Part shown: positions 1-64,000 of the stretch, in pieces
Layout of the letters: each line of letters begins with the position of its first letter
Numbering within the stretch: the stretch's first letter is position 1
Assembly (NCBI RefSeq): GCF_913063425.1
Contig: NZ_CAJXYK010000031.1
Span: 1-64,000, forward strand
Length of the DNA: 64,000 bases
Direction of reading: 5' to 3'
From: an uncultured Thiohalocapsa sp.
GTDB taxonomy: Bacteria; Pseudomonadota; Gammaproteobacteria; Chromatiales; Chromatiaceae
Position numbers and translations under genes: made by a program
Notes under the pieces: generated by a model
What the model was told of the DNA's origin: nothing
The model's database searches: none
The model's input: only the letters and a program-made list of their open reading frames with translations

Positions 1-1277
1 GTGGCCAGCAGCCGCTCGTAGGCCGCCAGCGCCGCCTGGTGCTCGCCCAGGTCCAGCAGCACGCCTGCAAGGTTGGTCAGATACCGGCGATTGCCCGGTG
101 CCCCGTCCAGCGCCTGCTCGTAGTGCTGTCGCGCCGCCTCCAGCCGGCCGTCGCGGTGCGCCAGCACGCCCAGGCCGAACCGGGCCTCGGGCAGGTCCGG
201 GTCCAGCTCCAGGGCGCGCTCCAGGCGGCGCCGGGCCTCTTCCCAGTCCTGCCCGGCGCCGGCGAGCCGGCCGAGCATGAGCTGGATGTGCGCATCCTTC
301 GGGTGCCCGTCCTCCAGGGTCCGCAGGCGCCGGTTGGCAGCCTCCACATCGAAGTCCGGCCCCATGTCCGCGAGCACCGCCGCCTTGTCCCGGCCGTAGG
401 CGGCCCTGCGATTGCCGGCATCTATGTCCAACACGGTCTCATAGGCCGCCAGCGCCTGGTCATAGCGGCCCGTGTCCAGCAGCGCGTCGGCGTCGGCGAG
501 GCGGCGGGTCACGTCCGGGTCCGGCTGCAACAGGTACCAGCCCGCGACGGCCGCCAGCACGACGGCAGCGATGACACCGCCGCCAATCCACAGCCTGGCC
601 GGCGCCGACACGGCGCCAGCATGCGCTGCGGACGCACCCTCTCCGGCGTGAGTCGCCGGCGGCCCCGTGGGAGCGGCGTCCCCGCCGCGATCCCGCGTCG
701 GCGCCGTGGGAGCGCCGTCCCCGGCGCGATTCGCTGTCCCCTCGGCGTCCGTCTGCACGGGGATCGACTGTCGGGACAGCGTCCGCGCGGCGAGCACGTC
801 GTCTACCGCCGCGACAATGAACTTCACCACCTGCACCCAGGCCGCGTCCGCGTCGCTCCAGCTGTAGACCGGCTTCTGGTCCTCAGGGGTGCCCTGGAAG
901 CGCTCGAAGGGCTCGCCCTGGGTGTAGGCCGGGCGCACGTAGACCGGAATGATCCGGGCCTCGCCCGCCGCCGCCCGCTCCAGCGCGCGGGTCAGCTCGA
1001 TGCCGTTGCAGTAGTCCGATGCCAGAAAGTCCGAGGACACCAGCAGCAGCACGATGTCTGCCGTGTTCAGGGCCGTGTCGATGGCCGCCGACCAGTCCGC
1101 GCCGGGGCGGATCTCGCGGTCGTGCCAGTCGGCGATGACGCGGCGCCTGCGCAGACCGGCGAGGTGGTCTTTGAGGGCGTCGAGCGCGTCTTCGTCCTTG
1201 TGGGAGTAGGAGCAGAAGATGCGCACGGCGTCCGCCGCCGTGTCTGCCGTGCCCTCTGGCCGGCGCCCACCGCTCAC
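1..1277 (-). CDS. TIR domain-TPR membrane protein (3' end off window)
   Basis: Predicted signalling or effector protein. Reading from the GTG at 1277, residues about 18-130 form a TIR domain that opens VRIFCSYSHKDEDALD and contains SDYCNGIEL. Glu94 there sits where the catalytic Glu of NADase TIR domains lies (the W/Y-C-x-x-E pattern). A variable linker follows, then one hydrophobic segment at about 228-249 (LWIGGGVIAAVVLAAVAGWY), then TPR repeats continuing to position 1, where the window cuts the gene. Expected topology is TIR in the cytoplasm and TPRs in the periplasm. The GTG start overlaps the TGA of the caspase gene (GTGA at 1274-1277), so the two are translationally coupled. That overlap and the immediate TIR sequence decide the start. 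NAD cleavage is inferred from the family; a scaffolding role is the alternative. Confidence 0.85.
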   Translation of the reverse strand, partial: MSGGRRPEGTADTAADAVRIFCSYSHKDEDALDALKDHLAGLRRRRVIADWHDREIRPGADWSAAIDTALNTADIVLLLVSSDFLASDYCNGIELTRALERAAAGEARIIPVYVRPAYTQGEPFERFQGTPEDQKPVYSWSDADAAWVQVVKFIVAAVDDVLAARTLSRQSIPVQTDAEGTANRAGDGAPTAPTRDRGGDAAPTGPPATHAGEGASAAHAGAVSAPARLWIGGGVIAAVVLAAVAGWYLLQPDPDVTRRLADADALLDTGRYDQALAAYETVLDIDAGNRRAAYGRDKAAVLADMGPDFDVEAANRRLRTLEDGHPKDAHIQLMLGRLAGAGQDWEEARRRLERALELDPDLPEARFGLGVLAHRDGRLEAARQHYEQALDGAPGNRRYLTNLAGVLLDLGEHQAALAAYERLLA

Positions 1278-4200
1278 CGCGCCGGCTCGGGCCGGCCGCG
1301 CAGGCCGATGGGGAAGGACTGCCCGCGCAGGTCGTTCCAGGGCTCCATGGCGTACTGCCAGACGCGCCGGCTCATGCGCGGCACCTCGTCCGCCAGGTAC
1401 TCCGCCAGCTCACCGGTCTCGATGGTGCCGTCGCGGTCGCCGAACAGGTCGGCGCGGCCGGCGAGGCCCTCCAGCAGCACGTAGGTAAAGAGGCCGTGCC
1501 CCTCCAGGCCCTCCAGCGCATAGGCCTTGTCGGAGGTGCCGGCGAGGATGGCCCGGCCGGTCTTGGCCATCAGCCGGTCGATGGCGGCGCGGGTTTCCAG
1601 GTCTGCGTTGCTGCGGGCCAGGCCGGCGAGGCGGATCTCGTCCGTGTCGGCCACGGCCCCGGCGTAGCAGGAGTCCAGCACCACCAGGCTCTTGCGGGCC
1701 TGCACCTGGGCCAGCAGGCCCTGGAGCCGGTCCTCGTGCAGGCTGCCGTCGGCCAGGGAGGTGCTGCTGGTGTAGCTGAAGTCCCAGGGGATGAAGTGGT
1801 AGCGGCCCTCCTGGGCCAGCCCGTGGCCGGCGAGGAACAGCACGAAGACGTCGTCCGGCCCCGCCTTGGCGGCCATGGCCTCGAAGGCGTGCGTGATGCC
1901 GTCCAGCGTCGCCTCGTCGTTGACCACGGTCTCGATCTCCACCGCCCGGAACAGCCCGCGCGCGGCGGCGTTGACGGCGGACGCGAAGGCCTCGGCGTCG
2001 TCGTCGCCGTACTCCAGCGACCAGGTGGGGTTCTTGTACGGGCCGATGCCCACCGCGAGGCCGTAGAGCGCGGGCCGGCGGCGGTCGCGGCCGGTGACCT
2101 CCACGTCCCAGGCCGCCCAGTTGGACGCGACCCGGTCCCGGCCGTCGAAGACGCGGGCCTCGACGCGGTGGGTACCCGCGTCCAGCGTGAAGGGCCGGCT
2201 CTCCTCGCGCTGATTCGGCAGGCCGAGCCCGAAGCGCCCGCGCAGGTCCCCCTGGCCGATGAGCACGCCGTTGACCCGGTACTCGATGCGCCCGACGCCG
2301 CTGCCGCGGTCCTGCACCCGGAAGCGGGCCTCGAAGTCCCGGCCGGACTGGCGCACCTGCACCGGACCCAGCGGCGCCAGCAGCGGCGGCTTCGCGGCGA
2401 GCAGGGTGTCCAGGTCGCCGATGTCGGCGAGCGCCGTGCGCGCCAGCGCCGGGTACTCCGGCGTCAGGGCCTTGGCGATCAGGTCCGGGCGGCGGAAGAC
2501 CTCGCCGATCTGCTCCGCGTCCACGAGCTCCCCGGCCCGGTCCGCGCCCCGGTTCAGGTGCCAGCCCATGAGCCGGTCGCCGCCGCCGGCGCTGTCGAAG
2601 AAGCCCTCCGGCGTCCACAGCACCCAGGGCACCGCCCCCGCCGGCGCCTCCCCCGTGGAAGCGGCGTCCCCGCCGCGATCGCCGCGATCCGACTTATTCC
2701 CATCCAGCGCCGCAACCGCCGCCCCGTCCACGAACAGCGCCAGCCGCTCCTCGCCGCTGTCCGCATCGAGCCAGCGCACACTGCCGTCGCCGAAGGCCGC
2801 CACCGCCCAGCGGCCGTCGGCGCTGAGGTTGACCATCCAGGTCGTCGCCGGCGCCGGGGTCTTCCACAGCAGGTCGCCGTCGCGGTCGTAGAGGCGCAGG
2901 TACCAGGCGGTGCCGAGCAGGAAGCGGCGGTCGTCGTCGGCGATGTCGAGCCTGCGGCTCATCTCGAACCGCTCCAGATCCAGGAGCTCGCCGTCGAGTC
3001 TGGGATCGTACTCGCTGAGCCAGTCGGTGATGGCCAGCCCCTCGGTGCGCGGGCCGGCGAGCCGGGGCAGGCCCAGGGCCGCGCGCGTCGGGTCGTCCAG
3101 GCGGCCGGTGGCGGCGAGCTCGCGGTCGCGCTGGAAGGCCTCCAGCGCCGCGCGGGTGCGCCGGCCGAGGGCGCCGTCGATGGGGCCGGGGTCGTGGCCC
3201 CGGGCTCGCAGCCGGCGCTGGAGCGTCTCGGTCTCGTCGCCCGGGTCCAGGGTCAGCCGGCGCTCGGTGAGGTCGAGGCGGAGCACGTGCTCGCGCCAGC
3301 GGTGGTCCGGGGCCAGGACCTTCAGGTCGAGCTCCGCCGTCATCCCGTCGGCGGACAGGCGCAGCTGATGGCTGCGGCGGCGGAAGTCCGCAATGGCCGG
3401 CCCGCGCCCGCGGATCAGCTCGCCGCCGGCGTCCAGCAGGCCCCAGGCGGGGTCCGCGGCACCGAAGGCCAGCCGGCCGTCGGCGAGGGGGGCCAGGTCC
3501 ATGATCGTGCTCTTGGCGACGGGCCGCTCGCGCGGCGGGCCGCGGCCGGCGTCGGGCCAGCTCACCAAGCCGTTCTCGTCGCCCTGCATGTTGTAGCGTC
3601 CGCCGGCGAACAGGGTCCGGCCGTCGCGGGACCAGGCGACCTTGGACAGGTCGCCGTTGTCGACGCCCGAGGTGTCCGGGGCATGGAGCAGCGACAGGTC
3701 CTCGGCGGAGAGGACGTTCACCGCGGTGCTGTCGTCGAAGCCGACGGCAATGCGCGCCCCGTCCGGCGAGAAGGCGAGAGCGAAGGGGCGCTCGCCGCCC
3801 GGCGCCTTGGCCTTCGCGATGAGCCCAAGGTCCGGGTCGTAGAGCCGCACCTGGCCGTCGTCGCAGGTGCTGGCCAGCCGCCCGGCGGCGTCGAAAGAGA
3901 CCCAGTAGCTGCGCGCGCCGTAGTCGGCGTCCCGCTCGACCTCGGCCCAGCCGTCGGTGTCGAAGACGCGGATGCCGCCGGCGCCGAGGGCCGCCGCCAG
4001 CCGTCGGCCGTCCGGCGAGAACGCCAGGTGATTGATCACGTTCGGCAGGCCGCCGATGCGGTGCGCGAGGGTGCCGGTGTCGCGGTCGAAGAGGTAAATC
4101 GAGTGACGGCGCTCCCACCCATAGCCGGTCCAGCCGCCCACGGCCACGGTTCGCCCGTCCGGCGACAGCGCGGCGGCGAACAGCTTGCCTTCATGGTTCT

Positions 4201-4576
4201 CACCGATGGGCGGCCGCAGCACCCGCACCAGCCGGCCCGTTGCCAGCTCCCAGACGCGGGCGGTCTTGTCGTCGGACGCGGTGACCAGCCAGCGGCCGGC
4301 GGCGTCGACGCCGATGCGCCGGATGGGCGCGGTGTGCTGCCCCGCCTCGATGCGCGGGAAGGGCCGGGTCGGCGGCTCGGCCGCGACCGCGTGCTGCCAG
4401 GCGGTGGCCAGCAGCAGCATGGCCAGCACGGCGGGCAGCAGCCGTCCGGCGAGCACGGCGGGCCGCAGCGGCGACCGGGTCGAACACCGGGCCGGGCGCG
4501 GCGCCGGCTGGAGAGGCGATTGGGAGGCCGCCTGGAGCACAGGCGGCAGCGGGCGGAGCTGGCGGTGCGGGGTCAT
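1274..4576 (-). CDS. Exported WD40 / caspase-like (peptidase C14) protein
   Basis: An 1100-residue multidomain protein. A hydrophobic segment at about 42-66 ending AVA-AEPP looks like a signal peptide or anchor behind a long n-region. WD40-type repeats (for example TASDDKTARVWELATGRLV and LAFSPDGRRLA) fill about 80-400. A peptidoglycan-binding-1-like helical domain lies near 450-497 (LQRRLRARGHDPGPIDGALG), with more beta-propeller sequence near 530-630. The C-terminal part, about 825-1000, is a caspase-like domain with the His of FLAGHG (His918) and the Cys of LDSCYAG (Cys970). Both catalytic residues are present, so it should be active. The stop overlaps the start of the downstream TIR-TPR gene. 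The periplasmic location is inferred from the leader. Substrate and trigger are unknown; the architecture suits a sensor propeller fused to a protease effector. Confidence 0.88.
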   Translation of the reverse strand: MTPHRQLRPLPPVLQAASQSPLQPAPRPARCSTRSPLRPAVLAGRLLPAVLAMLLLATAWQHAVAAEPPTRPFPRIEAGQHTAPIRRIGVDAAGRWLVTASDDKTARVWELATGRLVRVLRPPIGENHEGKLFAAALSPDGRTVAVGGWTGYGWERRHSIYLFDRDTGTLAHRIGGLPNVINHLAFSPDGRRLAAALGAGGIRVFDTDGWAEVERDADYGARSYWVSFDAAGRLASTCDDGQVRLYDPDLGLIAKAKAPGGERPFALAFSPDGARIAVGFDDSTAVNVLSAEDLSLLHAPDTSGVDNGDLSKVAWSRDGRTLFAGGRYNMQGDENGLVSWPDAGRGPPRERPVAKSTIMDLAPLADGRLAFGAADPAWGLLDAGGELIRGRGPAIADFRRRSHQLRLSADGMTAELDLKVLAPDHRWREHVLRLDLTERRLTLDPGDETETLQRRLRARGHDPGPIDGALGRRTRAALEAFQRDRELAATGRLDDPTRAALGLPRLAGPRTEGLAITDWLSEYDPRLDGELLDLERFEMSRRLDIADDDRRFLLGTAWYLRLYDRDGDLLWKTPAPATTWMVNLSADGRWAVAAFGDGSVRWLDADSGEERLALFVDGAAVAALDGNKSDRGDRGGDAASTGEAPAGAVPWVLWTPEGFFDSAGGGDRLMGWHLNRGADRAGELVDAEQIGEVFRRPDLIAKALTPEYPALARTALADIGDLDTLLAAKPPLLAPLGPVQVRQSGRDFEARFRVQDRGSGVGRIEYRVNGVLIGQGDLRGRFGLGLPNQREESRPFTLDAGTHRVEARVFDGRDRVASNWAAWDVEVTGRDRRRPALYGLAVGIGPYKNPTWSLEYGDDDAEAFASAVNAAARGLFRAVEIETVVNDEATLDGITHAFEAMAAKAGPDDVFVLFLAGHGLAQEGRYHFIPWDFSYTSSTSLADGSLHEDRLQGLLAQVQARKSLVVLDSCYAGAVADTDEIRLAGLARSNADLETRAAIDRLMAKTGRAILAGTSDKAYALEGLEGHGLFTYVLLEGLAGRADLFGDRDGTIETGELAEYLADEVPRMSRRVWQYAMEPWNDLRGQSFPIGLRGRPEPAR

Positions 4577-4724
4577 GGGGCTGGCCTGCAGAATCCCTTT
4601 CCGGCCGTCATCTTAGCCCGAGGCGGCCGGAGAGGGCACGCCCCAAAAACGGTGACGGTATACTGAACTGGCGCGCCGTTGCGGACGCCTTGCCCAGCCT
4701 CGGGAGCGGTGTCACGAGAGGCAG

Positions 4725-4812
4725 TTGAAACTACGAAAGACACGAAAGACGCGAAAAAGGGCGGTCCTGCGACCTGCTCTGGCGTTTTCACGCCTTTTGC
4801 GTGTTTCGCAGC
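4725..4812. repeat. Imperfect palindromic intergenic element
   Basis: The 4577-4958 gap between the caspase gene and napC has no supported gene. Inside it, 4725-4760 (GAAACTACGAAAGACACGAA and onwards) and 4780-4812 (TTTTCACGCCTTTTGCGTGT and onwards) are imperfect inverted copies of a purine-rich arm with GAAA spaced by CG. The arms flank a 20-base loop, so the whole could fold into one long hairpin. It resembles dispersed palindromic repeats of high-GC gammaproteobacteria, but this window holds only one copy. It may help terminate the nap transcript or have no function. Confidence 0.5.
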
Positions 4813-4958
4813 TCCTTCTCAGAGGCTCTGCGGCGACGCGCGCGGCTGACACAGCTTTCGCGACGTTGCGCACGAGGCGAGAGGGCCGGTGGCGCTCGCC
4901 GGACTCGGACCGCCGCCGCTCTGCCCGAGGCGGTCGCTGCCTCCGGCAGCGCCGGCGT

Positions 4959-5603
4959 CTACTCCTGTGCGCCGGGCGTCTCGGTGTCCGCGTGCGGCGC
5001 GTCCAGGCGGGTGTAGAAGACACTCTCGCCGGGCGCGTCCTGCTCCGGGTCGTACTGCATGGGCAGCTTGTGGGCGATGCCCTTGTGGCAGTCGATGCAG
5101 GTGAGGCCGGCGTCCTCGGCGTCCTGGTGGCCCTGGCTGGAGCGGTTCTCCTGCTTGGTGTAGTCCATGGCGTCGAACTCGTGGCAGTTGCGGCACTCGC
5201 GGGAGTCCGTCTTCTTCATCTGGCTCCAGACGTTCTGGGCGAGGCGGAAGCGCTCGGCCTCGAACTTCGCGGGCGTGTCAATGTCGCCCTTCACGTGGTG
5301 GTAGAGCTCTCTGGTGGCCTGCACCTTGCGCACGACCTTGTGCACCCAGTCCTTGGGCACGTGGCAGTCCGGGCAGGTGGCGCGCACGCCGGTGCGGTTG
5401 GTGTAGTGGATGGTGTCCGTGTACTCCTCGTAGACGTTCACCTCCATCTCGTGGCAGGAGATGCAGAACTGCTCGGTGTTGGTGGCCTCCATGGCGGTGT
5501 TGAAGCCGCCCCAGAAGACGATGCCGATGGCGACGCCGACGAGCAGGACCCAGAGGGTGGCCTTGCGGGCGCGGGAGGATTTGGCTTTGGTGGTGTCGGA
5601 CAT
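4959..5603 (-). CDS. napC: Periplasmic nitrate reductase tetraheme cytochrome NapC
   Basis: NapC/NirT-family membrane-anchored cytochrome c that oxidises quinol and passes electrons to NapAB. The 214-residue protein has one N-terminal transmembrane anchor (about 15-36, LWVLLVGVAIGIVFWGGF) and four CxxCH heme motifs: CISCH, CPDCH, CRNCH and CIDCH. That is the full tetraheme complement. The SCHEME-like region (CHEMEVNVYEEY) and the tail after the last heme match the family. The ATG at 5603 directly precedes the anchor. It is the last gene of napDAGHBC, about 110 bases after napB, and that gap carries a small hairpin repeat. The organism has both NapC and NapGH, so two quinol routes may feed the same enzyme. 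Confidence 0.96.
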   Translation of the reverse strand: MSDTTKAKSSRARKATLWVLLVGVAIGIVFWGGFNTAMEATNTEQFCISCHEMEVNVYEEYTDTIHYTNRTGVRATCPDCHVPKDWVHKVVRKVQATRELYHHVKGDIDTPAKFEAERFRLAQNVWSQMKKTDSRECRNCHEFDAMDYTKQENRSSQGHQDAEDAGLTCIDCHKGIAHKLPMQYDPEQDAPGESVFYTRLDAPHADTETPGAQE

Positions 5604-5658
5604 GGCGTGCCCCTTTTGTGATTGTGTCGCAGCGGCAGAGCGCGGATGCCTCGCGTAG

Positions 5659-5684
5659 GTCGGGCCGACGCCAGCAGGCCCGAC
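5659..5684. repeat. Short REP-like hairpin between napB and napC
   Basis: GTCGGGCC at 5659-5666 pairs with GGCCCGAC at 5677-5684 around a 10-base loop, a perfect 8-bp stem in the napB-napC gap. It lies inside the operon and has no T-tract, so it is more likely an mRNA-stabilising or REP-type element than a terminator. Confidence 0.55.
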
Positions 5685-5715
5685 GCGGCGCCTTGGCCTG
5701 ATGGACGGCGTTCCG

Positions 5716-6285
5716 TCAGCGGTTCTGGAAGATGTTCTCCACCAGCGGTATCGCTCCAGCCTGGGGCGCGTGGCACTGGGTGCAGAAGTAGCGCCTGGGG
5801 GCGACCTTCTCGGTGCGGTTGCCGTCGCGGTCGTAGAAGTGGCTGTCGGCCACCACCGGGGCGTTGTTGGCCTCGAAGGTGGCCGGGCTGTGGCACTTGA
5901 GGCAGCCGTTCTGGCGCAGATCGATGCTGTAGTGCTCGATGGGGTGCGGGATCATCGGCGGCTGCTCCTCCCAGGCGACCTCGAAACCGCCGGGCACCGC
6001 CAGGGTCTGTTTGTTCAGGACCGCATCAGACTCGTCGGTGACGGCATGGCCGCGCAGCGAGGACAGCTCTTCTGCGCCGGCGGTGCCCATCACGAGCAGC
6101 ACGGCGGTGCCGAGCAGAAGTCTGGGCAGAGCTCTGGGCAGAAGTCTGGGCAGAACTCTGGGCAGAGCTCTGGGCAGAGCTCTGGGCAGAAGTCCGGGCA
6201 GAGCTCTGGGCAGAAGTTTGGGCAGAAGTCTGGGCAGAAGTTTGGGCAGCAGGCCGGGCAGGCGATTGGTGATTGGTCGGTTCAT
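5716..6285 (-). CDS. napB: Periplasmic nitrate reductase diheme small subunit NapB
   Basis: Diheme cytochrome c that passes electrons from NapC or NapGH to NapA in the periplasm. Two heme motifs are visible, CLKCH and CTQCH, in a mature domain that begins after a signal cleavage near GTAGAEE and has the family features (GHAVTDES, HPIEHYSID). I chose the ATG at 6285 because GGAG lies 6 bases upstream and the leader follows directly. A GTG at 6366 that overlaps the napH stop (GTGA) would add 27 residues and is the alternative. The oddity is the leader: residues about 11-54 are a run of LLPR/ALPR/LLPK tetrapeptides encoded by 12-bp tandem repeats, which gives a long cationic n-region before the hydrophobic core. 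Confidence 0.93.
   Translation of the reverse strand: MNRPITNRLPGLLPKLLPRLLPKLLPRALPGLLPRALPRALPRVLPRLLPRALPRLLLGTAVLLVMGTAGAEELSSLRGHAVTDESDAVLNKQTLAVPGGFEVAWEEQPPMIPHPIEHYSIDLRQNGCLKCHSPATFEANNAPVVADSHFYDRDGNRTEKVAPRRYFCTQCHAPQAGAIPLVENIFQNR
6121..6252. repeat. Eleven 12-bp tandem repeats inside the napB leader
   Basis: Eleven consecutive 12-bp units of the form TCTGGGCAGA(A/G)(G/C), with flanking degenerate units, span 6121-6252. On the coding strand each unit encodes Leu-X-Pro-Arg/Lys. The period is exactly four codons, so copy number can change without a frameshift. Confidence 0.95.
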
Positions 6286-6362
6286 GGCTCCACCCTCGGT
6301 TTGTCTTGTCCTGCGGCATGCGGCGCGGAGCGCCGCCGGATGCGTGACACCGGGCAGCGGCA

Positions 6363-7340
6363 TCACGGGATCGATACGTTGTTGTCCTGCGCTTCTCGTC
6401 GCAGCGAGGCCGCTCGCGTCTCACGCAGCTGCAACGCGTTCTTGCGCCGCTCGGCCGGGGCGTGGGCATCGCGGTCGCGATTGAGAAAGCCCTGCTTGCC
6501 GACCCATCCGAGCGCGAGCCCGAACACTTCCCGGTCGCAGACCTCGATGCAGCGCCCGCACTTGGTGCAGTCGATGCTGTCGATGACGGGGCCGTGCCCG
6601 CCTGCGGCCTTGAGTGCCGGCTTGATGACCTGCGGCTCCGGGCAGACGGTGAAGCAGTCCATGCAGTCGTCGCAGCGCTCCCGGCGCGGGGCGGCGATGT
6701 GCACGGGCGCTCTGGTGCCGATCAGGGCATAGCAGGCGCCCACCGGGCACAGGTGCCCGCACCAGCCGCGGGGGACGACAAGCAGGTCGTAGAGAAACAC
6801 CGCGGCGAGGATGAGCCAGGCCCAGCCGAACCCGAAGATCAGGCCCCGGTGCAGCATGGACACCGGGTTGACGTACTCCCAGACCATGGCGCCGGTGACC
6901 AGCGGCAGCAGCAGCACCAGCCCGAGCATCCACCAGCGCAGGCTCCGGGAGATGCGCCCGCCGGCGCGGATGCCGAGCCGGCGCCGCAGCCAGGCGGCGA
7001 AGTCCGTCACCAGGTTCACCGGGCACACCCAGGAGCAGAACACCCGCCCGCCGAGCAGCGCGTAGAACACCACCACCAGCCCGGCGCCGATGAAGCCCGT
7101 CAGTGCCGGCCAGCTGCCGGTGAGCATGGATTGCGCGAGCAGCAACGGGTCCGTCAGCGGCAGGATGTCCAGCGTCATGCTGGAGGAGAGATTGCCCGCC
7201 GCGAACATGCCGCCGAACAGCGGCGGCAGGATGAACATGGCAAGGATGCCGAGCTGGTTGAAGCGCCGCAGCAGCAGCCAGCGGTGGCGTTGGAGCCAGG
7301 GGCGGGCAGGTGCTGTGGATGGGGAGCTGGGCTGGATCAT
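6363..7340 (-). CDS. napH: NapH, membrane quinol-oxidising ferredoxin subunit
   Basis: NapH is the polytopic membrane partner of NapG in an alternative quinol dehydrogenase for periplasmic nitrate reduction. This 325-residue protein has four to five hydrophobic segments, two conserved CxxxCP motifs (CSWVCPVN and CGHLCPVG) and a C-terminal cytoplasmic pair of [4Fe-4S] motifs (CDDCMDCFTVCPEP and CTKCGRCIEVCD). All of these are typical of the family. The ATG at 7340 is kept because a basic N-terminus and the first membrane segment follow. It sits between napG (240-base gap carrying a REP element) and napB, whose possible GTG start overlaps its stop codon. Confidence 0.95.
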   Translation of the reverse strand: MIQPSSPSTAPARPWLQRHRWLLLRRFNQLGILAMFILPPLFGGMFAAGNLSSSMTLDILPLTDPLLLAQSMLTGSWPALTGFIGAGLVVVFYALLGGRVFCSWVCPVNLVTDFAAWLRRRLGIRAGGRISRSLRWWMLGLVLLLPLVTGAMVWEYVNPVSMLHRGLIFGFGWAWLILAAVFLYDLLVVPRGWCGHLCPVGACYALIGTRAPVHIAAPRRERCDDCMDCFTVCPEPQVIKPALKAAGGHGPVIDSIDCTKCGRCIEVCDREVFGLALGWVGKQGFLNRDRDAHAPAERRKNALQLRETRAASLRREAQDNNVSIP

Positions 7341-7486
7341 TCCTGGCTCAGGGCATTGGCGCGCGGTGCGTGGTGCGGTCTGGGCGAGTGCGAACTGCGC
7401 GGCGTGCGGTGCGGCCTGAGCCGGCAGCTCCGCACTGCATATGTTGCATTGGGCACGTCTTCACAGAGCCGCTCCGCCGTTAAGGC

Positions 7487-7557
7487 CGTAAGGTGGATAG
7501 GCGCAGCGCATCCACCGGCGCGCGGGCTGGCGGATGCCCTTCGCTGATCCGCCCTAC
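7487..7557. repeat. Bipartite REP element, copy 1 (napG-napH gap)
   Basis: Read on the minus strand this is an imperfect palindrome GGCGGATCAGCG..CATCCGCC followed by a second palindrome GGTGGATGCGCTGCGC..ATCCACC. The same two-part structure occurs at 45577-45648 in the opposite orientation, so it is a dispersed repeat family. The rest of the 7341-7580 gap shows nothing else. Confidence 0.85.
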
Positions 7558-7580
7558 GATGCCCCCTACGATGCCACCTG

Positions 7581-8435
7581 TCACAGCGAGCCTCCGCGGT
7601 TCAGGGTATCGAGCGGGTCCGACGGAAACGGCGCGTCCCCCGGCGCCTCGATCAACCCCTCGCCGCCATGGTCGTAGCGCATCCCCTCCGGCAGGTTGTA
7701 GCGGTGCTCGGCGTCGGGGGTGACCAGGGCGCCGCCGGCGCGCTGCCGCTGCTCCCAACCGAGCCGGTAGTGCTCGCCGAGCTTGCCCTGGATCAGGTGC
7801 CGCGGCAGCACCTTGATGGCCGCCTCCTCCAGGATGCAGGCCTCCTCGCACTTGCCGCAGCCGGTGCAGTGGTCGGCGTGGACCACCGGGATGAACAACG
7901 CGTGCTTGCCGGAGCGCTGGTTGCGCTGGTAGTCGAGCGAGATGGCCTCACCGCGAATGGGGCAGATGTTGAAGCAGACCTCGCAGCGCAGACCCTGGAA
8001 GGCGATGCAGGCGTCCTGGTCGCTGACGATGGCCAGGCCCATGTCGGCGTCGTTGATGTCCGTGAGGCCGTGGTCCAGTGCCTGGGTGGGGCAGGCCTTC
8101 ACACAGGGGATGTCCTCGCACATCTCGCAGCCGGCCTCGCGGGCGATGAAGTAGGGCGTGCCCGTGGGGATGTCCTGCCCGAGCCGGGCGAGGTGCAGCA
8201 TGTCGAAAGGACAATCCCGCACGCAGAGCCCGCAGCGGATGCAGGCGCCGTCGAAGTCGTCTTCCGGCAGCGCGCCCGGCGGGCGCAGCGCCCAGGCCGG
8301 CAGGCTCGCCGCGCGCCGGCTGTAGAGCCCCAGCCCCAAGCCGATGAGCCCCACGCCGGCGGCGGTGCGGGCAAGGCCGGTGAGGAAGTCGCGGCGGCCC
8401 ACGCCATTGCGCTTCGATTGCATGTCGATTGCCAT
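7581..8435 (-). CDS. napG: NapG, Tat-exported ferredoxin-type quinol dehydrogenase subunit
   Basis: Periplasmic iron-sulfur protein that receives electrons from membrane NapH and passes them towards NapB and NapA. The 284-residue sequence starts with a twin-arginine signal (GRRDFLTG at about 13-20) and has four [4Fe-4S] binding motifs: CIRCGLCVRDCP, CEMCEDIPCVKACP, CEVCFNICP and CTGCGKCEEAC. Length and motif order match NapG. The ATG at 8435 places the Tat motif near the N-terminus. It lies about 160 bases downstream of napA; that gap holds an unusual inverted array of short repeats. It is part of napDAGHBC. Confidence 0.95.
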   Translation of the reverse strand: MAIDMQSKRNGVGRRDFLTGLARTAAGVGLIGLGLGLYSRRAASLPAWALRPPGALPEDDFDGACIRCGLCVRDCPFDMLHLARLGQDIPTGTPYFIAREAGCEMCEDIPCVKACPTQALDHGLTDINDADMGLAIVSDQDACIAFQGLRCEVCFNICPIRGEAISLDYQRNQRSGKHALFIPVVHADHCTGCGKCEEACILEEAAIKVLPRHLIQGKLGEHYRLGWEQRQRAGGALVTPDAEHRYNLPEGMRYDHGGEGLIEAPGDAPFPSDPLDTLNRGGSL

Positions 8436-8474
8436 CAGTTGTCGCTTCTATGCGTCAAGCGGTTGTGGGAGGAA

Positions 8475-8552
8475 GTGCAAGAGTGCAAGAGTGCAAGAGT
8501 GCACTGGAAGGCCGTGCACTTCTGCACTTCTGCACTTCTGCACTCTGTGCAC
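8475..8552. repeat. Tandem GTGCAAGA / GTGCACTTCT arrays facing each other
   Basis: GTGCAAGA is repeated three times at 8475-8504, and the near reverse complement GTGCACTTCT/TGCACTTC is repeated at 8514-8543 and continues to 8552. The two arms differ only by CTT against TTC within each unit, so the napA-napG transcript gap could fold into a stem of about 30 bp with a 9-base loop. It is tandem and inverted at once, which suggests growth by slippage or hairpin replication. It could protect napDA mRNA or attenuate expression of the distal genes. Confidence 0.8.
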
Positions 8553-8596
8553 GGAGGTCATTCGTGCACTCCAGGGCGCCTTAATTGGCCGTCCTC

Positions 8597-11185
8597 TCAA
8601 ACCCGCTCCACCCGACAGGCACACTTCTTGTAATCCGTCTCTTTCGAGAGCGGATCGGTGGCGTCCAGCGTGAGCTTGTTCACCAGCCGGTTGGCGTCGA
8701 ACCAGGGCACGAAGACGAGGCCATTCGGTGGGCGGTTGCGCCCGCGGGTCTCGACACGGGCCTTGATTTGGCCGCGGCGGGTCTTGATGAGCGCCATCTG
8801 GCCGTCGCGCAGGCGTCGGGCCTTGGCATCGTCCTTGCTCATGTAGATCACGGCGTCCGGCACGGCGCGGTAGAGCTCCGGTACGCGGCGGGTCATGGAG
8901 CCCGAGTGCCAGTGCTCCAGCACGCGGCCGGTGCAGAGCCAGAGGTCGTATTCGGCGTCCGGGCTCTCGGCAGCGGGCTCGTAGGGCGCGAAGATGATGT
9001 TGGCGCGGCCGTTGGCGTTGCCGTAGAAGTAGACATCGCCCTTCTCGACCTCCGGATTGAAGGCGGCCACGTGCGGGTCGTAGCCTTCCCGGAAGCGCCA
9101 GAGCGTCTCCTTGCCGTCGATGACCGGCCAGCGCAGCCCGCGGGACTCGTGATAGGCCTGAAAGGGTGCCATCTCGTGGCCCTTCTTGATGATGTCCGGC
9201 CCCGAGTTGAACTTGCGGTACTCCTCGAACAGGCCCTTCTGCACGTAATAGCCGAAGTGCTCGCTCTCGTGGTTGCGGTAAGCGTTGCCGCGGGCGTCCA
9301 TGACCTTGCCCTCGTAGGGGAACCTGTCCACCTCGCCGTTGGCGAAGAGGATCTCGTACAGGGTCTTGCCGGCATACTCCGGCGCCGTTTCGATCAGCGC
9401 AGGCGGCCAGACGTCCTCCACCGTGAAGCGCTTGGAGAATTCCATGATCTGCCAGAGATCGGACTTGGACTCCCCGGGGGCGTCCGTCTGCTCCCGCCAG
9501 AATTGGGTGCGCCGCTCGGCGTTGCCGTAGGCGCCTTCCTTCTCCACCCACATGGACGTCGGCAGCACCAGGTCGGCGGCCTGGGCGGAGACCGTCGGAT
9601 AGGGGTCGGAGACGGTCACGAACACATCCGGATTGCGCCAGCCCGGGTAAGACTCTTCGTTCAGGTTGGGGGCGGCCTGCATGTTGTTGTTGCACAGCTG
9701 CCAATAGCAGTTCATCAGGCCGTCTTTCATCATCCGGTGCATCAGCACCGCGTGATAGCCGACCTTGCCGTTCAGCGTGCCCTCGGGCAGCTTCCAGACC
9801 TGCTCCGAGAAGGCGCGGTGCTCGGGCTTTTTCACCACCAGGTCCGCCGGCAGCCGGTGCGCGAAGGTGCCGACTTCCCGGGCGGTGCCGCAGGCGGACG
9901 GCTGGCCGGTGAGCGAGAAGGGGCTGTTGCCGGGCTCGCTGATCTTCCCCATCAGCAGGTGCACGTTGTAGAGGTTGCCGTTCACCCAGACGCCGCGGGT
10001 GTGCTGGTTGAAGCCCATGGTCCAGTAGCTTGAGACCTTCTTCTTCGGGTCCGCGTAGGCCCTGGCGAGGCGCAGCAGGTTCTCTTTCGGCACGCCGGAG
10101 AGCTCCGATACGTATTCGAGCGTATAGGGCTCCACCTGCCTGGCGAACGCCTCGAAGCTCGACGGATGCTTGGCGCCGACGCCGGGGTTGGCCGCCTGCT
10201 GCTCCAGCGGGTGATCCGGGCGCAGGCCGTAGCCGATGTCCGTGGTGGCGGTCTCGAACTGGACATGCTTGTCGATGAAGTCCTTGTCGTAGGCCTCGGT
10301 CTGGATGATGTGGTTGGCGATGTAGTTGAGGATGGCCAGGTCCGTCTGTGGCGCGAAGATGATCGGGTTGTCGGCCAGCTCGTAGCAGCGGTGCTCGAAG
10401 GTGGAGAGCACGTGCACCTCGCAGCCCGGCTTGCTCAGGCGCGTGTCGGTGAGCCGGGACCACAGGATCGGGTGCATCTCCGCCATGTTCGCACCCCAGA
10501 GCACGAACACATCGGCATGCTCCAGGTCGTCATAGCAGCCCATGGGCTCATCGATGCCGAAGGCGCGGATGAAGGCGCCGACGGCGCTCGCCATGCAGTG
10601 CCGGGCGTTCGGGTCCAGGTTGTTGGAGCGCATGCCGGCCTTGAGCAGCTTGCTCGCCGCGTAGCCCTCCCAGACGGTCCACTGGCCCGAGCCGAACATG
10701 CCGACGCGGGAGGTCATCTCGTCCACGGACTTGCCTTTGTTCTCTTCCATGCTGCGCTTCAGGGCGCGTTTCCAGTGCTCGGCCATGACGTCGAAGGCCT
10801 CGTCCCAGGACACGGCCTCGAAATCGCCGTCCTTGTCGTACTTGCCGTTCCACTTGCGCAGCAGCGGCTGCGTGAGGCGGTCCTGCCCGTAGAGGATCTT
10901 CGGCAGGAAGTAGCCCTTGATGCAGTTGAGCCCGCGGTTCACCGGTGCATCCGGGTCGCCCTGGCTTGCGATGACCCGGCCGTCCTTGCTGCCCACCAGC
11001 ACCGAGCAGCCGGTGCCGCAGAAGCGGCAGGGCGCCTTGTCCCAGCGGATGTCGGGGTCGGCGGCCTGGTCCTGGGCCTTAGCGAGCAGGCTCGCCGGCA
11101 GCGTGACACCGGCGACGGACGCGGCGGCGACGGCGGCCTGGGACTTGATGAAGTCGCGGCGGGACATGGGCCGGGTATCGGTCAC
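8597..11185 (-). CDS. napA: Periplasmic nitrate reductase catalytic subunit NapA
   Basis: Molybdenum bis-MGD enzyme that reduces nitrate to nitrite in the periplasm. The 862-residue length is normal. A Tat signal (SRRDFIK, about 8-14) is followed by the [4Fe-4S] cysteines C53, C56, C60 and C88 and by the Mo-ligand cysteine C197 in [10 protein letters not shown]. The molybdopterin dinucleotide-binding C-terminal domain (for example [18 protein letters not shown]) is complete. The GTG at 11185 is chosen because GAGGAG lies 6 bases upstream and the Tat motif follows at once. It is the second gene of the operon, about 65 bases after napD. No key residue is missing. Confidence 0.98.
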
Positions 11186-11251
11186 GGCGGTCTCCTCAGC
11201 TCAGATCAGGCGTTTCTGGGGGATGTTGTCGTTGTCTGTGCGGCGTGCCGG

Positions 11252-11503
11252 TCAGGCGACGGGGATGGCCGCCTCGTCGCCGCCGTAGTGGTACACCAGC
11301 ACCGCATTGATGACGCCCGGCACCCGCGAGAGCGAGCCCAGGGTGTCTGCCGCCAGGCTCTCGCCCGTGTCCTCGACGGTGATCACGAGCTTGTCCGCCT
11401 CGGTGCCCGCATGCACCTCCACGCCCGGCAGCGCCGCCAGCCGCGGGGCCACATCGGCGCCCGCGCCGGGATGGGTGTGGACCACGCAGCCGCAGATGTT
11501 CAT
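11252..11503 (-). CDS. napD: NapD, NapA maturation chaperone
   Basis: Small cytoplasmic chaperone that binds the NapA twin-arginine signal peptide and controls its export and maturation. The 83-residue protein has the ferredoxin-like fold pattern of the family (ICGCVVHTHPG at the N-terminus, then LPGVEVHA and VPGVINAVLVYHY). It is the first gene of napDAGHBC. The ATG at 11503 has GAGG about 7 bases upstream. The region ahead of it holds Fnr/Dnr-type dyads and a NarL heptamer, which marks it as the operon head. napE and napF are not present in this operon. Confidence 0.93.
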   Translation of the reverse strand: MNICGCVVHTHPGAGADVAPRLAALPGVEVHAGTEADKLVITVEDTGESLAADTLGSLSRVPGVINAVLVYHYGGDEAAIPVA

Positions 11504-11580
11504 GGGTCGGCCTCTGCCTGAAGGGCTTGTTGTCGGCGTTATCAGACTGCGTAAGCTACGCGCATAGGCGCCGGCTGGTT

Positions 11581-11596
11581 CTTGAGCCGTCTCAAG
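11581..11596. promoter_or_regulatory. Palindrome CTTGAG-N4-CTCAAG ahead of napD
   Basis: CTTGAGCCGTCTCAAG is a perfect dyad of the Fnr/Dnr layout (TTGA-N6-TCAA core), centred 85 bases upstream of the napD ATG and 39 bases from the stronger dyad at 11621. It could be a second activator site or a repressing site near the transcription start. Confidence 0.55.
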
Positions 11597-11620
11597 ATTG
11601 CGCGGTGGACTGCCGCTTGC

Positions 11621-11640
11621 TTGACCAATGTCAATGGGTA
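11621..11640. promoter_or_regulatory. Fnr/Dnr box with adjoining NarL heptamer, nap promoter
   Basis: TTGACCAATGTCAA at 11621-11634 is a perfect dyad that matches TTGAT-N4-ATCAA at 8 of 10 positions. Immediately next to it, ATGGGTA at 11634-11640 is, on the minus strand, TACCCAT, an exact match to the NarL consensus TACYYMT. The centre of the dyad is about 124 bases from the napD start. Genes for a Dnr-like regulator and NarXL lie next door, which supports dual control. Confidence 0.65.
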
Positions 11641-11669
11641 TTTTTGGCCATGCGTTCGCGCCGCCTGTC

Positions 11670-12425
11670 TCAGCCCGGGCCGTGGCTGATGAGCCGGTCC
11701 GGCGTCGCCGCGTCGGCCCCGGATCTCTCGCCGGAGAGTGCCCGCAGCCGCGTCAGCGACGGGATGCGGATTTCCCGGCGCGCAACGCTCACCAGTCCGT
11801 GGTGCGCGAGACCGTGCAGCTCCCGGGAGAAGGTCTCGGCGGACAGGTTCAGGCTGGAGGCGACCACGGTCTTCGCCGCCGGCAGGGTCAGGGTGCCCAG
11901 GTCCGGCTGCTCGGGGTCGCTCGCCGCCTCCCGCAGCAGATAGCCCGCCAGGCGCTGGGTCGCCGAGTGCAGGCAGCAGGCCTCCAGGTCGAGCGTCAGG
12001 CGCTGGTTGCGCTCGGCCACCAGCGCGAGCATCGCCAGGGCCACCGCGGGCCAGCGCTGGATGGCCGCATGCACCCGCGCCATCTCCACGAAGAGAAGCC
12101 GGCAATGGGTAAGCGCCTGGGCGTAGAGCGGGCAGGGCCGGCCAAGCAGCGCCGCGGACTCCGCAAAGGTCCGCCCCGGCAGCACGATGTCCAGCACCCG
12201 CTCGCTGCCGTCCGCGGACAGCACCGCGAGCTTCACCCGCCCGTCCAGCAGCACGAAGAAGCCGGACAGGGTCTCGCCCTTCTCGTACAGCAGCTGATCC
12301 CGCGCCGCCGTGCGCTGGTGGCAGCCACCGGCGATGAAGCGCGTCGCCTCGCGCGGCAGGGTGGGAAACCCGGGCGCATTGGCCAGCAGGTCCACACAAG
12401 TCTTTTCGCGATCTTCGCTGTTCAT
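11670..12425 (-). CDS. Crp/Fnr-family regulator, Dnr-like
   Basis: A 251-residue transcription factor with an N-terminal cyclic-nucleotide-type sensor domain (LSGFFVLLDGRVKLAVLSAD, then GRTFAESAAL) and a C-terminal winged helix. The recognition helix carries AETFSREL, that is E197-x-x-S200-R201, the residues Fnr-type proteins use to read TTGA half-sites. The N-terminal cysteine cluster of true FNR is absent (only C10 and C35 there), so it is more like Dnr/NnrR proteins that sense NO or redox state. It is transcribed towards nap, ends about 165 bases before napD, and has a TTGAT-type box 48 bases upstream of its own ATG. It most likely controls the nap operon and itself. Confidence 0.85.
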   Translation of the reverse strand: MNSEDREKTCVDLLANAPGFPTLPREATRFIAGGCHQRTAARDQLLYEKGETLSGFFVLLDGRVKLAVLSADGSERVLDIVLPGRTFAESAALLGRPCPLYAQALTHCRLLFVEMARVHAAIQRWPAVALAMLALVAERNQRLTLDLEACCLHSATQRLAGYLLREAASDPEQPDLGTLTLPAAKTVVASSLNLSAETFSRELHGLAHHGLVSVARREIRIPSLTRLRALSGERSGADAATPDRLISHGPG

Positions 12426-12472
12426 CGGCTGGCTCGGCGCTGCGCAATCCCCCAGGAGAGACGGGTGATTGC

Positions 12473-12486
12473 TTGATATTGCGCAA
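12473..12486. promoter_or_regulatory. Fnr/Dnr-type box upstream of the Dnr-like gene
   Basis: TTGATATTGCGCAA has a perfect left half-site and one mismatch in the right half (CGCAA). It lies inside the larger inverted repeat GCTTG..CAAGC and is 48 bases upstream of the regulator's start codon, a place that suits autoregulation. Confidence 0.5.
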
Positions 12487-12545
12487 GCCTAGGCGTTCGC
12501 CAGCGCGCTGCAAGTGGCTGCAAGTCCAAGCGGACGCGGGTGGAA

Positions 12546-12561
12546 TACCACCGAGGTGGTA
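12546..12561. promoter_or_regulatory. TACCACC-GA-GGTGGTA palindrome, NarL 7-2-7-like
   Basis: A perfect 16-base palindrome made of two heptamers TACCACC in tail-to-tail arrangement with a 2-base spacer, the 7-2-7 layout preferred by NarL and NarP. Each heptamer matches TACYYMT at 5 of 7 positions. It lies 120 bases upstream of the Dnr-like gene and 559 bases before narX. Confidence 0.4.
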
Positions 12562-12699
12562 GGCGGGTCGGGGCGCCAAGGCGTTGATGCCGAAGCGCTT
12601 CCCGCAAACGGAGCCGGTCAGGGCGAGGGGTTGGGCGGGGCCCCGCCCATTTGGGGGTAGTCCCTGGTTGCCGCGCCCAGAGTGGTGGTGACCCCACAA

Positions 12700-12960
12700 T
12701 GCGGGGATACAATGCGGGGACGGTAAACCGATCTGACAATTCTGGTGACCAATTATGGGGACGGTAACCTTATCTATCCTCGCGTCGTCCGTAGGCCCTT
12801 CCTTGGGTGCTTCAGGACGCCACGCATCCACGTGACTGTCTCCCATCCGCGGGCAGGATGGTGAATTGCAGTGACCGTCCCGTTTCGGATGGTGAATTAC
12901 GGTTACCGTCCCCGTTTCTACGTCCCCGTTTCTAGTTATGGTTACCGTCCCGATTTCTCC
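12700..12960. repeat. Cluster of GGGGACGGTAACC motifs upstream of narX
   Basis: The 12426-13119 gap holds no supported gene. It contains at least five copies, in both orientations, of a core GGGGACGGT(A/T)ACC linked to AATTATGG or CCCGTTTC (near 12715, 12757, 12875, 12905 and 12942). Copies on the two strands face each other across about 100 bases. They look like the short repeats that REP-associated tyrosine transposases leave behind, but no transposase gene is present. Confidence 0.65.
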
Positions 12961-13119
12961 CCGTTTCTCCTGGGCGTTCCGCGCCCGTGGCCGGGATTGC
13001 GGACAGCGCAGGCAGCCCGCGGTCTGGAATAATCCAGACGTGCAGTGGCGCCGCGCGGTCCAGGGGGGGGGCCTTCGCGAAGCCGCTCACTACCTTATCT
13101 GTCCTCCTGTCCGCCGCCC

Positions 13120-15201
13120 ATGGCCATGCCGACCAACCCCAACCGCCACCGCTCCATCGTCGTCGTCGTCGGCCTGCTGATGGCCGCGGTGGTGGGGCTC
13201 GGCGTGGCGAGCATGGTGGGGTCCATGGTCATCGCCCAGATCAACCGCGGCATGGCGGCGGCGGTGAACCAGTCCGGCACCCTGCGCATGCAGTCCTACC
13301 GCATCGCCACGGCGCTCACCGACACCAGCCTGCCGCTCGCCGAGCGGCAGACGCGCGCGGCGGCCCTGGCCGACGAGTACGAGCAGCGCATCACCAGCAC
13401 CCGGCTCACGGACGCCCTGCCGGGTGCGGCCAATGACCCCGTGCGCCTCGCCTACGAGCGTGTGCGCTGGCGCTGGGTGCACGACATGCGCCGGGCGGTG
13501 GCCGAATTTGCCGCGGCCGACGGCGCGGCAGGCGCGGCAACGGCCCGGGCGGTTTACCTGACCCAGGTGGACGACTTCGTCGCCGACATCCACGGCCTGG
13601 TGCGGGTGCTGGAGGAGCGCGCGGAGCGACGCATCGAGCTGCTGCGCTGGATGCAGGGCGTCGCCCTGGTGCTCACGGTCATCGCCGTGCTGGTGACCCT
13701 GATCATCGTTCAGCGCCGGGTCGTGAGCCCGCTCGGTGAGCTGCTGCGCTGTGCGGACCGGGTGCGCCGGGGCGATTTTTCGGCACAGGCCGGTGTCACC
13801 GGCGGCGACGAGCTGGGTCGGCTCGGGGCGGCCATGAACCTGATGACCGACGGCCTCTCGCACATCTACGAGGAGCTGGAGGAGCGCGTCGCCGCCAAGA
13901 CCCGGGATCTCGCGCGCACCAACCACTCCCTGGAGCTGCTCTACCGCACCAGCCGCACCCTGGACGAGGCGCCCATTTCCGAGGACCTGCTGCGGCGGGT
14001 CCTGCTGGATGTGCGCGCACAGCTCGGGCTCGCGGAGGTGGTGCTCTGCCTGCGCCATGCAGCGGAGGGCGTGGACTGCAGCTGCATCGGCACCGGCACG
14101 CTCGGCGACGGGACGCCCGGGCGCGCACGCCTGGGCCCCGCGAACTGCCGCCTCTGCGCCGGCGCGGAGACGGATGGGGCGCGACAGGCGCTGCCGTCAG
14201 CGCAGCGTCCCCATGAGCCCCGGCCGCTGGAGCTGCCGGTGGGCGACGCTGAGCAGCGCTTCGGCCTGCTGCGGGTGCTGCCGGCGCCGGGGGCGCGGCT
14301 CGAGTCCTGGCAGCGCCCGCTGCTGGAGTCCCTCGCCGCGCATCTGGCAACGGCGCTGGCGCTGCGCGCGCGCATGCGCGAGAGCCGCCGGCTGGTGCTG
14401 CATGAGGAGCGCAGCATCCTCGCCCGGGAGCTGCACGACTCCCTGGCCCAGTCGTTGTCTTATCTGAAGATCCAGGCGGCGCGGTTGGACGTCGCGCTGC
14501 GCTCGGCGGCGCCGGCGGCGGCCATGGCGACGGCATCGCAGGAGCGCGCCACCGCACCCGCCGAGCGCCGCGCCACGGCCACGCCGGCGGAGATCCTGGC
14601 GGAGATGCGCACCGGCATCGCCAGTGCCTATCGCCAGCTGCGCGAGCTGCTGACGACCTTCCGGCTGCGCATGGACGGCGCCGGGCTCGGCAGCGCGCTC
14701 GCCGACACGGTGAGGGAGCTGGGGCAGCGCGGCGCCCTGCGCATCCGGCTGCGGGACCGCCTGCCCCCGGGGCTGCTCAGTGCCAATGAGGAGGTGCACG
14801 TGCTGCAGATCGTGCGCGAGGCCCTGTCCAACGTCCTGCGCCATGCCCGCGCCGGCCGCGCCTGGGTGACCATCGGCCAGGCCCGCGGCAGCGTCCGTGT
14901 CGTCGTCGGTGACGACGGTGTGGGCTGTCCGGCACGGGACGCACCCCCGCCCGGCAGCACGCCGACGGCGGCGCTGCACCACGGCACCACCATCATGCGC
15001 GAGCGTGCGCTGAGCCTGGGCGGCAGGCTCGGCATCCAGCCCCGCGCCGGCGGCGGCACCCGCGTGGTGCTCTGCTTTCCGCCGCGGGCGCTGCATGGCA
15101 GGGACGGCTCGGGGCCTGCGTCCTCCAGCAGCCCGGTGCCCGAGCCGGCGACGGGATCAACTGGCCCTGAAACGGCCATTCACACCGGAGAGCCCGCATG
15201 A
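13120..15201 (+). CDS. narX: Nitrate/nitrite sensor histidine kinase NarX
   Basis: Membrane sensor kinase that detects periplasmic nitrate and phosphorylates NarL. From the ATG at 13120 the 693-residue protein has a first membrane segment (about 10-32), a periplasmic part with the ligand-binding P-box SGTLRMQSYRIA (about 50-63), a second membrane segment near 187-210, a HAMP linker and a cysteine-bearing central module (CSCIG and CRLCAG). The H-box ARELHDSLAQSLSYLKIQ (phospho-acceptor His439) and the ATPase boxes (REALSNVLRHA, GDDGVG) follow. Upstream in-frame starts are poor. The stop overlaps the narL start (ATGA at 15198-15201). An Ala-rich insertion lies after the H-box. Confidence 0.93.
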   Translation: MAMPTNPNRHRSIVVVVGLLMAAVVGLGVASMVGSMVIAQINRGMAAAVNQSGTLRMQSYRIATALTDTSLPLAERQTRAAALADEYEQRITSTRLTDALPGAANDPVRLAYERVRWRWVHDMRRAVAEFAAADGAAGAATARAVYLTQVDDFVADIHGLVRVLEERAERRIELLRWMQGVALVLTVIAVLVTLIIVQRRVVSPLGELLRCADRVRRGDFSAQAGVTGGDELGRLGAAMNLMTDGLSHIYEELEERVAAKTRDLARTNHSLELLYRTSRTLDEAPISEDLLRRVLLDVRAQLGLAEVVLCLRHAAEGVDCSCIGTGTLGDGTPGRARLGPANCRLCAGAETDGARQALPSAQRPHEPRPLELPVGDAEQRFGLLRVLPAPGARLESWQRPLLESLAAHLATALALRARMRESRRLVLHEERSILARELHDSLAQSLSYLKIQAARLDVALRSAAPAAAMATASQERATAPAERRATATPAEILAEMRTGIASAYRQLRELLTTFRLRMDGAGLGSALADTVRELGQRGALRIRLRDRLPPGLLSANEEVHVLQIVREALSNVLRHARAGRAWVTIGQARGSVRVVVGDDGVGCPARDAPPPGSTPTAALHHGTTIMRERALSLGGRLGIQPRAGGGTRVVLCFPPRALHGRDGSGPASSSSPVPEPATGSTGPETAIHTGEPA

Positions 15202-15863
15202 CCGATGCCCTGGAAACCCGTGTGCTGGTGATCGACGATCATCCGCTGTTCCGCAAGGGCGTCGCCGACCTGCTGGACATGGAGCCGGCGCTCACACTGG
15301 TGGGCGAGGCGGCGGACGGCGCCACCGGCGTGCGGCTCGCCCGGGAGCTGGCGCCGGACCTGATCCTGCTGGACCTGAACATGAAGGGCCTGGACGGCAT
15401 CGAGACCCTGCGCCGGCTGCGCGCCGACGACGGCCTGGACGCCCGCATCGTCATGCTCACGGTGTCGGACACCGAGGCCGACGTGGTGGCGGCCCTGCGC
15501 ACCGGTGCCGACGGCTATCTGCTCAAGGACACCGAGCCCGAGGACATGCTGGTGCTGCTCCAGGACGCCATGCACGGGCGCCTGGTCATCAGCCCCCAGC
15601 TGACGGAGCTCATCGCCCGCGCCCTGCGCGACTCACCGGCGGAGCAGCCGCGGCACCCGGACCAGGCGGGGCTCACGCCGCGGGAGCGCGAGATCCTGCG
15701 CCTCATCGCCCGCGGCTGCAGCAACAAGCTCATCGCCAGGGAGCTCGACGTCGCCGTCGGCACCGTCAAGGTGCATGTGAAGCACCTGCTCAAGAAGCTC
15801 GGGCTCCGGACGCGGGTGGAGGCGGCGGTGTGGGCCGTCAATGCGGGCGAGGGGGACCAGTGA
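15198..15863 (+). CDS. narL: Nitrate/nitrite response regulator NarL
   Basis: Two-component response regulator, 221 residues. The receiver domain has the acidic pair D13-D14 (VIDDHP), phospho-acceptor D59 (LILLDLNMKG) and the conserved Lys (LLKDTEP). The C-terminal LuxR-type helix-turn-helix (LTPREREILRLIARGCSNK, then GTVKVHVKHLLKKL) is complete. The start codon overlaps the narX stop, so sensor and regulator are made from one message. It is expected to bind TACYYMT heptamers; candidates lie at 11634-11640 and 12546-12561 beside the nap operon and the Dnr-like gene. Confidence 0.94.
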   Translation: MTDALETRVLVIDDHPLFRKGVADLLDMEPALTLVGEAADGATGVRLARELAPDLILLDLNMKGLDGIETLRRLRADDGLDARIVMLTVSDTEADVVAALRTGADGYLLKDTEPEDMLVLLQDAMHGRLVISPQLTELIARALRDSPAEQPRHPDQAGLTPREREILRLIARGCSNKLIARELDVAVGTVKVHVKHLLKKLGLRTRVEAAVWAVNAGEGDQ

Positions 15864-15977
15864 GCCCAGGGAGAGTAAAGACTGCGCGCGCAGCGATGTG
15901 ACGTCCGCGGTCGCGCGCCACTGCGTATGGGGACGGCTCCTGCTGAGCCGACGCGCCGCTTCAGCAGCCGCAGCGCT

Positions 15978-16025
15978 GTGCGCCGGCGTGAGTGCGCCGG
16001 CGTGAGTGCGCCGGCGTGAGTGCGC
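15978..16025. repeat. 14-bp tandem repeat downstream of narL
   Basis: Three perfect copies and a partial copy of GTGCGCCGGCGTGA lie between narL and the convergent dockerin gene. The rest of the 15864-16156 gap shows no gene and no clear terminator. Confidence 0.9.
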
Positions 16026-16156
16026 AGGGGGGGAACGGGGCGGGCGGGCGCGCCGTTGCGAGCAAGCGCAAGCGGCGCCCTTGGGCCGTCCCGGCTCTGG
16101 GTGCCAGGATGGTGGGCAGGGGCGGCGCTGACGGATCGCCAGCGCTTCCCCCCGCG

Positions 16157-18292
16157 TCAATGCACGATGGTCAGGGCGGACTGCGCGGTGGCGAAGCTGC
16201 CGACGCCGACCACCAGGCAGCTCTGGCTCGCGATGGAGGCGAGGATGGACCCGCGCCGCTCCAGATCGTTGAACTCACGCGTCAGCCCCGAGCCCGCCGG
16301 GTCATTTACCGAAAACGGCGTGGTGTTGGGTATCGGCCCCGGCGGCGAGCCCACCAGGAAGCCCGACAGATTGGCCGGCGCCGTCGGCGTCGTCGGGTCC
16401 ACGTGCGTGAAGCCGGTGGCGGTCTCGGCTGCGTGGCAGGCATCGCAGGTGTTGAGCGAGAACTTGTGGCGGACCTCGCTCTGCATCTCCGCCGGCGTCG
16501 GTGGGGAGCCTGAGAAGCTCGCATTGCCCTGATGGCAGCTCGGGAGGGAGCCCGGCAGACTCCCGGACGGTAGGGCCCAATCCCAGATTGACGAGATGCC
16601 GTACTCAATGCTGCCGCCAAGGTAGGCCGCTGACAGATAAGACAGCGGCACCGTGTGCTTCTCGCACAGGATAGCGTTGGCGTGGGACTCCATGAAGTCG
16701 TCGGTCACCGCGGTGCCGTTTAGGTTGGCGTCCGGGGTCTGTTTGACGGTGGCGTACTGCAGCTGCTGGGTCCCGCCATCGAGCACGAATTCGCGCATAT
16801 CCCAGCCTGTGCCCGTCAGCGCGACCTCATTGGTGCGCAGCTGGTTCAGCGCGCTGCCGTTGACCTTGCCCGGGGCGGCATTGGGCAGCGTCACCGTATC
16901 CGTGAGCGCCTTCAGGGCACTGAGATAGGCCGGGCTGCCGAGGGCTTCCGCGTCCAGCGCGATCCAGTCATCAGCCCTCGCCTTCTGGCCGGCGCAGCTG
17001 GCGTCCACGTCGCCGTACTCGAAAATGACGGTCATGGGTGAAGGCGAGCACGCGTTGAGCAGACCGAAGACGAACCGGGTCTCGCCCGCGGTGCTCGCTC
17101 CATAGGGGCTCGACTTGCCGAGGTCCATGCGGTTGACGATGGCGATGAGCCGGAACGGCAGGTTGTCCACATCCAGGGTGGTGGGGTCGACGCCGTCCCA
17201 GCCCGGGAAGAAGCCCAAAATGGTCGGGCGGTCCGGCACCGGGAAGCCATTCACCGTCTGCGTCGTCAGCCAGTTCGCGAGCCAGTTGTGGATGAAGTCC
17301 TGGACTACGGCGGGGTCGGACGGATTGGGCGACATGTTGGCCATCAGGGTCTTGAAGGACCAGGGCGCGTCAGGGTCCGTGGTGTTCCCCGTGCTGTTGG
17401 TGTTGCAGGGGTCGTAGGTCAGGTCGGGGTCCGCCACCACGTCCGCGTGCGTGATCATTAGTGTTTTGGACTTGTCGAAGGTCACGGGCAGGTGTGAGCT
17501 CGTGAGGAAGGGCAGTTGGATCAGGCTCATGCCGTCCGGCGGCTCCTGCCCCGGCTCGAACACCGACGGCCGTCTGCCGGGCTGGAACGGAAGCTCGCTG
17601 ACGATATGCCGGTTGGAGAATTGGAGCACCTGTGCGTCGGTTCCCTGGAGGCGGTTGGAGAGATCGGCCTCGGCCGCGCTCAGGGCATCCAGGTCCAGGC
17701 TCACCAGCCCCGAGTGGATACCGTCGCCCGCCTGCTGGTCTGGCGCGATGCCGAGGTCATTCAGAGCCACCACCCTGTCATTCTGGATCAGGGTGATGAT
17801 CTCGCGGTCGCCGACGGCGTCGCCAGAGAAGCGGGCGAAGAGCGCACCGTTTTCGCCTCCGGGCGCCAGGGTGTCGAGCACGGCCACGTCCATGGCTTGC
17901 ACCTCAGGCGGGTCCGCCGCCAGGGCCGGGTCCAGCGCCACGGCCGTGGGGCCGGGCTCGCGCAGGAAGCCGCTGCGCAGGATGGCGACGTCTGCCATAT
18001 CCAGCACGCCGTCGCTGTTGAAATCCGCTGCCGGATCATGATCGCCGAAGAAAGCCCGCTTGAAGAGTCCGAGATCCAGGGAGTTCACCAGACCGTCGTC
18101 GTTCAGGTCCTGATCGCAGCGGTTGCCGATGCCGTCGCCGTCGGTGTCGCGCTGGGCCGGGTTGCTGACGGCGGTGCAGTTGTCGATGGCGTCGTCCACG
18201 CCGTCGGTGTCGGCATCGACGGCGAGGGCCGGCGGGATGACCAGGGCGCCCGCCACAAGCCCGGTGCAGAGGTCGCGGATGATGCGGCTCAT
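16157..18292 (-). CDS. Exported dockerin protein with one heme-c motif
   Basis: A 711-residue secreted protein of unknown function. A signal peptide (about 1-24, ending PPALA) is followed by calcium-binding thrombospondin-3-like repeats (DADTDGVDDAIDNC and DTDGDGIGNRCD, 26-60). Next comes a pair of dockerin-type F-hand loops (DLNDDGLVNSLDLGLFKRAF at 62-81 and DFNSDGVLDMADVAILRSGF at 90-109). A long unassigned body follows, with one CxxCH heme-attachment motif at 616-620 (CDACH) near the C-terminus. Extra cysteines in the body (for example CHQGN) could bind metal. Its ATG overlaps the stop of the upstream cohesin-like gene (ATGA at 18289-18292), so the two are a coupled pair. Secretion and calcium binding are family knowledge; a redox role is inferred from the heme motif only. 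Confidence 0.82.
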   Translation of the reverse strand: MSRIIRDLCTGLVAGALVIPPALAVDADTDGVDDAIDNCTAVSNPAQRDTDGDGIGNRCDQDLNDDGLVNSLDLGLFKRAFFGDHDPAADFNSDGVLDMADVAILRSGFLREPGPTAVALDPALAADPPEVQAMDVAVLDTLAPGGENGALFARFSGDAVGDREIITLIQNDRVVALNDLGIAPDQQAGDGIHSGLVSLDLDALSAAEADLSNRLQGTDAQVLQFSNRHIVSELPFQPGRRPSVFEPGQEPPDGMSLIQLPFLTSSHLPVTFDKSKTLMITHADVVADPDLTYDPCNTNSTGNTTDPDAPWSFKTLMANMSPNPSDPAVVQDFIHNWLANWLTTQTVNGFPVPDRPTILGFFPGWDGVDPTTLDVDNLPFRLIAIVNRMDLGKSSPYGASTAGETRFVFGLLNACSPSPMTVIFEYGDVDASCAGQKARADDWIALDAEALGSPAYLSALKALTDTVTLPNAAPGKVNGSALNQLRTNEVALTGTGWDMREFVLDGGTQQLQYATVKQTPDANLNGTAVTDDFMESHANAILCEKHTVPLSYLSAAYLGGSIEYGISSIWDWALPSGSLPGSLPSCHQGNASFSGSPPTPAEMQSEVRHKFSLNTCDACHAAETATGFTHVDPTTPTAPANLSGFLVGSPPGPIPNTTPFSVNDPAGSGLTREFNDLERRGSILASIASQSCLVVGVGSFATAQSALTIVH

Positions 18293-18948
18293 GCGGCGGT
18301 CCTCCTGCGCAGATGGGCGGCGCTGGCGAGGCCGGTCAACAGCAGCAGCGGCACGGCCGGTGCGGGCGTCGCGGCGATGTCCACCGAGCCGTCCACCAGG
18401 GAGACGGTGATGGCCTCGCCGTTGCCTGCGAAGGGATTCAGGGTGGACGCCGAGAGCCCGAGGGTGGTTACGCCGGGGGCGAGTGCCTCGAAATCGACCG
18501 TGGCAATGGGAAAGTCGTTGGTGACGGTCGTCAGAAAGGCGTTGAACTGGATTTCCGAGACCAGTCCGGTGGCGTTGTCGATGGTGCCGTTATCGGCGAG
18601 GAAATCCCAGGTGGTGGTATCCACCGTGACGCCGGTGACCTGGAGCAGGGCGGCATCGAAGCTGAAGCTCAGGCCACCGCCGTCGACGATCTCCGAGAAC
18701 CCCTGCCCGACGAGATCCAGACTGAACAGGTCGCCGGCCTGCACCGACGCCGGGGTCGGCTGGAAGAGCACACTGCCGGCCTGCACCGGCACTGGACCGA
18801 GTAGGGCAAAGACAAACGTCAGGCCGACGGCGAGCGCGCTGGGGACACCCCGTGGCCGGCGGTTGCCGGCGGGGTCGGCCTGCGGCTGGCCCCCTGGGCC
18901 GGAGACCGCGTATTGGACAACAGGATTGCGAGTGATCAGTTTTCTCAC
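18289..18948 (-). CDS. Cohesin-like exported protein with C-terminal sorting tail
   Basis: A 219-residue protein. I chose the GTG at 18948 because AGGAG lies 6 bases upstream, not the ATG at 19044. A hydrophobic export segment near 38-57 is followed by a beta-sandwich domain (about 59-192) with the pattern of non-cellulosomal cohesins: VQAGDLFSLDLVGQG, LSFSFDAALLQVTGV, a central GTI segment, FPIATVDFEAL, and a final strand VDGSVDI. The C-terminus, PAPAVPLLLLTGLASAAHL then RRR, is a PEP-CTERM-like sorting signal (Pro motif, hydrophobic helix, basic end). It is coupled by ATGA overlap to the dockerin gene, so a cohesin-dockerin complex on the cell surface is the obvious model. Assignment rests on pattern and context rather than a profile hit. 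Confidence 0.72.
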   Translation of the reverse strand: MRKLITRNPVVQYAVSGPGGQPQADPAGNRRPRGVPSALAVGLTFVFALLGPVPVQAGSVLFQPTPASVQAGDLFSLDLVGQGFSEIVDGGGLSFSFDAALLQVTGVTVDTTTWDFLADNGTIDNATGLVSEIQFNAFLTTVTNDFPIATVDFEALAPGVTTLGLSASTLNPFAGNGEAITVSLVDGSVDIAATPAPAVPLLLLTGLASAAHLRRRTAA

Positions 18949-19416
18949 GGCGGGCTCCTGTACGAAGCTTGAGGATAGGCTCCACATCCGGGCGACGGGC
19001 GTGGCGCAAGCTGCGCGATGACACGGCCAGGACAGGGCGCGCAACCACCCAGTACTTGATCAAACCACTCAAGCTTGTTGTGAGAACTGGATCACATAGG
19101 GGGCGAGTCCTTTGAACCGCCGGAAAATCCTGTCGCGGGGGGCGCCCTATCCGCGTCCGTCATGACACCGAGCCGCAAGCACAGCTTCGGCAGTCTGCAG
19201 GACTGTTTCGCGCTGAACCGCAACGCCGCCCAGGGCTGCGCGTATCGCGACGGCGGGGTGGCCTGCAGGGGCGGTGCCCGCTCGCATCGGCATTCCGGTT
19301 GCGGACCTCTGCGCCGAAAGCAGCCCGGGCTGAGCGGACTGGACCCGGCCCCGGGCGTGCCCGCGTGAAGGACTGAAACGCCGAGTGCCGCTCGGCAGGC
19401 GGCAAGGGACGGCGGC
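18949..19416. other. Intergenic region upstream of the cohesin-dockerin pair
   Basis: About 470 bases between the cohesin-like gene and the end of the amylase gene. I see no supported gene. The part near 19050-19100 is relatively AT-rich (TTGATCAAACCACTCAAG, then TTGTGAGAACTGGATCACA) and is the likely promoter area for the cohesin-dockerin operon. No terminator hairpin is evident. Confidence 0.45.
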
Positions 19417-20856
19417 CTACAGCGCCCCGACCCGCACGAAGAACATGGCGCTGCGCCCCGGCACCCGCCAGTGCAGGATGCGCCCGTCCGGCTGCACGTG
19501 CAGGGGCCAGCCGGTGCGGATCTCCTGGTAGGTGCCGGGCTGTAGGCTGGTGGGCAGCTCGACGATGTCGTAGTGCTCGGCGGCCTTGTTGATGACGATG
19601 AAGCGATCATTGCCGCGCTGCCAGCCGATGGTGTTGGGTGTTTCGATGCGCCAGACCTCGGGGCGCCGGGCGACGCCGCCCTGGCCGCCTAAGCTCAGGT
19701 TGTGGAAGCGGATGCCGGCGACGAGCATCGGGTCGTCGAAGCGGTCGTCCTGCTCACCCGGCGGCAGGGTATTCATGTCCACGAACACATACGGCAAGCC
19801 GTCCTCGCGCCCGAACAGATAGGCATAGGCCAGGCGCACGTCGGTGCGGTTCAGGCGGTCGCTGGCCTCGTTCCAGCCGACGCCGTAGATGTCGCGGCCG
19901 CCGCCTTCCAACCCGCGGTCGTCGGCCTGGCCGCGGTCCACGTCGTGGTTGCGGACGAATGTCACGGCCTCCGGTCCGGGCAGCGCGGCGTCCGCGGCGG
20001 CCGGGTTCTTCAGGGTGCGCAGGTCGCCGCCGAAGGCGAAGGCCTGGCGCATGGTGCGGGTGAGCGGAAAGTCGTAGAAGTCCACTTCCGGGATGTCGAT
20101 CCAGTCCTGGAAATGGCTCGGGTGCGGCTTGATGATCTCGCCGAAGGCATAGGTGCCGGGTGCCGCGGACAGGACTTCGGTGTAGAAGCCGGGCTCGATG
20201 TGGACGGCGGCGTCGAAGCGGAAGCCGTCCGCGCCGAGCCCCACCAGCTTGGCCAGATAGTCCTTGGCGACCTGGCGCACGTGCGGGTCCGTGGTCTTGA
20301 GGTCCAGCAGGTTGTTGGAGAGCCAGCAGGTCTGCTCCGTGCTGGGGGAGAAGGCGCCGCAGCGGGTGTGAAAGTGCTGCGGCTCGAATTGCGGAAAGGT
20401 CTCGGAGGCCACGCTGTCACCGGCCATGACCACGAAGGGCGGGTCCGGCTGCTCGGTGATGTCCACCGTGTGGTTCAGCACCGTGTCCACCAGGATGTCC
20501 ATGTCGTTGGCATCGGCGGCGGCGTTCATACTCTGGAACTCCGCCGCCGAGCCGAGCGGCCCTGCGATGACGCTGAAGTCCACCGGCTGGTAGCGCCCCC
20601 ACCACTGCCAGACGTGCTCGTTGCTCTTTTGCGGCGGAGACACGTGGATGTGGCTGTAGCCGAGGTCCGCCAGCGTCGGAATCACGGCCTCGATGTCCGC
20701 GAAGCGCCAATTGAACAATTGCACGATGACGTTGCGCGCGTCCGGCGCCGGGATGCCGTCGCTGACGCCGGGCACGGCGGAGGCCGGCAGGGTTGTGGCG
20801 AGCAGCACGGCGGCGACTGCAGCCCGCAGGTCCGTGGATATGGTCATTTGACGCAT
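19417..20856 (-). CDS. Secreted alpha-amylase (GH13)
   Basis: Glycoside hydrolase family 13 enzyme that should cleave alpha-1,4-glucans outside the cytoplasm. From the ATG at 20856 (479 residues) a signal peptide runs to about residue 27 (LLATTLPASAVPG). The (beta/alpha)8 barrel motifs are visible: DILVDTVLNH (region I), DGFRFDAAVH with the nucleophile D215 (region II), FGEII with the acid/base E240 (region III) and FVRNHD with D305 (region IV). All three catalytic residues are present. The C-terminal domain is short, with no carbohydrate-binding module or dockerin. An upstream in-frame ATG at 20976 exists but would bury the signal peptide. It stands alone behind the cohesin-dockerin pair. 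Confidence 0.92.
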   Translation of the reverse strand: MRQMTISTDLRAAVAAVLLATTLPASAVPGVSDGIPAPDARNVIVQLFNWRFADIEAVIPTLADLGYSHIHVSPPQKSNEHVWQWWGRYQPVDFSVIAGPLGSAAEFQSMNAAADANDMDILVDTVLNHTVDITEQPDPPFVVMAGDSVASETFPQFEPQHFHTRCGAFSPSTEQTCWLSNNLLDLKTTDPHVRQVAKDYLAKLVGLGADGFRFDAAVHIEPGFYTEVLSAAPGTYAFGEIIKPHPSHFQDWIDIPEVDFYDFPLTRTMRQAFAFGGDLRTLKNPAAADAALPGPEAVTFVRNHDVDRGQADDRGLEGGGRDIYGVGWNEASDRLNRTDVRLAYAYLFGREDGLPYVFVDMNTLPPGEQDDRFDDPMLVAGIRFHNLSLGGQGGVARRPEVWRIETPNTIGWQRGNDRFIVINKAAEHYDIVELPTSLQPGTYQEIRTGWPLHVQPDGRILHWRVPGRSAMFFVRVGAL

Positions 20857-21120
20857 GTTGGAGGCTCCGTCGGATGTTCCGTTGCGGGACTTCGAGTTTA
20901 GGTGCGGCGGGGTTTTCGGGCTGTCGGATGTGCTCACCGGATGGCGTCGGAAAGCGCCGTTTCGGCGGGTGGCCATGGCGCGGTGCCGCTGTCGGCGTCA
21001 GGCGACGCGCCGTATCGGGCGCCCAAAGTCCTAATCCGCTGACTTTGCACGCCACCGCCGCGCCTGCTTCGGCTACTATCCGCGGACTGCGCCGCCTGCC
21101 GCCATCTCGACGCCACCGCT

Positions 21121-23049
21121 TTGAAAACCGCCAGCATCGCCCACCGGGTCGTGGATTTCCTGCGCCGGTGGCCGCCGTTTCAGTATTTCGACGACGACGA
21201 GCTGTTCGCGCTCGTCTCCGGCGGGCGTGTGGTCTTCCATGAGCGCGACGAGCTGGTGTTCATGCAGGGCGCCACGCGCAAGCCTTACGTCTACGTCGTG
21301 CAGCAGGGAGCGGTGCAGCTGTGCGAGCAGAGCGCCGACGGCACGGAGCAGCTGCGCGATGTGCGCGGGGAGGGTGACCTGCTCGGCATCGGCCGCTACC
21401 TGGGCTTCGGCGAGCATATCTACACCGCCCGCACCGAAACGGATGTGATCCTCTACGCCCTGCCCGCAGAGGCGTTCTGGGAGACCGTCAAGCATCATCC
21501 GCGGGCGAGCCGCTTCCTGGCGACCTACTTCTCCGTGGCCATCCTGCCGCCGGTGCTGGAGGTGGGTGAGGAGCGCGGCGATGCGCTGCGCCTGGGCCGC
21601 CGGCCGGTGGACTGGTTGTCGAGGCCCGTGGATCAGCCGGCGCGCACGCTGAGCTGCCAGCGGGACACCGCTGCGCGGGACGTGGCGCGGCGGCTCGCCG
21701 AGCGGGATGCGGCGGCGGCCGTGGTGGTGGATGCGCAGGGGGCGCCGCTCGGCATCATCACGCCGCGGGTGCTGAGCGACCGGGTGGCGAGTGGGCGCGA
21801 GCCGCCGGACACACCGGCCGAGGTGCTGATGCGGCGGGTCTGCGCGGTGACCGCTCCCGGGCTCGAGGCCGGCGACTACCTGGCGCGCATGCTGGATCAA
21901 CAGACCGATCACCTGGTGCTGACCGCCAACGGCCGCCTCGACGGCCCCTTCGCCGGGGTGCTCACGCGGCGTGACCTGACCCGTGTGGAGGGGGCGGCAC
22001 CGCTCGCCCTTATCGAGGACATGGCGCGGGCGCCGCGCATCTCGGAGCTCGCCGCGCTGCGCCGGCAGGCGGAGGCGGTGCTCGCCGCCGGGCTCACCGG
22101 CCCGGATGCCACCCGCTGGCTCGCGCCCATGGCCGGCGCGTTCAACGCGGCGGTACTGCGCCGGGTGGTAGGGCTGGTGGAGGGGGCGCTGGCGGAGCAG
22201 GGGCTGGAGCACCCGGGCCTGGACCACTGCTGGGTCTTCTTCGGTGCCGCCGCGCGCAACGAGCTCTTCACCCGGCACGACCTCGACGTGGGCCTGATCT
22301 ACGATGACCCGGACCCTGACCGTGCCCGCACCGCCCGCGCTTACTACCTGGAGCTGGGCCGCCGCGTGGGGGCCGCACTCTCGGCCTGCGGCTTCGACGT
22401 CAGCGCCAAGGCCATCAGCCCCGGACACGCCACCGCCTGCCGCTCGGTGCACGAGTGGGAGCGGGCCTTCACCGACTGGATCGCGCAGCCCATCGAGAGC
22501 TGCGTCTACCGTGCCACCTCACTGTTCGACATGCGCCCGGTGCAGGGCGACTGCCGGCTGGTGGACCGCCTGGAGTCCCACATTCAGGGCGAAGAGGACC
22601 GCCATCCGGAGTTCGTGCCCCTGCTGCTGGAGGACTCCATGGCCAACCTGCCGCCGCTCACCTTCTTCCGCGGCCTGGTGGTGGACGACGAGGGCGGCTA
22701 TCGCGAGGTGCTGGACCTGCAGCGGGCGACCCTCCAGCCGGTGGTGGACATCGCCCGTGCGCTGGCGCTGGACTGCGGCCGGCAGGCGCCGACCACGCTG
22801 GAGCGGCTGCAGGTGCTGAGCCCCGAGGACGACGCAGCAGCTCTCCTGATCGAGGAAACGGCAGCGGCCTTCCGCAACGCGCTGTATCATCGCGCCCGCA
22901 CGGGGTACACCGCCGGCAGCGACGGCAGCCGGGTGGACCCGTCCAAGCTCACGCGGCTGGAGCAGAACCTGCTGAAGTCCGGCTTCCGCACGGTGCTGCG
23001 GCTGATGGAATACACCGGCCGGCGCTACGGGCTGATGCCGCGGCGCTGA
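21121..23049 (+). CDS. cNMP-binding / CBS / DUF294 nucleotidyltransferase-like protein
   Basis: A 642-residue cytoplasmic protein. Its parts are a cyclic-nucleotide-binding beta-roll (about 20-130, PYVYVVQQGAVQLCEQ), a pair of CBS domains (about 165-290), a DUF294 putative nucleotidyltransferase domain (about 310-470, with GAAARNELFTRHDLDVG and its D-x-D) and a DUF294 C-terminal domain (about 480-640). Proteins of this architecture often sit next to a DnaQ-type exonuclease, as here (23161-23817). The role is unknown; nucleotide-regulated transferase activity is inferred from the family. The start is a TTG at 21121 without a strong ribosome site. No other start keeps the full beta-roll, so the exact N-terminus is uncertain. 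Confidence 0.88.
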   Translation: MKTASIAHRVVDFLRRWPPFQYFDDDELFALVSGGRVVFHERDELVFMQGATRKPYVYVVQQGAVQLCEQSADGTEQLRDVRGEGDLLGIGRYLGFGEHIYTARTETDVILYALPAEAFWETVKHHPRASRFLATYFSVAILPPVLEVGEERGDALRLGRRPVDWLSRPVDQPARTLSCQRDTAARDVARRLAERDAAAAVVVDAQGAPLGIITPRVLSDRVASGREPPDTPAEVLMRRVCAVTAPGLEAGDYLARMLDQQTDHLVLTANGRLDGPFAGVLTRRDLTRVEGAAPLALIEDMARAPRISELAALRRQAEAVLAAGLTGPDATRWLAPMAGAFNAAVLRRVVGLVEGALAEQGLEHPGLDHCWVFFGAAARNELFTRHDLDVGLIYDDPDPDRARTARAYYLELGRRVGAALSACGFDVSAKAISPGHATACRSVHEWERAFTDWIAQPIESCVYRATSLFDMRPVQGDCRLVDRLESHIQGEEDRHPEFVPLLLEDSMANLPPLTFFRGLVVDDEGGYREVLDLQRATLQPVVDIARALALDCGRQAPTTLERLQVLSPEDDAAALLIEETAAAFRNALYHRARTGYTAGSDGSRVDPSKLTRLEQNLLKSGFRTVLRLMEYTGRRYGLMPRR

Positions 23050-23067
23050 TGCCGGCCGCGTGCCCCC

Positions 23068-23128
23068 GGTGCCATCCGACCGGGTGCCGTCCGACCGGCT
23101 GCCGTCCGACCGGGTGCCGCGCGGCCGC
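23068..23128. repeat. 15-bp tandem repeat between DUF294 gene and exonuclease
   Basis: Four imperfect copies of (G/C)GTGCCGTCCGACCG lie in the short gap between the two co-directional genes. Confidence 0.85.
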
Positions 23129-23160
23129 GCCCGGATATCGATGCTGGAACGGAGTACGGA

Positions 23161-23817
23161 ATGTCCCCGTTGTCGCAGGCCCTGTCCGCTTATCGCGCCG
23201 CCTTCACCGGCAGCTGGCCGGATGCCGCGGCCCCTGCCGACGTGCGCTTCGTGGTGCTGGACTGCGAGACCACCGGGCTCGACCCGCGGCGGGATCGCAT
23301 CGTCAGCATTGGCGCCGTCGGTGTCACCGGCGGTGAGATCGACCTGGGCGACACCTTCGAGGCGCTGCTGCGGGTGCTGCATAACACGGCCGCCACCCTG
23401 ATCCACGGCATCACCCGGGACGAGACGCGCCTGGGCATCGGCGAGGAGGAGGCGCTTGCGGGCCTGCTCGCGTACCTGCGCGACGGGGTCATCGTCGGCC
23501 ATCACATCGGCCATGACCTGGCCATGATCGACGCCGCCCTTGAGCGCCACCAGGCGCCCGGTCTGCTGAACCGGCGCCTTGACACCGGCCGGCTCGCGCT
23601 GCTGCTGGAAGCGGATGGTGCCTTCGCGGACCAGCCGCTTCAGGACCTCTCGCTGGACAGCCTCTGCAAGCATTTCGACATCGTGCCCTACGATCGGCAC
23701 ACCGCCCCCGGCGATGCCTTTCTCACGGCGCAGATCCTGCTGCGGCTGCTGCGGCTGGCGGCCAAGCATGGCCGGCAGACGCTGGCGTCGCTGCTGGAGA
23801 AGCCGCCCCAGGCGTGA
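23161..23817 (+). CDS. DnaQ-like 3'-5' exonuclease (DEDDh)
   Basis: A 218-residue protein of the DEDDh exonuclease superfamily. Motif ExoI is VVLDCETTGLD (about 31-41), ExoII is VGHHIGHDLAMID, and ExoIII is HTAPGDAFLTAQI with the catalytic His and Asp. The spacing fits the epsilon-like exonuclease domain, but there is no polymerase-binding tail, so it is a stand-alone nuclease rather than the replicative proofreader. It follows the cNMP/CBS/DUF294 gene with a 111-base gap and the two are probably co-transcribed. The ATG at 23161 is preceded by GGAG about 9 bases upstream (CTGGAACGGAGTACGGA). Confidence 0.9.
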   Translation: MSPLSQALSAYRAAFTGSWPDAAAPADVRFVVLDCETTGLDPRRDRIVSIGAVGVTGGEIDLGDTFEALLRVLHNTAATLIHGITRDETRLGIGEEEALAGLLAYLRDGVIVGHHIGHDLAMIDAALERHQAPGLLNRRLDTGRLALLLEADGAFADQPLQDLSLDSLCKHFDIVPYDRHTAPGDAFLTAQILLRLLRLAAKHGRQTLASLLEKPPQA

Positions 23818-23920
23818 TGCGGCGCGCGCCGCCGGCATCGCATACGTGGTGACTGTCGATGCTCGCAGCCCACAGTCCGCCTTTCAGACTCCCCACTGCA
23901 AACTTCAGCTTTTCCAAGAA

Positions 23921-25096
23921 ATGCGCACCTTCTCCTGTCAGGTCTGCGGTCAGCCCGTCTACTTCGAGAACATCCAGTGCACTCACTGCGGCGCGACCCT
24001 CGGCTTCCTGCCGGACCGGCTGCGGCTGTCGGCGCTGGAGGAGGGCAGCGACGGCCTCTGGCGCGTGCCGCCGCCGCAGCCGGCGGCCGCCGAGCGCTCC
24101 GTGGCGCCGCTGCTGTTCGCGCGCTGGCTCGGCCGCCGCCCCGCGCCCGCCGCAGCGGCCACCGCGAGCACGCCGCCGCCACCGCGGGCCTACCGCAAGT
24201 GCGGCAACTACGCACAGTACGACGTCTGCAACTGGATGGTCCCAGCGGACAGTGAGGACGCCTTCTGCGCCGCCTGCCGGCCGAACCAGACCATCCCCAA
24301 CCTCGCCCGACCCGGCAACCTCGAGAAATGGGCGCGCATCGAGCGCAGCAAGCGCCGCCTGGGGTACAGCCTGCTGCGGCTCGGCCTGCCGGTGCACACC
24401 AAGGCGGAGGACCCGGCGGGCGGGCTCGGCTTTGCGTTTCTGTCGCCGCTGGATGCGGACCCGGGCCAGCCCGTGCTGACCGGGCATGACAACGGCCTCA
24501 TCACCATCAACATCGATGAGGCGGACGCCGCCGCCCGCGAGCGCATGCGCCTGGACATGGACGAGAAGTACCGCACCCTGCTCGGCCACTTCCGCCACGA
24601 GATCGGCCATTACTACTGGGACCTGCTGATCCGCGACGGCGGTCGGCTGGACGGCTTCCGCGCCCTGTTCGGCGACGAGCAGCTGGACTACGGCGAGGCG
24701 CTGGACGCGCATTACACCAACGGCCCGCCCGCGGACTGGCAGGACCGCTTCGTCAGCGCCTATGCGGCGGCGCACCCCTGGGAGGACTGGTCCGAGACCT
24801 TCGCTCACTACCTGCACATCGTCGATACGCTGGAGACCAGCGAGCATTTCGGCGTGCGTATCGAGCAGCGGCTGGCGGACGGCACGGTGCATCGCTCCGA
24901 TCCGGACTTCGACCCCTACACCATCGACGACTTCCGGCCCATCATCGACAACTGGCTGCCGCTCACCTTCGCGCTCAACAGTCTGAGCCGCAGCATGGGG
25001 CAGCCGGACATGTACCCCTTCGTGCTGTCCGGGCCCGTCATCGACAAGCTCGGCTATGTGCACCAGGTGGTGCGGGAGAGCCGGGTGCGCGGATGA
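23921..25096 (+). CDS. Zinc-ribbon putative zinc metallopeptidase (Peptidase_Mx-like)
   Basis: A 391-residue cytoplasmic protein. The N-terminus is a zinc ribbon (CQVCGQPVYFENIQCTHCG, about 5-23). A second cysteine set follows (CGNY, CNWM, CAAC, near 90-120), then a metallopeptidase core with HFRHEIGHYYWDLL, an HExxH-type zinc site (H-E-I-G-H), and a downstream acidic region (DEQLDYGEALDAHYTNG, then WSETFAHYLH) that probably supplies the third ligand. The layout matches the putative zinc-binding metallopeptidase family; its physiological role is unknown. I chose the ATG at 23921 because the zinc ribbon begins six residues later, although the open frame extends further upstream. Confidence 0.87.
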   Translation: MRTFSCQVCGQPVYFENIQCTHCGATLGFLPDRLRLSALEEGSDGLWRVPPPQPAAAERSVAPLLFARWLGRRPAPAAAATASTPPPPRAYRKCGNYAQYDVCNWMVPADSEDAFCAACRPNQTIPNLARPGNLEKWARIERSKRRLGYSLLRLGLPVHTKAEDPAGGLGFAFLSPLDADPGQPVLTGHDNGLITINIDEADAAARERMRLDMDEKYRTLLGHFRHEIGHYYWDLLIRDGGRLDGFRALFGDEQLDYGEALDAHYTNGPPADWQDRFVSAYAAAHPWEDWSETFAHYLHIVDTLETSEHFGVRIEQRLADGTVHRSDPDFDPYTIDDFRPIIDNWLPLTFALNSLSRSMGQPDMYPFVLSGPVIDKLGYVHQVVRESRVRG

Positions 25097-25139
25097 CAGC
25101 GGCGTCCCCGTGCGCGGGGGAGCGGCCGGGCAGACGGGC

Positions 25140-25553
25140 CTAGGGCGCGTTGCCGCTGCCGTTGCGCATGGCTGCGCTGATCCGCCCGAACAGGGCGCGC
25201 CAGGCGGCCTCGACATCCGGCGTGTAGGCAGCGCCGAGCCCCTGATTCAGCGCCCACAGGAGGCCGTCCTGAAAGAGGACGTAATGGGTGTCTGTGACGC
25301 CGTAATCGACGTGGCGGGCACCGAGCGCACGGATGTCGGCTTCCAGTGCCGCAAAGTCGTCGAGCGCGGCCACGGCGGTGTCGAGCATGGCCATGAGCTT
25401 GTGCCCCTGTTCGCGGGTGTCGGTGCGGAACAGGCCATGCAGCTCCGGGTGCTGCTCGAACAGGTGCGTGTAGAAGTGGAAGGCCGTCTGCTCGGAGACG
25501 GGGCGGAGCTGCTCCCAGGAGGCCTTGACGACAGCGATTTGTTCCGGAGTCAT
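25140..25553 (-). CDS. Single-domain bacterial globin
   Basis: A 137-residue haemoglobin of the flavohaemoglobin/Vitreoscilla type without a reductase domain. It likely binds oxygen or detoxifies NO together with a separate reductase. Key residues are visible: Phe CD1 in ELHGLFRT, Gln at E7 in EQGHKLM and the proximal His F8 in ARHVDYGV. The ATG at 25553 starts the normal family N-terminus (MTPEQIAVVKASWEQL). An upstream start at 25625 would add 24 unconserved residues. It is convergent with the metallopeptidase gene. A NO-related role would suit an organism that makes nitrite, but that is inference. Confidence 0.9.
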   Translation of the reverse strand: MTPEQIAVVKASWEQLRPVSEQTAFHFYTHLFEQHPELHGLFRTDTREQGHKLMAMLDTAVAALDDFAALEADIRALGARHVDYGVTDTHYVLFQDGLLWALNQGLGAAYTPDVEAAWRALFGRISAAMRNGSGNAP

Positions 25554-25789
25554 GGGTGTGCTCGCGGGCAGCGTGCGCTCGGTGTCGCGAGAGGGATGGC
25601 AAGGGACGACAACCCATGCCGGCAACGGCGCGCCGGCATGCGAGCAGGGAGTTTAGCCGCGATTCATGGATGTACCACCCCGGATGCGCGCTTGCCTGAT
25701 CTGCCGCAAAGCTGCGGCAAAGTGGTGTCGGCGCAGGCTGGCCCGACGGTGCGTGAGGTCCAGGCACCTGCGCGAGCGCTGCGCAAGCT

Positions 25790-26036
25790 GTGACCCTAGA
25801 AAGAGCGGTTGGACGGTCGTCAGGGTGCGTCCCGCGGGGTGCCTGGCAAGGCACAACGACGAGGAATAGTTGTTCTATTCCGAGGAGTTGTAACGCAGCC
25901 AGGCGCCGCGCGGGGCGTGCCATGGCGGCCGTAGCGGCGTTCACCCGGATGGTGGCGCGAGAAGTACTCCCGAAGTCCGCGAGGCTCAGGCATTTGCATG
26001 TGCTTTGAAGCGGTCAACTGCTCTTTCTAGGGTGAC
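25790..26036. mobile_element. MITE-like element with 22-bp terminal inverted repeats
   Basis: The arms 25790-25811 (GTGACCCTAGAAAGAGCGGT and two more bases) and 26015-26036 are inverted copies that match at 20 of 22 bases around a 203-base interior. There is no transposase inside. A small perfect hairpin, GGAATAG..CTATTCC, lies at about 25863-25881. I cannot see a clear target-site duplication. The 25554-26183 gap that contains it has no supported gene. Confidence 0.65.
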
Positions 26037-26080
26037 TGCCGCGGCGCTGCGGAGAACCTTTGGCCGGGCGATGACTGCCG

Positions 26081-26138
26081 GCGGCGGACTGAAGTCCGCC
26101 GGCCCCAGGGTGCCGACTGAAGTCGGCGTACCTGGGGT
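26081..26138. repeat. Pair of GACTGAAGTC hairpin repeats
   Basis: GGCGGACTGAAGTCCGCC followed by GGCCCCAGG, and then GCCGACTGAAGTCGGC followed by ACCTGGGG, are two palindromes of one family. Close relatives occur at 34736-34810. Confidence 0.8.
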
Positions 26139-26183
26139 AGGCTTCGCGACTTACGCCGTTGTGCAAGCGGGCCTGGTCGCCGC

Positions 26184-26861
26184 TCAAGGCAACAGAGTCG
26201 CCAGCGTCGGCTGATCCGGCACCCCGGTGGGTTTCAGGCCGCGCTGCCGCTGGAAGTCGAGCAGGGCCGCCTGCGTGGGTGCGTCGAAGGCGCCGGTCAC
26301 CTCCACCGCATCGAAACCGCGCTGGCGCAGGGCGGCCTGGAGGCGGCGCAGGGTCTCCGCATAGAGCACCAGGCCGATGTCGTCGCTGCGGATCGGCACC
26401 AGCTCGCTGCGCTCGGTGACGGCAGTGCGGCGCAGCGTCTGCGCCAGCTGGTTGACCATGGCGTGAAAGCCCGCCTCCGGGCTCTGCTCGCAGGTGCGCG
26501 CGAGGGCGGCCATCAGCATGTCCGTGGAGTGCCACGATACGTGATCGAACACGCCGTCCTCATACCGGTTCATACCGCTCAAATAGCCCTCGATCCAGCC
26601 GGCGTAGGAATACAGCTCGGGGCCGCGCTCGGCCACGGCAGCGGTGAAGTCGGCGCAGCGGGTGACGCCGGCGCCCTTGACCATGAAGCGGCCCTGGTCG
26701 TCGGCGGCCTGGGTGGCGGTGACGGCGAGAAGCCCGACGAGCGGGCCGAGCAGGCGGCGTGGCAGGGAGCGAAACACGGCGGTGAGGCTTGGCTTGACGA
26801 AGGACTCTATTGACAACGCCGGCGGCGCGGCAACACCCGGTGTGCCGCGCCGCCGGCCCAA
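26184..26861 (-). CDS. Exported HdeA/Rap1a-like protein with peptidoglycan-binding domain
   Basis: A periplasmic protein of 225 residues from the TTG at 26861; the true start may be the GTG at 26777. A signal peptide (RRLLGPLVGLLAVTATQAAD) is followed by a small helical domain with the Rap1a/HdeA-like pattern (FMVKGAGVTRCADFTAAV, YAGWIEGYLSGMNRY, then CEQSPEAGF), where the two cysteines probably form a disulfide. A peptidoglycan-binding-1 domain ends the protein (LRRLQAALRQRGFDAVEVTG to FQRQRGLKPTGV). The role is unknown; cell-wall attachment is inferred. It is co-directional with the upstream 5'-nucleotidase gene, 41 bases away. A similar peptidoglycan-binding domain sits inside the caspase protein at 1274-4576. 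Confidence 0.78.
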   Translation of the reverse strand: MGRRRGTPGVAAPPALSIESFVKPSLTAVFRSLPRRLLGPLVGLLAVTATQAADDQGRFMVKGAGVTRCADFTAAVAERGPELYSYAGWIEGYLSGMNRYEDGVFDHVSWHSTDMLMAALARTCEQSPEAGFHAMVNQLAQTLRRTAVTERSELVPIRSDDIGLVLYAETLRRLQAALRQRGFDAVEVTGAFDAPTQAALLDFQRQRGLKPTGVPDQPTLATLLP

Positions 26862-26902
26862 GCAGCCGGCGGGGCCAGACTGCGCTTGGACCCGGTCCGG
26901 AC

Positions 26903-28750
26903 TCAGCCGCGCCGGCGCACGATGCGCAGCGCGCCCAGCCCCAGCAGCAGGATGCCCAGGGTGGCCGGCACCGGCGTGGCCGCGATGCGGCCCTCGGTGC
27001 TGCCGTAGAGCGCGCCGGTGACGGTGCCGCCGAGACCGTCGCGGATGTAGCGCCGCAGCGCCTCGGCGTAGGAGATGCCGAAGTCCACGAAGCTGCGGTC
27101 GGAGAGCACGTCGTAGCCATCGCCGCCGCCGGCGGTGAAGCTGTTGGTCACCAGGTCGATGGTGAAGTCGTCGCCCACCAGCACGCCCATGGACGCGGTG
27201 AACAGGTGCGTGCCGTCGGCCAGGTAGATGTTGACCACCTCGTTGGTGTCCTTGTGGTACTCGAACTTGATCCCGGACACCTGCAGGAAGCGGCCGTCGT
27301 CATCGGGCAGCTCGGCGACGGCATGGTTCAGCGTCTCCAGCAGCTCCTCGACGGTGAAGTCCTCGATGACCGCGAGCGAGTTGGCGAAGGGCAGCACCGA
27401 GATGACGTCGGCGTTGGTGACATTACCGGCGTTGATGGAGTCGCGGATGCCGCCGCCGTTGGTCATGCCGACGATGGCATCCGCGTCCAGGGTGCCCAGC
27501 TGTTGCGCGGAGAAGACGAAGGCGTCGGCGATGAGGTTGCCGAGATTGGTCTCGCCGCTGCGGACGTTCTCGCGGATGCCGTCCAGGAAGACCTCGGTGC
27601 TGCCCACCTGCTCTGCGGCGATGGCGTCATAGTCCGCCTGCAGCGGGACCATGATGTCGTTCTGGATGTCGATGGCGGGGCTGCTGCCGCGGGTGCCGGT
27701 GGCGGCGGTGCCGGTGTCCGGGTCCACCAGGATCGGGTCGCCGTTGAAGGCGGTCACCTCGCCGGCGGCGTTGAACTCCACCTCCAGCTCGCCGACGTAG
27801 CGGTACTCGCCGATGGTGGTGACCACGGGGACCGCGTTGCCGTCGGCATCCGTCGCCGTGGTGGGGTAGGGGCCACTGATATTCGGCTGGAAGGGGTTGC
27901 TGGACAGGGCGTCGGGGCTGTTCGCCAGCAGCTCGTCGCCGCCGCCGGCGATAATGACGTCCACACCGCGGAGCTGACCGGCCAGCGCGATCTCCTCCTC
28001 GATGGCCTGCAGATGGCTGGAGAGGATGATCTTGTTGACGCCGGCGCCCTCAAGGGTGTTGATCTCCGCCTGTACCGCCGTGGCCACGTCGTTGATGGTG
28101 ACATTGCCGGGCGAGGAGATGACATCGAGCCGCTCGGTGGTGGCACCGATGATGCCGTACTGCTCGCTGCCGCGGCTGACGATGGTGCTCTTGGCGATGC
28201 CGCTGCTGCCCACCAGGCTCGCAAGATTCGCCTCGCCGGAGAAGTCGAGGTTCGCGCTCAGGAAGGGGGCTGTGCCGCCGGCGGCCTGGTAGCCGCCGAT
28301 GAAGTCCGCCAGCACATCCGGGCCGAAGTCGAAGTCGTGGTTGCCGAGGGTGATGGCGTCATAGCCCGTGGTGGCCAGCGCCAACGCGTCGTAGTAGTTG
28401 TTGTCGATGTTGTCGGCGCCGTAGCCGATGCCGCCGACGGCATCACGCCGGCGCTGGCTGGACTCGAAGGCGATGCCGGCGAGGAAGTTGTCGCCGGAGG
28501 ACAGGGTCAGCACGTCGCGCCCGGCGCCGATGGCGGCGTTCCGGGCCGTCTCCAGCTCGGTCAGGAAGTAATCGAAGCCGCCGAAGCCATTGCTGCCGAG
28601 CAGCTTGGATTCACCGTCGTTGTTGTGGAACAGGGTCAGGCTCGCGGCGGACGCCTGCGGTGCGGCGAGTCCGAGCTGGAGGCCCGCCGCGAGGCCGAGC
28701 AGGACCGCTGTGGAGCTGTGGGGGCGGAAGCGACGGAACCGCGACATCAT
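26903..28750 (-). CDS. Exported 5'-nucleotidase with PEP-CTERM-like tail
   Basis: UshA/5'-nucleotidase-family metallophosphoesterase, 615 residues from the ATG at 28750 (GGGAG upstream). A signal peptide (about 12-35) precedes the calcineurin-like domain: SLTLFHNNDGE, SSGDNFLAG, ITLGNHDFDFG and SSHLQ. The metal motif normally reads D-x-H; here it reads HNND, a change from the usual HTND. The C-terminal nucleotide-binding domain has ETNLGNLIADAF and TNGGGIRDSI. The protein ends with VPATLGILLLGLGALRIV and then RRRG, a PEP-CTERM-like sorting signal, so it is probably surface-attached. It would release nucleosides and phosphate from extracellular nucleotides. Confidence 0.9.
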   Translation of the reverse strand: MMSRFRRFRPHSSTAVLLGLAAGLQLGLAAPQASAASLTLFHNNDGESKLLGSNGFGGFDYFLTELETARNAAIGAGRDVLTLSSGDNFLAGIAFESSQRRRDAVGGIGYGADNIDNNYYDALALATTGYDAITLGNHDFDFGPDVLADFIGGYQAAGGTAPFLSANLDFSGEANLASLVGSSGIAKSTIVSRGSEQYGIIGATTERLDVISSPGNVTINDVATAVQAEINTLEGAGVNKIILSSHLQAIEEEIALAGQLRGVDVIIAGGGDELLANSPDALSSNPFQPNISGPYPTTATDADGNAVPVVTTIGEYRYVGELEVEFNAAGEVTAFNGDPILVDPDTGTAATGTRGSSPAIDIQNDIMVPLQADYDAIAAEQVGSTEVFLDGIRENVRSGETNLGNLIADAFVFSAQQLGTLDADAIVGMTNGGGIRDSINAGNVTNADVISVLPFANSLAVIEDFTVEELLETLNHAVAELPDDDGRFLQVSGIKFEYHKDTNEVVNIYLADGTHLFTASMGVLVGDDFTIDLVTNSFTAGGGDGYDVLSDRSFVDFGISYAEALRRYIRDGLGGTVTGALYGSTEGRIAATPVPATLGILLLGLGALRIVRRRG

Positions 28751-29105
28751 GGGTGTCTCCCGGATAAAGTTCGGATCGGCAGAAGGGGTGCGAGGCTTCG
28801 GTGCGCGGAGGCGGCCGGCAGCGCGATGCGCTTTGTATCGGCGACGCGGACAGACGTGTTCGGACACCGCGTCAGTGCCGCCGCAAGGCTACCGGCGGCT
28901 CGTAACGGCCCGGTGACGCCGGAGTGAAGGTTTTGTGACGGATGAGCGTCAGCCAGCTCCACGGGGTTGATCTCGCGCTCGGCTCTCCCGTTACGCCCGT
29001 GACACCCGTTGCGGCGTTGCGCCGTTGCGTGAAACTTTTTCAGCGCCCATTGCCCATTGCCCATTGAGCGGCTGCCTGAGCCTCCATCGGCCTGCGACGC
29101 GCAGG
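28751..29105. repeat. Intergenic region with CCCATTG repeats
   Basis: There is no gene between the 5'-nucleotidase start and the S9 peptidase stop. Near 29010-29035 is a GTTGCGGCGTTGCGCCGTTG run, relatives of which occur at about 45477, 37560 and 52045. At about 29045-29066 CCCATTG is repeated three times. Nothing else is visible. Confidence 0.5.
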
Positions 29106-31112
29106 TCAGCGCACCTCCGCTGTGCTGCCCTCGATGGCCTGCTCCGGCTCCGCGCGGCCACCCAGCTGGGCTCCCAGGAAGCGCTCGATGCGCGCGAAGG
29201 CGTCCAGGCGATTCTCCGGCCGCGCGAAGCCGTGGCCCTCGTCCGGGAAGACGATGTAGGTGACGGGCAGGTCCTTGGCGCGCATGGCCGCGACGATCTG
29301 GTCGCTCTCGGCGATCTTCACCCGCGGGTCGTTGGCGCCCTGGAGCACCATGAGCGGGTCGTTGATGTTGTCTACATGGAAGAGCGGTGAGATGCGCTTG
29401 TTCAATTCCGCGTCGTTCTCCACGTCGCCTACGCGCAGCACCAGCTCCTTTTTGGCCGGCGCCCAATAGGGCGGAATGGACTCGAACAGGGTCTTGATGT
29501 GCGACGGGCCCACGATGTCCACGCCGCAGGTGTAGAGGTCCGGCGTGAAGGTGAGTCCGGCGAGGGTCGCATAGCCGCCGTAGGAGCCGCCCATGATGCA
29601 CACGCGCTCGGGGTCGGCGATGCCCTGCGCGATGGCCCACTTGGTCGCATCGGTGAGGTCGTGCTGCATGGCACCGACGCCCCACTCGTTGTTGCCGGCG
29701 TTCAGGAAGGCCTTGCCGAAGCCGGTGGAGCCGCGAAAGTTCACCTGCAGCACCGCATAGCCGCGGTTGGCGAGCCACTGGGCCTGGGCGTCATAGCCCC
29801 AGTGGTCCCGGGCCCAGGGGCCGCCGTGCACCAGGAGCACCATGGGCAGGGGCGCGGCGGGCTTGCCGCCGTCGACGGTGGCGGGCAGCGTCAGGTAGCT
29901 CGGCAGGGTCAGCCCGTCGCGGACGGTGATCTCCACCGGCTGCATGTTGGTGAGGGTGTATTCGCTCAGCTCGGGGCGGGTGACGAACAACAGCTCCGCG
30001 CTGCGCTCTTTGCCGTCATCGCCAGCGCGCCGGTAGAGGTAGTAGCTGGTGGGGCCGTCGTCGGGCTGAAAGGCGACGATCCAGCGGTCGTCGGCCAGCG
30101 TGCGGTCGGCGATGACCAGCTCGCCGCGGGCAACCTTGCGCAGGTACGCGAAGTCCGGCTTCAGCGTCTCGTCCAGCAGCGTCCATTCCGGCTTCAGGTA
30201 GTCGAATTCCACGGCCTGGATGCGGTGCTCGGTGGGGTGGACGATGACGCCGGCCAGGTCGCTCTTGGGGTCTTTGGCGAGCTCCCGCTGCGCTTCGCCC
30301 GTCCTGGCGTCCACCGCGATGAGCCTGGTGGTGTCGCTCTCCAGGGAGCTGGACACGAACAGCGTGTCGCCGGATGCATCGAATCCGTAGGCACCGCCGT
30401 TCTCGCCGAAGGGGAAGCGGATCAGCTCCCGCCACTGGGCGTCCTCGCTGTCGCGCACCCGGATGATGTCGTCGCCGGTCTGCGGGTCCTTGGCCTCGGC
30501 GGCGCGGATGCGGAAGTCGGCGTCGGTGAGCCAGCCGAGCACATCGCCCGGGTTCTCGGTGTCCAGCGTGACCTCGCCGCTCGCGAGATCGATGCGGTAC
30601 ATGTCGAAGACGCTCGGGTCGCGCTTGTTCAGTCCCACCAGCACCTCGCCCGGGTGCTCGGGGTCGGTGATCAGGTTCTCGGCGCGGACCCCTTCGAAGG
30701 GCGTGAGATCCCGGGTCTCGCCGCCGGCCGCGTCCACAGCGTACAGGTGCCAGTTCTCGTCGCCGCCCTGGTCCTGGAGATAGAACACCCGCTTGCCGTC
30801 CTGGGACCAGCCGTGGAAGCGGATGCCGCGGACGCCGTCATCGGTGATCTGTCGGGGCTCGCCCGAGCCGTCCGCCGGCTGCACCCAGACGTTCAGCACA
30901 CCCTTGTCGGACGGCGCCAGCCAGCTCAGGTAGTCGCCGGTGGGGGCGATGCGGGCCTGGGTGCGGGTCGGGTTGCCGAACAGCACCTCAAGCGGAATCA
31001 GCGCAGGGGGCTCGGCGGCCGGTGCCGCAGCGGTATCGGTGGCGCGGGTGTCGTTGGCGGTGCTCATCAGGACAATCGCGGTCAGGGCAGGCGTCAGGAA
31101 TTGGATGGACAT
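29106..31112 (-). CDS. Exported S9-family prolyl oligopeptidase / acylaminoacyl peptidase
   Basis: A 668-residue serine peptidase. An N-terminal signal peptide (about 1-24) is followed by a beta-propeller (about 45-390) and an alpha/beta-hydrolase domain. The catalytic triad is readable as Ser510 in GGSYGG, Asp595 in GANDPRVKI and His627 in DEGHGF. The oxyanion region HGGPWARDHWGYD is present. It should cut peptides of limited length in the periplasm. The ATG at 31112 starts the leader. It is the upstream co-directional neighbour of the 5'-nucleotidase gene but is separated from it by 355 bases, so a shared operon is unlikely. Confidence 0.92.
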   Translation of the reverse strand: MSIQFLTPALTAIVLMSTANDTRATDTAAAPAAEPPALIPLEVLFGNPTRTQARIAPTGDYLSWLAPSDKGVLNVWVQPADGSGEPRQITDDGVRGIRFHGWSQDGKRVFYLQDQGGDENWHLYAVDAAGGETRDLTPFEGVRAENLITDPEHPGEVLVGLNKRDPSVFDMYRIDLASGEVTLDTENPGDVLGWLTDADFRIRAAEAKDPQTGDDIIRVRDSEDAQWRELIRFPFGENGGAYGFDASGDTLFVSSSLESDTTRLIAVDARTGEAQRELAKDPKSDLAGVIVHPTEHRIQAVEFDYLKPEWTLLDETLKPDFAYLRKVARGELVIADRTLADDRWIVAFQPDDGPTSYYLYRRAGDDGKERSAELLFVTRPELSEYTLTNMQPVEITVRDGLTLPSYLTLPATVDGGKPAAPLPMVLLVHGGPWARDHWGYDAQAQWLANRGYAVLQVNFRGSTGFGKAFLNAGNNEWGVGAMQHDLTDATKWAIAQGIADPERVCIMGGSYGGYATLAGLTFTPDLYTCGVDIVGPSHIKTLFESIPPYWAPAKKELVLRVGDVENDAELNKRISPLFHVDNINDPLMVLQGANDPRVKIAESDQIVAAMRAKDLPVTYIVFPDEGHGFARPENRLDAFARIERFLGAQLGGRAEPEQAIEGSTAEVR

Positions 31113-31303
31113 GGGGTCGGTCCGGCGGTCTGCGGCGGCTCAGTCTCAATGCTCATCAGGAGAGTGGGTGTGCGGCGCGCGCACGGCCGACTCTCCATGC
31201 GAGAGCGGCGGCATAGTAACCCGGGGCCGCTCCACCGCAACCGTGCCCGGAGCATCCCCAAGGAGGAGCATCCCAAAGGACACCCGGCCGGGCGCCGCCC
31301 AGC

Positions 31304-31474
31304 TCACTCCGACGGAAACAGCTCGCTGTGGATGCCGCCTCGCTCGCAGAGGTCGTGTAGACGGCGGTGTAAGGTCAACAACACCGCCGCCTGGCGCTTG
31401 GCGGTGAGGGCGTAGATGGCATCGTACACGGGGTGGCCGAGATCGGCGGCGAGGCATCGAGCGCGACCGTGCCG
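31304..31474 (-). pseudogene. Truncated PIN-domain (VapC/FitB-type) toxin remnant
   Basis: The frame just downstream of the antitoxin encodes only the C-terminal end of a PIN toxin: LGHPVYDAIYALTAKRQAAV, then a segment ending with the LTLHRRL motif, and a stop at 31304. The N-terminal three acidic active-site residues and about 80 residues are missing and no start fits. A deletion has probably removed the toxin core. Confidence 0.7.
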
Positions 31475-31475
31475 G

Positions 31476-31721
31476 TCACCGCTGCTCTCGATCCTCGCGC
31501 AACAATGCCTCGGGCGTCGGCGCGCTCGCGGACAGACGACGCCCGCTTGCCGCGAGCGCGGCAACGACCCGCTCCCGACGCCGGGCTGCATCGGTGAGAC
31601 CCAGCGCCCGACGCAGCTCGACGATGGCTTGCTGAGACAGGCTGCGATGCTCTGCGCGGGCGGCGGCCGCGATCCCCTGATAGACGTCTTCCGGCAAATC
31701 ACGGATCTGGAGTGTGGGCAT
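31476..31721 (-). CDS. FitA/VapB-type antitoxin (ribbon-helix-helix)
   Basis: An 81-residue protein whose N-terminus (MPTLQIRDLPEDVYQGIAAA) and following helix (SLSQQAIVELRRALGL) match Arc-type ribbon-helix-helix antitoxins of the FitA family. These bind operator DNA and neutralise a PIN-domain RNase. The C-terminal tail is the toxin-binding part. Its partner directly downstream (31304-31474) is only a toxin fragment, so this is now an orphan antitoxin. The ATG at 31721 begins the RHH strand. It may still repress its own promoter or neutralise a related toxin elsewhere. Confidence 0.82.
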   Translation of the reverse strand: MPTLQIRDLPEDVYQGIAAAARAEHRSLSQQAIVELRRALGLTDAARRRERVVAALAASGRRLSASAPTPEALLREDREQR

Positions 31722-31768
31722 GGAAGCGCCCCGCGGTCGGTTAGGGCACCACCGCTGCAACGGTGACC

Positions 31769-32215
31769 TCAGCTCATGTAGGCCAGCGCCTCCGGCCCCG
31801 GGTTGGGCAGCCCAGCGGTGCGCCAGGCCGCGCGGCAGGTGCCGAAGAGCTGTTTGACATGGGTCTTGGGCATGCCCTGGGCATGGCAGAGCTGCTGCAC
31901 CGGCGGCAGGGCGCCGCAGCTCAGGAAGTGCTCGCGCAGGTAGTAGATGACGGCCATGTGCTCCTCGCTGAGCGTGCCGCGGCTGTCCAGGGCTGTCACC
32001 AGGCAGGCGAAGGTCTCCGACCACAGGTGCGGGTCGGTGATGAAGCCGTCCTCGTCCAAGGGCAAGGGCTCATGGATGGAGTGGAAGCGGCTCCCCTGGG
32101 GCGCGCTCTCGCACATCTGGGCGGTGCCGGCGGTGTGCGCTGCCAAGTGGGCCGGTCCGGCGGTGTGCCGGTCGATGTACTGGCCGGTGTGCTGCTGGCT
32201 GGCGGGCTGGATCAT
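31769..32215 (-). CDS. DsrC/TusE-family-like protein lacking the terminal cysteine
   Basis: A 148-residue protein. After a variable N-terminus, residues about 50-140 match the DsrC/TusE fold: DEDGFITDPHLWSETFA, LSEEHMAVIYYLREHF, and a C-terminal arm with FGTCRAAWRTAGLPNPG. DsrC and TusE carry a conserved cysteine second from the C-terminus that bears persulfide or trisulfide. Here the protein ends GPEALAYMS with no such Cys, and only the arm cysteine in FGTC and two others (CLVT, CGALP) remain. It therefore cannot do the standard DsrC chemistry and belongs with divergent or regulatory members. The ATG at 32215 has GGAGG about 7 bases upstream. It lies just upstream of, and is co-directional with, the antitoxin remnant. 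Confidence 0.82.
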   Translation of the reverse strand: MIQPASQQHTGQYIDRHTAGPAHLAAHTAGTAQMCESAPQGSRFHSIHEPLPLDEDGFITDPHLWSETFACLVTALDSRGTLSEEHMAVIYYLREHFLSCGALPPVQQLCHAQGMPKTHVKQLFGTCRAAWRTAGLPNPGPEALAYMS

Positions 32216-32538
32216 GGCGGACCTCCATCGGTAAATCCATAAGTTCTGTTGATGTCCACATCAGCGGTGGCGCTGTTTTGAGGTTAGCAATGCCGGGCCG
32301 CCGGTCAATCGGGTAACCCCGGCAAAGCTGAGCGAACAGCTCGGGTATTGCCCTGGATCAATAGACCGGCTGCCTTGCCTGAGCGACTCCGCAGAGATCC
32401 GGCTTAGCGATGGCTCGGGAACGACGGATACACCTGTAAGGGGGGGCAAGCGACGCGCATCCGCTGCCCCGCCTGTTGCATGCGTGTCGTTTGTCCAGCC
32501 GACGGTGCCCGTTCTGCTCAGTGACCGATGGCCCTGGC
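32216..32538. other. Intergenic region upstream of the DsrC-like gene
   Basis: There is no supported gene. The segment near 32228-32330 is less GC-rich than its surroundings and probably holds the promoter of the DsrC-like gene. I see no convincing operator, hairpin or terminator. Confidence 0.4.
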
Positions 32539-33810
32539 TCAGAGCCGATGTGTGTCCAGCCAGCCCTCCACGGTGCGCCTGGTGGCCGCACTCACGGGAT
32601 GATTGCCCGCCAGCAGCAGCTCACCGATCTGCCAGCGCCCGCCGGGCCAGCGCACCAGGGACAGGGTGGCCCGCTGCGGGGCCAGCACCCGGTAGATGTA
32701 GGTGTCGCCGCCGGCGACGCGCTCGGCATAGCCGGCGACACAGTTGTGCTGCCGGCGTCCTTCCTCCACCAGGGCCTGCGGGGCGCGCAGCGGCACGATG
32801 GCGTCGGTGCCCGGCAGCGGCGGCGGCGGAAAGCGGCACGACTGGAGCCGGCCGTCTTCCAGCCGGGTGTAGTCCCGCGCCAGATCCTGGAACAGCCCGT
32901 CCAGGCGCCGACGCTCGCGGAAGCGTCGCCGGGAGATATCCACCCCCAGGGCATCCGCCATCTGTTGGATGTCCGCGAGCCGCCGGGCGGTGAACGGAAA
33001 GTGGCCCTCCTGAGGCTCTTCGACGATGGCCTCGAACAGCACCGGCGTCGCCAGCGCCCGCAGCTGTGGGTCCAGCAGCAGGGTCAGCGCACCCAGGTTC
33101 AGCGCCGGCAGGTGGCCCATCACCTGCAGCGCCTCGTCGTCCGCGAGCAGGCGCTTGAGGCCGCCCACCAGCTCCCGGCTCATGGCGCCGGGGCGGATCT
33201 TGGCCATGGCCCTGACCGCGCGCTTGCTCTGCGGCAGGCCGAGCCGGTCCATGATCTCCGCCTGCTTCCGGCCGACGAGCTGGTCCAGGCGCTGGTGGCG
33301 CTCCGGTGCGCGGGCGGCCAGTGATTCGCGAAAGGCGAGTGCCAGGCAGTAGCCGAGCGCCGGGCTGGTGTCCAGCAGGTCAGCGCGCTCCTCACCCAGT
33401 GCCCGCAGCAGCCGGAGCAGCGGCAGGTGGTCGCCGCGGAAGGGCTCGATGCGCCGGGCGACGGGCTTTGGGCAGCTGAAGCGGAAGGCATCGAAGGCGC
33501 GCTTGCGCCGCTGCGCCGGGGTGAGCCGCGGGCGGGTGGGCGGCAGCGGCGGGGCATCCGGTGGCAGCACCAGATCCAGCGCCAGCTGCTGCGGCGCCCC
33601 TGCCGGCGGCGCCTTGGGCTTCGGCTTGCGCCTGGGCCGGTAGGGGCGGATCAGCGGATAGTCGGGCTCGAAGTCCAGCCAGCGGGCGTTGCGGTCGTGC
33701 TTGCGCACGGCCGTGAGGTCCGGCCAGGCCTTGATGAGCTGCGTCTCCTCGGCTTTGAAGACGTACAGCGTGTCCTGCTTGAAGCGGGCGTCCAGGCGGT
33801 CGGCGGGCAT
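32539..33810 (-). CDS. PcfJ-like protein
   Basis: A 423-residue cytoplasmic protein. The C-terminal third has the hallmark of the PcfJ-like family: LVEEGRRQHNCVAGYAERVA followed by DTYIYRVL and SLVRWPGGRWQIGELLLAGN. The N-terminal part is basic and Pro-rich (RRKPKPKAPP near 60-70), followed by helical sequence. PcfJ was named from a conjugative plasmid, but such proteins are common on chromosomes and have no known activity. No conjugation genes are near. The ATG at 33810 is the first good start. It is transcribed alone between two exported-protein genes; its biological role cannot be read from context. Confidence 0.85.
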   Translation of the reverse strand: MPADRLDARFKQDTLYVFKAEETQLIKAWPDLTAVRKHDRNARWLDFEPDYPLIRPYRPRRKPKPKAPPAGAPQQLALDLVLPPDAPPLPPTRPRLTPAQRRKRAFDAFRFSCPKPVARRIEPFRGDHLPLLRLLRALGEERADLLDTSPALGYCLALAFRESLAARAPERHQRLDQLVGRKQAEIMDRLGLPQSKRAVRAMAKIRPGAMSRELVGGLKRLLADDEALQVMGHLPALNLGALTLLLDPQLRALATPVLFEAIVEEPQEGHFPFTARRLADIQQMADALGVDISRRRFRERRRLDGLFQDLARDYTRLEDGRLQSCRFPPPPLPGTDAIVPLRAPQALVEEGRRQHNCVAGYAERVAGGDTYIYRVLAPQRATLSLVRWPGGRWQIGELLLAGNHPVSAATRRTVEGWLDTHRL

Positions 33811-33951
33811 GGCGGCAAAATGGCGGTGGCGGGCCGGCTGCTCAGGATAGGCCGCAATGGGCTCAGGGGGCGAGTCTGCGAAGACCGGCCGGGGCGGAGG
33901 TCGATCCTGTTGCCCGGTCTCTGCAACGCCGCACGAGGGCCTGGGCCAGCA

Positions 33952-34536
33952 TCAGGGTCGCAGGCCGCAGGCAGGTGACGCGCGCTGCCAGATCGCCTCC
34001 AGCCCCTGCATGGAGAAGGCCGGCTCCAGGGGCAGGCCGTTGATGTCCACCTTGGCCTGCGCGGCACGGCGCATGGCGTCCACCAGGTCGCGCAGCCCCG
34101 CCTGCTCGGCGCCGGTGGGCAGGGGCCGAAAGGTGACGCGGCGCTCGACCTCGGTTTCGACGATGGCGGCGGGGATCAGGGCCAGGGTGCGCGCGGCGGG
34201 TCCGTCCACGCTCAGCGCCGCCCGTGCCCCGAGCAGCTCCGGTTGGGTCAGCTCGGTGACGGCGATGACGTTGACCCGCAGCCGCGCCGTGGGCTCGTCG
34301 CGTGCGATGTTGATCAGCAGCAGCGGGTCCTGCGCGCCGGCGGTGTGGTCGTAGCCGCCGGTGGTGAGCTCGCAGGGCTCGGTGGGGTCGGTGGGGATGG
34401 CGGCGGACCAGGCGCCGATGTCGAAGCGCTCGCTGGCCATGGCCGCGGGCGGCAGGCAGAGTGCGGTCAGGAGCGGCAGGGCTGCGGTTGCGCTGGCTGC
34501 CTTCCGCAACGGGTGTGTCGGTGAGTGTATCGGCAA
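33952..34536 (-). CDS. Exported protein of unknown function
   Basis: I do not recognise the family. The 194-residue sequence begins with a signal peptide (LRKAASATAALPLLTALCLP then PAAMA, about 10-33). The mature part has a probable disulfide pair (C in PTEPCEL and C in SPACGL) and beta-rich segments (TARLRVNVIAVTELTQP, RAALSVDG, ERRVTFRPLP) with a C-terminal helix, which suggests a small periplasmic domain. The start is a TTG at 34536 with no clear ribosome site; an internal TTG at 34509 is possible. It follows no obvious operon partner. Confidence 0.65.
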   Translation of the reverse strand: MPIHSPTHPLRKAASATAALPLLTALCLPPAAMASERFDIGAWSAAIPTDPTEPCELTTGGYDHTAGAQDPLLLINIARDEPTARLRVNVIAVTELTQPELLGARAALSVDGPAARTLALIPAAIVETEVERRVTFRPLPTGAEQAGLRDLVDAMRRAAQAKVDINGLPLEPAFSMQGLEAIWQRASPACGLRP

Positions 34537-34707
34537 GGTTGGGCGTGGGTGTGGGCTTGTGAAGCCGGAAGCCTAGAGCAAAGCGCGTCGCTGAAGGAAG
34601 CTTGGGGGCGGGTTGGTCAGGTCCGTTTTGGGGAGGGGGCCAGGGGGAAGGGGCCGGGCGGTGGCGGGCTGTGGGCGGGGCTGTGGCAGCGATCGCCGGC
34701 CCCTGAG

Positions 34708-34740
34708 CATTCGGCGCGGGCATTGAGCCCGCGCCGAATG
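34708..34740. repeat. Perfect 14-bp stem hairpin
   Basis: CATTCGGCGCGGGC pairs exactly with GCCCGCGCCGAATG around ATTGA. It lies about 70 bases downstream of the aminotransferase stop and has no T-tract on either side, so it is either a REP-type element or a factor-independent pause site, not a canonical terminator. Confidence 0.8.
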
Positions 34741-34810
34741 CGGCCGACTGGAAGTCGGCGGCCCCAGGCGCGCGCGGAATGCGGCCGACTGGAAGTCGGC
34801 GGCCCCAGGC
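34736..34810. repeat. Two identical 34-bp direct repeats with inner palindrome
   Basis: Positions 34736-34769 and 34777-34810 are identical and each contains GCCGACTGGAAGTCGGC followed by GGCCCCAGGC. The second copy ends inside the stop codon of the aminotransferase gene. The core palindrome is shared with the copies at 26081-26138. Confidence 0.92.
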
Positions 34811-36201
34811 TAAAGCGTCTCGAGCCAGCGCGCCATGCGCTCGATGCCGGCCATGCTGTCGGCGCAGTGCTCGGCCAGGAAGCCGGGGTCGGCCACCGCG
34901 TCGTCGGCCAGCGCAGCGGCGCCTTCCAGCGCCCGGGCGCCGTCGAAGTTGACATAGGCCAAGCGCAGTGAGAGCTCAGACGGCGCGCGGCCGAAGTCGC
35001 TGCCCGGCAGCAGCGCGACGCCGGTGTCCTCCAGCAGGCGCTCGCACAGCAGCCGGGCGTCGTGGATGCCGCGGGCGGCGAGGCGCTCGCGGAACGCGCT
35101 CAGGTCCGGGAACAAATAAAATCCGCCCTCGGGGTCGTCCAGGTCGCAGCCGGCGGCGCGCAGCCGGGCGGCGATGGCGGGGCCGATCTGGCGCAGCACC
35201 CGGCGCGAGCGGGCAAGGTAGTCCGCCATGTCCGGCCCGCCGCTGAAGGCCGTGATGGCCGCGTGCTGGATGGGGGCGCTGACGCTGGTGTAGCTCTCGC
35301 TCGCCACCACGGCCATGGCGTCCAGCACACCGCGGAGCTGCGGCGGGAAGGTGAAAGTGCCGAGCCGCCAGCCGCCGGCGCCGGCCCATTTGCTCAAGCC
35401 CCCGGAGATGATGGTCCCTTCCGGATACCAGCGGGCGATGGACGCATGCCGGCCCTGGTGATGCACTTCGCCGTAGATCTCGTCGGAGAGCACCACCAGG
35501 CCGTAGCGGCGGGCGACGCGGGCCAGTGCCTGAAGCTGATCCGCGCTGTAGGTGACGCCCAGCGGGTTGGAGGGGTAGTTCAGAATCAGGATGCGCGGGC
35601 GGTCCGGGTCTTCACGGCAGACGGCGTCCAGGGCCGCGGGCGTCAGGCGCCAGCCGTCGGCGCGGCGGGTATCGATCCAGCGGTGCTGGCGCCCGGCGAT
35701 GGCTGCCTGCGGCGCGTAGGACACCCAGCTGGGAGAAGGCACCAGCAGGTCGCCATAGAAGCAGAGCTGGAGGATGAACAGGAGCTCCTTGGAGCCGGGG
35801 CCGATGAGCACGTCGTCGGCGCTGCGCTCGATGCCCTGGGCGCGGTGGTGGTAGGCCGCCACGGCCTCCCGCAGCGCATCGAGCCCGCGCACCGGCAGAT
35901 AGTCCTTTTGCTGCGCATTGGCCTTGAGGGCCTCCACCACCGTGGGCGGCACCGGAAAGGGCGATTGGCCGAGGCCCATGCGGAACACCTTGCGGCCCTG
36001 GCGCTCCAGGCGGGCGCTGCGCTCGTTGATGGCGAGGGTGGAGGACTGGGACAGACCGCGGACGTTCAGGCTGATGTGCACATGGGGCCGGACGGGGAGG
36101 TCCTGCGGGTCCGGTTCCTGGGCGGGCGCTGGGGGGGGTTGGTGCAGGGCGGCTTGGCGACTGGCGATGTCTTCGACGACTTCGAGCGGGACGGCGCTCA
36201 T
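34810..36201 (-). CDS. Class I/II PLP-dependent aminotransferase
   Basis: A 463-residue fold-type I aminotransferase. The PLP-binding lysine is in SGGLSKWAGAGGWRLG. The N-P-L motif of the substrate-binding loop (ILNYPSNPLGVTYS), the conserved Asp/Tyr segment (LSDEIYGEVHH) and the C-terminal Arg region (LSLRLAYVNFD) are all present. The substrate cannot be told from the sequence; aspartate/aromatic-type enzymes are nearest. An N-terminal extension of about 50 residues is Pro-rich and of unknown use. The ATG at 36201 has GAGGA about 8 bases upstream. It stands alone. Confidence 0.92.
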   Translation of the reverse strand: MSAVPLEVVEDIASRQAALHQPPPAPAQEPDPQDLPVRPHVHISLNVRGLSQSSTLAINERSARLERQGRKVFRMGLGQSPFPVPPTVVEALKANAQQKDYLPVRGLDALREAVAAYHHRAQGIERSADDVLIGPGSKELLFILQLCFYGDLLVPSPSWVSYAPQAAIAGRQHRWIDTRRADGWRLTPAALDAVCREDPDRPRILILNYPSNPLGVTYSADQLQALARVARRYGLVVLSDEIYGEVHHQGRHASIARWYPEGTIISGGLSKWAGAGGWRLGTFTFPPQLRGVLDAMAVVASESYTSVSAPIQHAAITAFSGGPDMADYLARSRRVLRQIGPAIAARLRAAGCDLDDPEGGFYLFPDLSAFRERLAARGIHDARLLCERLLEDTGVALLPGSDFGRAPSELSLRLAYVNFDGARALEGAAALADDAVADPGFLAEHCADSMAGIERMARWLETL

Positions 36202-36726
36202 TTGTGGGTGTCCTCGTGGTCTTATGGCGCTGCTGGGCGACGGCGGTTGGCTGGGTCCGGCGACTGGCGGGCTGAAGCTCGAACGGCGGGTGGCGGCCTT
36301 GACCTGTCAGGGCTGATCCGGCCGATTAGGGTTTTCCCTAGAAACCCAAGCAAAGATCATGCCTTGAAGATGCCGCACGGTACCCATCAGCCTGTCCGGA
36401 GTCATTGATTCTGCGGCCTGAGGCGCATCCGCGCGGTGCTGGGTGGACAATCCGTCGTTGCGGTGCGACACAAGGTGCAGCGGCGCTGCACCGGCTCAGT
36501 GCGCGGCGACGATTCGGGTTTGAAATCTGCGCCGGATCGGCGCATGGCCATGGCATGGGTGGAGCCGCGACGCCTGCGGCATCATGCATGCCGCAGGCGC
36601 CGACACGCGCGCTTAAGCGACCCGGGTGCAGACCACCGATTAAGACACACAGGCTCAGGCGCCGCCCGCACGCCGCCGGCTGCGATGGGCGCCTGGGCCA
36701 CAATCAGCCATGGAGACCGACCGCCC
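36202..36726. other. Divergent intergenic region, 525 bases
   Basis: It lies between the aminotransferase (minus) and the molybdopterin-binding gene (plus). No coding frame is convincing. A stretch near 36326-36345 reads TTAGGGTTTTCCCTAGAAAC and contains an imperfect palindrome in a locally AT-richer context, a plausible promoter or operator area. Nothing else is visible. Confidence 0.4.
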
Positions 36727-37503
36727 ATGAGTACGGGCAAAGACGCCGGCCGCCGCTTCGGGCTCATCGTCGTTGCTGACGAGGTCCTCACCGGCAGCCG
36801 CACCGACAAGCACCTGCCGGCGTTCCGTGAGCTGCTGCACGCCCGCGGGCATGGCCTCGCCTGGTGCTGGATACTGCCCGACGACCCCCAGGTGCTGAGC
36901 CGCCAGCTGGCGGCGTCCATGGCCGAGCGCCTGCCCGTATTCTGCTGCGGCGGCATCGGTGCGACGCCGGATGACCACACCCGCGCCTGCGCGGCGGTGG
37001 CCGCCGGTGTGGCCCTTGAGCGCCATCCCGAGGCGCTTGCGCTGATTGAGGCGCGCTTCGGGCCAGAGGCCTATCCGCACCGGGTGCTGATGGCGGACCT
37101 GCCCGCGGGGGCGCGGCTCATCCCGAATCCCGTGAGCCGCATCCCGGGGTTCTCGGTGGGTGAGCACTGGTTCCTGCCGGGCTTCCCGCGCATGGCCTGG
37201 CCCATGGCGGAATGGGTGCTGGACCAACACTATCCGGCGGCAGCGCCCCCGCGCGAGGACGCGGTGGCGGTGCGCAACACGCCCGAGAGCCGACTGGTGC
37301 CGCTGATGCGCGCCCTGGAGGGCCGGCATCAGGGCCTCAAGCTCTTCAGCCTGCCGCACATGGGCGATGACCCGGCGGACCGCTGGGTGCTGCTCGGGTT
37401 TCGCGGCCAGGGTGACCTGGATGCGGCGATGGCGGCGCTGCGGCGGGCGCTGGAGGCTGAAGGACTTGCGTTCGGGCCGCCGCCTGGGCACCCGGAGGAC
37501 TGA
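36727..37503 (+). CDS. Molybdopterin-binding (MoCF/CinA N-terminal-like) protein
   Basis: A 258-residue protein of the MoaB/Mog-like domain used in CinA and in competence/damage-inducible proteins. The nucleotide/cofactor motif CCGGIGATPDDHT (GGxGxTxxD) lies near residues 75-87, preceded by LIVVADEVLTGSRTDKHLP. The C-terminal deamidase domain of full CinA is absent, so it is a stand-alone molybdopterin-binding protein of unknown partner. The ATG at 36727 begins the canonical N-terminal strand; longer frames upstream are not supported. It is followed after 240 bases by the KefF/KefC pair, with no sign of co-transcription. Confidence 0.86.
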   Translation: MSTGKDAGRRFGLIVVADEVLTGSRTDKHLPAFRELLHARGHGLAWCWILPDDPQVLSRQLAASMAERLPVFCCGGIGATPDDHTRACAAVAAGVALERHPEALALIEARFGPEAYPHRVLMADLPAGARLIPNPVSRIPGFSVGEHWFLPGFPRMAWPMAEWVLDQHYPAAAPPREDAVAVRNTPESRLVPLMRALEGRHQGLKLFSLPHMGDDPADRWVLLGFRGQGDLDAAMAALRRALEAEGLAFGPPPGHPED

Positions 37504-37743
37504 TGCACCACCTGAGCGCGAGCCTATGACCTCAGCGCCCCCGGCGGGAAGAGACTCGCGCGACGACGCGACGACGCAACGTCTGGACCTGCCCGGAGAT
37601 GCAAGCGACGGCAGGCATGCATGGATCGACTCGTCGCCGGTGTCCATTCGCGCTGCGCGCCGGCAGTCGCTCGGTGAGCACCGCGCTGGCCTGTGGGACC
37701 TGCTGGTTAGAATGCCGATCATCGTCGCTCGCCGAGAATCAGC

Positions 37744-38427
37744 ATGTCCAAGCATCCACCGACCCCGGTCGCGGCCCGGAAGGCGGTCTCCGCCCCGGCG
37801 CGCCGCATCCTGGTGCTCTTCGCCCATCCGTCGCTCCCGCGCTCCGAGGCCAACGCGCCCATGCTCGCCGCGGCGCGGGGGCTCGACGGCGTCACCTGCG
37901 TTGATCTTTACGCTGAGTACCCCGCCTTCGAGATCGACATCGACCGCGAGCAGGCGCGCCTGCTGGCCCACGACGTGGTCTGCTTCCAGCATCCACTGTA
38001 CTGGTACTCGACGCCCGCCATCCTGAAGGAGTGGCAGGACCTGGTGCTGGAGCACGGCTTCGCCTACGGCGCCGGCGGCACGGCGCTCAGGGGCAAGCTC
38101 TTCTTCTGCGCCTGCTCCGCCGGCGGACCGGAGGCGGCTTACTGCGCCGCGGGCTACAACCATTTCAGCATCCGCGAGCTGCTCCAGCCCCTGGAGCAGA
38201 CGGCTTACCTCTGCGGCATGAGCTATCTGCCGCCCTTTGCGCTCTTCGGTGCCCGCACCGCGGTGCAGGAGGGGCGCATCGATGCCCATGTGGCGGACTG
38301 GGTACGGCTGCTGACGGCACTGCGGGACGGCCGGCTCGACATCGCCGCCGCCGCCGACCTGCCGCGGCTGAATCAGGATCTGGACCGGCTCATCGCGTCG
38401 CCGGCAACGGGGGAGCCGGGCGCATGA
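37744..38427 (+). CDS. kefF: KefF-type NAD(P)H oxidoreductase, ancillary to KefC
   Basis: Flavodoxin-like quinone reductase of 227 residues that acts as the soluble activator of the KefB/KefC potassium efflux system. The FMN fold is visible: ILVLFAHPSLPRSEAN, then FQHPLYWYSTPAILKEWQD (about 82-100) and a glycine-rich loop (AYGAGGTALRGK). Its TGA overlaps the ATG of the antiporter gene by four bases (ATGA at 38424-38427), so the two are translationally coupled, as expected for kefFC or kefGB. The residues before the first beta strand (about 1-20) are an unconserved extension. Confidence 0.9.
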   Translation: MSKHPPTPVAARKAVSAPARRILVLFAHPSLPRSEANAPMLAAARGLDGVTCVDLYAEYPAFEIDIDREQARLLAHDVVCFQHPLYWYSTPAILKEWQDLVLEHGFAYGAGGTALRGKLFFCACSAGGPEAAYCAAGYNHFSIRELLQPLEQTAYLCGMSYLPPFALFGARTAVQEGRIDAHVADWVRLLTALRDGRLDIAAAADLPRLNQDLDRLIASPATGEPGA

Positions 38428-40358
38428 GCGGGGTGCTGTATCAGGTGTTCGTGTACCTCTGCGCCGCCGTGGTGGCGGTGCCGGTGGCCAAGCGCCTGGG
38501 CCTGGGCTCGGTGCTCGGCTATCTCATCGCCGGCATTGCCATCGGCCCGGTGTTCGGCATCGTCGGTGCCGAGACGGAGCAGCTCCAGCACTTCGCGGAG
38601 TTCGGCGTGGTGCTGATGCTGTTCCTGGTGGGCCTGGAGCTGAAGCCGCAGCTCCTGTGGCAGATGCGCGCGCGGCTGCTGGGCCTGGGGGGGCTCCAGG
38701 TGCTGGCCACCGCGGCGGCCATCGCGGCGCTCGGCTGGGTGCTGTTGCCGCACTGGCAGTCGGCGGTGGCGACGGGGCTGCTGCTGGCCCTGTCGTCCAC
38801 GGCCATCGTGCTGCAGACGCTCTCTGAGAAGGGGCTGATGGCCACCGACGGCGGTCGCGCCGGCTTCTCGGTGCTCTTGTTCCAGGACATCGCCGTGATC
38901 CCGATGCTGGCGCTGATCCCGGTGCTGGCGGTGCCGGAGATCGCAGACCTGGTGCAGCATGCGGCGGGTCACGCTGCGCCGGCTGAGCCTGTTGCGCAGG
39001 CGGGCCACGGCGAGGGCATGAGCCTGGTGGCGGGCCTCTCCGGCTGGTCCTACGCGGGGGTGGTGCTGGGGGCCGTGGCGGCGGTGGTGCTGGGTGGGCA
39101 CTTTCTCACCCGGCCGCTGTTCCGGCTCATCGCCAGCTCGCACCTGCGCGAGACCTTCACCGCCGCCGCGCTGCTGCTGGTGGTCGGCATCGCGCTGCTG
39201 ATGACGCTGGTGGACCTGTCGCCCGCGCTCGGGACCTTCCTGGCCGGCGTGGTGCTGGCGGACAGCGAGTTCCGGCACGAGCTGGAATCCGACATCGAGC
39301 CGTTCAAGGGCCTTCTGCTGGGGCTCTTCTTCATCACCGTGGGCGCGGGCATCGACTTCGGCGTGCTGTTCGGGCAGCTCTTCACGGTGCTGGCGCTCAC
39401 CCTGGGCGTCATGGCCGTCAAGGGCGGCATTCTGTTCGGCCTCGGCCGGCTCTTCCGCCTGCGCGCGGCGGACCAATGGCTGTTCACGCTGTCGTTGGCG
39501 CAGGCCGGGGAGTTCGGCTTCGTGCTGCTCGCCTTCTCCACCCAGAACGCCGTGATCGCGCCGGAGCTCGGCAAGCTGCTGTCGCTGGTGATCGCGTTGT
39601 CGATGCTGCTGACGCCGGTGCTCTTCATCGGCTATGACCGCCTGGTGCTGCCGCGACTGCGCAGCGCCCCGGACCAGCCGCCGGACACCATCGACGAGCA
39701 GGGCACCGTCATCATCGCCGGCGTCGGGCGCTTTGGGCAGGTGGTGAACCGGCTGCTCATGGCCGCCGGCGTGCGCACCGTGGTGCTGGACCACGAGGCG
39801 ACCACGGTGGAGCGCATGCGCCGCATCGGCATCCGCAGCTTCTTCGGCGATGCCTCCCGGCCGGACCTGCTGCGCGCCGCCGGCATCGAGCAGGCGGCGG
39901 CCTTCGTCGTCGCCATCGACGACCGCGACCGTGCCGTGCAGCTGGTGGAGTACGTCAAGCGCGAGCACCCCGGGCTCCATGTCATCGCCCGTGCTTTCGA
40001 CGTGGACCACCTGTACCTGCTGCGCACCGCCGGTGCCGACATGGCCGTCCGGGAGGTCTTCGACGCCTCACTCGAGGCCGGCGCTGCCACCCTGCGTGCC
40101 CTGGGCCAGCATCCCTTCGAGGTGGAAAAGATCAGGCGCGCCTTCCGCCGCCACGACCTGGACACGCTCGAAGAGCTCTACGAGCTGTGGGACCGTGACC
40201 TGGACTTCGCCAAAAACCGCGCCCTGCTGGAGCGGGTGCGCGCCCGCACCGCCGCGGAGCTGGAGATCACCGCCGCCGACCGCACCCGCCTGCACGACCG
40301 CAGCGAGCGCGGCTGGACGCCGCCGCCGAAGGGCTATACGACGGAGCTCGATGTCTGA
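38424..40358 (+). CDS. kefC: Glutathione-regulated K+/H+ antiporter KefC-like
   Basis: A 644-residue inner-membrane monovalent cation:proton antiporter-2 protein that protects cells from electrophiles by K+ efflux and cytoplasmic acidification. The N-terminal half has about 12 membrane segments with LSSTAIVLQTL and LFQDIAVIPMLALIP. A cytoplasmic RCK_N domain begins at GTVIIAGVGRFGQVVNRLL, with the NAD(H)-type Rossmann GxGxxG motif, and runs to about residue 550. An alpha-helical tail follows. Compared with short KefC proteins it has a His/Gly-rich loop (QHAAGHAAPAEPVAQAGHGE). KefB cannot be excluded by sequence alone. Confidence 0.92.
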   Translation: MSGVLYQVFVYLCAAVVAVPVAKRLGLGSVLGYLIAGIAIGPVFGIVGAETEQLQHFAEFGVVLMLFLVGLELKPQLLWQMRARLLGLGGLQVLATAAAIAALGWVLLPHWQSAVATGLLLALSSTAIVLQTLSEKGLMATDGGRAGFSVLLFQDIAVIPMLALIPVLAVPEIADLVQHAAGHAAPAEPVAQAGHGEGMSLVAGLSGWSYAGVVLGAVAAVVLGGHFLTRPLFRLIASSHLRETFTAAALLLVVGIALLMTLVDLSPALGTFLAGVVLADSEFRHELESDIEPFKGLLLGLFFITVGAGIDFGVLFGQLFTVLALTLGVMAVKGGILFGLGRLFRLRAADQWLFTLSLAQAGEFGFVLLAFSTQNAVIAPELGKLLSLVIALSMLLTPVLFIGYDRLVLPRLRSAPDQPPDTIDEQGTVIIAGVGRFGQVVNRLLMAAGVRTVVLDHEATTVERMRRIGIRSFFGDASRPDLLRAAGIEQAAAFVVAIDDRDRAVQLVEYVKREHPGLHVIARAFDVDHLYLLRTAGADMAVREVFDASLEAGAATLRALGQHPFEVEKIRRAFRRHDLDTLEELYELWDRDLDFAKNRALLERVRARTAAELEITAADRTRLHDRSERGWTPPPKGYTTELDV

Positions 40359-40543
40359 GCGAGGCTGTGTCTTTTCGGCTGCACATGCTTCTCTGCTTGT
40401 GGACGAGATGTGTGCATCCTTATCGAAAGGGTCATTATGGTGCATGGAACGGGGATGCGCGCCCATCCGTGGGGCCCAGGCGTCGTCCAGCCGGCAGGCG
40501 ACACCTGGTGCGCAGCTTCATACCCCACGGCACCTCCATCGCC

Positions 40544-41041
40544 TCAGCGCATGCCCTGCGTTGCGGAGCGCAGCAGCACGTCCGGCTCGATCTCGCCGCT
40601 CCAGCGATATGGAATCGGCACCACGCCGGCGACGGTGACAGTGCCGGCAATGCGATAGCCGATGGGCTCCCGCCGGAACGCCAGCGTCGGCAGCAGGCCA
40701 AGCGCCTTGGCGGCATCGGCGACCACGGTCACCTCCACCGGCGCCTCGCCGAAGGCCGGGATCTGCTTGTCCAGCGCACCGCCGCCCTCGGCGATCTGCG
40801 TGCCCTCCAGCGACAGCTTGTAGGTCATGGCCTTGATGGGGAGCATGCGGTCGTTCGGGTTCTTCAGGTTCAGCCCGACCCGCAGCGTCTGCTGCTCCAG
40901 CCCGATACGCTCCGGCTTGATGGAACTGAGCTGTACCTCGGGCGCCTGCCAGCTCTGCGTCAGGCTGGCGCAGGCGGTCAGCAGCAGGGCGGCGACGACG
41001 GCGGCGAGGGCGGGCGGGGTCAGGCGGTTCATGGCGGCCAT
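40544..41041 (-). CDS. LEA14/WHy-domain lipoprotein
   Basis: A 165-residue outer- or inner-membrane lipoprotein. A signal peptide ends with a lipobox (LLLTACASL), and the mature part is a water-stress/hypersensitive-response (LEA14-type) beta-sandwich: VQLSSIKPERIGLEQQTLRV, then LNLKNPNDRMLPIKAMTYKL with the typical NPN. Such proteins bind unknown ligands and are often linked to stress tolerance. I chose the ATG at 41041; the open frame reaches to 41548 but has no supported sequence there. The divergent 41042-41375 region holds the helicase promoter and a 13-bp tandem repeat. Confidence 0.88.
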   Translation of the reverse strand: MAAMNRLTPPALAAVVAALLLTACASLTQSWQAPEVQLSSIKPERIGLEQQTLRVGLNLKNPNDRMLPIKAMTYKLSLEGTQIAEGGGALDKQIPAFGEAPVEVTVVADAAKALGLLPTLAFRREPIGYRIAGTVTVAGVVPIPYRWSGEIEPDVLLRSATQGMR

Positions 41042-41102
41042 GGCGGGGCGGGCTCCGTATATATCGGCGCAGGGGCGCGCGCCGCTGCATTCTAGGCCGG
41101 CC

Positions 41103-41141
41103 GTGGCGATGTGGCGGGGCGATGTGGCGGGGCGATGTGGG
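41103..41141. repeat. 13-bp tandem repeat in the lipoprotein-helicase gap
   Basis: GTGGCGGGGCGAT is repeated two full times plus partial copies. The surrounding 41042-41375 gap carries no gene. Confidence 0.85.
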
Positions 41142-41375
41142 ACATCCTTACCGGCGCAACTCTGCAATGGGGGCGCCCGCGGGCTCGGCTGCGCGCGCCG
41201 TCGGCGCACGGCAGCCGATGGAGCCTGTGCGGGGCGGCCGCCGTAGACCAGCTTTGGTCCGCACAGACTGCGCGCCGGGCGGGGCATTGCGTCACAGCAC
41301 CGATGCGTGAACCATATGCCATCCACAGCAGCGCACCGGCGTGCGCACCGTGCCGCAGCCGAGCCGGGAGCCACG

Positions 41376-44300
41376 ATGACCCAGACCACCCCAACCCAGG
41401 CCGATTTCCTGTTCGACAGCGATGAGCTGCACGCGTTGGCAGGGGAAGCGCTGCTGCGGCGCGCCCTGCGCCATGCGCAGGACAAGCGGGTGGTACGGGT
41501 GGCGCTGCTTGCGGGCCAGCTGGACGCAGAGGTGGAGGACGAGGACACGGAGGAGCACCTGGCGCTGAGCCTGGGTTACGACGTCGACGGCAACCTCTGG
41601 TATTCCTGCGACTGTGCGTCGGACCCCGAGCGGTATCCGGACGCTCACGGTCAGGACGGCAGCCCCTGTGTCCACTCGCTGGCCGCGCTGCTCGCCTTCG
41701 GCACCGCGGAACAGGAAGAAACCTCGTTGGGCGATGCCATCGCCGCCGCCATCGACGAGCGGGTCAAGCGCGGTCGCACAGAGGTGAGGGTCGAGCCGCT
41801 GGCCGGGGAGACAGACGACGACGCTGCGCCGCCGTGGTTCGGTACCTGGCGTGCCCGCTCCATCGGCAACGACACCGGTCCCTTCCAGTCCAGCTGGCAG
41901 GTGCAGATCCGCTCGCTGACCGAGCGGGCCAACCACTGCACCTGCCCAGACTTTGCCACCAACCAGCTCGGCACCTGCAAGCACATCGAGGCCGTGCTGC
42001 ACCGCATCGGCAAGCGCAAGGACTACAAGCAGATCGGCGCCCAGCCGGCGCCCCGGCCCTATGTGTACCTTGACTGGCAGCGCGACGACGCCCCCCGCAT
42101 CCGGCTCCACCGCTGCAAAGAGATCCCGGCCGATCTCGCACCGGAGCTGGAGCGGTGGTTCGATGCCGCCGGCGCCTTCCGCGGCCGGCTGCCGGACGAG
42201 CTTCTTGCCTTCGCCGAGCGCCATGGCGGCGGCGAGCTCCTGATCGGCGACGATGCGCTGGGCTTCGCCCGCCGCCTTGCCGATGACGCCGCCTGCGAGC
42301 TGCGCGCACGGGATATCGGCCAGCGCATCCGCGACGGCGGCGGCCGGCTGCCGGAGATTCGCGCCCGGCTCTACCCCTATCAGGTGGACGGCGTCGCCTT
42401 CCTCGCCGGGCGCGGCCGAGCGTTGTTGGCGGACGACATGGGCCTGGGCAAGACCCTGCAGGCCATCGCCGCCGCCTACTGGCTGCACCGCAACGACAAC
42501 GTGGAGCGCGTGCTGATCGTCTGCCCGGCGTCGCTCAAGCTCCAATGGGTGCGGGAGATCGAGCGCTTCACCGGCGCCGACGCGCATCTGGTGCAGGGCC
42601 GGCTCGACGAGCGCGCCGTGCAATACCGCAAGGGCAGGGGCTTCTACGTCATCAACTACGAACTGGTGCTGCGGGATCTCAGCGTCATCAACGAGACCCT
42701 GGCGCCGGACCTGCTGATCCTGGACGAGGCCCAGCGCATCAAGAATTGGCGCACCAAGATCGCCACCGCCATCAAACGCATCCCGTCGCGCTATGCATTC
42801 GTGCTCAGCGGTACACCGCTGGAGAACCGGCTGGAGGATCTCTACAGCTTGATGCAGGTAGTGGATTCGCGGGTGCTGGGGCCGCTCTGGCGCTATATGG
42901 CGGACTTCCATATCACCGACGAGCGCGGCAAGGTGCTCGGCTATCGCAACCTCTCGGAGCTGCGCCGCAGGCTGGCACCGGTGATGCTGCGTCGCGACCG
43001 CGCCCTGGTGCGTGACCAGCTGCCGGACCGCATCGAGCAGCGCCGCGACCTGCCCCTGTCGCCGAAGCAGGCGGAGATCCACGACGACGCCCTCAACGCC
43101 GCCGCGATGCTGGCGCAGATCAGCAAGCGCCGTCCCCTGACACCATCCGAGCAGAATCGCATGATGGCGGCGCTGCAGAAGGCCCGCATGGCCTGCAATG
43201 CCGCGGGCCTCGTGGACAAGGAGACCCGGGGCTCACCGAAGCTCGACGAGCTGGCGAGCATTCTGGAGGAGGGCTGTCAGCTCGCGGGCCAAAAGGCGGT
43301 GGTGTTCTCTCAATGGGCACAGATGGGCGAGATGGTGGAAGAGCGCGTGCGGCACATGGGCCTCGGCTGCGTTCGCCTGCACGGCGGCGTCCCCAGCACC
43401 AAGCGCGGCGAGTTGTTGGATCGGTTCCACAACGACGACGCCTGCCAGGTCTTCATCTCCACCGACGCCGGCGGCACCGGGCTCAACCTCCAGTGCGCCT
43501 CCCTGCTGGTGAACCTGGACATTCCGTGGAACCCGGCCGTGCTGGATCAACGTGTCGCCCGCATCCATCGGCTCGGCCAGCGCAGCAAGGTGCAGGTCGT
43601 CCATTTGGTGGCGGAGGACGGCTACGAGGCACAGGTGCTCGGGCTGGTGCAGGGCAAGCGCGACCTGTTCGACAACGTGGTGGATGCCGACGCCGAAACC
43701 GACGTGGTCGCCACGTCCAAGAAGCTCGCGGAGTTGCTGGCCGAGGATCTGGCGGGCAAGGATGCGCTGGGCGAAGTGCCACGGGACAGGCCGACGGATG
43801 ACGCCGCGCAGGAGGAGACCCCGGCCGCCGGCCCCGCCGCGGCAGCGCCGACATCGGCACCCGCCGACACCGCCGGCGCCGACACCGCAACGGGCGATGA
43901 GGTTCGTCGCTGCATCGAGATCCTGCAACGCGACTTCGCCAGCCGAGTCACCCGCATCCTCGGCGCCCGCGGCGGCCTGCTCGTCGTGCTTGATCAGGTG
44001 GACGATGGCGACGACAGCCGCGTCGCCGGCATCTCGGAGCGCGTGCCCATCGCGCTCATCGACGCCCGCACCCTGCGCGGGCTGGAGCGCCTCGGCGCTG
44101 CCTCGCCCGCCTACGGCGCCGAAGCCCTCTACCAGGCACCGACAGACCCGCAACCGGCAACCGCTGCGGAGCCCAAGCTCATGCAACGCGCAAGGCAGCA
44201 GCTCGAGGCCGCCGAGGTTCTGCTGCAACAGGCCTGCTCAGCACCGGCTGCCGAGATGCTGCTCGGCGCCGCTCTGAACGCGGCGGCGCTGCGCACCGGC

Positions 44301-44519
44301 CGGGCAGCCCCGCCCGAGGCGAGCCGCGCCGCCGTCTGGCTCTACGGAGAGGTCCTGCCCACCGGACAGCTGCAAGCGCAGGAGGCGAGCCTGATCATGC
44401 AGGCCCACGGCCTTGCGCAGACCGAGGGCGAGATCCCTCTGCAACTGCTCGCAACCTTGACGCAGGAGATCGGCCGCTTCATTGCCGCTTCCATCGCGCC
44501 CGAGACCCCAGCATCCTAG
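41376..44519 (+). CDS. SWIM zinc-finger SNF2-family helicase
   Basis: A 1047-residue DNA-translocating ATPase. Two Cys-rich SWIM-like zinc motifs stand at the N-terminus (YSCDCASD..SPCVHSLAAL, about 75-110, and HCTCPDF..GTCKHIEAVL, about 188-205). The Swi2/Snf2 core has Walker A DDMGLGKT (353-360), DEAQ box LDEAQR (449-454), SGTPLENR, a C-terminal helicase lobe with QKAVVFSQW, STDAGGTGLNLQ and the arginine-finger block DQRVARIHRLGQ. A C-terminal 200 residues have no known domain and are partly Ala/Pro-rich. The ATG at 41376 has GGGAG 8 bases upstream. It heads a co-directional stretch with the small adaptor and NACHT genes and may belong to a conflict system; general DNA repair remodelling is the alternative. 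Confidence 0.93.
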   Translation: MTQTTPTQADFLFDSDELHALAGEALLRRALRHAQDKRVVRVALLAGQLDAEVEDEDTEEHLALSLGYDVDGNLWYSCDCASDPERYPDAHGQDGSPCVHSLAALLAFGTAEQEETSLGDAIAAAIDERVKRGRTEVRVEPLAGETDDDAAPPWFGTWRARSIGNDTGPFQSSWQVQIRSLTERANHCTCPDFATNQLGTCKHIEAVLHRIGKRKDYKQIGAQPAPRPYVYLDWQRDDAPRIRLHRCKEIPADLAPELERWFDAAGAFRGRLPDELLAFAERHGGGELLIGDDALGFARRLADDAACELRARDIGQRIRDGGGRLPEIRARLYPYQVDGVAFLAGRGRALLADDMGLGKTLQAIAAAYWLHRNDNVERVLIVCPASLKLQWVREIERFTGADAHLVQGRLDERAVQYRKGRGFYVINYELVLRDLSVINETLAPDLLILDEAQRIKNWRTKIATAIKRIPSRYAFVLSGTPLENRLEDLYSLMQVVDSRVLGPLWRYMADFHITDERGKVLGYRNLSELRRRLAPVMLRRDRALVRDQLPDRIEQRRDLPLSPKQAEIHDDALNAAAMLAQISKRRPLTPSEQNRMMAALQKARMACNAAGLVDKETRGSPKLDELASILEEGCQLAGQKAVVFSQWAQMGEMVEERVRHMGLGCVRLHGGVPSTKRGELLDRFHNDDACQVFISTDAGGTGLNLQCASLLVNLDIPWNPAVLDQRVARIHRLGQRSKVQVVHLVAEDGYEAQVLGLVQGKRDLFDNVVDADAETDVVATSKKLAELLAEDLAGKDALGEVPRDRPTDDAAQEETPAAGPAAAAPTSAPADTAGADTATGDEVRRCIEILQRDFASRVTRILGARGGLLVVLDQVDDGDDSRVAGISERVPIALIDARTLRGLERLGAASPAYGAEALYQAPTDPQPATAAEPKLMQRARQQLEAAEVLLQQACSAPAAEMLLGAALNAAALRTGRAAPPEASRAAVWLYGEVLPTGQLQAQEASLIMQAHGLAQTEGEIPLQLLATLTQEIGRFIAASIAPETPAS

Positions 44520-44745
44520 CGCAATGCTGCGAAGATCAGGAGACCGGTACAGCTCCTGCCCGGGGTCGTAGTCGCCGTCCGAATCGTTATCCGTATCGGC
44601 ATCAGTATCAGAATCGAGAGCCCCAATCTTGTCAGCGTGACAGCGATTCCGATACTGGCCCCGGACTGGTCAACACCACTGCAAGCGATCGCCGGACTCG
44701 AGCGGCTCTGCACGAGTCATCCGATTGCCGACTCCGCCGTGCGGT

Positions 44746-44945
44746 TCAGAAACTGCAGGCACCGGTCAGCGTGAAGTAGTCGGATTCGAACCGATGCTCC
44801 GCCTCGCCGATCAGCGACTCGCCGGCGCGCTCCCGGCGGAACACCAGCTTGGACGGACTCAGCGCGGAATCCGCAGAGGACTGGTAGAGCGTCAGCGACT
44901 TGGGAGCGCGCAACGCCCCGTCGAGCAAGTAACCGCCGAGATGAG
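44746..44945 (-). pseudogene. Possible C-terminal gene remnant
   Basis: The 44520-45036 gap is otherwise free of genes. On the minus strand one frame reads as well-formed protein for about 60 residues (LLDGALRAPKSLTLYQSSAD, then SPSKLVFRRERAG..EAEHRFESDYFTLTGACSF) and stops at 44746. It has no proper start and merges into non-coding sequence upstream. It could be the tail of a displaced gene; I do not recognise the family. A GTATCGGCATCAGTATCAGA run near 44595 is a short low-complexity repeat. Confidence 0.3.
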
Positions 44946-45036
44946 CATGCGCAGGCCGCAGGCGGAGGCAAGTCGAGCCCGCGCGGGACGGCTGCGGTAT
45001 AGTTCTGAGCCTGACGCGCGCTTCGGAGAAGACCTC

Positions 45037-45450
45037 ATGGACCCCGCTGTCACCACCATCGTCGCCGCGAGCCTGCCCTACCTGGACGCCCTGCTCGGCG
45101 GCTCCCGCGAGCACCTGAAACAGCTCGGCAAGGACCTCACCGGCGAGGTGATCGACCGCGTACATGGCTTTTGGCAGCGGTTGGTTCAGGAGGCGCCTGG
45201 GGCGAAGGCGCTGGCCCGTGCTGGTGAGGACCCGGATCAGCGCCTGGCGCTCGAGACGCTGGTCGGCGAGGTCGTGGAGCGCCACCCGCAGCTCGGCCAA
45301 GAGCTTGCGGCCCTCGCGCCGCTGCTCCGTCCGGTCGCGCAGGTCGCCAACCAGAGCGGCGGCACCACCCAGGTGACCGGCGCCGGCGGCATCAATGTCG
45401 CCGGCGATGTGCACGGCGACATCACGCTGAACAATCGCTTCGGCGACTGA
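45037..45450 (+). CDS. Small adaptor-like protein upstream of the NACHT gene
   Basis: A 137-residue protein of no recognised family. The first two thirds are helical (LPYLDALLGGSREHLKQLGK, GEVIDRVHGFWQRLV, ETLVGEVVERHPQLGQELAA). The last 30 residues are Gly-rich beta sequence (GTTQVTGAGGINVAGDVHGD then ITLNNRFGD). The stretch V-H-G-D-I-T-L-N-N-R-F (125-135) resembles I-R-G-N-V-T-I-N-N-Y-V (22-32) at the N-terminus of the NACHT protein that follows. Small proteins like this often act as effector-associated adaptors in NTP-dependent conflict systems. The ATG at 45037 has GGAGAAG 6 bases upstream. A 308-base gap with a REP element separates it from the NACHT gene. Confidence 0.72.
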   Translation: MDPAVTTIVAASLPYLDALLGGSREHLKQLGKDLTGEVIDRVHGFWQRLVQEAPGAKALARAGEDPDQRLALETLVGEVVERHPQLGQELAALAPLLRPVAQVANQSGGTTQVTGAGGINVAGDVHGDITLNNRFGD

Positions 45451-45576
45451 TCGCGCCGGCGCGATTTCGAGGTCTCGCGCAACGGCGCCACGACGCAACG
45501 CGGTGCGCAGGGTCCGCCTTGCGGGACATCTTGCGACATGGCCAACGTGAGCCCGGTCCTGCTCGCGCGTGCTGTC

Positions 45577-45648
45577 GTAGTCAGCGGATCAGCGAAGCGC
45601 ATCCGCCGACCGTGCACTGGTGGATGCGCTGCGCTTATCCACCCTTGC
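45577..45648. repeat. Bipartite REP element, copy 2 (before NACHT gene)
   Basis: GCGGATCAGCGAAGCGCATC and CGCC are followed by GGTGGATGCGCTGCGCTTAT and CCACC, the same two palindromes in the same order as the reverse complement of 7487-7557. It fills the middle of the 45451-45758 gap. A run of GCGCAACGGCGCCACGACGC lies just upstream near 45477. No gene is present. Confidence 0.85.
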
Positions 45649-45758
45649 CGCCCTGTTCCAGGTGTTATCGGATCGCTTGCCAGGGACGGCAGTGTGCAGC
45701 AGCGAAACGGACCCGCCATCCGAGCGACCGTACACGGCACTCATCACGGATTCCGCCG

Positions 45759-48506
45759 ATGACCAAGCACCAACCGCCATCCTCCCAGCACGCCGAGACC
45801 GGCTCGGTGGCGGCGCGGAAGATCCGTGGCAACGTCACCATCAACAACTACGTCGCGCCGCAGGACGTCGGGCCGGACGAGGCCGCACTGCAACGAAGCT
45901 GGCTGAACTGGGTCATGAGCCAATGCCGACCGGTGTCGCTGTCCGCGCTGGATGCGGCCACGGAAGACCGGCAGGGGCCGAAGATGCGGTTGGAGGAGGT
46001 CTACACCGGGCTGTTGATCAGCGGCATGCTGTACGACGGCCGGTTCAGGTTTGATGGCGAGCACACGTATTCTGAGGTCCAGCTTTCAGCCGTGGGTTGG
46101 TTGGATTCTCGCGCGTGCGCCGTCCTGCTCGGCAAGCCCGGCAGCGGCAAGAGCACCTTCGTCAACTTCGTCGCGCTCTGCCTGGCCGGCGAGCTCCTCG
46201 GCGATCCGGACACCAACCTGAAGCGCCTCACCGCACCGCTGCCCAGGGACGACGGCGAGGACGCGGACGAGCCCCAACCCTGGTCCCACGCCGCGCTGCT
46301 GCCCGTGCCTGTGGTGCTGAGGGACTTCGCCGCCGGCCCGCACCTGCCGGGCGATGGCAACGAGCCCGGCGCCGATGCCCTCTGGGGCCACATCGGCGAC
46401 GATCTGGCACGCTGCGATAAGGCGGACTACCTGCCACACCTGCGCCGGCGCATGCTCAATGGCGAGGCCCTGTTGCTGCTGGACGGCCTGGACGAGGTGG
46501 CCGACGCCGACGGCCGCCGCGACCGGGTGCTCGGCGCCATCCGCGCCTTCGCGGTGGCCCACGACCGGGCGCGTATCCTGGTGACGGCGCGGCCCTACGC
46601 CTACGAGCGCCCGGAGTGGCGACTGGACGACGCCGGCTTCGACAGCGCCATGCTCGCCGACTTCTCCGACGGGCAGATCCGCCGCTTCGTGCGCCGCTGG
46701 TACGCCCGCCGCAGCGACGATGCTGCCGACAACGCCGGTCGCGCCAGGCTGCTGGAGCGGGCCGTCTTCGAGCGCGAGGGCGGGCGTCTGTCGGATCTCG
46801 CCCGCCGACCGCTGCTGCTGACCCTGATGGCCTACCTGCACGCCGAAAAGCAGCGCGCACTGCCGGACAAGCGCCACGAGCTCTACGCCCAGATCCTGGA
46901 TCTGCTGCTGCGCAACTGGGACGCGAAGCGCTTCAAGGTGGATGCCGACGGCACGCCGCGGGAGGACCAGCCGGCGCTCACCGAGTACCTGGCCGTCGGC
47001 CCCGCCGAGGTCCGCTGCGCGCTGGAGCGGCTCGCCTATCTGGCCCATCGCGACCAGGGCGGTAAGGGCGGTGCGGATAACGGCGGAACCGCCGACATCG
47101 CCGAGAAAGACCTCCTGTACGCGCTCTCCCGCATCAAATCCGACAGCACCTCGGTCAACGATCGCAAGCTCAGGCACTACTTGGAGCACCGCAGCGGTGT
47201 GCTGACCCAGCGCGGCCCCGGCGTCTACACCTTCCCGCATCGGAGCTTCCAGGAGTACCTTGCCGCGTGCCACCTGCGCAGCGCCGACTTCGACTTCGAC
47301 GACCCGGCGCTCGCCTGCCTGGGCGAGGACGCGCTGGACAGTAACGAGACGCTGATCGCCGCCCTCGGCCGCCTGGAGCCGGACCGCTGGCGGGAAGCAG
47401 TGCTGCTCGCCGCCGCGGAGACCGAGCATTTCGCCTGGGCGGTGGCCGACGAGCTGGCGCCGGAGCTGCCGCCTGGCGACTGGAAGGGCGACGGCGAGCC
47501 CATCGCCGACCCGGACGCCTGGGGTGCGCGGCTCGCCGGCCAGATCCTGCTGGAGGCCACCGAGCCTGCCAAGGCCAACCGCAGCCGCAGCCGGATTCGC
47601 GAGCGCGTCCGCGACGGCCAGCTCGCCGTCATGCGCCGTTCCCGACTGTTGGCCAAGGAGCGATGCGCGGCCGGCGACTGCCTGTCCCTACTGGGAGACA
47701 TCCGCTTCGACCCCGAGTGCTGGTTCCTGCCGGCGGAGCCCGACCTCGGCTTCGTGCAAGTGCCCGCCGGGCGCTTTCGGATGGGGCAGGACGATGCGTC
47801 GCTGAACCTAGATCTCGCCGAGCAACCGGTCCACGAGCTGGCGCTGTCGGCCTACTGGATCGGCCGCTGGCCCGTGACCGTGGGGCAGTTCCGCGCCTTC
47901 GTCGAGCACAGCGGGCAGGCGCCGCGGGACGGCCGTGCGCTGCACGATCCGGACAGCCGGCCGGTCCGCTGGATCGATTGGCACGAGGCCGATGCGTACT
48001 GCCGCTGGCTGCAGGCGCGGCTGCTTGAGCTGCCGGCCGACGCGGCGCCGCGCTTGGCCGGCGCGCTTCGCGACGGCCGGCTGCGGGCAGCGCTGCCGTC
48101 CGAGCCGGAATGGGAGCGCGCCGCGCGCGGCACCGACGAGCTGACCTATCCCTGGGCAGTGTTGCCGGGATTGGCGGACTTTGAGAGTGCGAATATGCAC
48201 GGGGATATCGGAGACAGCGGCGTCGTCGGCTGCTATCCCCGGGGTGTCAGCCCGACCGGCTGCGAAGACCTGAGCGGCAATGTTTGGGAATGGACCCGCA
48301 GCCGGTCGGGTGGCTACCCCTATCCGCCATCTGGGCCCGAGCGGGCCGAGCGGGAGGGTTCCGGATCGGGGGATCGGCTCCGGGTGCTGCGCGGCGGCTC
48401 CTTCTTGAGCTCCGGCCGCAACTGCCGCGCCGCTGCCCGCAGCTGCGCCATACGACTGCGCCTTGTCGATGTGGGTTTTCGGCTGGTCTGGTCCTCATGT
48501 CCGTGA
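45759..48506 (+). CDS. NACHT ATPase with C-terminal FGE-sulfatase/C-lectin domain
   Basis: A 915-residue NLR-like STAND protein. After a short beta-like leader (residues 19-32, KIRGNVTINNYV) and a helical part (SWLNWVMSQC), the NACHT ATPase has Walker A GKPGSGKS (125-132), Walker B LLLLDGLDEVAD (D242, D245-E246), a sensor TARPY and a helical winged-helix region with PHRSFQEYLAACHL. The C-terminal domain (about 665-915) is a formylglycine-generating-enzyme/C-lectin fold: FVQVPAGRFRMGQDD, then NVWEWTRSRSGGYPYP and LRVLRGGSF. The protein ends right after GFRLVWSSCP. It probably senses a target through the C-terminal domain and triggers through NACHT. ATG at 45759. Confidence 0.93.
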   Translation: MTKHQPPSSQHAETGSVAARKIRGNVTINNYVAPQDVGPDEAALQRSWLNWVMSQCRPVSLSALDAATEDRQGPKMRLEEVYTGLLISGMLYDGRFRFDGEHTYSEVQLSAVGWLDSRACAVLLGKPGSGKSTFVNFVALCLAGELLGDPDTNLKRLTAPLPRDDGEDADEPQPWSHAALLPVPVVLRDFAAGPHLPGDGNEPGADALWGHIGDDLARCDKADYLPHLRRRMLNGEALLLLDGLDEVADADGRRDRVLGAIRAFAVAHDRARILVTARPYAYERPEWRLDDAGFDSAMLADFSDGQIRRFVRRWYARRSDDAADNAGRARLLERAVFEREGGRLSDLARRPLLLTLMAYLHAEKQRALPDKRHELYAQILDLLLRNWDAKRFKVDADGTPREDQPALTEYLAVGPAEVRCALERLAYLAHRDQGGKGGADNGGTADIAEKDLLYALSRIKSDSTSVNDRKLRHYLEHRSGVLTQRGPGVYTFPHRSFQEYLAACHLRSADFDFDDPALACLGEDALDSNETLIAALGRLEPDRWREAVLLAAAETEHFAWAVADELAPELPPGDWKGDGEPIADPDAWGARLAGQILLEATEPAKANRSRSRIRERVRDGQLAVMRRSRLLAKERCAAGDCLSLLGDIRFDPECWFLPAEPDLGFVQVPAGRFRMGQDDASLNLDLAEQPVHELALSAYWIGRWPVTVGQFRAFVEHSGQAPRDGRALHDPDSRPVRWIDWHEADAYCRWLQARLLELPADAAPRLAGALRDGRLRAALPSEPEWERAARGTDELTYPWAVLPGLADFESANMHGDIGDSGVVGCYPRGVSPTGCEDLSGNVWEWTRSRSGGYPYPPSGPERAEREGSGSGDRLRVLRGGSFLSSGRNCRAAARSCAIRLRLVDVGFRLVWSSCP
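48381..48480 (+). other. Candidate DGR variable region in the NACHT-FGE gene
   Basis: Residues 879-911 run from GGSFLSSGRNCR to DVGFRLV. Known retroelement-diversified C-lectins share the frame GGSW...NCR.A.R......R...GFR, in which the variable positions come from AAY codons in a template repeat. Here the fixed letters (GGS, NCRAA, R, GFRLV) stay and the positions between them are mixed (LSSGR, A, SCAI, RL, LVD). The region ends six residues before the stop, the usual place. No template repeat or reverse transcriptase is in this window, so this is inference. Confidence 0.5.
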
Positions 48507-48883
48507 CGTGTGCGCAATCTGGATCTGCGGCTCTCTGAACGCGGCGCACAGCGATGCCATGAGCCGATGGCGCATCCACCGAGCGCCCGGTCTCCTGGTC
48601 GCGGCTCGGGTCGGCCTGCCCGGCATCGCGAATTCGGCCGAACTCGCCGCCGGGTGATGTTCAGTGCGAACGCCGGCTGGACCGGATCCAGCAGCGCCTG
48701 GAGCCGGCGGACGGAGCTTACCGGCCCTGACCCGCGCCATCGCGGCGGCGGCGCCGCTGCGACGGGGGCAGCGAGCCGGGCCTTGCGACTGATCGCCCAC
48801 GGGCGCTGGTACCGCGGCGCGAAGCTGCTACGATCCCATCTTGGCAGCAGATATGCTGCATACCCCGACTGCGGAGGTGACGA
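48507..48883. other. Intergenic region between NACHT gene and Uma2 gene
   Basis: About 375 bases without a supported gene. There is no copy of the NACHT-FGE 3' end with runs of AAC or AAT, so no adjacent template repeat. A promoter for the Uma2 gene may lie at about 48830-48870. No terminator hairpin with a T-tract was seen. Confidence 0.45.
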
Positions 48884-49432
48884 ATGGAAGCAGTCAAACT
48901 CAAGACCCTGGAGGATCTGCTGCTGGCGCCCGAGGAGGACGTGGAGCTGATCGGCGGGGAGATCGTGCGTCGGCCCATGACGCGCGCCTCGCATGCGGCC
49001 GTCCAGGGCAACGCCCGCGGCGAGCTCCATGCCTTCACTCACGGCTCCGGTCCCGGCGGCTGGTGGATACTGACGGAGGTCAGCGTTGCGTACGAGCCCC
49101 ACGAATGTCCGCGACACGACCTCGCCGGCTGGCGCCGGGAGCGGCTGCCGCATCTGCCGGATGGGATCATCGATCTGCCCCCGGATTGGGTCTGCGAGAT
49201 CGTCTCTCCGGGCCATGAGAAGAAGGACACGCTGACGCTGCCGTTGCTGCTGCGCCGCCATCGGGTGCCTTTCTATTGGCTGATATGGCCGGAGGACAGG
49301 GTGCTCATTGCGCATCGGCTCGAGGGTGAGGAGTGGCGCGTGATTGCGACGCTCAAAGACACGGCGAGTGGGCGGGTGCCGCCGTTCGAGGCGATGGCGC
49401 TGAATTTGGGCGACATCCTGGGCGGCGAGTAG
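48884..49432 (+). CDS. Uma2-family (PD-(D/E)XK-like) endonuclease
   Basis: A 182-residue protein of the Uma2 (DUF820) family, predicted restriction-like endonucleases. The family markers are visible: YELIGGEI-type ELIGGEIVRRP (about 22-32), DLPPDWVCEIVSPGHEKKDT with the catalytic D-x-n-E-x-V segment, and PFYWLIWPEDRVL. The ATG at 48884 has GGAGGTG about 5 bases upstream. It is co-directional with the NACHT gene and could belong to the same island, but Uma2 proteins are abundant and scattered in many genomes, so the link is weak. Confidence 0.87.
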   Translation: MEAVKLKTLEDLLLAPEEDVELIGGEIVRRPMTRASHAAVQGNARGELHAFTHGSGPGGWWILTEVSVAYEPHECPRHDLAGWRRERLPHLPDGIIDLPPDWVCEIVSPGHEKKDTLTLPLLLRRHRVPFYWLIWPEDRVLIAHRLEGEEWRVIATLKDTASGRVPPFEAMALNLGDILGGE

Positions 49433-49523
49433 ACATCGCCGCGGCTTTGGGGTGCACAGCCGATGGTCATGGCGGCCCAGTCGCGGCGGGGACGCCGCTC
49501 CCACGGCGGCGAGACGCGCCCGC

Positions 49524-50783
49524 TCAGCTCCTGTCATAGCCTTCCAGGCAGTAGGGATTGAGAACATCCCGCCGCCAAAGTGCGTTGCGCTCGGTCTCGG
49601 ACAGGCCGGCCTGGTCGCAGGTCGGCTCCCAGTCGCGCTTGATGACCGCGAGCTGGTGGTCGATGAGCGCGCGGGCGTCGCCTGGCGCGATGCCCAGCGC
49701 CGGCGCGGCGGCCAGGCAGGCGATGAGCCGGCTGTCGCGGCGCTCCGCCGTCAGCAGCATAGCCTGGCTCGCCTCGGCGATGCGGCCCTGCGGGCAGATG
49801 TCGTAGGCCGGTGTCAGCCGGTACTGGCGGCCGTCCCAGAAGGCCGCGTGGTTGCGGGCATGGTCGTCCGTGTTGCCGCACAGCACGTTGAAGACCATGC
49901 GGCCGAACAACTCCCGCAAGGTCGCGGTGGGGTCGGCAAAGTCGCGGCGGATGCGGTGTGCCAGGTCGATGTAGCCGGCGCAGCGGGCCTCCCATTCCTG
50001 CAAGCCGAGGAGCGTCAGTGCGGACAGCATCCCGCGCCGACGCCAGCCGCCGTCGGTCCGCACGCGGTCGAAGCGCTGGACCAGCAGGACATCCCGGCCG
50101 AGGGCGCTGGTCAGCGTGACCGGAGCGACGTCGAGGCCGACCCGGGCGGCGAGGCGCATGGCGACGTACTCCGACTTAACGACATTGCGGGTGTCGGTGC
50201 TGGTGGAGAACTTGGCAATGTACTTGGCCTCTGGACCGGCCAGGAGGGCCTTCGGTCGCGCGCCACCGACGGAGGTGCCGTGCTGCAGTGCGAGCCCGAG
50301 TGCCGGCGACAGCGTCTCCCCCCGGTCGAGCCGATCCGCGGCCTCGGCCAGCTCCGTGAGTGTCGCGTCGCCCGCTTCGCGCGGCACGTATCGGCTTGCC
50401 GATGCCTGGAAGTCCAACGCGCCGATCCGATCCGAACCGGAAGCCAGCAGGAAGTCGATCTCGTCCAGGGCATCGGTCGCCGGCTGCGTGCCATCCGCCA
50501 GCAGGCGCTGCAGGATGACCCGGCGTCCCCAAGCATCCGGCGCGGCGTCCCGCAGGCAAGAAGGCAGCCCATCGGCGGCTTGTCGCTGCGTGCCTGCCCG
50601 CAGCGGCAGCTCGTCGGGAAACAGGCTGACGGCGCAGTCGCGGGCCAGGTAAGAACGGCCATAAGTGAATGCGTATCCGCCGCCATCGGCGGCCAATAGG
50701 CCCGCTACGACGGGATCTTCGGCACCCGGCAGCCAGACCCAGACATAGGTCTGTCGGCGGTGGCGCTTGGCGTCAGAAGTCAT
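49524..50783 (-). CDS. hipA: HipA-family serine/threonine kinase toxin
   Basis: A 419-residue type II toxin kinase. In HipA of E. coli the protein phosphorylates glutamyl-tRNA synthetase and causes persistence. Motifs here are YIAKFSTSTDTRN (ATP-binding lysine), LLVQRFDRV, and the catalytic loop FNVLCGNTDDHARNHAAFWD with TPAYDI (DFG-like). All the key kinase residues are in place. The N-terminal part has the typical GALDF subdomain. Its ATG at 50783 overlaps the end of the upstream HTH gene by 11 bases, the usual coupled hipBA order. Convergent with the Uma2 gene. Confidence 0.92.
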   Translation of the reverse strand: MTSDAKRHRRQTYVWVWLPGAEDPVVAGLLAADGGGYAFTYGRSYLARDCAVSLFPDELPLRAGTQRQAADGLPSCLRDAAPDAWGRRVILQRLLADGTQPATDALDEIDFLLASGSDRIGALDFQASASRYVPREAGDATLTELAEAADRLDRGETLSPALGLALQHGTSVGGARPKALLAGPEAKYIAKFSTSTDTRNVVKSEYVAMRLAARVGLDVAPVTLTSALGRDVLLVQRFDRVRTDGGWRRRGMLSALTLLGLQEWEARCAGYIDLAHRIRRDFADPTATLRELFGRMVFNVLCGNTDDHARNHAAFWDGRQYRLTPAYDICPQGRIAEASQAMLLTAERRDSRLIACLAAAPALGIAPGDARALIDHQLAVIKRDWEPTCDQAGLSETERNALWRRDVLNPYCLEGYDRS

Positions 50784-51120
50784 CGGGCAGGGTATCGTCG
50801 CCCCGGCGGCGCACGCGCGATGGCAGAAGCCGCAGGCGCTCGCGCTGACGGCGCAGTCCCTGTGCGAGACGGTCGCGCGGGTCTTGGAGGGCCTCGGGCT
50901 CGAACAGCGGGATGTCGAGCAGCGCCGCGGCCTCGAAATAGGTGCCGGCGGCCACGCCCGGCTCGCCGCGGACCAGGCGCCGCAGCGTCACCACGCCCAC
51001 GCCGAGGCGCTCGGCAAGGGACTCGCGCGTCCAGCCTTTGCGGACGCGGCCTTCCTCGATGAGTCCGCCCAGCAGGCGCAGGGCTTCGGTGGCGGTGGGA
51101 GAGAGCGGGTGTTGTGGCAA
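50773..51120 (-). CDS. hipB: HipB-like HTH antitoxin
   Basis: Xre-family helix-turn-helix protein that should bind HipA and repress the operon. The DNA-binding helices read GWTRESLAERLGVGVVTLRR, followed by LVRGEPGVAAGTYFEAAALL. The C-terminus is Arg-rich (LRRQRERLRLL). An open frame begins at 51234, but the 51121-51170 stretch is strikingly AT-rich (GGAAAACAATCAGTCAGGAA) and looks like promoter/operator, so I place the start at the TTG at 51120 (115 residues). The ATG at 51234 remains possible. It overlaps hipA by 11 bases. Confidence 0.78.
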   Translation of the reverse strand: MPQHPLSPTATEALRLLGGLIEEGRVRKGWTRESLAERLGVGVVTLRRLVRGEPGVAAGTYFEAAALLDIPLFEPEALQDPRDRLAQGLRRQRERLRLLPSRVRRRGDDTLPDDF

Positions 51121-51269
51121 GGTCGATAATGGAAAACAATCAGTCAGGAAACTAACCGACAGAATAGCATCGGTCAACGGGGGCCAAGCGTCTGTTCGGA
51201 CTGCCGGTGCCTTTCGGTGCGCGATCTCCGGCACTTGGCTTCGCCTCCGCCGACCCGAACTCCCACCGC

Positions 51270-51998
51270 ATGAGAACCACCCTTGCGCTTGCTGTTCAGA
51301 ACCCGCGTGGACGCGCGCGTACGCTCCTCATACTGGCGTCCCTGCTGTCCATCATTGCCGCCCCCAGCACCCTCATGGCCATCGAAGAGCCCAGCCACCG
51401 CATCGTCGAGACCTATCCGGACTTCGAGCTGCGCCGCTATGCGCCGCATCTGGTGGCGGAGACGGTCGTGGATGCCGGGTTCGACAAGGCGGGCAACCGC
51501 GCCTTCGGCATCCTGGCGGACTACATCTTCGGCAAGAATCGGGACGACACCAAGATCGAGATGACGGCGCCGGTGACGCAGCAGCCGGCGGGCGCCGGGG
51601 AGTCCAGTGCGCAGACGCAGGGCCAGAAGATCGAGATGACGGCACCGGTCACCCAGCGGCCCGCTGACGGTGCCCCGAGCGGAACAGCCACAGCTGCCGA
51701 CCGCTACGTGGTGAGCTTCGTCATGCCCCAGCGCTTTACGCTGGAGACCCTGCCCGAGCCCCTCGACCCGCGGGTGACGCTGTGCCAGGAGCCGGAGCGG
51801 CTGATGGCCGTGCGCCGCTACTCCGGGCGCTGGACCAAGCAGAACTATCGCGAGGAAGAGCGCAGGCTGCTGGAGGCTGTGCGTCGGCAGGGCCTCGAGC
51901 CCGTGGGGGCGCCGGTGTACGCCCGCTACAACTCACCCTTCTCGCTGTGGTTCATGCGCCGCAATGAGGTCATGGTGGAGGTGCGTCGTTCCGACTGA
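51270..51998 (+). CDS. SOUL heme-binding family protein, exported
   Basis: A 242-residue protein of the SOUL/HBP family, which bind heme or other tetrapyrroles. A leader (about 13-37, RTLLILASLLSIIAAPSTLM) suggests export. The SOUL core has YPDFELRRYAPHLVAETVV and GFDKAGNRAFGILADYIFG, then YVVSFVMPQRFTLETLPEPL, RYSGRW and a final YNSPFSLWFMRRNEVMVEV. The segment KIEMTAPVTQ occurs twice, about 24 residues apart, encoded by nearly identical DNA near 51547-51590 and 51627-51668, a partial internal duplication. ATG at 51270, after a longer open frame. It is divergent from hipBA. Confidence 0.9.
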   Translation: MRTTLALAVQNPRGRARTLLILASLLSIIAAPSTLMAIEEPSHRIVETYPDFELRRYAPHLVAETVVDAGFDKAGNRAFGILADYIFGKNRDDTKIEMTAPVTQQPAGAGESSAQTQGQKIEMTAPVTQRPADGAPSGTATAADRYVVSFVMPQRFTLETLPEPLDPRVTLCQEPERLMAVRRYSGRWTKQNYREEERRLLEAVRRQGLEPVGAPVYARYNSPFSLWFMRRNEVMVEVRRSD

Positions 51999-52093
51999 CG
52001 GCGTGACCGTTGGCATCCGCGGAGCCCACGCCCGTTGCATCCGTGGCGGCATTGCGCCGTTGCGTAACCCTGTGCCGGGCTCGTCCGACCGCG

Positions 52094-52915
52094 TCACGCG
52101 CATCCCCCGCACACCGCGCATTCCGGATCGGCCGGTATCCGCAGGCTTCGCCACTCCATACTGAGCGCATCCAGCAGCAGCAGCCGGCCGAACAGCGGCT
52201 CGCCCAGGCGCGTGAGGATCTTGATGGCCTCGGTGGCCTGCATGCTGCCGATGATGCCGACCAGGGGTGCGAGCACGCCCTCGCGGGCGCAGGTCTCGCC
52301 GGCCTCGCCGAGGTTGGGGTAGAGGCAGCGGTAGCAGGGGGCGCCGGGCTGGCCGGAGAAGCAGGCGATCTGCCCCTCGGTACGGATGGCCGCCCCCGAC
52401 ACCAGCGGGGTGCCGGCGGCAACGCAGGCGGCGTTGACGGCGTCGCGGGTGCCGAAATTGTCGCTGCAGTCGCAAACCAGGTCCACTTGGCCGGCCAGCT
52501 CCGCGAGCCGATCTGAACCCAGCGCCCCTTTGACCGGCACCAGGGAGACCTCGGGGTTCAGTGCCCCCAGCGCGGCCACGGCCGAGTCCACCTTACTCGC
52601 GCCCACCCGCCCGGTGGTGTGCAGGATCTGCCGCTGAAGGTTGGACAGGTCCACGGCATCGAAGTCCGCGAGCAGCAGCTCGCCCACCCCGGCCGCCGCC
52701 AGATACATGGCCACCGGCGAGCCGAGCCCACCCAGGCCGACGATCAGGACCCGGGCGGCCAGCAGCCGCCGCTGACCGGCCTCAGCGAAGCCCGGCAACA
52801 GCAGATGCCGCGAATACCGCGCCCGCTGCGCATCTCGCAGCGGGTGCAGCGCGTCAGTCGCGCCTCGGGCCTCCGCCCGCCGCCCGCCGCCCTTCTTCAA
52901 AGGTAGCGTCGCCAA
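52094..52915 (-). CDS. moeB: MoeB/ThiF-type adenylyltransferase
   Basis: Adenylates the C-terminal glycine of a sulfur-carrier protein (MoaD in molybdopterin synthesis). The 273-residue protein has the Rossmann nucleotide motif RVLIVGLGGLGSPVAMYLAA, the DFDAVDLSNLQRQI segment, CSDNFGTRDAVN and two CxxC zinc pairs (CYRC and CAVC). It lies at the distal end of the hemA-prfA-prmC cluster, the normal place of moeB. The start at 52915 overlaps an upstream 135-residue gene by 19 bases. MoeB serves the molybdenum cofactor that NapA needs. Confidence 0.93.
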   Translation of the reverse strand: MATLPLKKGGGRRAEARGATDALHPLRDAQRARYSRHLLLPGFAEAGQRRLLAARVLIVGLGGLGSPVAMYLAAAGVGELLLADFDAVDLSNLQRQILHTTGRVGASKVDSAVAALGALNPEVSLVPVKGALGSDRLAELAGQVDLVCDCSDNFGTRDAVNAACVAAGTPLVSGAAIRTEGQIACFSGQPGAPCYRCLYPNLGEAGETCAREGVLAPLVGIIGSMQATEAIKILTRLGEPLFGRLLLLDALSMEWRSLRIPADPECAVCGGCA

Positions 52916-53304
52916 TGCTCCGGGCGCGGGTCGCGGCAGCCGTGCTCCAGCGCCTCGTAGCGCTTGGCGAAGACGCGCTTCGTGCAGTTGCTGTCGCGCT
53001 TGAAGCCGGCGTTCTCACGGAAGGTGTCTTCGGTGTAGTAGTACAGGGCGCGGCGCAGGCGAAACAGCAGCCCGTTGTCCAGGTGCAGACCCAGCTCGTG
53101 CAGCGCCTCTTCCAGCTCCTGCAGGCAGGTGCGGGTCAGATCATAGCTGACGTTGAGCACGATGGGCGCGTGAGGCTCGGCGGTGAGCACGCCTTCCACG
53201 GCGGTCAGGAAGTCCGCCGCGGTGCGGGCGTCGTTACGCTCCGGGTGCAGATCGCGGAAGTTGATCTGCCGGCGCTTGATGCGATCTGACTCGGGGATAT
53301 CCAT
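52897..53304 (-). CDS. Conserved hypothetical protein inside the prfA-moeB cluster
   Basis: I do not recognise this family with certainty. The 135-residue protein has a likely ferredoxin-like or HMA-like half (PIVLNVSYDLTRTCLQELEE, then ALHELGLHLDN) and a basic, Tyr-rich C-terminal part (LFRLRRALYYYTEDTFREN, YEALEHGCRDPRPEHWRRYL). There is no CxxC metal motif. It sits between prmC and moeB and overlaps moeB by 19 bases, so it is part of the same message. It may be an unrelated insertion into a conserved block. The ATG at 53304 is clear, followed by an acidic N-terminus. Confidence 0.75.
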   Translation of the reverse strand: MDIPESDRIKRRQINFRDLHPERNDARTAADFLTAVEGVLTAEPHAPIVLNVSYDLTRTCLQELEEALHELGLHLDNGLLFRLRRALYYYTEDTFRENAGFKRDSNCTKRVFAKRYEALEHGCRDPRPEHWRRYL

Positions 53305-53372
53305 GGCGGTCGTATGCTGATGGCGTTGCGGTCGGTGTCAATCGGCCCTTGGCTGGTCAGCCCGTCTATTGC

Positions 53373-54236
53373 TCACTGAGCCGGGCGGCGGGCACTGGTG
53401 GCCCGCTCCAGGCCGGCTGCGTCCCTGCGGGTGACGATAGCGCACCAGCCGCCGAGGTGCAGCAATGCGCGCACCTCGGCGGCCTGGTCCCAGCCGTGCT
53501 CCAGCAACAAGAGCCCCTCGGGACGCAGCACGGCGGCGGCCTGCAGGAGGATGCGGCGGATGGCCGCGAGCCCGTCTGGGCCTGCTGCCAGTGCCTGCGG
53601 CGGCTCGAAGCGCAGGTCGCCGCGCAGCAGGTGCGGGTCGCCGGCCCGGACATAGGGCGGGTTGGCGACCACCAAGTCCAGGCTCCGGTCCGCAAAGCCG
53701 TCGAGCCAGTCGCCGCGCAGCAGCAACAGCTCGGCCGCCGCGTGCCGCCGGCGATTCTCTGCCGCCACGGCGAGTGCGGCGGCGTCCCGCTCCACCGCGT
53801 AGACCATCCAGTTGGGCCTCGCCTGCGCCAGGGCCAGGGCGATGGCGCCGGTGCCGGTGCCGAGGTCGGCACAGCGCAAGGGGCTGTCGGCGGGCAGCAG
53901 GTCCAGCGCCCAGTCCACCAGCAGCTCGGTCTCGGGCCGTGGAATCAGCGCCCCTGGGGCGGTGTAGAGCTCAAGGTCGTAGAACCCGCGGCGGCCGAGG
54001 ATATAGGCCATGGGCTCACCGGCGAGGCGGCGCGCCAGCAAGGCATCCAGCGCGGACTCGGCCGCGGCCGGTACCGGCTGCTCGGGATACGCAAAGAGAG
54101 TCGTGCGGGGCAGCCCCGTGGCCGCGCACAGCAGCAGCTCGGCCTCGAGCCGGGCAGCGGGCTGGGCGGCGCGCGTGAGGCGCGCGGCGCCCTCCTGCAC
54201 CGCTTGCGCAAGGCTGGTCTGACGGGGTTGCGGCAA
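53373..54236 (-). CDS. prmC: Peptide chain release factor N5-glutamine methyltransferase PrmC
   Basis: SAM-dependent enzyme that methylates the Gln of the GGQ motif in RF1 and RF2. The 287-residue protein has an N-terminal helical domain and a Rossmann methyltransferase domain with LIPRPETELLVD, CADLGTGTGAIALALA and the catalytic VVANPPYV (NPPY). It lies 22 bases downstream of prfA, whose product is its substrate, the usual operon order. The ATG at 54236 starts the family-typical N-terminus. Confidence 0.96.
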   Translation of the reverse strand: MPQPRQTSLAQAVQEGAARLTRAAQPAARLEAELLLCAATGLPRTTLFAYPEQPVPAAAESALDALLARRLAGEPMAYILGRRGFYDLELYTAPGALIPRPETELLVDWALDLLPADSPLRCADLGTGTGAIALALAQARPNWMVYAVERDAAALAVAAENRRRHAAAELLLLRGDWLDGFADRSLDLVVANPPYVRAGDPHLLRGDLRFEPPQALAAGPDGLAAIRRILLQAAAVLRPEGLLLLEHGWDQAAEVRALLHLGGWCAIVTRRDAAGLERATSARRPAQ

Positions 54237-54258
54237 GGTCGTTGGGCAGGACAGGGGC

Positions 54259-55338
54259 TCAGGCGCTCATCAGGGCGGCGAGCTCGTCCGCCTGGTGCTC
54301 CTGGCGCAGCGGCTCAATGACCTGGTCCAGCTGGCCCAGCATGACTTCGTCCAGCTTGTAGAGCGTCAGGTTGATGCGGTGATCCGTGAGTCGGTTCTGC
54401 GGGAAGTTGTAGGTGCGGATGCGCTCGGAGCGGTCGCCGCTGCCCACCTGGAGCCGGCGGGACTCGCTGCGCTCCGCCACCTGGGAGGCGACGGCATCCG
54501 ACAGCAGCCTGGCCTGCAGCAGCGCCAGGGCGCGGGCGCGGTTCTTGTGCTGAGAGCGCTCGTCCTGGCATTCGACGACGATGCCGCTCGGCAGATGGGT
54601 GATGCGCACGGCGGAGTCGGTCTTGTTCACATGCTGGCCGCCGGCACCGGAGGCGCGGTAGGTGTCCACACGCAGATCCTCGCTTGCGATCTGTACGTCG
54701 TCCACCGCCTCCGCCTCCGGCAGGATGGCGACGGTGCAGGCGGAGGTGTGCACCCGGCCCTGGGACTCGGTCTCCGGCACCCGCTGCACGCGGTGGGCGC
54801 CGGACTCGAACTTGAGCCGGGCATAGACGTCCGGCCCTGCGATGCGCACGATGATTTCCTTGTAGCCGCCGAGCTCGCCTTCGCTCGCGCTCATGATCTC
54901 GTGGCGCCAGCCCCGCAGCTCTGCGTAGCGCAGGTACATGCGCAGCAGATCCGCGGCGAAGAGGGCCGCCTCGGCACCGCCGGTGCCGGCGCGGATCTCC
55001 AGATACACGTTGCGCGCGTCGTTCGGGTCCGGCGGCACCAGCAGCCCGAGGAGCACCGGCTCCAGCTCGTCGCGACGGGCCTCGGCGGCGGCGATCTCAT
55101 CGGCCGCGAGGCCTTTCATCTCCGGGTCTGCCAGCAGCTCCCGGGCGCTGTCGATGGCCGCCTCGGCCTCCCGGTATTCGCCGAGACGCGCCACCAGCGG
55201 CTCCAGCTGGGCGTACTCGCGGCTCAGGTCGCGAAAGCGCGTTTGGTCGGTCTGGGTGTCCGGGTCCGCGAGCAGGGCGGTGACCTCGGCATGGCGCTCG
55301 GCGAGCTGGTCGAGCTTGCCCCGGAGGGATGGGTTCAT
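54259..55338 (-). CDS. prfA: Peptide chain release factor 1
   Basis: Terminates translation at UAA and UAG. The 359-residue protein has the family coiled-coil domain 1, the stop-codon recognition region, and the peptidyl-transferase GGQ motif at 233-235 ([18 protein letters not shown]). The GGQ position matches that of the E. coli protein, so length and register are normal. The ATG at 55338 is unambiguous. The gene lies 69 bases after hemA and 22 bases before prmC. Confidence 0.97.
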
Positions 55339-55407
55339 GGACGCGACGGACTGACAGGCTGGGGATCAGTGGCTGGGGATCAGCGACCGGCTCCGAGCGA
55401 TTGGGCC

Positions 55408-56682
55408 TCAGCGGTTGGAGTCGTTCTCCACCTTGAGCTGGAACAGCTCGTTGGCGGCCTCCAGCAGCTCGTTGCGGCCCTCGCGGCCGGCTCGGCGCAG
55501 GCGTACGCTCGGGCTGTGCAGCAGCTTGTTGGTGAGCAGGTGTGCCAGCTGGCACACCACCTCGTCCGCCGGCTTGCCCGCGGCGAGCTGGCGTTGGGCG
55601 CGCTCCACCAGGCTGTCGCGGGTGCACTCGGCGCGGGCGCGGTAGTCCTGGATCAGGGAGACGGCGTTCAGCGACCGCACCCAGCCCATGAACTCTTCGG
55701 TGTGCAGCTCGATGATCTCCTGCGCCTGCTCCGCCGCCTGCTGGCGCGAGCGCATGCCCTGGTCCACCACCCCCTGGAGGTCGTCCACGGTGTACAGATA
55801 CACATCGCGCAGATCGCGCACCTCGGGCTCGATGTCCCGCGGCACGGCGATATCCACCATGAACACCGGGCGGTGGCGACGCTTCTTGAGTGCGCGCTCC
55901 ACGGTGCCCTTGCCGAGCACCGGCAAGGGGCTCGCCGTGGAGGAGACGACGATGTCCGCCTCCGGCAGGTGGTTGGAGAGCTCCGTCAGCGCGATGGCAT
56001 AGCCGTCGAACTGCTGCGCGATGCCGTGGGCACGCTCCACAGTGCGGTTGGCGACGATGATGCGCCCGATGCCGTGCTGGTGCAGGTGGCGGGCGGCGAG
56101 CTCGATGGTTTCGCCGGCGCCGATGAGCAGCGCGGTCTGCCGGCTCAGGTCGCTGAAGATCTGCCGCGCCAGGCTGACGGCGGCGAAAGCCACCGACACC
56201 GGGCTGGAGCCGATGGCGGTGTCCGTGCGCACCTGCTTGGCCACGGAGAAGGTGTGCTGGAAGAGCTTGCCGAGCATCCGCCCGGTGCCGCCGGCAGCGT
56301 TGGCCGTCTGGAATGCCTGCTTCACCTGGCCCAGGATCTGCGGCTCGCCGAGCACCATGGAGTCCAGGCCGCTCGCGACCTTGAGCAGGTGGCGCACGGC
56401 ATCGCGGTCCTGATAGTGATACAGGTGCTGAGCGAACAGCTGCGGCTCCAGGCCGTGGAACTCGCCGAGCCAGTTGCGCACCGCCGCTTCGGCGCCGCTG
56501 CCGTCCACGGCGCAGTAGACCTCCATGCGGTTGCAGGTGGAGAGGATCAGGGCCTCGTCGGCGGGGGTCTGCTCGGTGATGCTGCGCAGCGCACCGACGA
56601 TCACATCAGGCCCGAACGTCAGCCGCTCGCGGGTATCGACGGGCGCCGTCTTGTGGTTCAAGCCGAGGGTCAATATCGTCAT
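55408..56682 (-). CDS. hemA: Glutamyl-tRNA reductase
   Basis: First enzyme of the C5 pathway to tetrapyrroles; reduces glutamyl-tRNA to glutamate-1-semialdehyde. The 424-residue sequence starts MTILTLGLNHKTAPVDTRER and has the catalytic Cys50 in LSTCNRMEVY, the NADPH domain (ALLIGAGETIELAARHL) and the C-terminal dimerisation helix. I use the ATG at 56682, since a longer frame to 56769 has no family resemblance. First gene of the hemA-prfA-prmC-(135 aa)-moeB cluster and divergent from the TPR gene. Confidence 0.96.
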   Translation of the reverse strand: MTILTLGLNHKTAPVDTRERLTFGPDVIVGALRSITEQTPADEALILSTCNRMEVYCAVDGSGAEAAVRNWLGEFHGLEPQLFAQHLYHYQDRDAVRHLLKVASGLDSMVLGEPQILGQVKQAFQTANAAGGTGRMLGKLFQHTFSVAKQVRTDTAIGSSPVSVAFAAVSLARQIFSDLSRQTALLIGAGETIELAARHLHQHGIGRIIVANRTVERAHGIAQQFDGYAIALTELSNHLPEADIVVSSTASPLPVLGKGTVERALKKRRHRPVFMVDIAVPRDIEPEVRDLRDVYLYTVDDLQGVVDQGMRSRQQAAEQAQEIIELHTEEFMGWVRSLNAVSLIQDYRARAECTRDSLVERAQRQLAAGKPADEVVCQLAHLLTNKLLHSPSVRLRRAGREGRNELLEAANELFQLKVENDSNR

Positions 56683-57077
56683 GGCTTCGGTTTGGCCGTT
56701 GCTGTGTTGGGTGTCTGCTTCGCCTGCGGCGTCGCTGCGGTGGCTGGACGGAGCCTCGCGCGACCCCATGTGGCAGTGTATGGCTTGGCGACGCCGCCGG
56801 GCCGGTCCCTGCCAAAGGTCTGGGTCCAGGACCGGCTCAAGGTTTGGGCCAAGGTTTGGGCCAGGGTTTGGTTCGGGCGCAGGTCTGTCCGGGGCCGTCG
56901 GCGGCGCTCGTAGGGACGAGCGACGACGCTGTCAGGCTGCTTACCGCCCGCCGACGGTGTGAGCGCCGGCCCGCAGCAGATACACCGGCACCATGGCGCA
57001 GGAACTGCCCTAGTATACTGCCATCAAACGCATTCACCGCTGATCGCGGTCAACAGCCCCGGGGAAGCCGCACGCAC
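56683..57077. repeat. Divergent hemA-TPR intergenic region with 12-bp repeats
   Basis: About 395 bases between divergent genes. GCCAAGGTTTGG-like 12-bp units occur three to four times at about 56834-56876. The rest probably holds the hemA and TPR promoters; near 57010 TAGTATACTGCCAT has a good -10-like hexamer (TATACT) for the TPR gene on the plus strand. No gene is seen. Confidence 0.55.
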
Positions 57078-58859
57078 ATGACCCGACACGCCCACTCCGC
57101 CGCCCTGTGGCTGGCCCTGATGCCGGGCCTGATGCTGGGCCTGATGCTCGCCCTGACGCTGCCTGCGCTCGCCGTCGCCGACGACCTGCCCGAGCCCGCC
57201 GCAGACACGCAGGACACCACCGCAAACGCTGCAGCCGGTGCCGAGGCCGGCGCACCGCCGTCGGAGCTGACGGCCGATCTGATCTACTCCGTGCTGGTGG
57301 GCGAGGTCGCCGCGCAGCGCGCCGACCAGCGTATGGCCTTTACGCATTACCTGCACGCAGCGCAGCTGGCCCGCGACCCGGAGCTTGCGGCGCTGGCCGC
57401 CCGCGCGGCGCTGGCGCTCGGAGACCCGCAGGCGGGCCAGCGCGCCGTGGACCTCTGGCAGGGGCTGGACCCCGACTCCGTCAAGGCGCGCCAGATCGCG
57501 GCCTACGTCCAGATCGAGGCGGGCGACCGTGACGCCACCCTGGCGGCGCTGCGCGAGCTGGTGCGGGTGACGCCCGCCGGCAGGCAGCCGTACCTGCAGG
57601 CGGCACAGCTGCTCGCACGCATCGAGGACCCGGCGGAGCGGCTGGATTTGATGCAGGCGCTCATCGCCGACGCGGCGGACGACGCCGATGCCCAGTTCGC
57701 GCTGGCCACCCTGGCCGTGGCCGCGGACGACAACGCGCTCGCCCGCAAGGCCGCTGCGCGCGCCGCCGAGCTGCGACCGGACTGGAACGAGCCGCGCATC
57801 TTTCTTGTGCAGCTGCTGGTCGCTGACGGCGAGCGCGAAGCGGCAGCTGGCCTACTGGACGACTACCTGGCGCAGGCGGGTGATGACAAAGCGCTCACGC
57901 TGCTGCGCGCGCAGCTGCACATCGATGCCGAAGAATACGCGTCGGCGCTCGAGGTCTTCGATGCCGTCCTAGCGCGGGATCCGGATCAGCCCGACGTGCT
58001 CTTCACGGCAGCGGTGCTGGCGCTTGAGGTGGATGCCCTGGACAAGGCCCGCACCCACCTGACGCGGCTCGACGAGCTCGGCCGCCGCGAGGACGATGTC
58101 GCCTTCCTCTTCGGCCAGCTGGAGGAGCGCGCGGGCAACGCGGACGCTGCGCTCGGCTGGTACGCCCGGGTGGACGGGTCCAACGCCACCGATGCAGCGG
58201 TGCGGATCGCGCGCCTGCATGCGGCGGGCGGCGACGTGAGCCGCGCCCGGGACATGCTCCAGCAGCTGCGCGACCAAATGCCCGACGACGCCGTTACGCT
58301 CTACCTCATCGAAGGCGAGATGCTGCGCGAGCACGACGCCGAGCAGCAGGCCATGGCGGTGTACGATCAGGCCGTCGCAGCGCGCCCCGACGACCCGGAT
58401 CTGCGCTACGCCCGGGCCATGGTCGCGGTCGGCCTGGACCGGGTCGAGCTTTTGGAATCTGACCTGCGGCACATCCTCGCACAGGACCCGGAGCATGCCG
58501 ATGCGCTGAACGCCCTCGGCTACACGCTGGCCGATCGCACCGACCGACTGGCAGAGGCGAAGGAGCTCATCGAGCAGGCGCTCGCGCTGAAGCCGGACGA
58601 GCCCGCCATCATGGACAGCATGGGCTGGGTGCTGTACCGCATGGGCGATCCGCAGGCCGCGGAGCCCTATCTGCGGCAGGCGCTGGACCTGGTGTTCGAC
58701 CCGGAGATCGCCGCGCACCTGGGTGAAGTGCTGTGGGCGCTGGGCCGCAAGGACGAAGCGCGGGCCATTTGGGACCGCGCGCTGGAGGCCGATCCCGAGC
58801 ATGAGTACCTGCTGCGCGTCCTCGGCAAGCATCGCTACAGCCAGACGCCCGGAAACTGA
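57078..58859 (+). CDS. Exported TPR-repeat protein next to hemA
   Basis: A 593-residue periplasmic or membrane-attached protein. A hydrophobic leader (about 9-33, LWLALMPGLMLGLMLALTLP) is followed by about ten TPR-like helical pairs (for example RMAFTHYLHAAQLARDPELA, DALNALGYTLADRTDRLAEA and IMDSMGWVLYRMGDPQAAEP). Proteins of this family sit between hemA and lolB-ispE in many gammaproteobacteria and are thought to act in the cell envelope, although the role is not established. The ATG at 57078 precedes the leader; the open frame starts earlier. The stop is 58 bases before ispE, and lolB is absent from the usual slot. Confidence 0.9.
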   Translation: MTRHAHSAALWLALMPGLMLGLMLALTLPALAVADDLPEPAADTQDTTANAAAGAEAGAPPSELTADLIYSVLVGEVAAQRADQRMAFTHYLHAAQLARDPELAALAARAALALGDPQAGQRAVDLWQGLDPDSVKARQIAAYVQIEAGDRDATLAALRELVRVTPAGRQPYLQAAQLLARIEDPAERLDLMQALIADAADDADAQFALATLAVAADDNALARKAAARAAELRPDWNEPRIFLVQLLVADGEREAAAGLLDDYLAQAGDDKALTLLRAQLHIDAEEYASALEVFDAVLARDPDQPDVLFTAAVLALEVDALDKARTHLTRLDELGRREDDVAFLFGQLEERAGNADAALGWYARVDGSNATDAAVRIARLHAAGGDVSRARDMLQQLRDQMPDDAVTLYLIEGEMLREHDAEQQAMAVYDQAVAARPDDPDLRYARAMVAVGLDRVELLESDLRHILAQDPEHADALNALGYTLADRTDRLAEAKELIEQALALKPDEPAIMDSMGWVLYRMGDPQAAEPYLRQALDLVFDPEIAAHLGEVLWALGRKDEARAIWDRALEADPEHEYLLRVLGKHRYSQTPGN

Positions 58860-58917
58860 TGGCGTGACGGCGCACTCGGGACCTGGCGCCCGCGCCGGCA
58901 CAGACACCAGTCAGACG

Positions 58918-59772
58918 ATGCACGACCCATCCCCACGCCCGACGCCAGAGGGCGCTTGGCTCGCGCCGGCGAAGCTGAACCTGATGCTGCGGGTGTTGGG
59001 GCGCCGACCGGACGGCTACCATCGCCTGCAGACGGTGTTCCAGTTTCTGGACCGGGCGGATCGCCTGTACTTCACGCCGCGGGCGGACGGGCGCATCCAG
59101 CGCGGTCGCGCTGCCGCGGACGTGCCGCCGGAGCAGGATCTCGTGGTGCGCGCCGCGATGGCCCTGCGCGAGGCGACCGGCTGCGGTGCCGGCGTCGACA
59201 TCGACATCGACAAGGTCCTGCCCATGGGCGGCGGGCTCGGCGGGGGCAGCTCGGATGCCGCAACGACCCTGCACGCGCTGAATCAGCTTTGGGCGCTGGG
59301 GCTGGACCTGGAGGCCCTGGCGCGCATCGGCCTTGCCCTCGGCGCCGATGTGCCCGTATTTGTGCGGGGGTACGCCTGCTGGGCGGAAGGTGTGGGCGAA
59401 GAGATCTCCCGCATCACGCCGCCAGAGGACTGGTACCTGGTGTTGGTGCCGCCGCAGTCGGTGTCCACCGCCGCGGTCTTCGGCGACCCGGAATTGACAC
59501 GAGACTCAAGCCCCATCACAATGGCGGACTTCGTTGCGGGTCAATGCCCAAACGATTGCCTGGCTGTGGTGCGCAGGCGCTATCCGGCCGTGGCAGACGC
59601 CTTCGACTGGCTCGACGCGGCGGCTGCCGCGCCCCGGCTGACGGGCACCGGCTGCTGCGTCTTCGGCACCTTTGCGTCCAAAGATGGGGCGCAGGCGGCC
59701 TTGGCGCAGGTGCCCGCGGGCTATGCGCCCTTCATCGCGCAGGGTCGCAACCGCTCGCCGCTGTTCGCCTGA
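58918..59772 (+). CDS. ispE: 4-diphosphocytidyl-2-C-methyl-D-erythritol kinase
   Basis: GHMP-family kinase of the non-mevalonate isoprenoid pathway; phosphorylates CDP-ME. The 284-residue protein has the substrate motif LAPAKLNLMLRVLGRRPDGYH, the ATP-binding glycine-rich loop PMGGGLGGGSSDAATTL and the C-terminal LTGTGCCVFGTF. Length and motif order are normal. The ATG at 58918 starts shortly before the conserved APAKLN segment. It is followed by tRNA-Gln and prs, the classical gammaproteobacterial order. Confidence 0.95.
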   Translation: MHDPSPRPTPEGAWLAPAKLNLMLRVLGRRPDGYHRLQTVFQFLDRADRLYFTPRADGRIQRGRAAADVPPEQDLVVRAAMALREATGCGAGVDIDIDKVLPMGGGLGGGSSDAATTLHALNQLWALGLDLEALARIGLALGADVPVFVRGYACWAEGVGEEISRITPPEDWYLVLVPPQSVSTAAVFGDPELTRDSSPITMADFVAGQCPNDCLAVVRRRYPAVADAFDWLDAAAAAPRLTGTGCCVFGTFASKDGAQAALAQVPAGYAPFIAQGRNRSPLFA

Positions 59773-59904
59773 CGCTGTTCGCTGCGTCGGTTCGGGGTCG
59801 GTCGGCGGCGGCTCCACGCAGCGGTTGGGCGCTGACGTGCGCAGGAGCGCCCACCGGAAGAGCGCAGTCGCCGCCTGGCTCAGAGGCTCAATCCAAAGAT
59901 CACT

Positions 59905-59979
59905 TGGGGCGTCGCCAAGCGGTAAGGCACTGGGTTTTGATCCCAGCATTCCCAGGTTCGAATCCTGGCGCCCCAGCCA
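59905..59979 (+). tRNA. tRNA-Gln(TTG)
   Basis: A 75-nt cloverleaf starting TGGGGCG and ending CGCCCCA-GCCA. The acceptor arms pair fully. The D arm has AAGCGGTAAGGC, the anticodon loop is TTTTGAT with anticodon TTG at 59937-59939 on a CTGGG/CCCAG stem, and the T arm holds GGTTCGAATC. CCA is encoded. It has the normal place between ispE and prs. Confidence 0.98.
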
Positions 59980-60142
59980 CCATCCGTCGCGGGCAGAGCA
60001 GACTCTATGGCCGAGGTCGCACCCAGCCTGACGCACTGAGCAAGCGCGCATGGGGCGTCGACTCGCGCCCTGACCGCGTAAGCTCGCGTGACACGTCATC
60101 GGAGCCCTGCACTTACCCGGACGCTGCCGCGTAACGCTATCG

Positions 60143-60220
60143 CCTGACGCTTGCCCCTGACGCTTGCCCCTGACGCTGCCCCCTGACCCTTCCCCCTGAC
60201 GTTTCCCCCTGACGCCGCCC
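60143..60220. repeat. Six 13-bp tandem repeats ending at a possible prs start
   Basis: Six exact-length units of CCTGACG(C/T)TT(G/C)CC type fill 60143-60220 and end immediately before an in-frame ATG at 60221. The 59980-60142 part of the gap shows nothing else. The array separates the tRNA from prs and could affect prs leader structure. Confidence 0.95.
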
Positions 60221-60283
60221 ATGGAATCGCCATCGCGCCCAGCACCTGCACCCGGCATGGGTGAGCGCGTGCGGCGTAGAGCC

Positions 60284-61237
60284 GTGCCCGACAGCCATTT
60301 GATGGTCTTCACCGGGAACGCAAACCCGGAGCTCGCCGCCGAGATCACGGCGCACCTGAGCCTGCCCCTCGGCAAGGCCGTGGTGGGTCAGTTCAGCGAC
60401 GGCGAGGTGATGACGGAGATCCAGGAGAACGTCCGTGGCCGGGATGTCTTCGTCGTGCAGCCGACCTGTGCGCCGACCAACGACAATCTGATGGAGCTCC
60501 TGGTGATGATCGACGCGCTGCGCTGGGCCTCAGCGAAGCGCATTACGGCCGTCATCCCGTATTTCGGCTATGCTCGGCAGGACCGCCGTCCGCGCTCCGC
60601 CCGGGTGCCCATCACGGCCCGGCTGGTGGCGAAGATGATCGGCACCGCAGGAGCGGACCGCGTGCTGACCGTGGATCTGCACGCGGATCAGATCCAGGGC
60701 TTCTTCGATATCCCGGTGGACAATGTTTACGCTTCACCCGTGCTGCTCGGCGACATCTGGAAGCAGAAGTATCCGGGGCTGATGGTGGTGTCGCCCGACG
60801 TGGGCGGCGTCGTGCGGGCGCGGGCGGTGGCAAAGCGGCTCGATGATGCCGAGCTTGCCATTATCGACAAGCGCCGACCGAAGCCGAACGAGGCCAAGGT
60901 CATGAACATCATCGGCGATGTCCGGGAGCGCTGCTGCGTGCTCATCGACGACCTCGTCGACACCGCAGGCACCCTGTGCCAGGCGGCGTCTGCGCTGAAG
61001 CAGCATGGTGCGGCGATGGTCGCGGCCTACTGCACACATCCGGTGCTCTCGGGGCCCGCGGTTGACAATATCGCCGCATCCGAGCTCGACGAGCTGGTGG
61101 TCACCAACACCATCCCGTTGGGGCCCGATGCTGCGGCCTGCCCGAAGATCCGCCAGCTCAGTATCGGCGAGCTGCTGGCGGAGACCATGCGCCGGGTCTC
61201 GGACGAAGAGTCCGTGAGCTCGTTGTTCGTGGACTGA
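60284..61237 (+). CDS. prs: Ribose-phosphate pyrophosphokinase
   Basis: Makes PRPP from ribose-5-phosphate and ATP. From the GTG at 60284 the protein is 317 residues, the usual size ([20 protein letters not shown]). The motifs [36 protein letters not shown] and the PRPP-binding loop [12 protein letters not shown] are intact. An in-frame ATG at 60221 would add 21 residues ([17 protein letters not shown]) that the family lacks and lies directly on a 13-bp tandem repeat array, so I prefer the GTG, although its ribosome site is weak. Follows tRNA-Gln, as in many gammaproteobacteria. Confidence 0.93.
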
Positions 61238-61438
61238 TTTCGGTCGGCGGCCGCGCATGCCGCCGGCGCCTTCAACCATGCGCCCTGGCCGCGGATAGCA
61301 TCCGGGGTGCAGGCGCAGGCTGTTTGACCGCTGCATGGGGCAGCGGCGAGCGGGCGCCGTCCACCTGGTCGCGGGTGGCGGCGCCTTGTGTCGTGGAGAG
61401 CCACTGTTGTGGCGACCCACTGTCTTGGAGACTGAAGC

Positions 61439-62071
61439 ATGAGCGAAATCTTTGAAGTCGTTGCCCAGCCGCGGACCGACGGGGGGAAGGGTGCGAGCCG
61501 CCGCCTGCGTCGCCAGGGTCTCGTGCCGGGCATCGTCTATGGCGGTCATCGGGACCCGCAGATGGTGTCGGTGCTGCACAGCGAGCTTTACCGCCAGCTC
61601 GACTACGAGGCCTTTTATTCCAGCATCCTGAATCTGAAGCTCGACGGCGAGACCACGCAGGTGGTGTTGAAGGATCTGCAGCGGCATCCCGCCAAGCCCT
61701 TCATCATTCATGTCGATTTTCAGCGCATCAGCGCCAAGGACAAGCTGCGCATGAGCGTGCCGCTGCACTTCGAGCACGAGGCCACCGCCGTCGGCGTCAA
61801 GAAGGGCGGCGTGGTCTCGCATAACCTGACGGAGCTCGAAATCAGCTGCCTGCCGAAGGATTTGCCCGAGTACATCGCGGTGGATATGGCAGCGATGGAG
61901 ATCGGCGATGTGCTGCAGGTGTCGGACCTGAAGCTCCCGGCCGGCGTCGAGCTGACGGCGGCCATGGATGCCGACACACCTGTGGTCAGCATTCATGCGG
62001 CCTATGGCGGCAGCGCCGAGGAGGAGGGCGCCGAAGGCGAGGGCGAGAGTGGCGAGGCCCCGGCTGAGTGA
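61439..62071 (+). CDS. rplY: 50S ribosomal protein L25/general stress protein Ctc
   Basis: Ribosomal protein L25 of the long (CTC/TL5) type that binds 5S rRNA. The 210-residue protein has the N-terminal L25 domain (RTDGGKGASRRLRRQGLVPG, then IVYGG) and the beta-rich C-terminal domain (YIAVDMAAMEIGDVLQVSDL). The tail is very acidic (EEEGAEGEGESGEAPAE), which is common in long forms. The ATG at 61439 is preceded by TTGGAGACTGAAGC with GGAG about 8 bases away. It sits between prs and pth. Confidence 0.96.
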   Translation: MSEIFEVVAQPRTDGGKGASRRLRRQGLVPGIVYGGHRDPQMVSVLHSELYRQLDYEAFYSSILNLKLDGETTQVVLKDLQRHPAKPFIIHVDFQRISAKDKLRMSVPLHFEHEATAVGVKKGGVVSHNLTELEISCLPKDLPEYIAVDMAAMEIGDVLQVSDLKLPAGVELTAAMDADTPVVSIHAAYGGSAEEEGAEGEGESGEAPAE

Positions 62072-62185
62072 GCCTGAAGCGCATCGACCCGCCCCGGTGG
62101 CCGCTGCGGCCCGGGCGGGCGGCGCCGCACGGACGCTGACGCGGCTGACGGGCCACTGCTCAGCACGGCGCTCAGGTTTGCAGCA

Positions 62186-62770
62186 ATGTCCCATTCCGGC
62201 ATTCGGCTCGTCATCGGGCTCGGCAACCCCGGCCCAGACTACGCCTTGACCCGCCACAACGCGGGCTTCTGGCTCGTGGACCGGCTCGCCGAGGCGCACC
62301 ATGGCAGCTTCCGGGCCGAGGCGAAGTTCCATGGGCTGCTGGGGCGCATCACCGTCGGCGCCACGGACGTGCGTCTGCTGAAGCCGAGCACCTACATGAA
62401 TCACAGCGGCCGCGCCGTGGCCGCGGTGGCTCGCTATTTCGACATCCCGCCCGAGGCGATCCTCATCGCCTACGACGAGCTGGACCTGCCGCCCGGCCGT
62501 GCCAAGCTCAAGCTCGGCGGCGGGCATGCCGGACACAACGGCATGCGCGACAGCATCGCGGCGCTGGGCAGCCGCGACTTCTGGCGGCTGCGCATTGGCA
62601 TCGGCCATCCCGGCGAGAAGTCGCGTGTGGTGGGGTATGTGCTCGGGCGTCCGTCGCAGGCGGATGCGACGGCGATTCTGGATGTGGTGGATGACGCCGC
62701 ACGCGCCTTGCCCGACCTCGTCGAGGGCCGTTTCCAACTTGCGATGAACCGCCTGCACGCCGCCCCCTGA
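62186..62770 (+). CDS. pth: Peptidyl-tRNA hydrolase
   Basis: Frees tRNA from stalled peptidyl-tRNA. The 194-residue protein carries the family motifs IGLGNPGPDYALTRHNAGFW (with the catalytic His and key Asn), LLKPSTYMNHSGRAVAAV and KLGGGHAGHNGMRDSI. All catalytic residues are seen. It lies 114 bases downstream of rplY and ends ahead of a strong hairpin terminator. The usual next gene, ychF, is not here; a convergent outer-membrane protein gene follows instead. Confidence 0.97.
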   Translation: MSHSGIRLVIGLGNPGPDYALTRHNAGFWLVDRLAEAHHGSFRAEAKFHGLLGRITVGATDVRLLKPSTYMNHSGRAVAAVARYFDIPPEAILIAYDELDLPPGRAKLKLGGGHAGHNGMRDSIAALGSRDFWRLRIGIGHPGEKSRVVGYVLGRPSQADATAILDVVDDAARALPDLVEGRFQLAMNRLHAAP

Positions 62771-62863
62771 CGTGTGCTCGTCGTCGGCGTCGATGGCGCC
62801 TGCGCTTGCCGCGTCGTCGCCCGGGTGTGCATGTCGGCGTTGCACTGTCTGCGCCGCGGACAT

Positions 62864-62891
62864 GACAAAGCCGCCCGGAGGCGGCTTTGTC
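62864..62891. terminator. Bidirectional hairpin terminator between pth and fadL-like gene
   Basis: GACAAAGCCGCC pairs perfectly with GGCGGCTTTGTC around CGGA, a 12-bp stem with AAAG/CTTT at the base. It lies between convergent genes about 93 bases after pth and 36 bases after the outer-membrane gene's stop, and serves both directions. Confidence 0.88.
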
Positions 62892-62926
62892 GATGAGCCG
62901 ACCCGGGGGTCGGCGCGGGTGGTGTC

Positions 62927-64000
62927 TCAGTTGAAGAGCCAGGCGAAGTTCACACCAAGCTCGTACTGGGTCATCTTGATTTCCGGTGCCTGGGTGCCGG
63001 TGAAGGCGCCGGGGCCTTTCGCTGAGCCCTCCGGCGCGTACATGCCCCAGAAGGTCAGCTCGAAGTCGTCGCGGAGCCGGTAGGTGCCGCCCAGGGTCCA
63101 GTGGTCCTCGATGACCGCGGGCGCCAGGGTGTTGAACGCCACCTGGGTGCCGTCGATGGGGTTGTTGCCGTGACTGTAGCCGGCGCGCAGCGTGAGCTGG
63201 TCATTGACGTCGTACTGCACGCCGAACTTGATGACGGTCATGTCGTCCCAACCGAAGCCGGCGCCTTTGGAGCCGCCCAGGCAGTAGCGGGAGTCATAGG
63301 TGGCGCCGGGGGCGCTCGGCATGCCGAAGGCCGCACCCAAGTCGCAGCGGGTGGCCAGCTCGTTGCCGTTCGCCACTGCGTCCACGTCGCCGTACCAAAT
63401 CTGCTGTACATCGAGGGCAAAGGTCAGGTCCGGGGTGGCGCGGAAGGCGGCGCCGATGCTGCCCACGGCCGGGATGTCGAAGCCACCGCCTTCGGCAAAC
63501 AGATCCGAGTACTTGTCGAACTTGTCCATGAAGATCTTGGTGCGATAGGACAGGCCGAGCGTGAGCTGGGATGTCACGTCCCACAGGCCGCCGACCTGGA
63601 AGCCGTAGCCCCAGGCGGAGTCTTTGCCGTTATCGGACAGGCTGTCCGGCGAGATGGCCGACATCGTGCCGCTCTGAATCATGCTCTGGGTAAAGGTCTG
63701 GGTGAAGCCCTGGAACGCTCCGACGCCCTTGATCTCGATGGTCTGGTAGCCGAGCAGGAAGCTCGCACCGATTGACACGTTGCTCGCCAAGTCGCGTGCG
63801 TACCCGAAGGAGATACCGAGCTGCTCGAGGTTGACGCCGGCGTCCCCGCCGCCGATCCGGCTGGTGCCAGGCACTTGCATGCCGGCACGCGGATCGGGCG
63901 GCTGGTAGGACGGCGGATTCGCAAGCGTGTTGTTGCCGCCGAAGGTGCCGACATTGAACAGGGTGTCCCTGCTCCGATAGTCCGAGTTCATGCCGCCGTT
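62927..64000 (-). CDS. FadL/OmpP1/TodX-family outer-membrane protein (5' end off window)
   Basis: C-terminal part, at least 357 residues, of an outer-membrane beta-barrel of the FadL family, which imports long-chain fatty acids or other hydrophobic compounds. Visible markers are alternating strands such as NVSIGASFLLGYQTIEIKGV, LTLGLSYRTKIFMDKF, DLTFALDVQQIWYGDVDAV and LTLRAGYSHGNNPIDGTQVA, and a C-terminal strand ending in Phe (YELGVNFAWLFN). The frame runs unbroken into the right window edge, so the signal peptide and N-terminal hatch lie beyond. A C..C pair (RCDLG and YCLGG) may form a disulfide in an extracellular loop. Confidence 0.88.
   Translation of the reverse strand, partial: NGGMNSDYRSRDTLFNVGTFGGNNTLANPPSYQPPDPRAGMQVPGTSRIGGGDAGVNLEQLGISFGYARDLASNVSIGASFLLGYQTIEIKGVGAFQGFTQTFTQSMIQSGTMSAISPDSLSDNGKDSAWGYGFQVGGLWDVTSQLTLGLSYRTKIFMDKFDKYSDLFAEGGGFDIPAVGSIGAAFRATPDLTFALDVQQIWYGDVDAVANGNELATRCDLGAAFGMPSAPGATYDSRYCLGGSKGAGFGWDDMTVIKFGVQYDVNDQLTLRAGYSHGNNPIDGTQVAFNTLAPAVIEDHWTLGGTYRLRDDFELTFWGMYAPEGSAKGPGAFTGTQAPEIKMTQYELGVNFAWLFN

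Follow-up and report, generated by a model that had tools for sequence, protein, structure and literature searches.

A NACHT-FGE receptor gene of Thiohalocapsa as a candidate stranded or former target of diversity-generating retroelements

Nine diversity-generating retroelement (DGR) loci have been described in Thiohalocapsa PB-PSB1 (Dore et al. 2024, PMC10907252). As reported there, the targets of DGR 3 fuse a NACHT domain to a DGR-diversified CLec domain, those of DGR 6 have the layout EAD8-nSTAND1-FGE, and at some loci MITE-like arrays occupy the place of the reverse transcriptase (RT) or template. That account proposes the targets as adaptive antigen sensors, with experiment still awaited; a DGR-rewritten NACHT receptor tip has thus already been proposed in print, and DGR-diversified NACHT sensors of Thiohalocapsa are published (PMC10907252). 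FGS domains, DGRs and conflict systems have also been linked (PMC7159879).

We analysed a 64,000-nucleotide stretch of DNA (the window) holding a gene whose host and PB-PSB1 probably belong to the same genus. Its contig, C31, is part of a 5.9 Mb genome assembled in 117 contigs (99.13% complete, 2.85% contaminated). Compared by description, the encoded receptor resembles the DGR 3 targets in pairing NACHT with a C-terminal C-lectin domain (PMC10907252). With the antiphage bNACHT and Avs proteins it shares a central NACHT NTPase and a C-terminal sensor, although the characterized ones use other sensors, for example TPRs (PMC10907252). The features of the locus, in window positions, are:

45037..45450, plus strand: small gene 5′ of the receptor, 137 aa, matching neither Pfam nor NCBIfam
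45586..45640, unstranded: inverted repeat with 22-nt arms, 86% complementary, between the upstream gene and the receptor
45759..48506, plus strand: NACHT-FGE (STAND/NLR-like) receptor gene, 915 aa, from open frame, translation and Pfam
46131..46154, plus strand: Walker A motif, GKPGSGKS, residues 125–132
46470..46496, plus strand: Walker B motif, LLLLDGLDE, residues 238–246
47751..48491, plus strand: FGE/C-type-lectin-fold domain, residues 665–911, from PF03781 (8.6e-39) and the predicted fold
48372..48497, plus strand: variable-repeat-like tail, whose best other DNA matches in its own genome are a repeat (76%) and a template (71%) on contig C89
48405..48470, plus strand: codons 883–904, the span of ten template-A (mutable) positions mapped from four relatives' DGRs

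The gene is real, as a first-pass annotation had read it: an open frame starting with ATG at 45759, nested in a longer TTG-started frame, codes for a 915-residue protein that carries NACHT NTPase motifs and ends in an FGE/C-lectin-fold domain. Pfam matches to NACHT (PF05729, 9.5e-9) and FGE-sulfatase (PF03781, 8.6e-39, residues 665–911) and the two Walker motifs together identify it as a NACHT/STAND NTPase. No effector domain was recognized in the receptor, and PADLOC gave no match for the protein. A predicted model of the final 288 residues (mean pLDDT 74.8, pTM 0.81) falls below a pLDDT of 50 at 173–183, 187–200 and 271–274, the last within the variable tail. Foldseek finds it similar to FGE-family proteins, including the Treponema denticola variable protein (2y3c; rank 11, E 5.8e-10, TM 0.52; sequence 3.3e-12), an established DGR product with an FGE-type C-lectin fold but, in the crystallized chain, no NTPase.

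The PF03781 match and FGE-like predicted fold would also suit a working formylglycine-generating or related oxidase domain joined to an NTPase. We consider this highly improbable: the tail can be aligned in part with the FGE enzyme 6s07, and there the first Cys of the C....C pair, which we take to be the enzyme's active-site pair, is replaced by Ser in the receptor (GGSFLS versus GGSFLC). The receptor thus lacks the cysteine pair that defines a formylglycine-generating enzyme, which argues that its FGE domain is probably a binding scaffold rather than an enzyme.

The comparison of relatives drew on the best 79 of at least 530 FGE matches. A DGR RT profile hit at E ≤ 1e-10 accompanies 10 of these relatives, and the LTSQ motif, which marks DGR RTs, occurs in 8 of those 10. 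Six of the 79 have template/repeat pairs with 12–21 A-site differences and no other (best 100 bases). Template versus repeat, these pairs are:

L135: 20 A-site differences, 0 other
L150: 14 A-site, 0 other
L192: 16 A-site, 0 other
L193: 21 A-site, 0 other
L209: 15 A-site, 0 other, and 21 A-site, 0 other (second pair outside the matched gene)
L210: 16 A-site, 0 other, and 12 A-site, 0 other (both outside the matched gene)

Weaker pairs, with 5–7 A-site and 1–4 other differences, occur in L153, L155, L169, L190, L197 and L207. All three A-only-pair targets scanned with Pfam (L135, L192 and L209) are NACHT-FGE proteins. L135 (PEKW01000018.1), from a MAG that bears the label Rhizobium sp., combines an RT and a template with a NACHT-FGE target showing the 20 A-only differences.

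Mapping covered four of the six A-only loci, and in each of them the template-A codons fall on receptor residues 883–885, 888, 895–897, 900, 902 and 904. Of these ten positions, seven belong to the 21 columns (of 288) that vary most across 23 relatives, residue 885 coming first; residues 884, 902 and 904 rank 63, 41 and 48. L148 was omitted from one alignment of the relatives for a stop in its reference. By homologous position and predicted fold, the tail sits where DGR targets carry their C-terminal variable repeat, in a C-lectin-fold domain. The suggestion that the varied positions are those that AAY codons would seed stands insofar as they coincide with A-bearing, mostly AAY codons of the relatives' templates, but the receptor's own codons bear it out only in part. 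Of the ten, eight have C or T at the third position, compared with 57% of codons 1–870 (P = 0.12, not significant), and TTG 883 and CTG 900 cannot be derived from an AAY codon by A changes.

The tail carries GGS..NCRAAAR...GFRLV, an ending that had been taken to mark DGR variable regions. Scored by regular expression over the 79 relatives, the motif is present in 60 of the 70 whose fetched stretch gave no long DGR-type RT hit and in 7 of the 9 whose stretch did. L158, with an RT-like hit of 64 residues (3.6e-11), is tallied among the 70 and L190 (RT-like, no LTSQ) among the 9. All seven own-genome tails tested, the receptor's included, have it (the genome holds 12 FGE matches in total). On these counts GGS..NCRAA...GFRLV is a generic FGE ending, non-diagnostic for DGRs. 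They speak for an ordinary NACHT-FGE sensor with no history as a DGR target, whose tail is DGR-like only through the fold common to FGE proteins and DGR targets, as do the FGE proteins of its own genome on C15, C3, C22 and C21, which, DGR targets or not, carry the same ending. We regard this as a possible though unlikely account, for reasons that lie in the repeat itself and in two related gene pairs, given below.

A re-writable tip would call for an RT and an A-rich template in the genome; the search returned no matching template and, as DGR-type RT, only a truncated and frameshifted one on contig C17. There (C17:84859-86828, equivalent to L039 4860-6829), a repeat, template, Avd and RT lie beside an EAD8-nSTAND1-FGE target, the layout of the PB-PSB1 DGR 6 targets (PMC10907252). 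Between the C17 repeat and its template, 6 of 21 A sites but 0 of 97 other sites are mismatched. The RT starts at about residue 190 of 350, lacking the N-terminal half, and is frameshifted, in which C17 differs from DGR 6; the receptor differs from the DGR 6 targets in being NACHT and not nSTAND1 (PMC10907252). The C17 Avd lies on the opposite strand, back to back with the RT; its profile is fully covered and scores above cut-off, with no clear start, and it is probably missing its first residues.

Contig C89 (C89:9165-9776, L038, minus strand) holds an FGE target repeat, an Avd stub (a 35-residue match), an AAC-rich template and, between Avd and template, inverted repeats; the contig ends within the FGE target. 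Mismatches between this repeat and its template number 13 at 28 A sites and 5 at 98 other sites, and an RT profile search of this contig gave no hit. Partly dismantled loci with MITE-like repeats are likewise described in PB-PSB1 (PMC10907252). C89 is a small contig and, given the 2.85% contamination, could be foreign. The only DGR-type RT in the genome is the frameshifted C-terminal half on C17; no intact one was found in the 99.13% complete assembly. Other RVT_1 hits, on C80, C26 and C35, were not counted as DGR RTs, having no LTSQ in the frames examined. In the window itself, RT and Avd queries had no match below E 0.15.

BLAST of the receptor tail against its own genome recovered two sequences of C89, the repeat at 76% and the template at 71%, and otherwise short matches with E > 0.001 (40 of 114 candidates scored); none of 17 short matches inspected contained an AAC-rich stretch. 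A reverse search of the genome likewise gave no fitting template for the tail, and tblastn of the whole receptor protein against it no further template. Against the C89 template, the tail mismatches at 18 of 26 A sites and 16 of 97 non-A sites, with a one-codon gap (Fisher p = 5e-7). The published rule for pairing template and repeat is agreement at all non-A sites (PMC10907252), and the C89 template therefore does not qualify. It is nonetheless the closest in the genome, where no cognate template identical at all non-A sites was found. Nor was a closer one found in 210 family genomes (up to four candidates scored per genome) or in the further DNA scanned; at 1e-5, the receptor tail has matches in 4 of the 210, its own included, and the C89 template in 21. 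At the PB-PSB1 loci, by comparison, population variation was measured and the DGR 3 template is named (PMC10907252), whereas no template was found for the receptor here.

With no cognate template or intact DGR RT found in a 99.13% complete assembly, the idea of a tip that can still be re-written did not survive the search. The receptor might yet be a live target whose template and RT are absent from this assembly alone, or lie in an unassembled region from which they act in trans. The assembly is in 117 contigs, one of which cuts the C89 target; full-length DGR-type RTs occur in two genomes of the genus (G002 and G004, 10 searched); and PB-PSB1 long reads recovered intact parts that the reference lacked (PMC10907252). 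We nevertheless think this improbable, given the high completeness with no matching template, a sole DGR-type RT reduced to a frameshifted C-terminal half, and the TTG and CTG codons that do not fit AAY templates. If live, the receptor would add to the candidates for a rewritable NLR-like sensor among bacteria.

The mismatch pattern against C89 was weighed with 15 other FGE tails, of which several show a DGR pattern of their own. The A-site excess cannot serve as proof of a link, being found at the same sites in 13 of the 15 (p < 0.05), because the A sites are saturated: those of the C89 template are mismatched at 59–87% in all 15. This shared A-bias, like the missing cognate template, agrees with a sensor that was never a target. 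The receptor's A-excess p is the smallest of the tails compared, because its non-A sites agree better. In this control comparison non-A mismatch to the C89 template is 16/115 for the C89 repeat, 30/117 for the receptor and 40/115 to 60/111 for the 15 others, making the receptor tail the lowest after the C89 repeat itself.

Codon usage at identical residues points the same way. Between receptor and C89 target, identical residues use the same codon in 21 of 24 cases in the repeat versus 38 of 74 upstream (p = 0.0016), and this excess confined to the repeat argues against a tail that was never a target. The value is the second smallest of 103 scored pairs among 15 tails (2 of 105 fell below the filter) and would not survive correction for 103 pairs. 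The only pair with a smaller p is that of G027, with a DGR-like pattern; two pairs with no obvious link came to p 0.005 (C17-C22) and 0.006 (C17-C3, in the opposite direction). Taken together, the low non-A mismatch and the repeat-confined codon identity provide moderate evidence for a link to the C89 template family.

Some match to the receptor occurs in 38 of 56 genomes searched, many to the FGE part alone. The nearest relative, in G027, is 61% identical over residues 270–915. It was discarded as an intact example, being itself broken (a stop, with residues 89–269 unmatched). The G027 contig holds a second FGE tail, and in the repeat the two tails are set apart by eight NNY codons with changes at first and second positions and by two codons with a third-position change, a pattern that stands against the never-a-target account. 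A scan of this 9.2 kb contig found no template.

A same-genus genome offers a second such pair. G001:C15 (L100, minus strand) carries NACHT-FGE genes in tandem whose FGE domains are mostly 93–100% identical by 20-codon blocks, with one block at 43/60. Their tails are distinguished by 13 codons, each of the form NNC in either copy, and by one codon gap, so a one-codon length change occurs within such a pair. Judged from these codons the tandem pair is clearly DGR-patterned, which again weighs against a receptor of this layout that had never been a target. BLAST did not find its template in G001 (40 of 284 candidates scored), returning both repeats themselves, a repeat element from further downstream in many copies, and a weak match on C54; the C54 match was rejected as template and is another FGE coding tail.

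In a FastTree phylogeny, the receptor and G027 group together (support 0.98) within a clade of 15 (0.953) containing one locus with a DGR RT, L135. A DGR RT lies in the fetched stretch for 3 of the 25 tips nearest the receptor, many of these stretches being short. Two further loci show unusual arrangements. At L121 (G230:C30), 262-1686 is a DGR-type RT frame that continues in frame through a template-like repeat, RGGSWNNKPRNVRSAKRNRNDPTNRNNNTGFRLASTP. At L102 (G024:C57), 2848-3474 has an NCRAA-type repeat just 5′ of an N-terminal DGR RT fragment; L102 is another dismantled DGR.

On balance we somewhat favour reading the receptor as a NACHT-type STAND (bacterial NLR-like) sensor whose FGE-fold tip is a former or stranded DGR target. 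The original idea of a rewritable NLR-like receptor is thereby retained in part: relatives of the same layout are DGR targets, the G001:C15 pair is DGR-patterned and the C89 template is of the same repeat family, but the re-writing step fails with neither cognate template nor intact DGR RT. In the mechanism we envisage, the FGE tip would bind a ligand, the NACHT NTPase would then open and oligomerize, and an effector would act, perhaps separately encoded because none is recognized in the receptor. A template of the C89 family may once have diversified the tip, which is now probably fixed in this strain, as decay of the machinery would explain. Decay much like this is reported for several PB-PSB1 loci (PMC10907252). 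As a stranded target, the receptor would offer a fixed tip whose ligand can be sought without ongoing mutation, in a genus that allows comparison of DGR loci that are intact, half-broken or orphaned.

A broader proposal, which we put forward as a rather unlikely speculation, is that one template family wrote the tips of receptors with different stalks (the NACHT-FGE receptor and the C89 FGE target), so that tips would move between receptors without the signalling part and, once the retroelement has decayed, survive as fixed, inherited specificities. If true, such a graveyard of frozen receptors would be a germline memory of an adaptive system.

Around the receptor, the 137-aa upstream gene ends in GDVHGDITLNN, which by eye looks like the receptor start RGNVTINN, and the gene is a possible partner of the receptor. 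The inverted repeat at 45586..45640 is MITE-like, a label of our own. Further 5′, 41307-44519 of the window codes for an SNF2-type helicase with a SWIM zinc finger, and directly 3′ of the receptor, 48884-50783 holds a Uma2-family gene (plus strand) and a HipA-like gene (minus strand). Elsewhere in the window, 12896-12985 on the minus strand is A-rich, with repeated units of GAAACGGGGAC.
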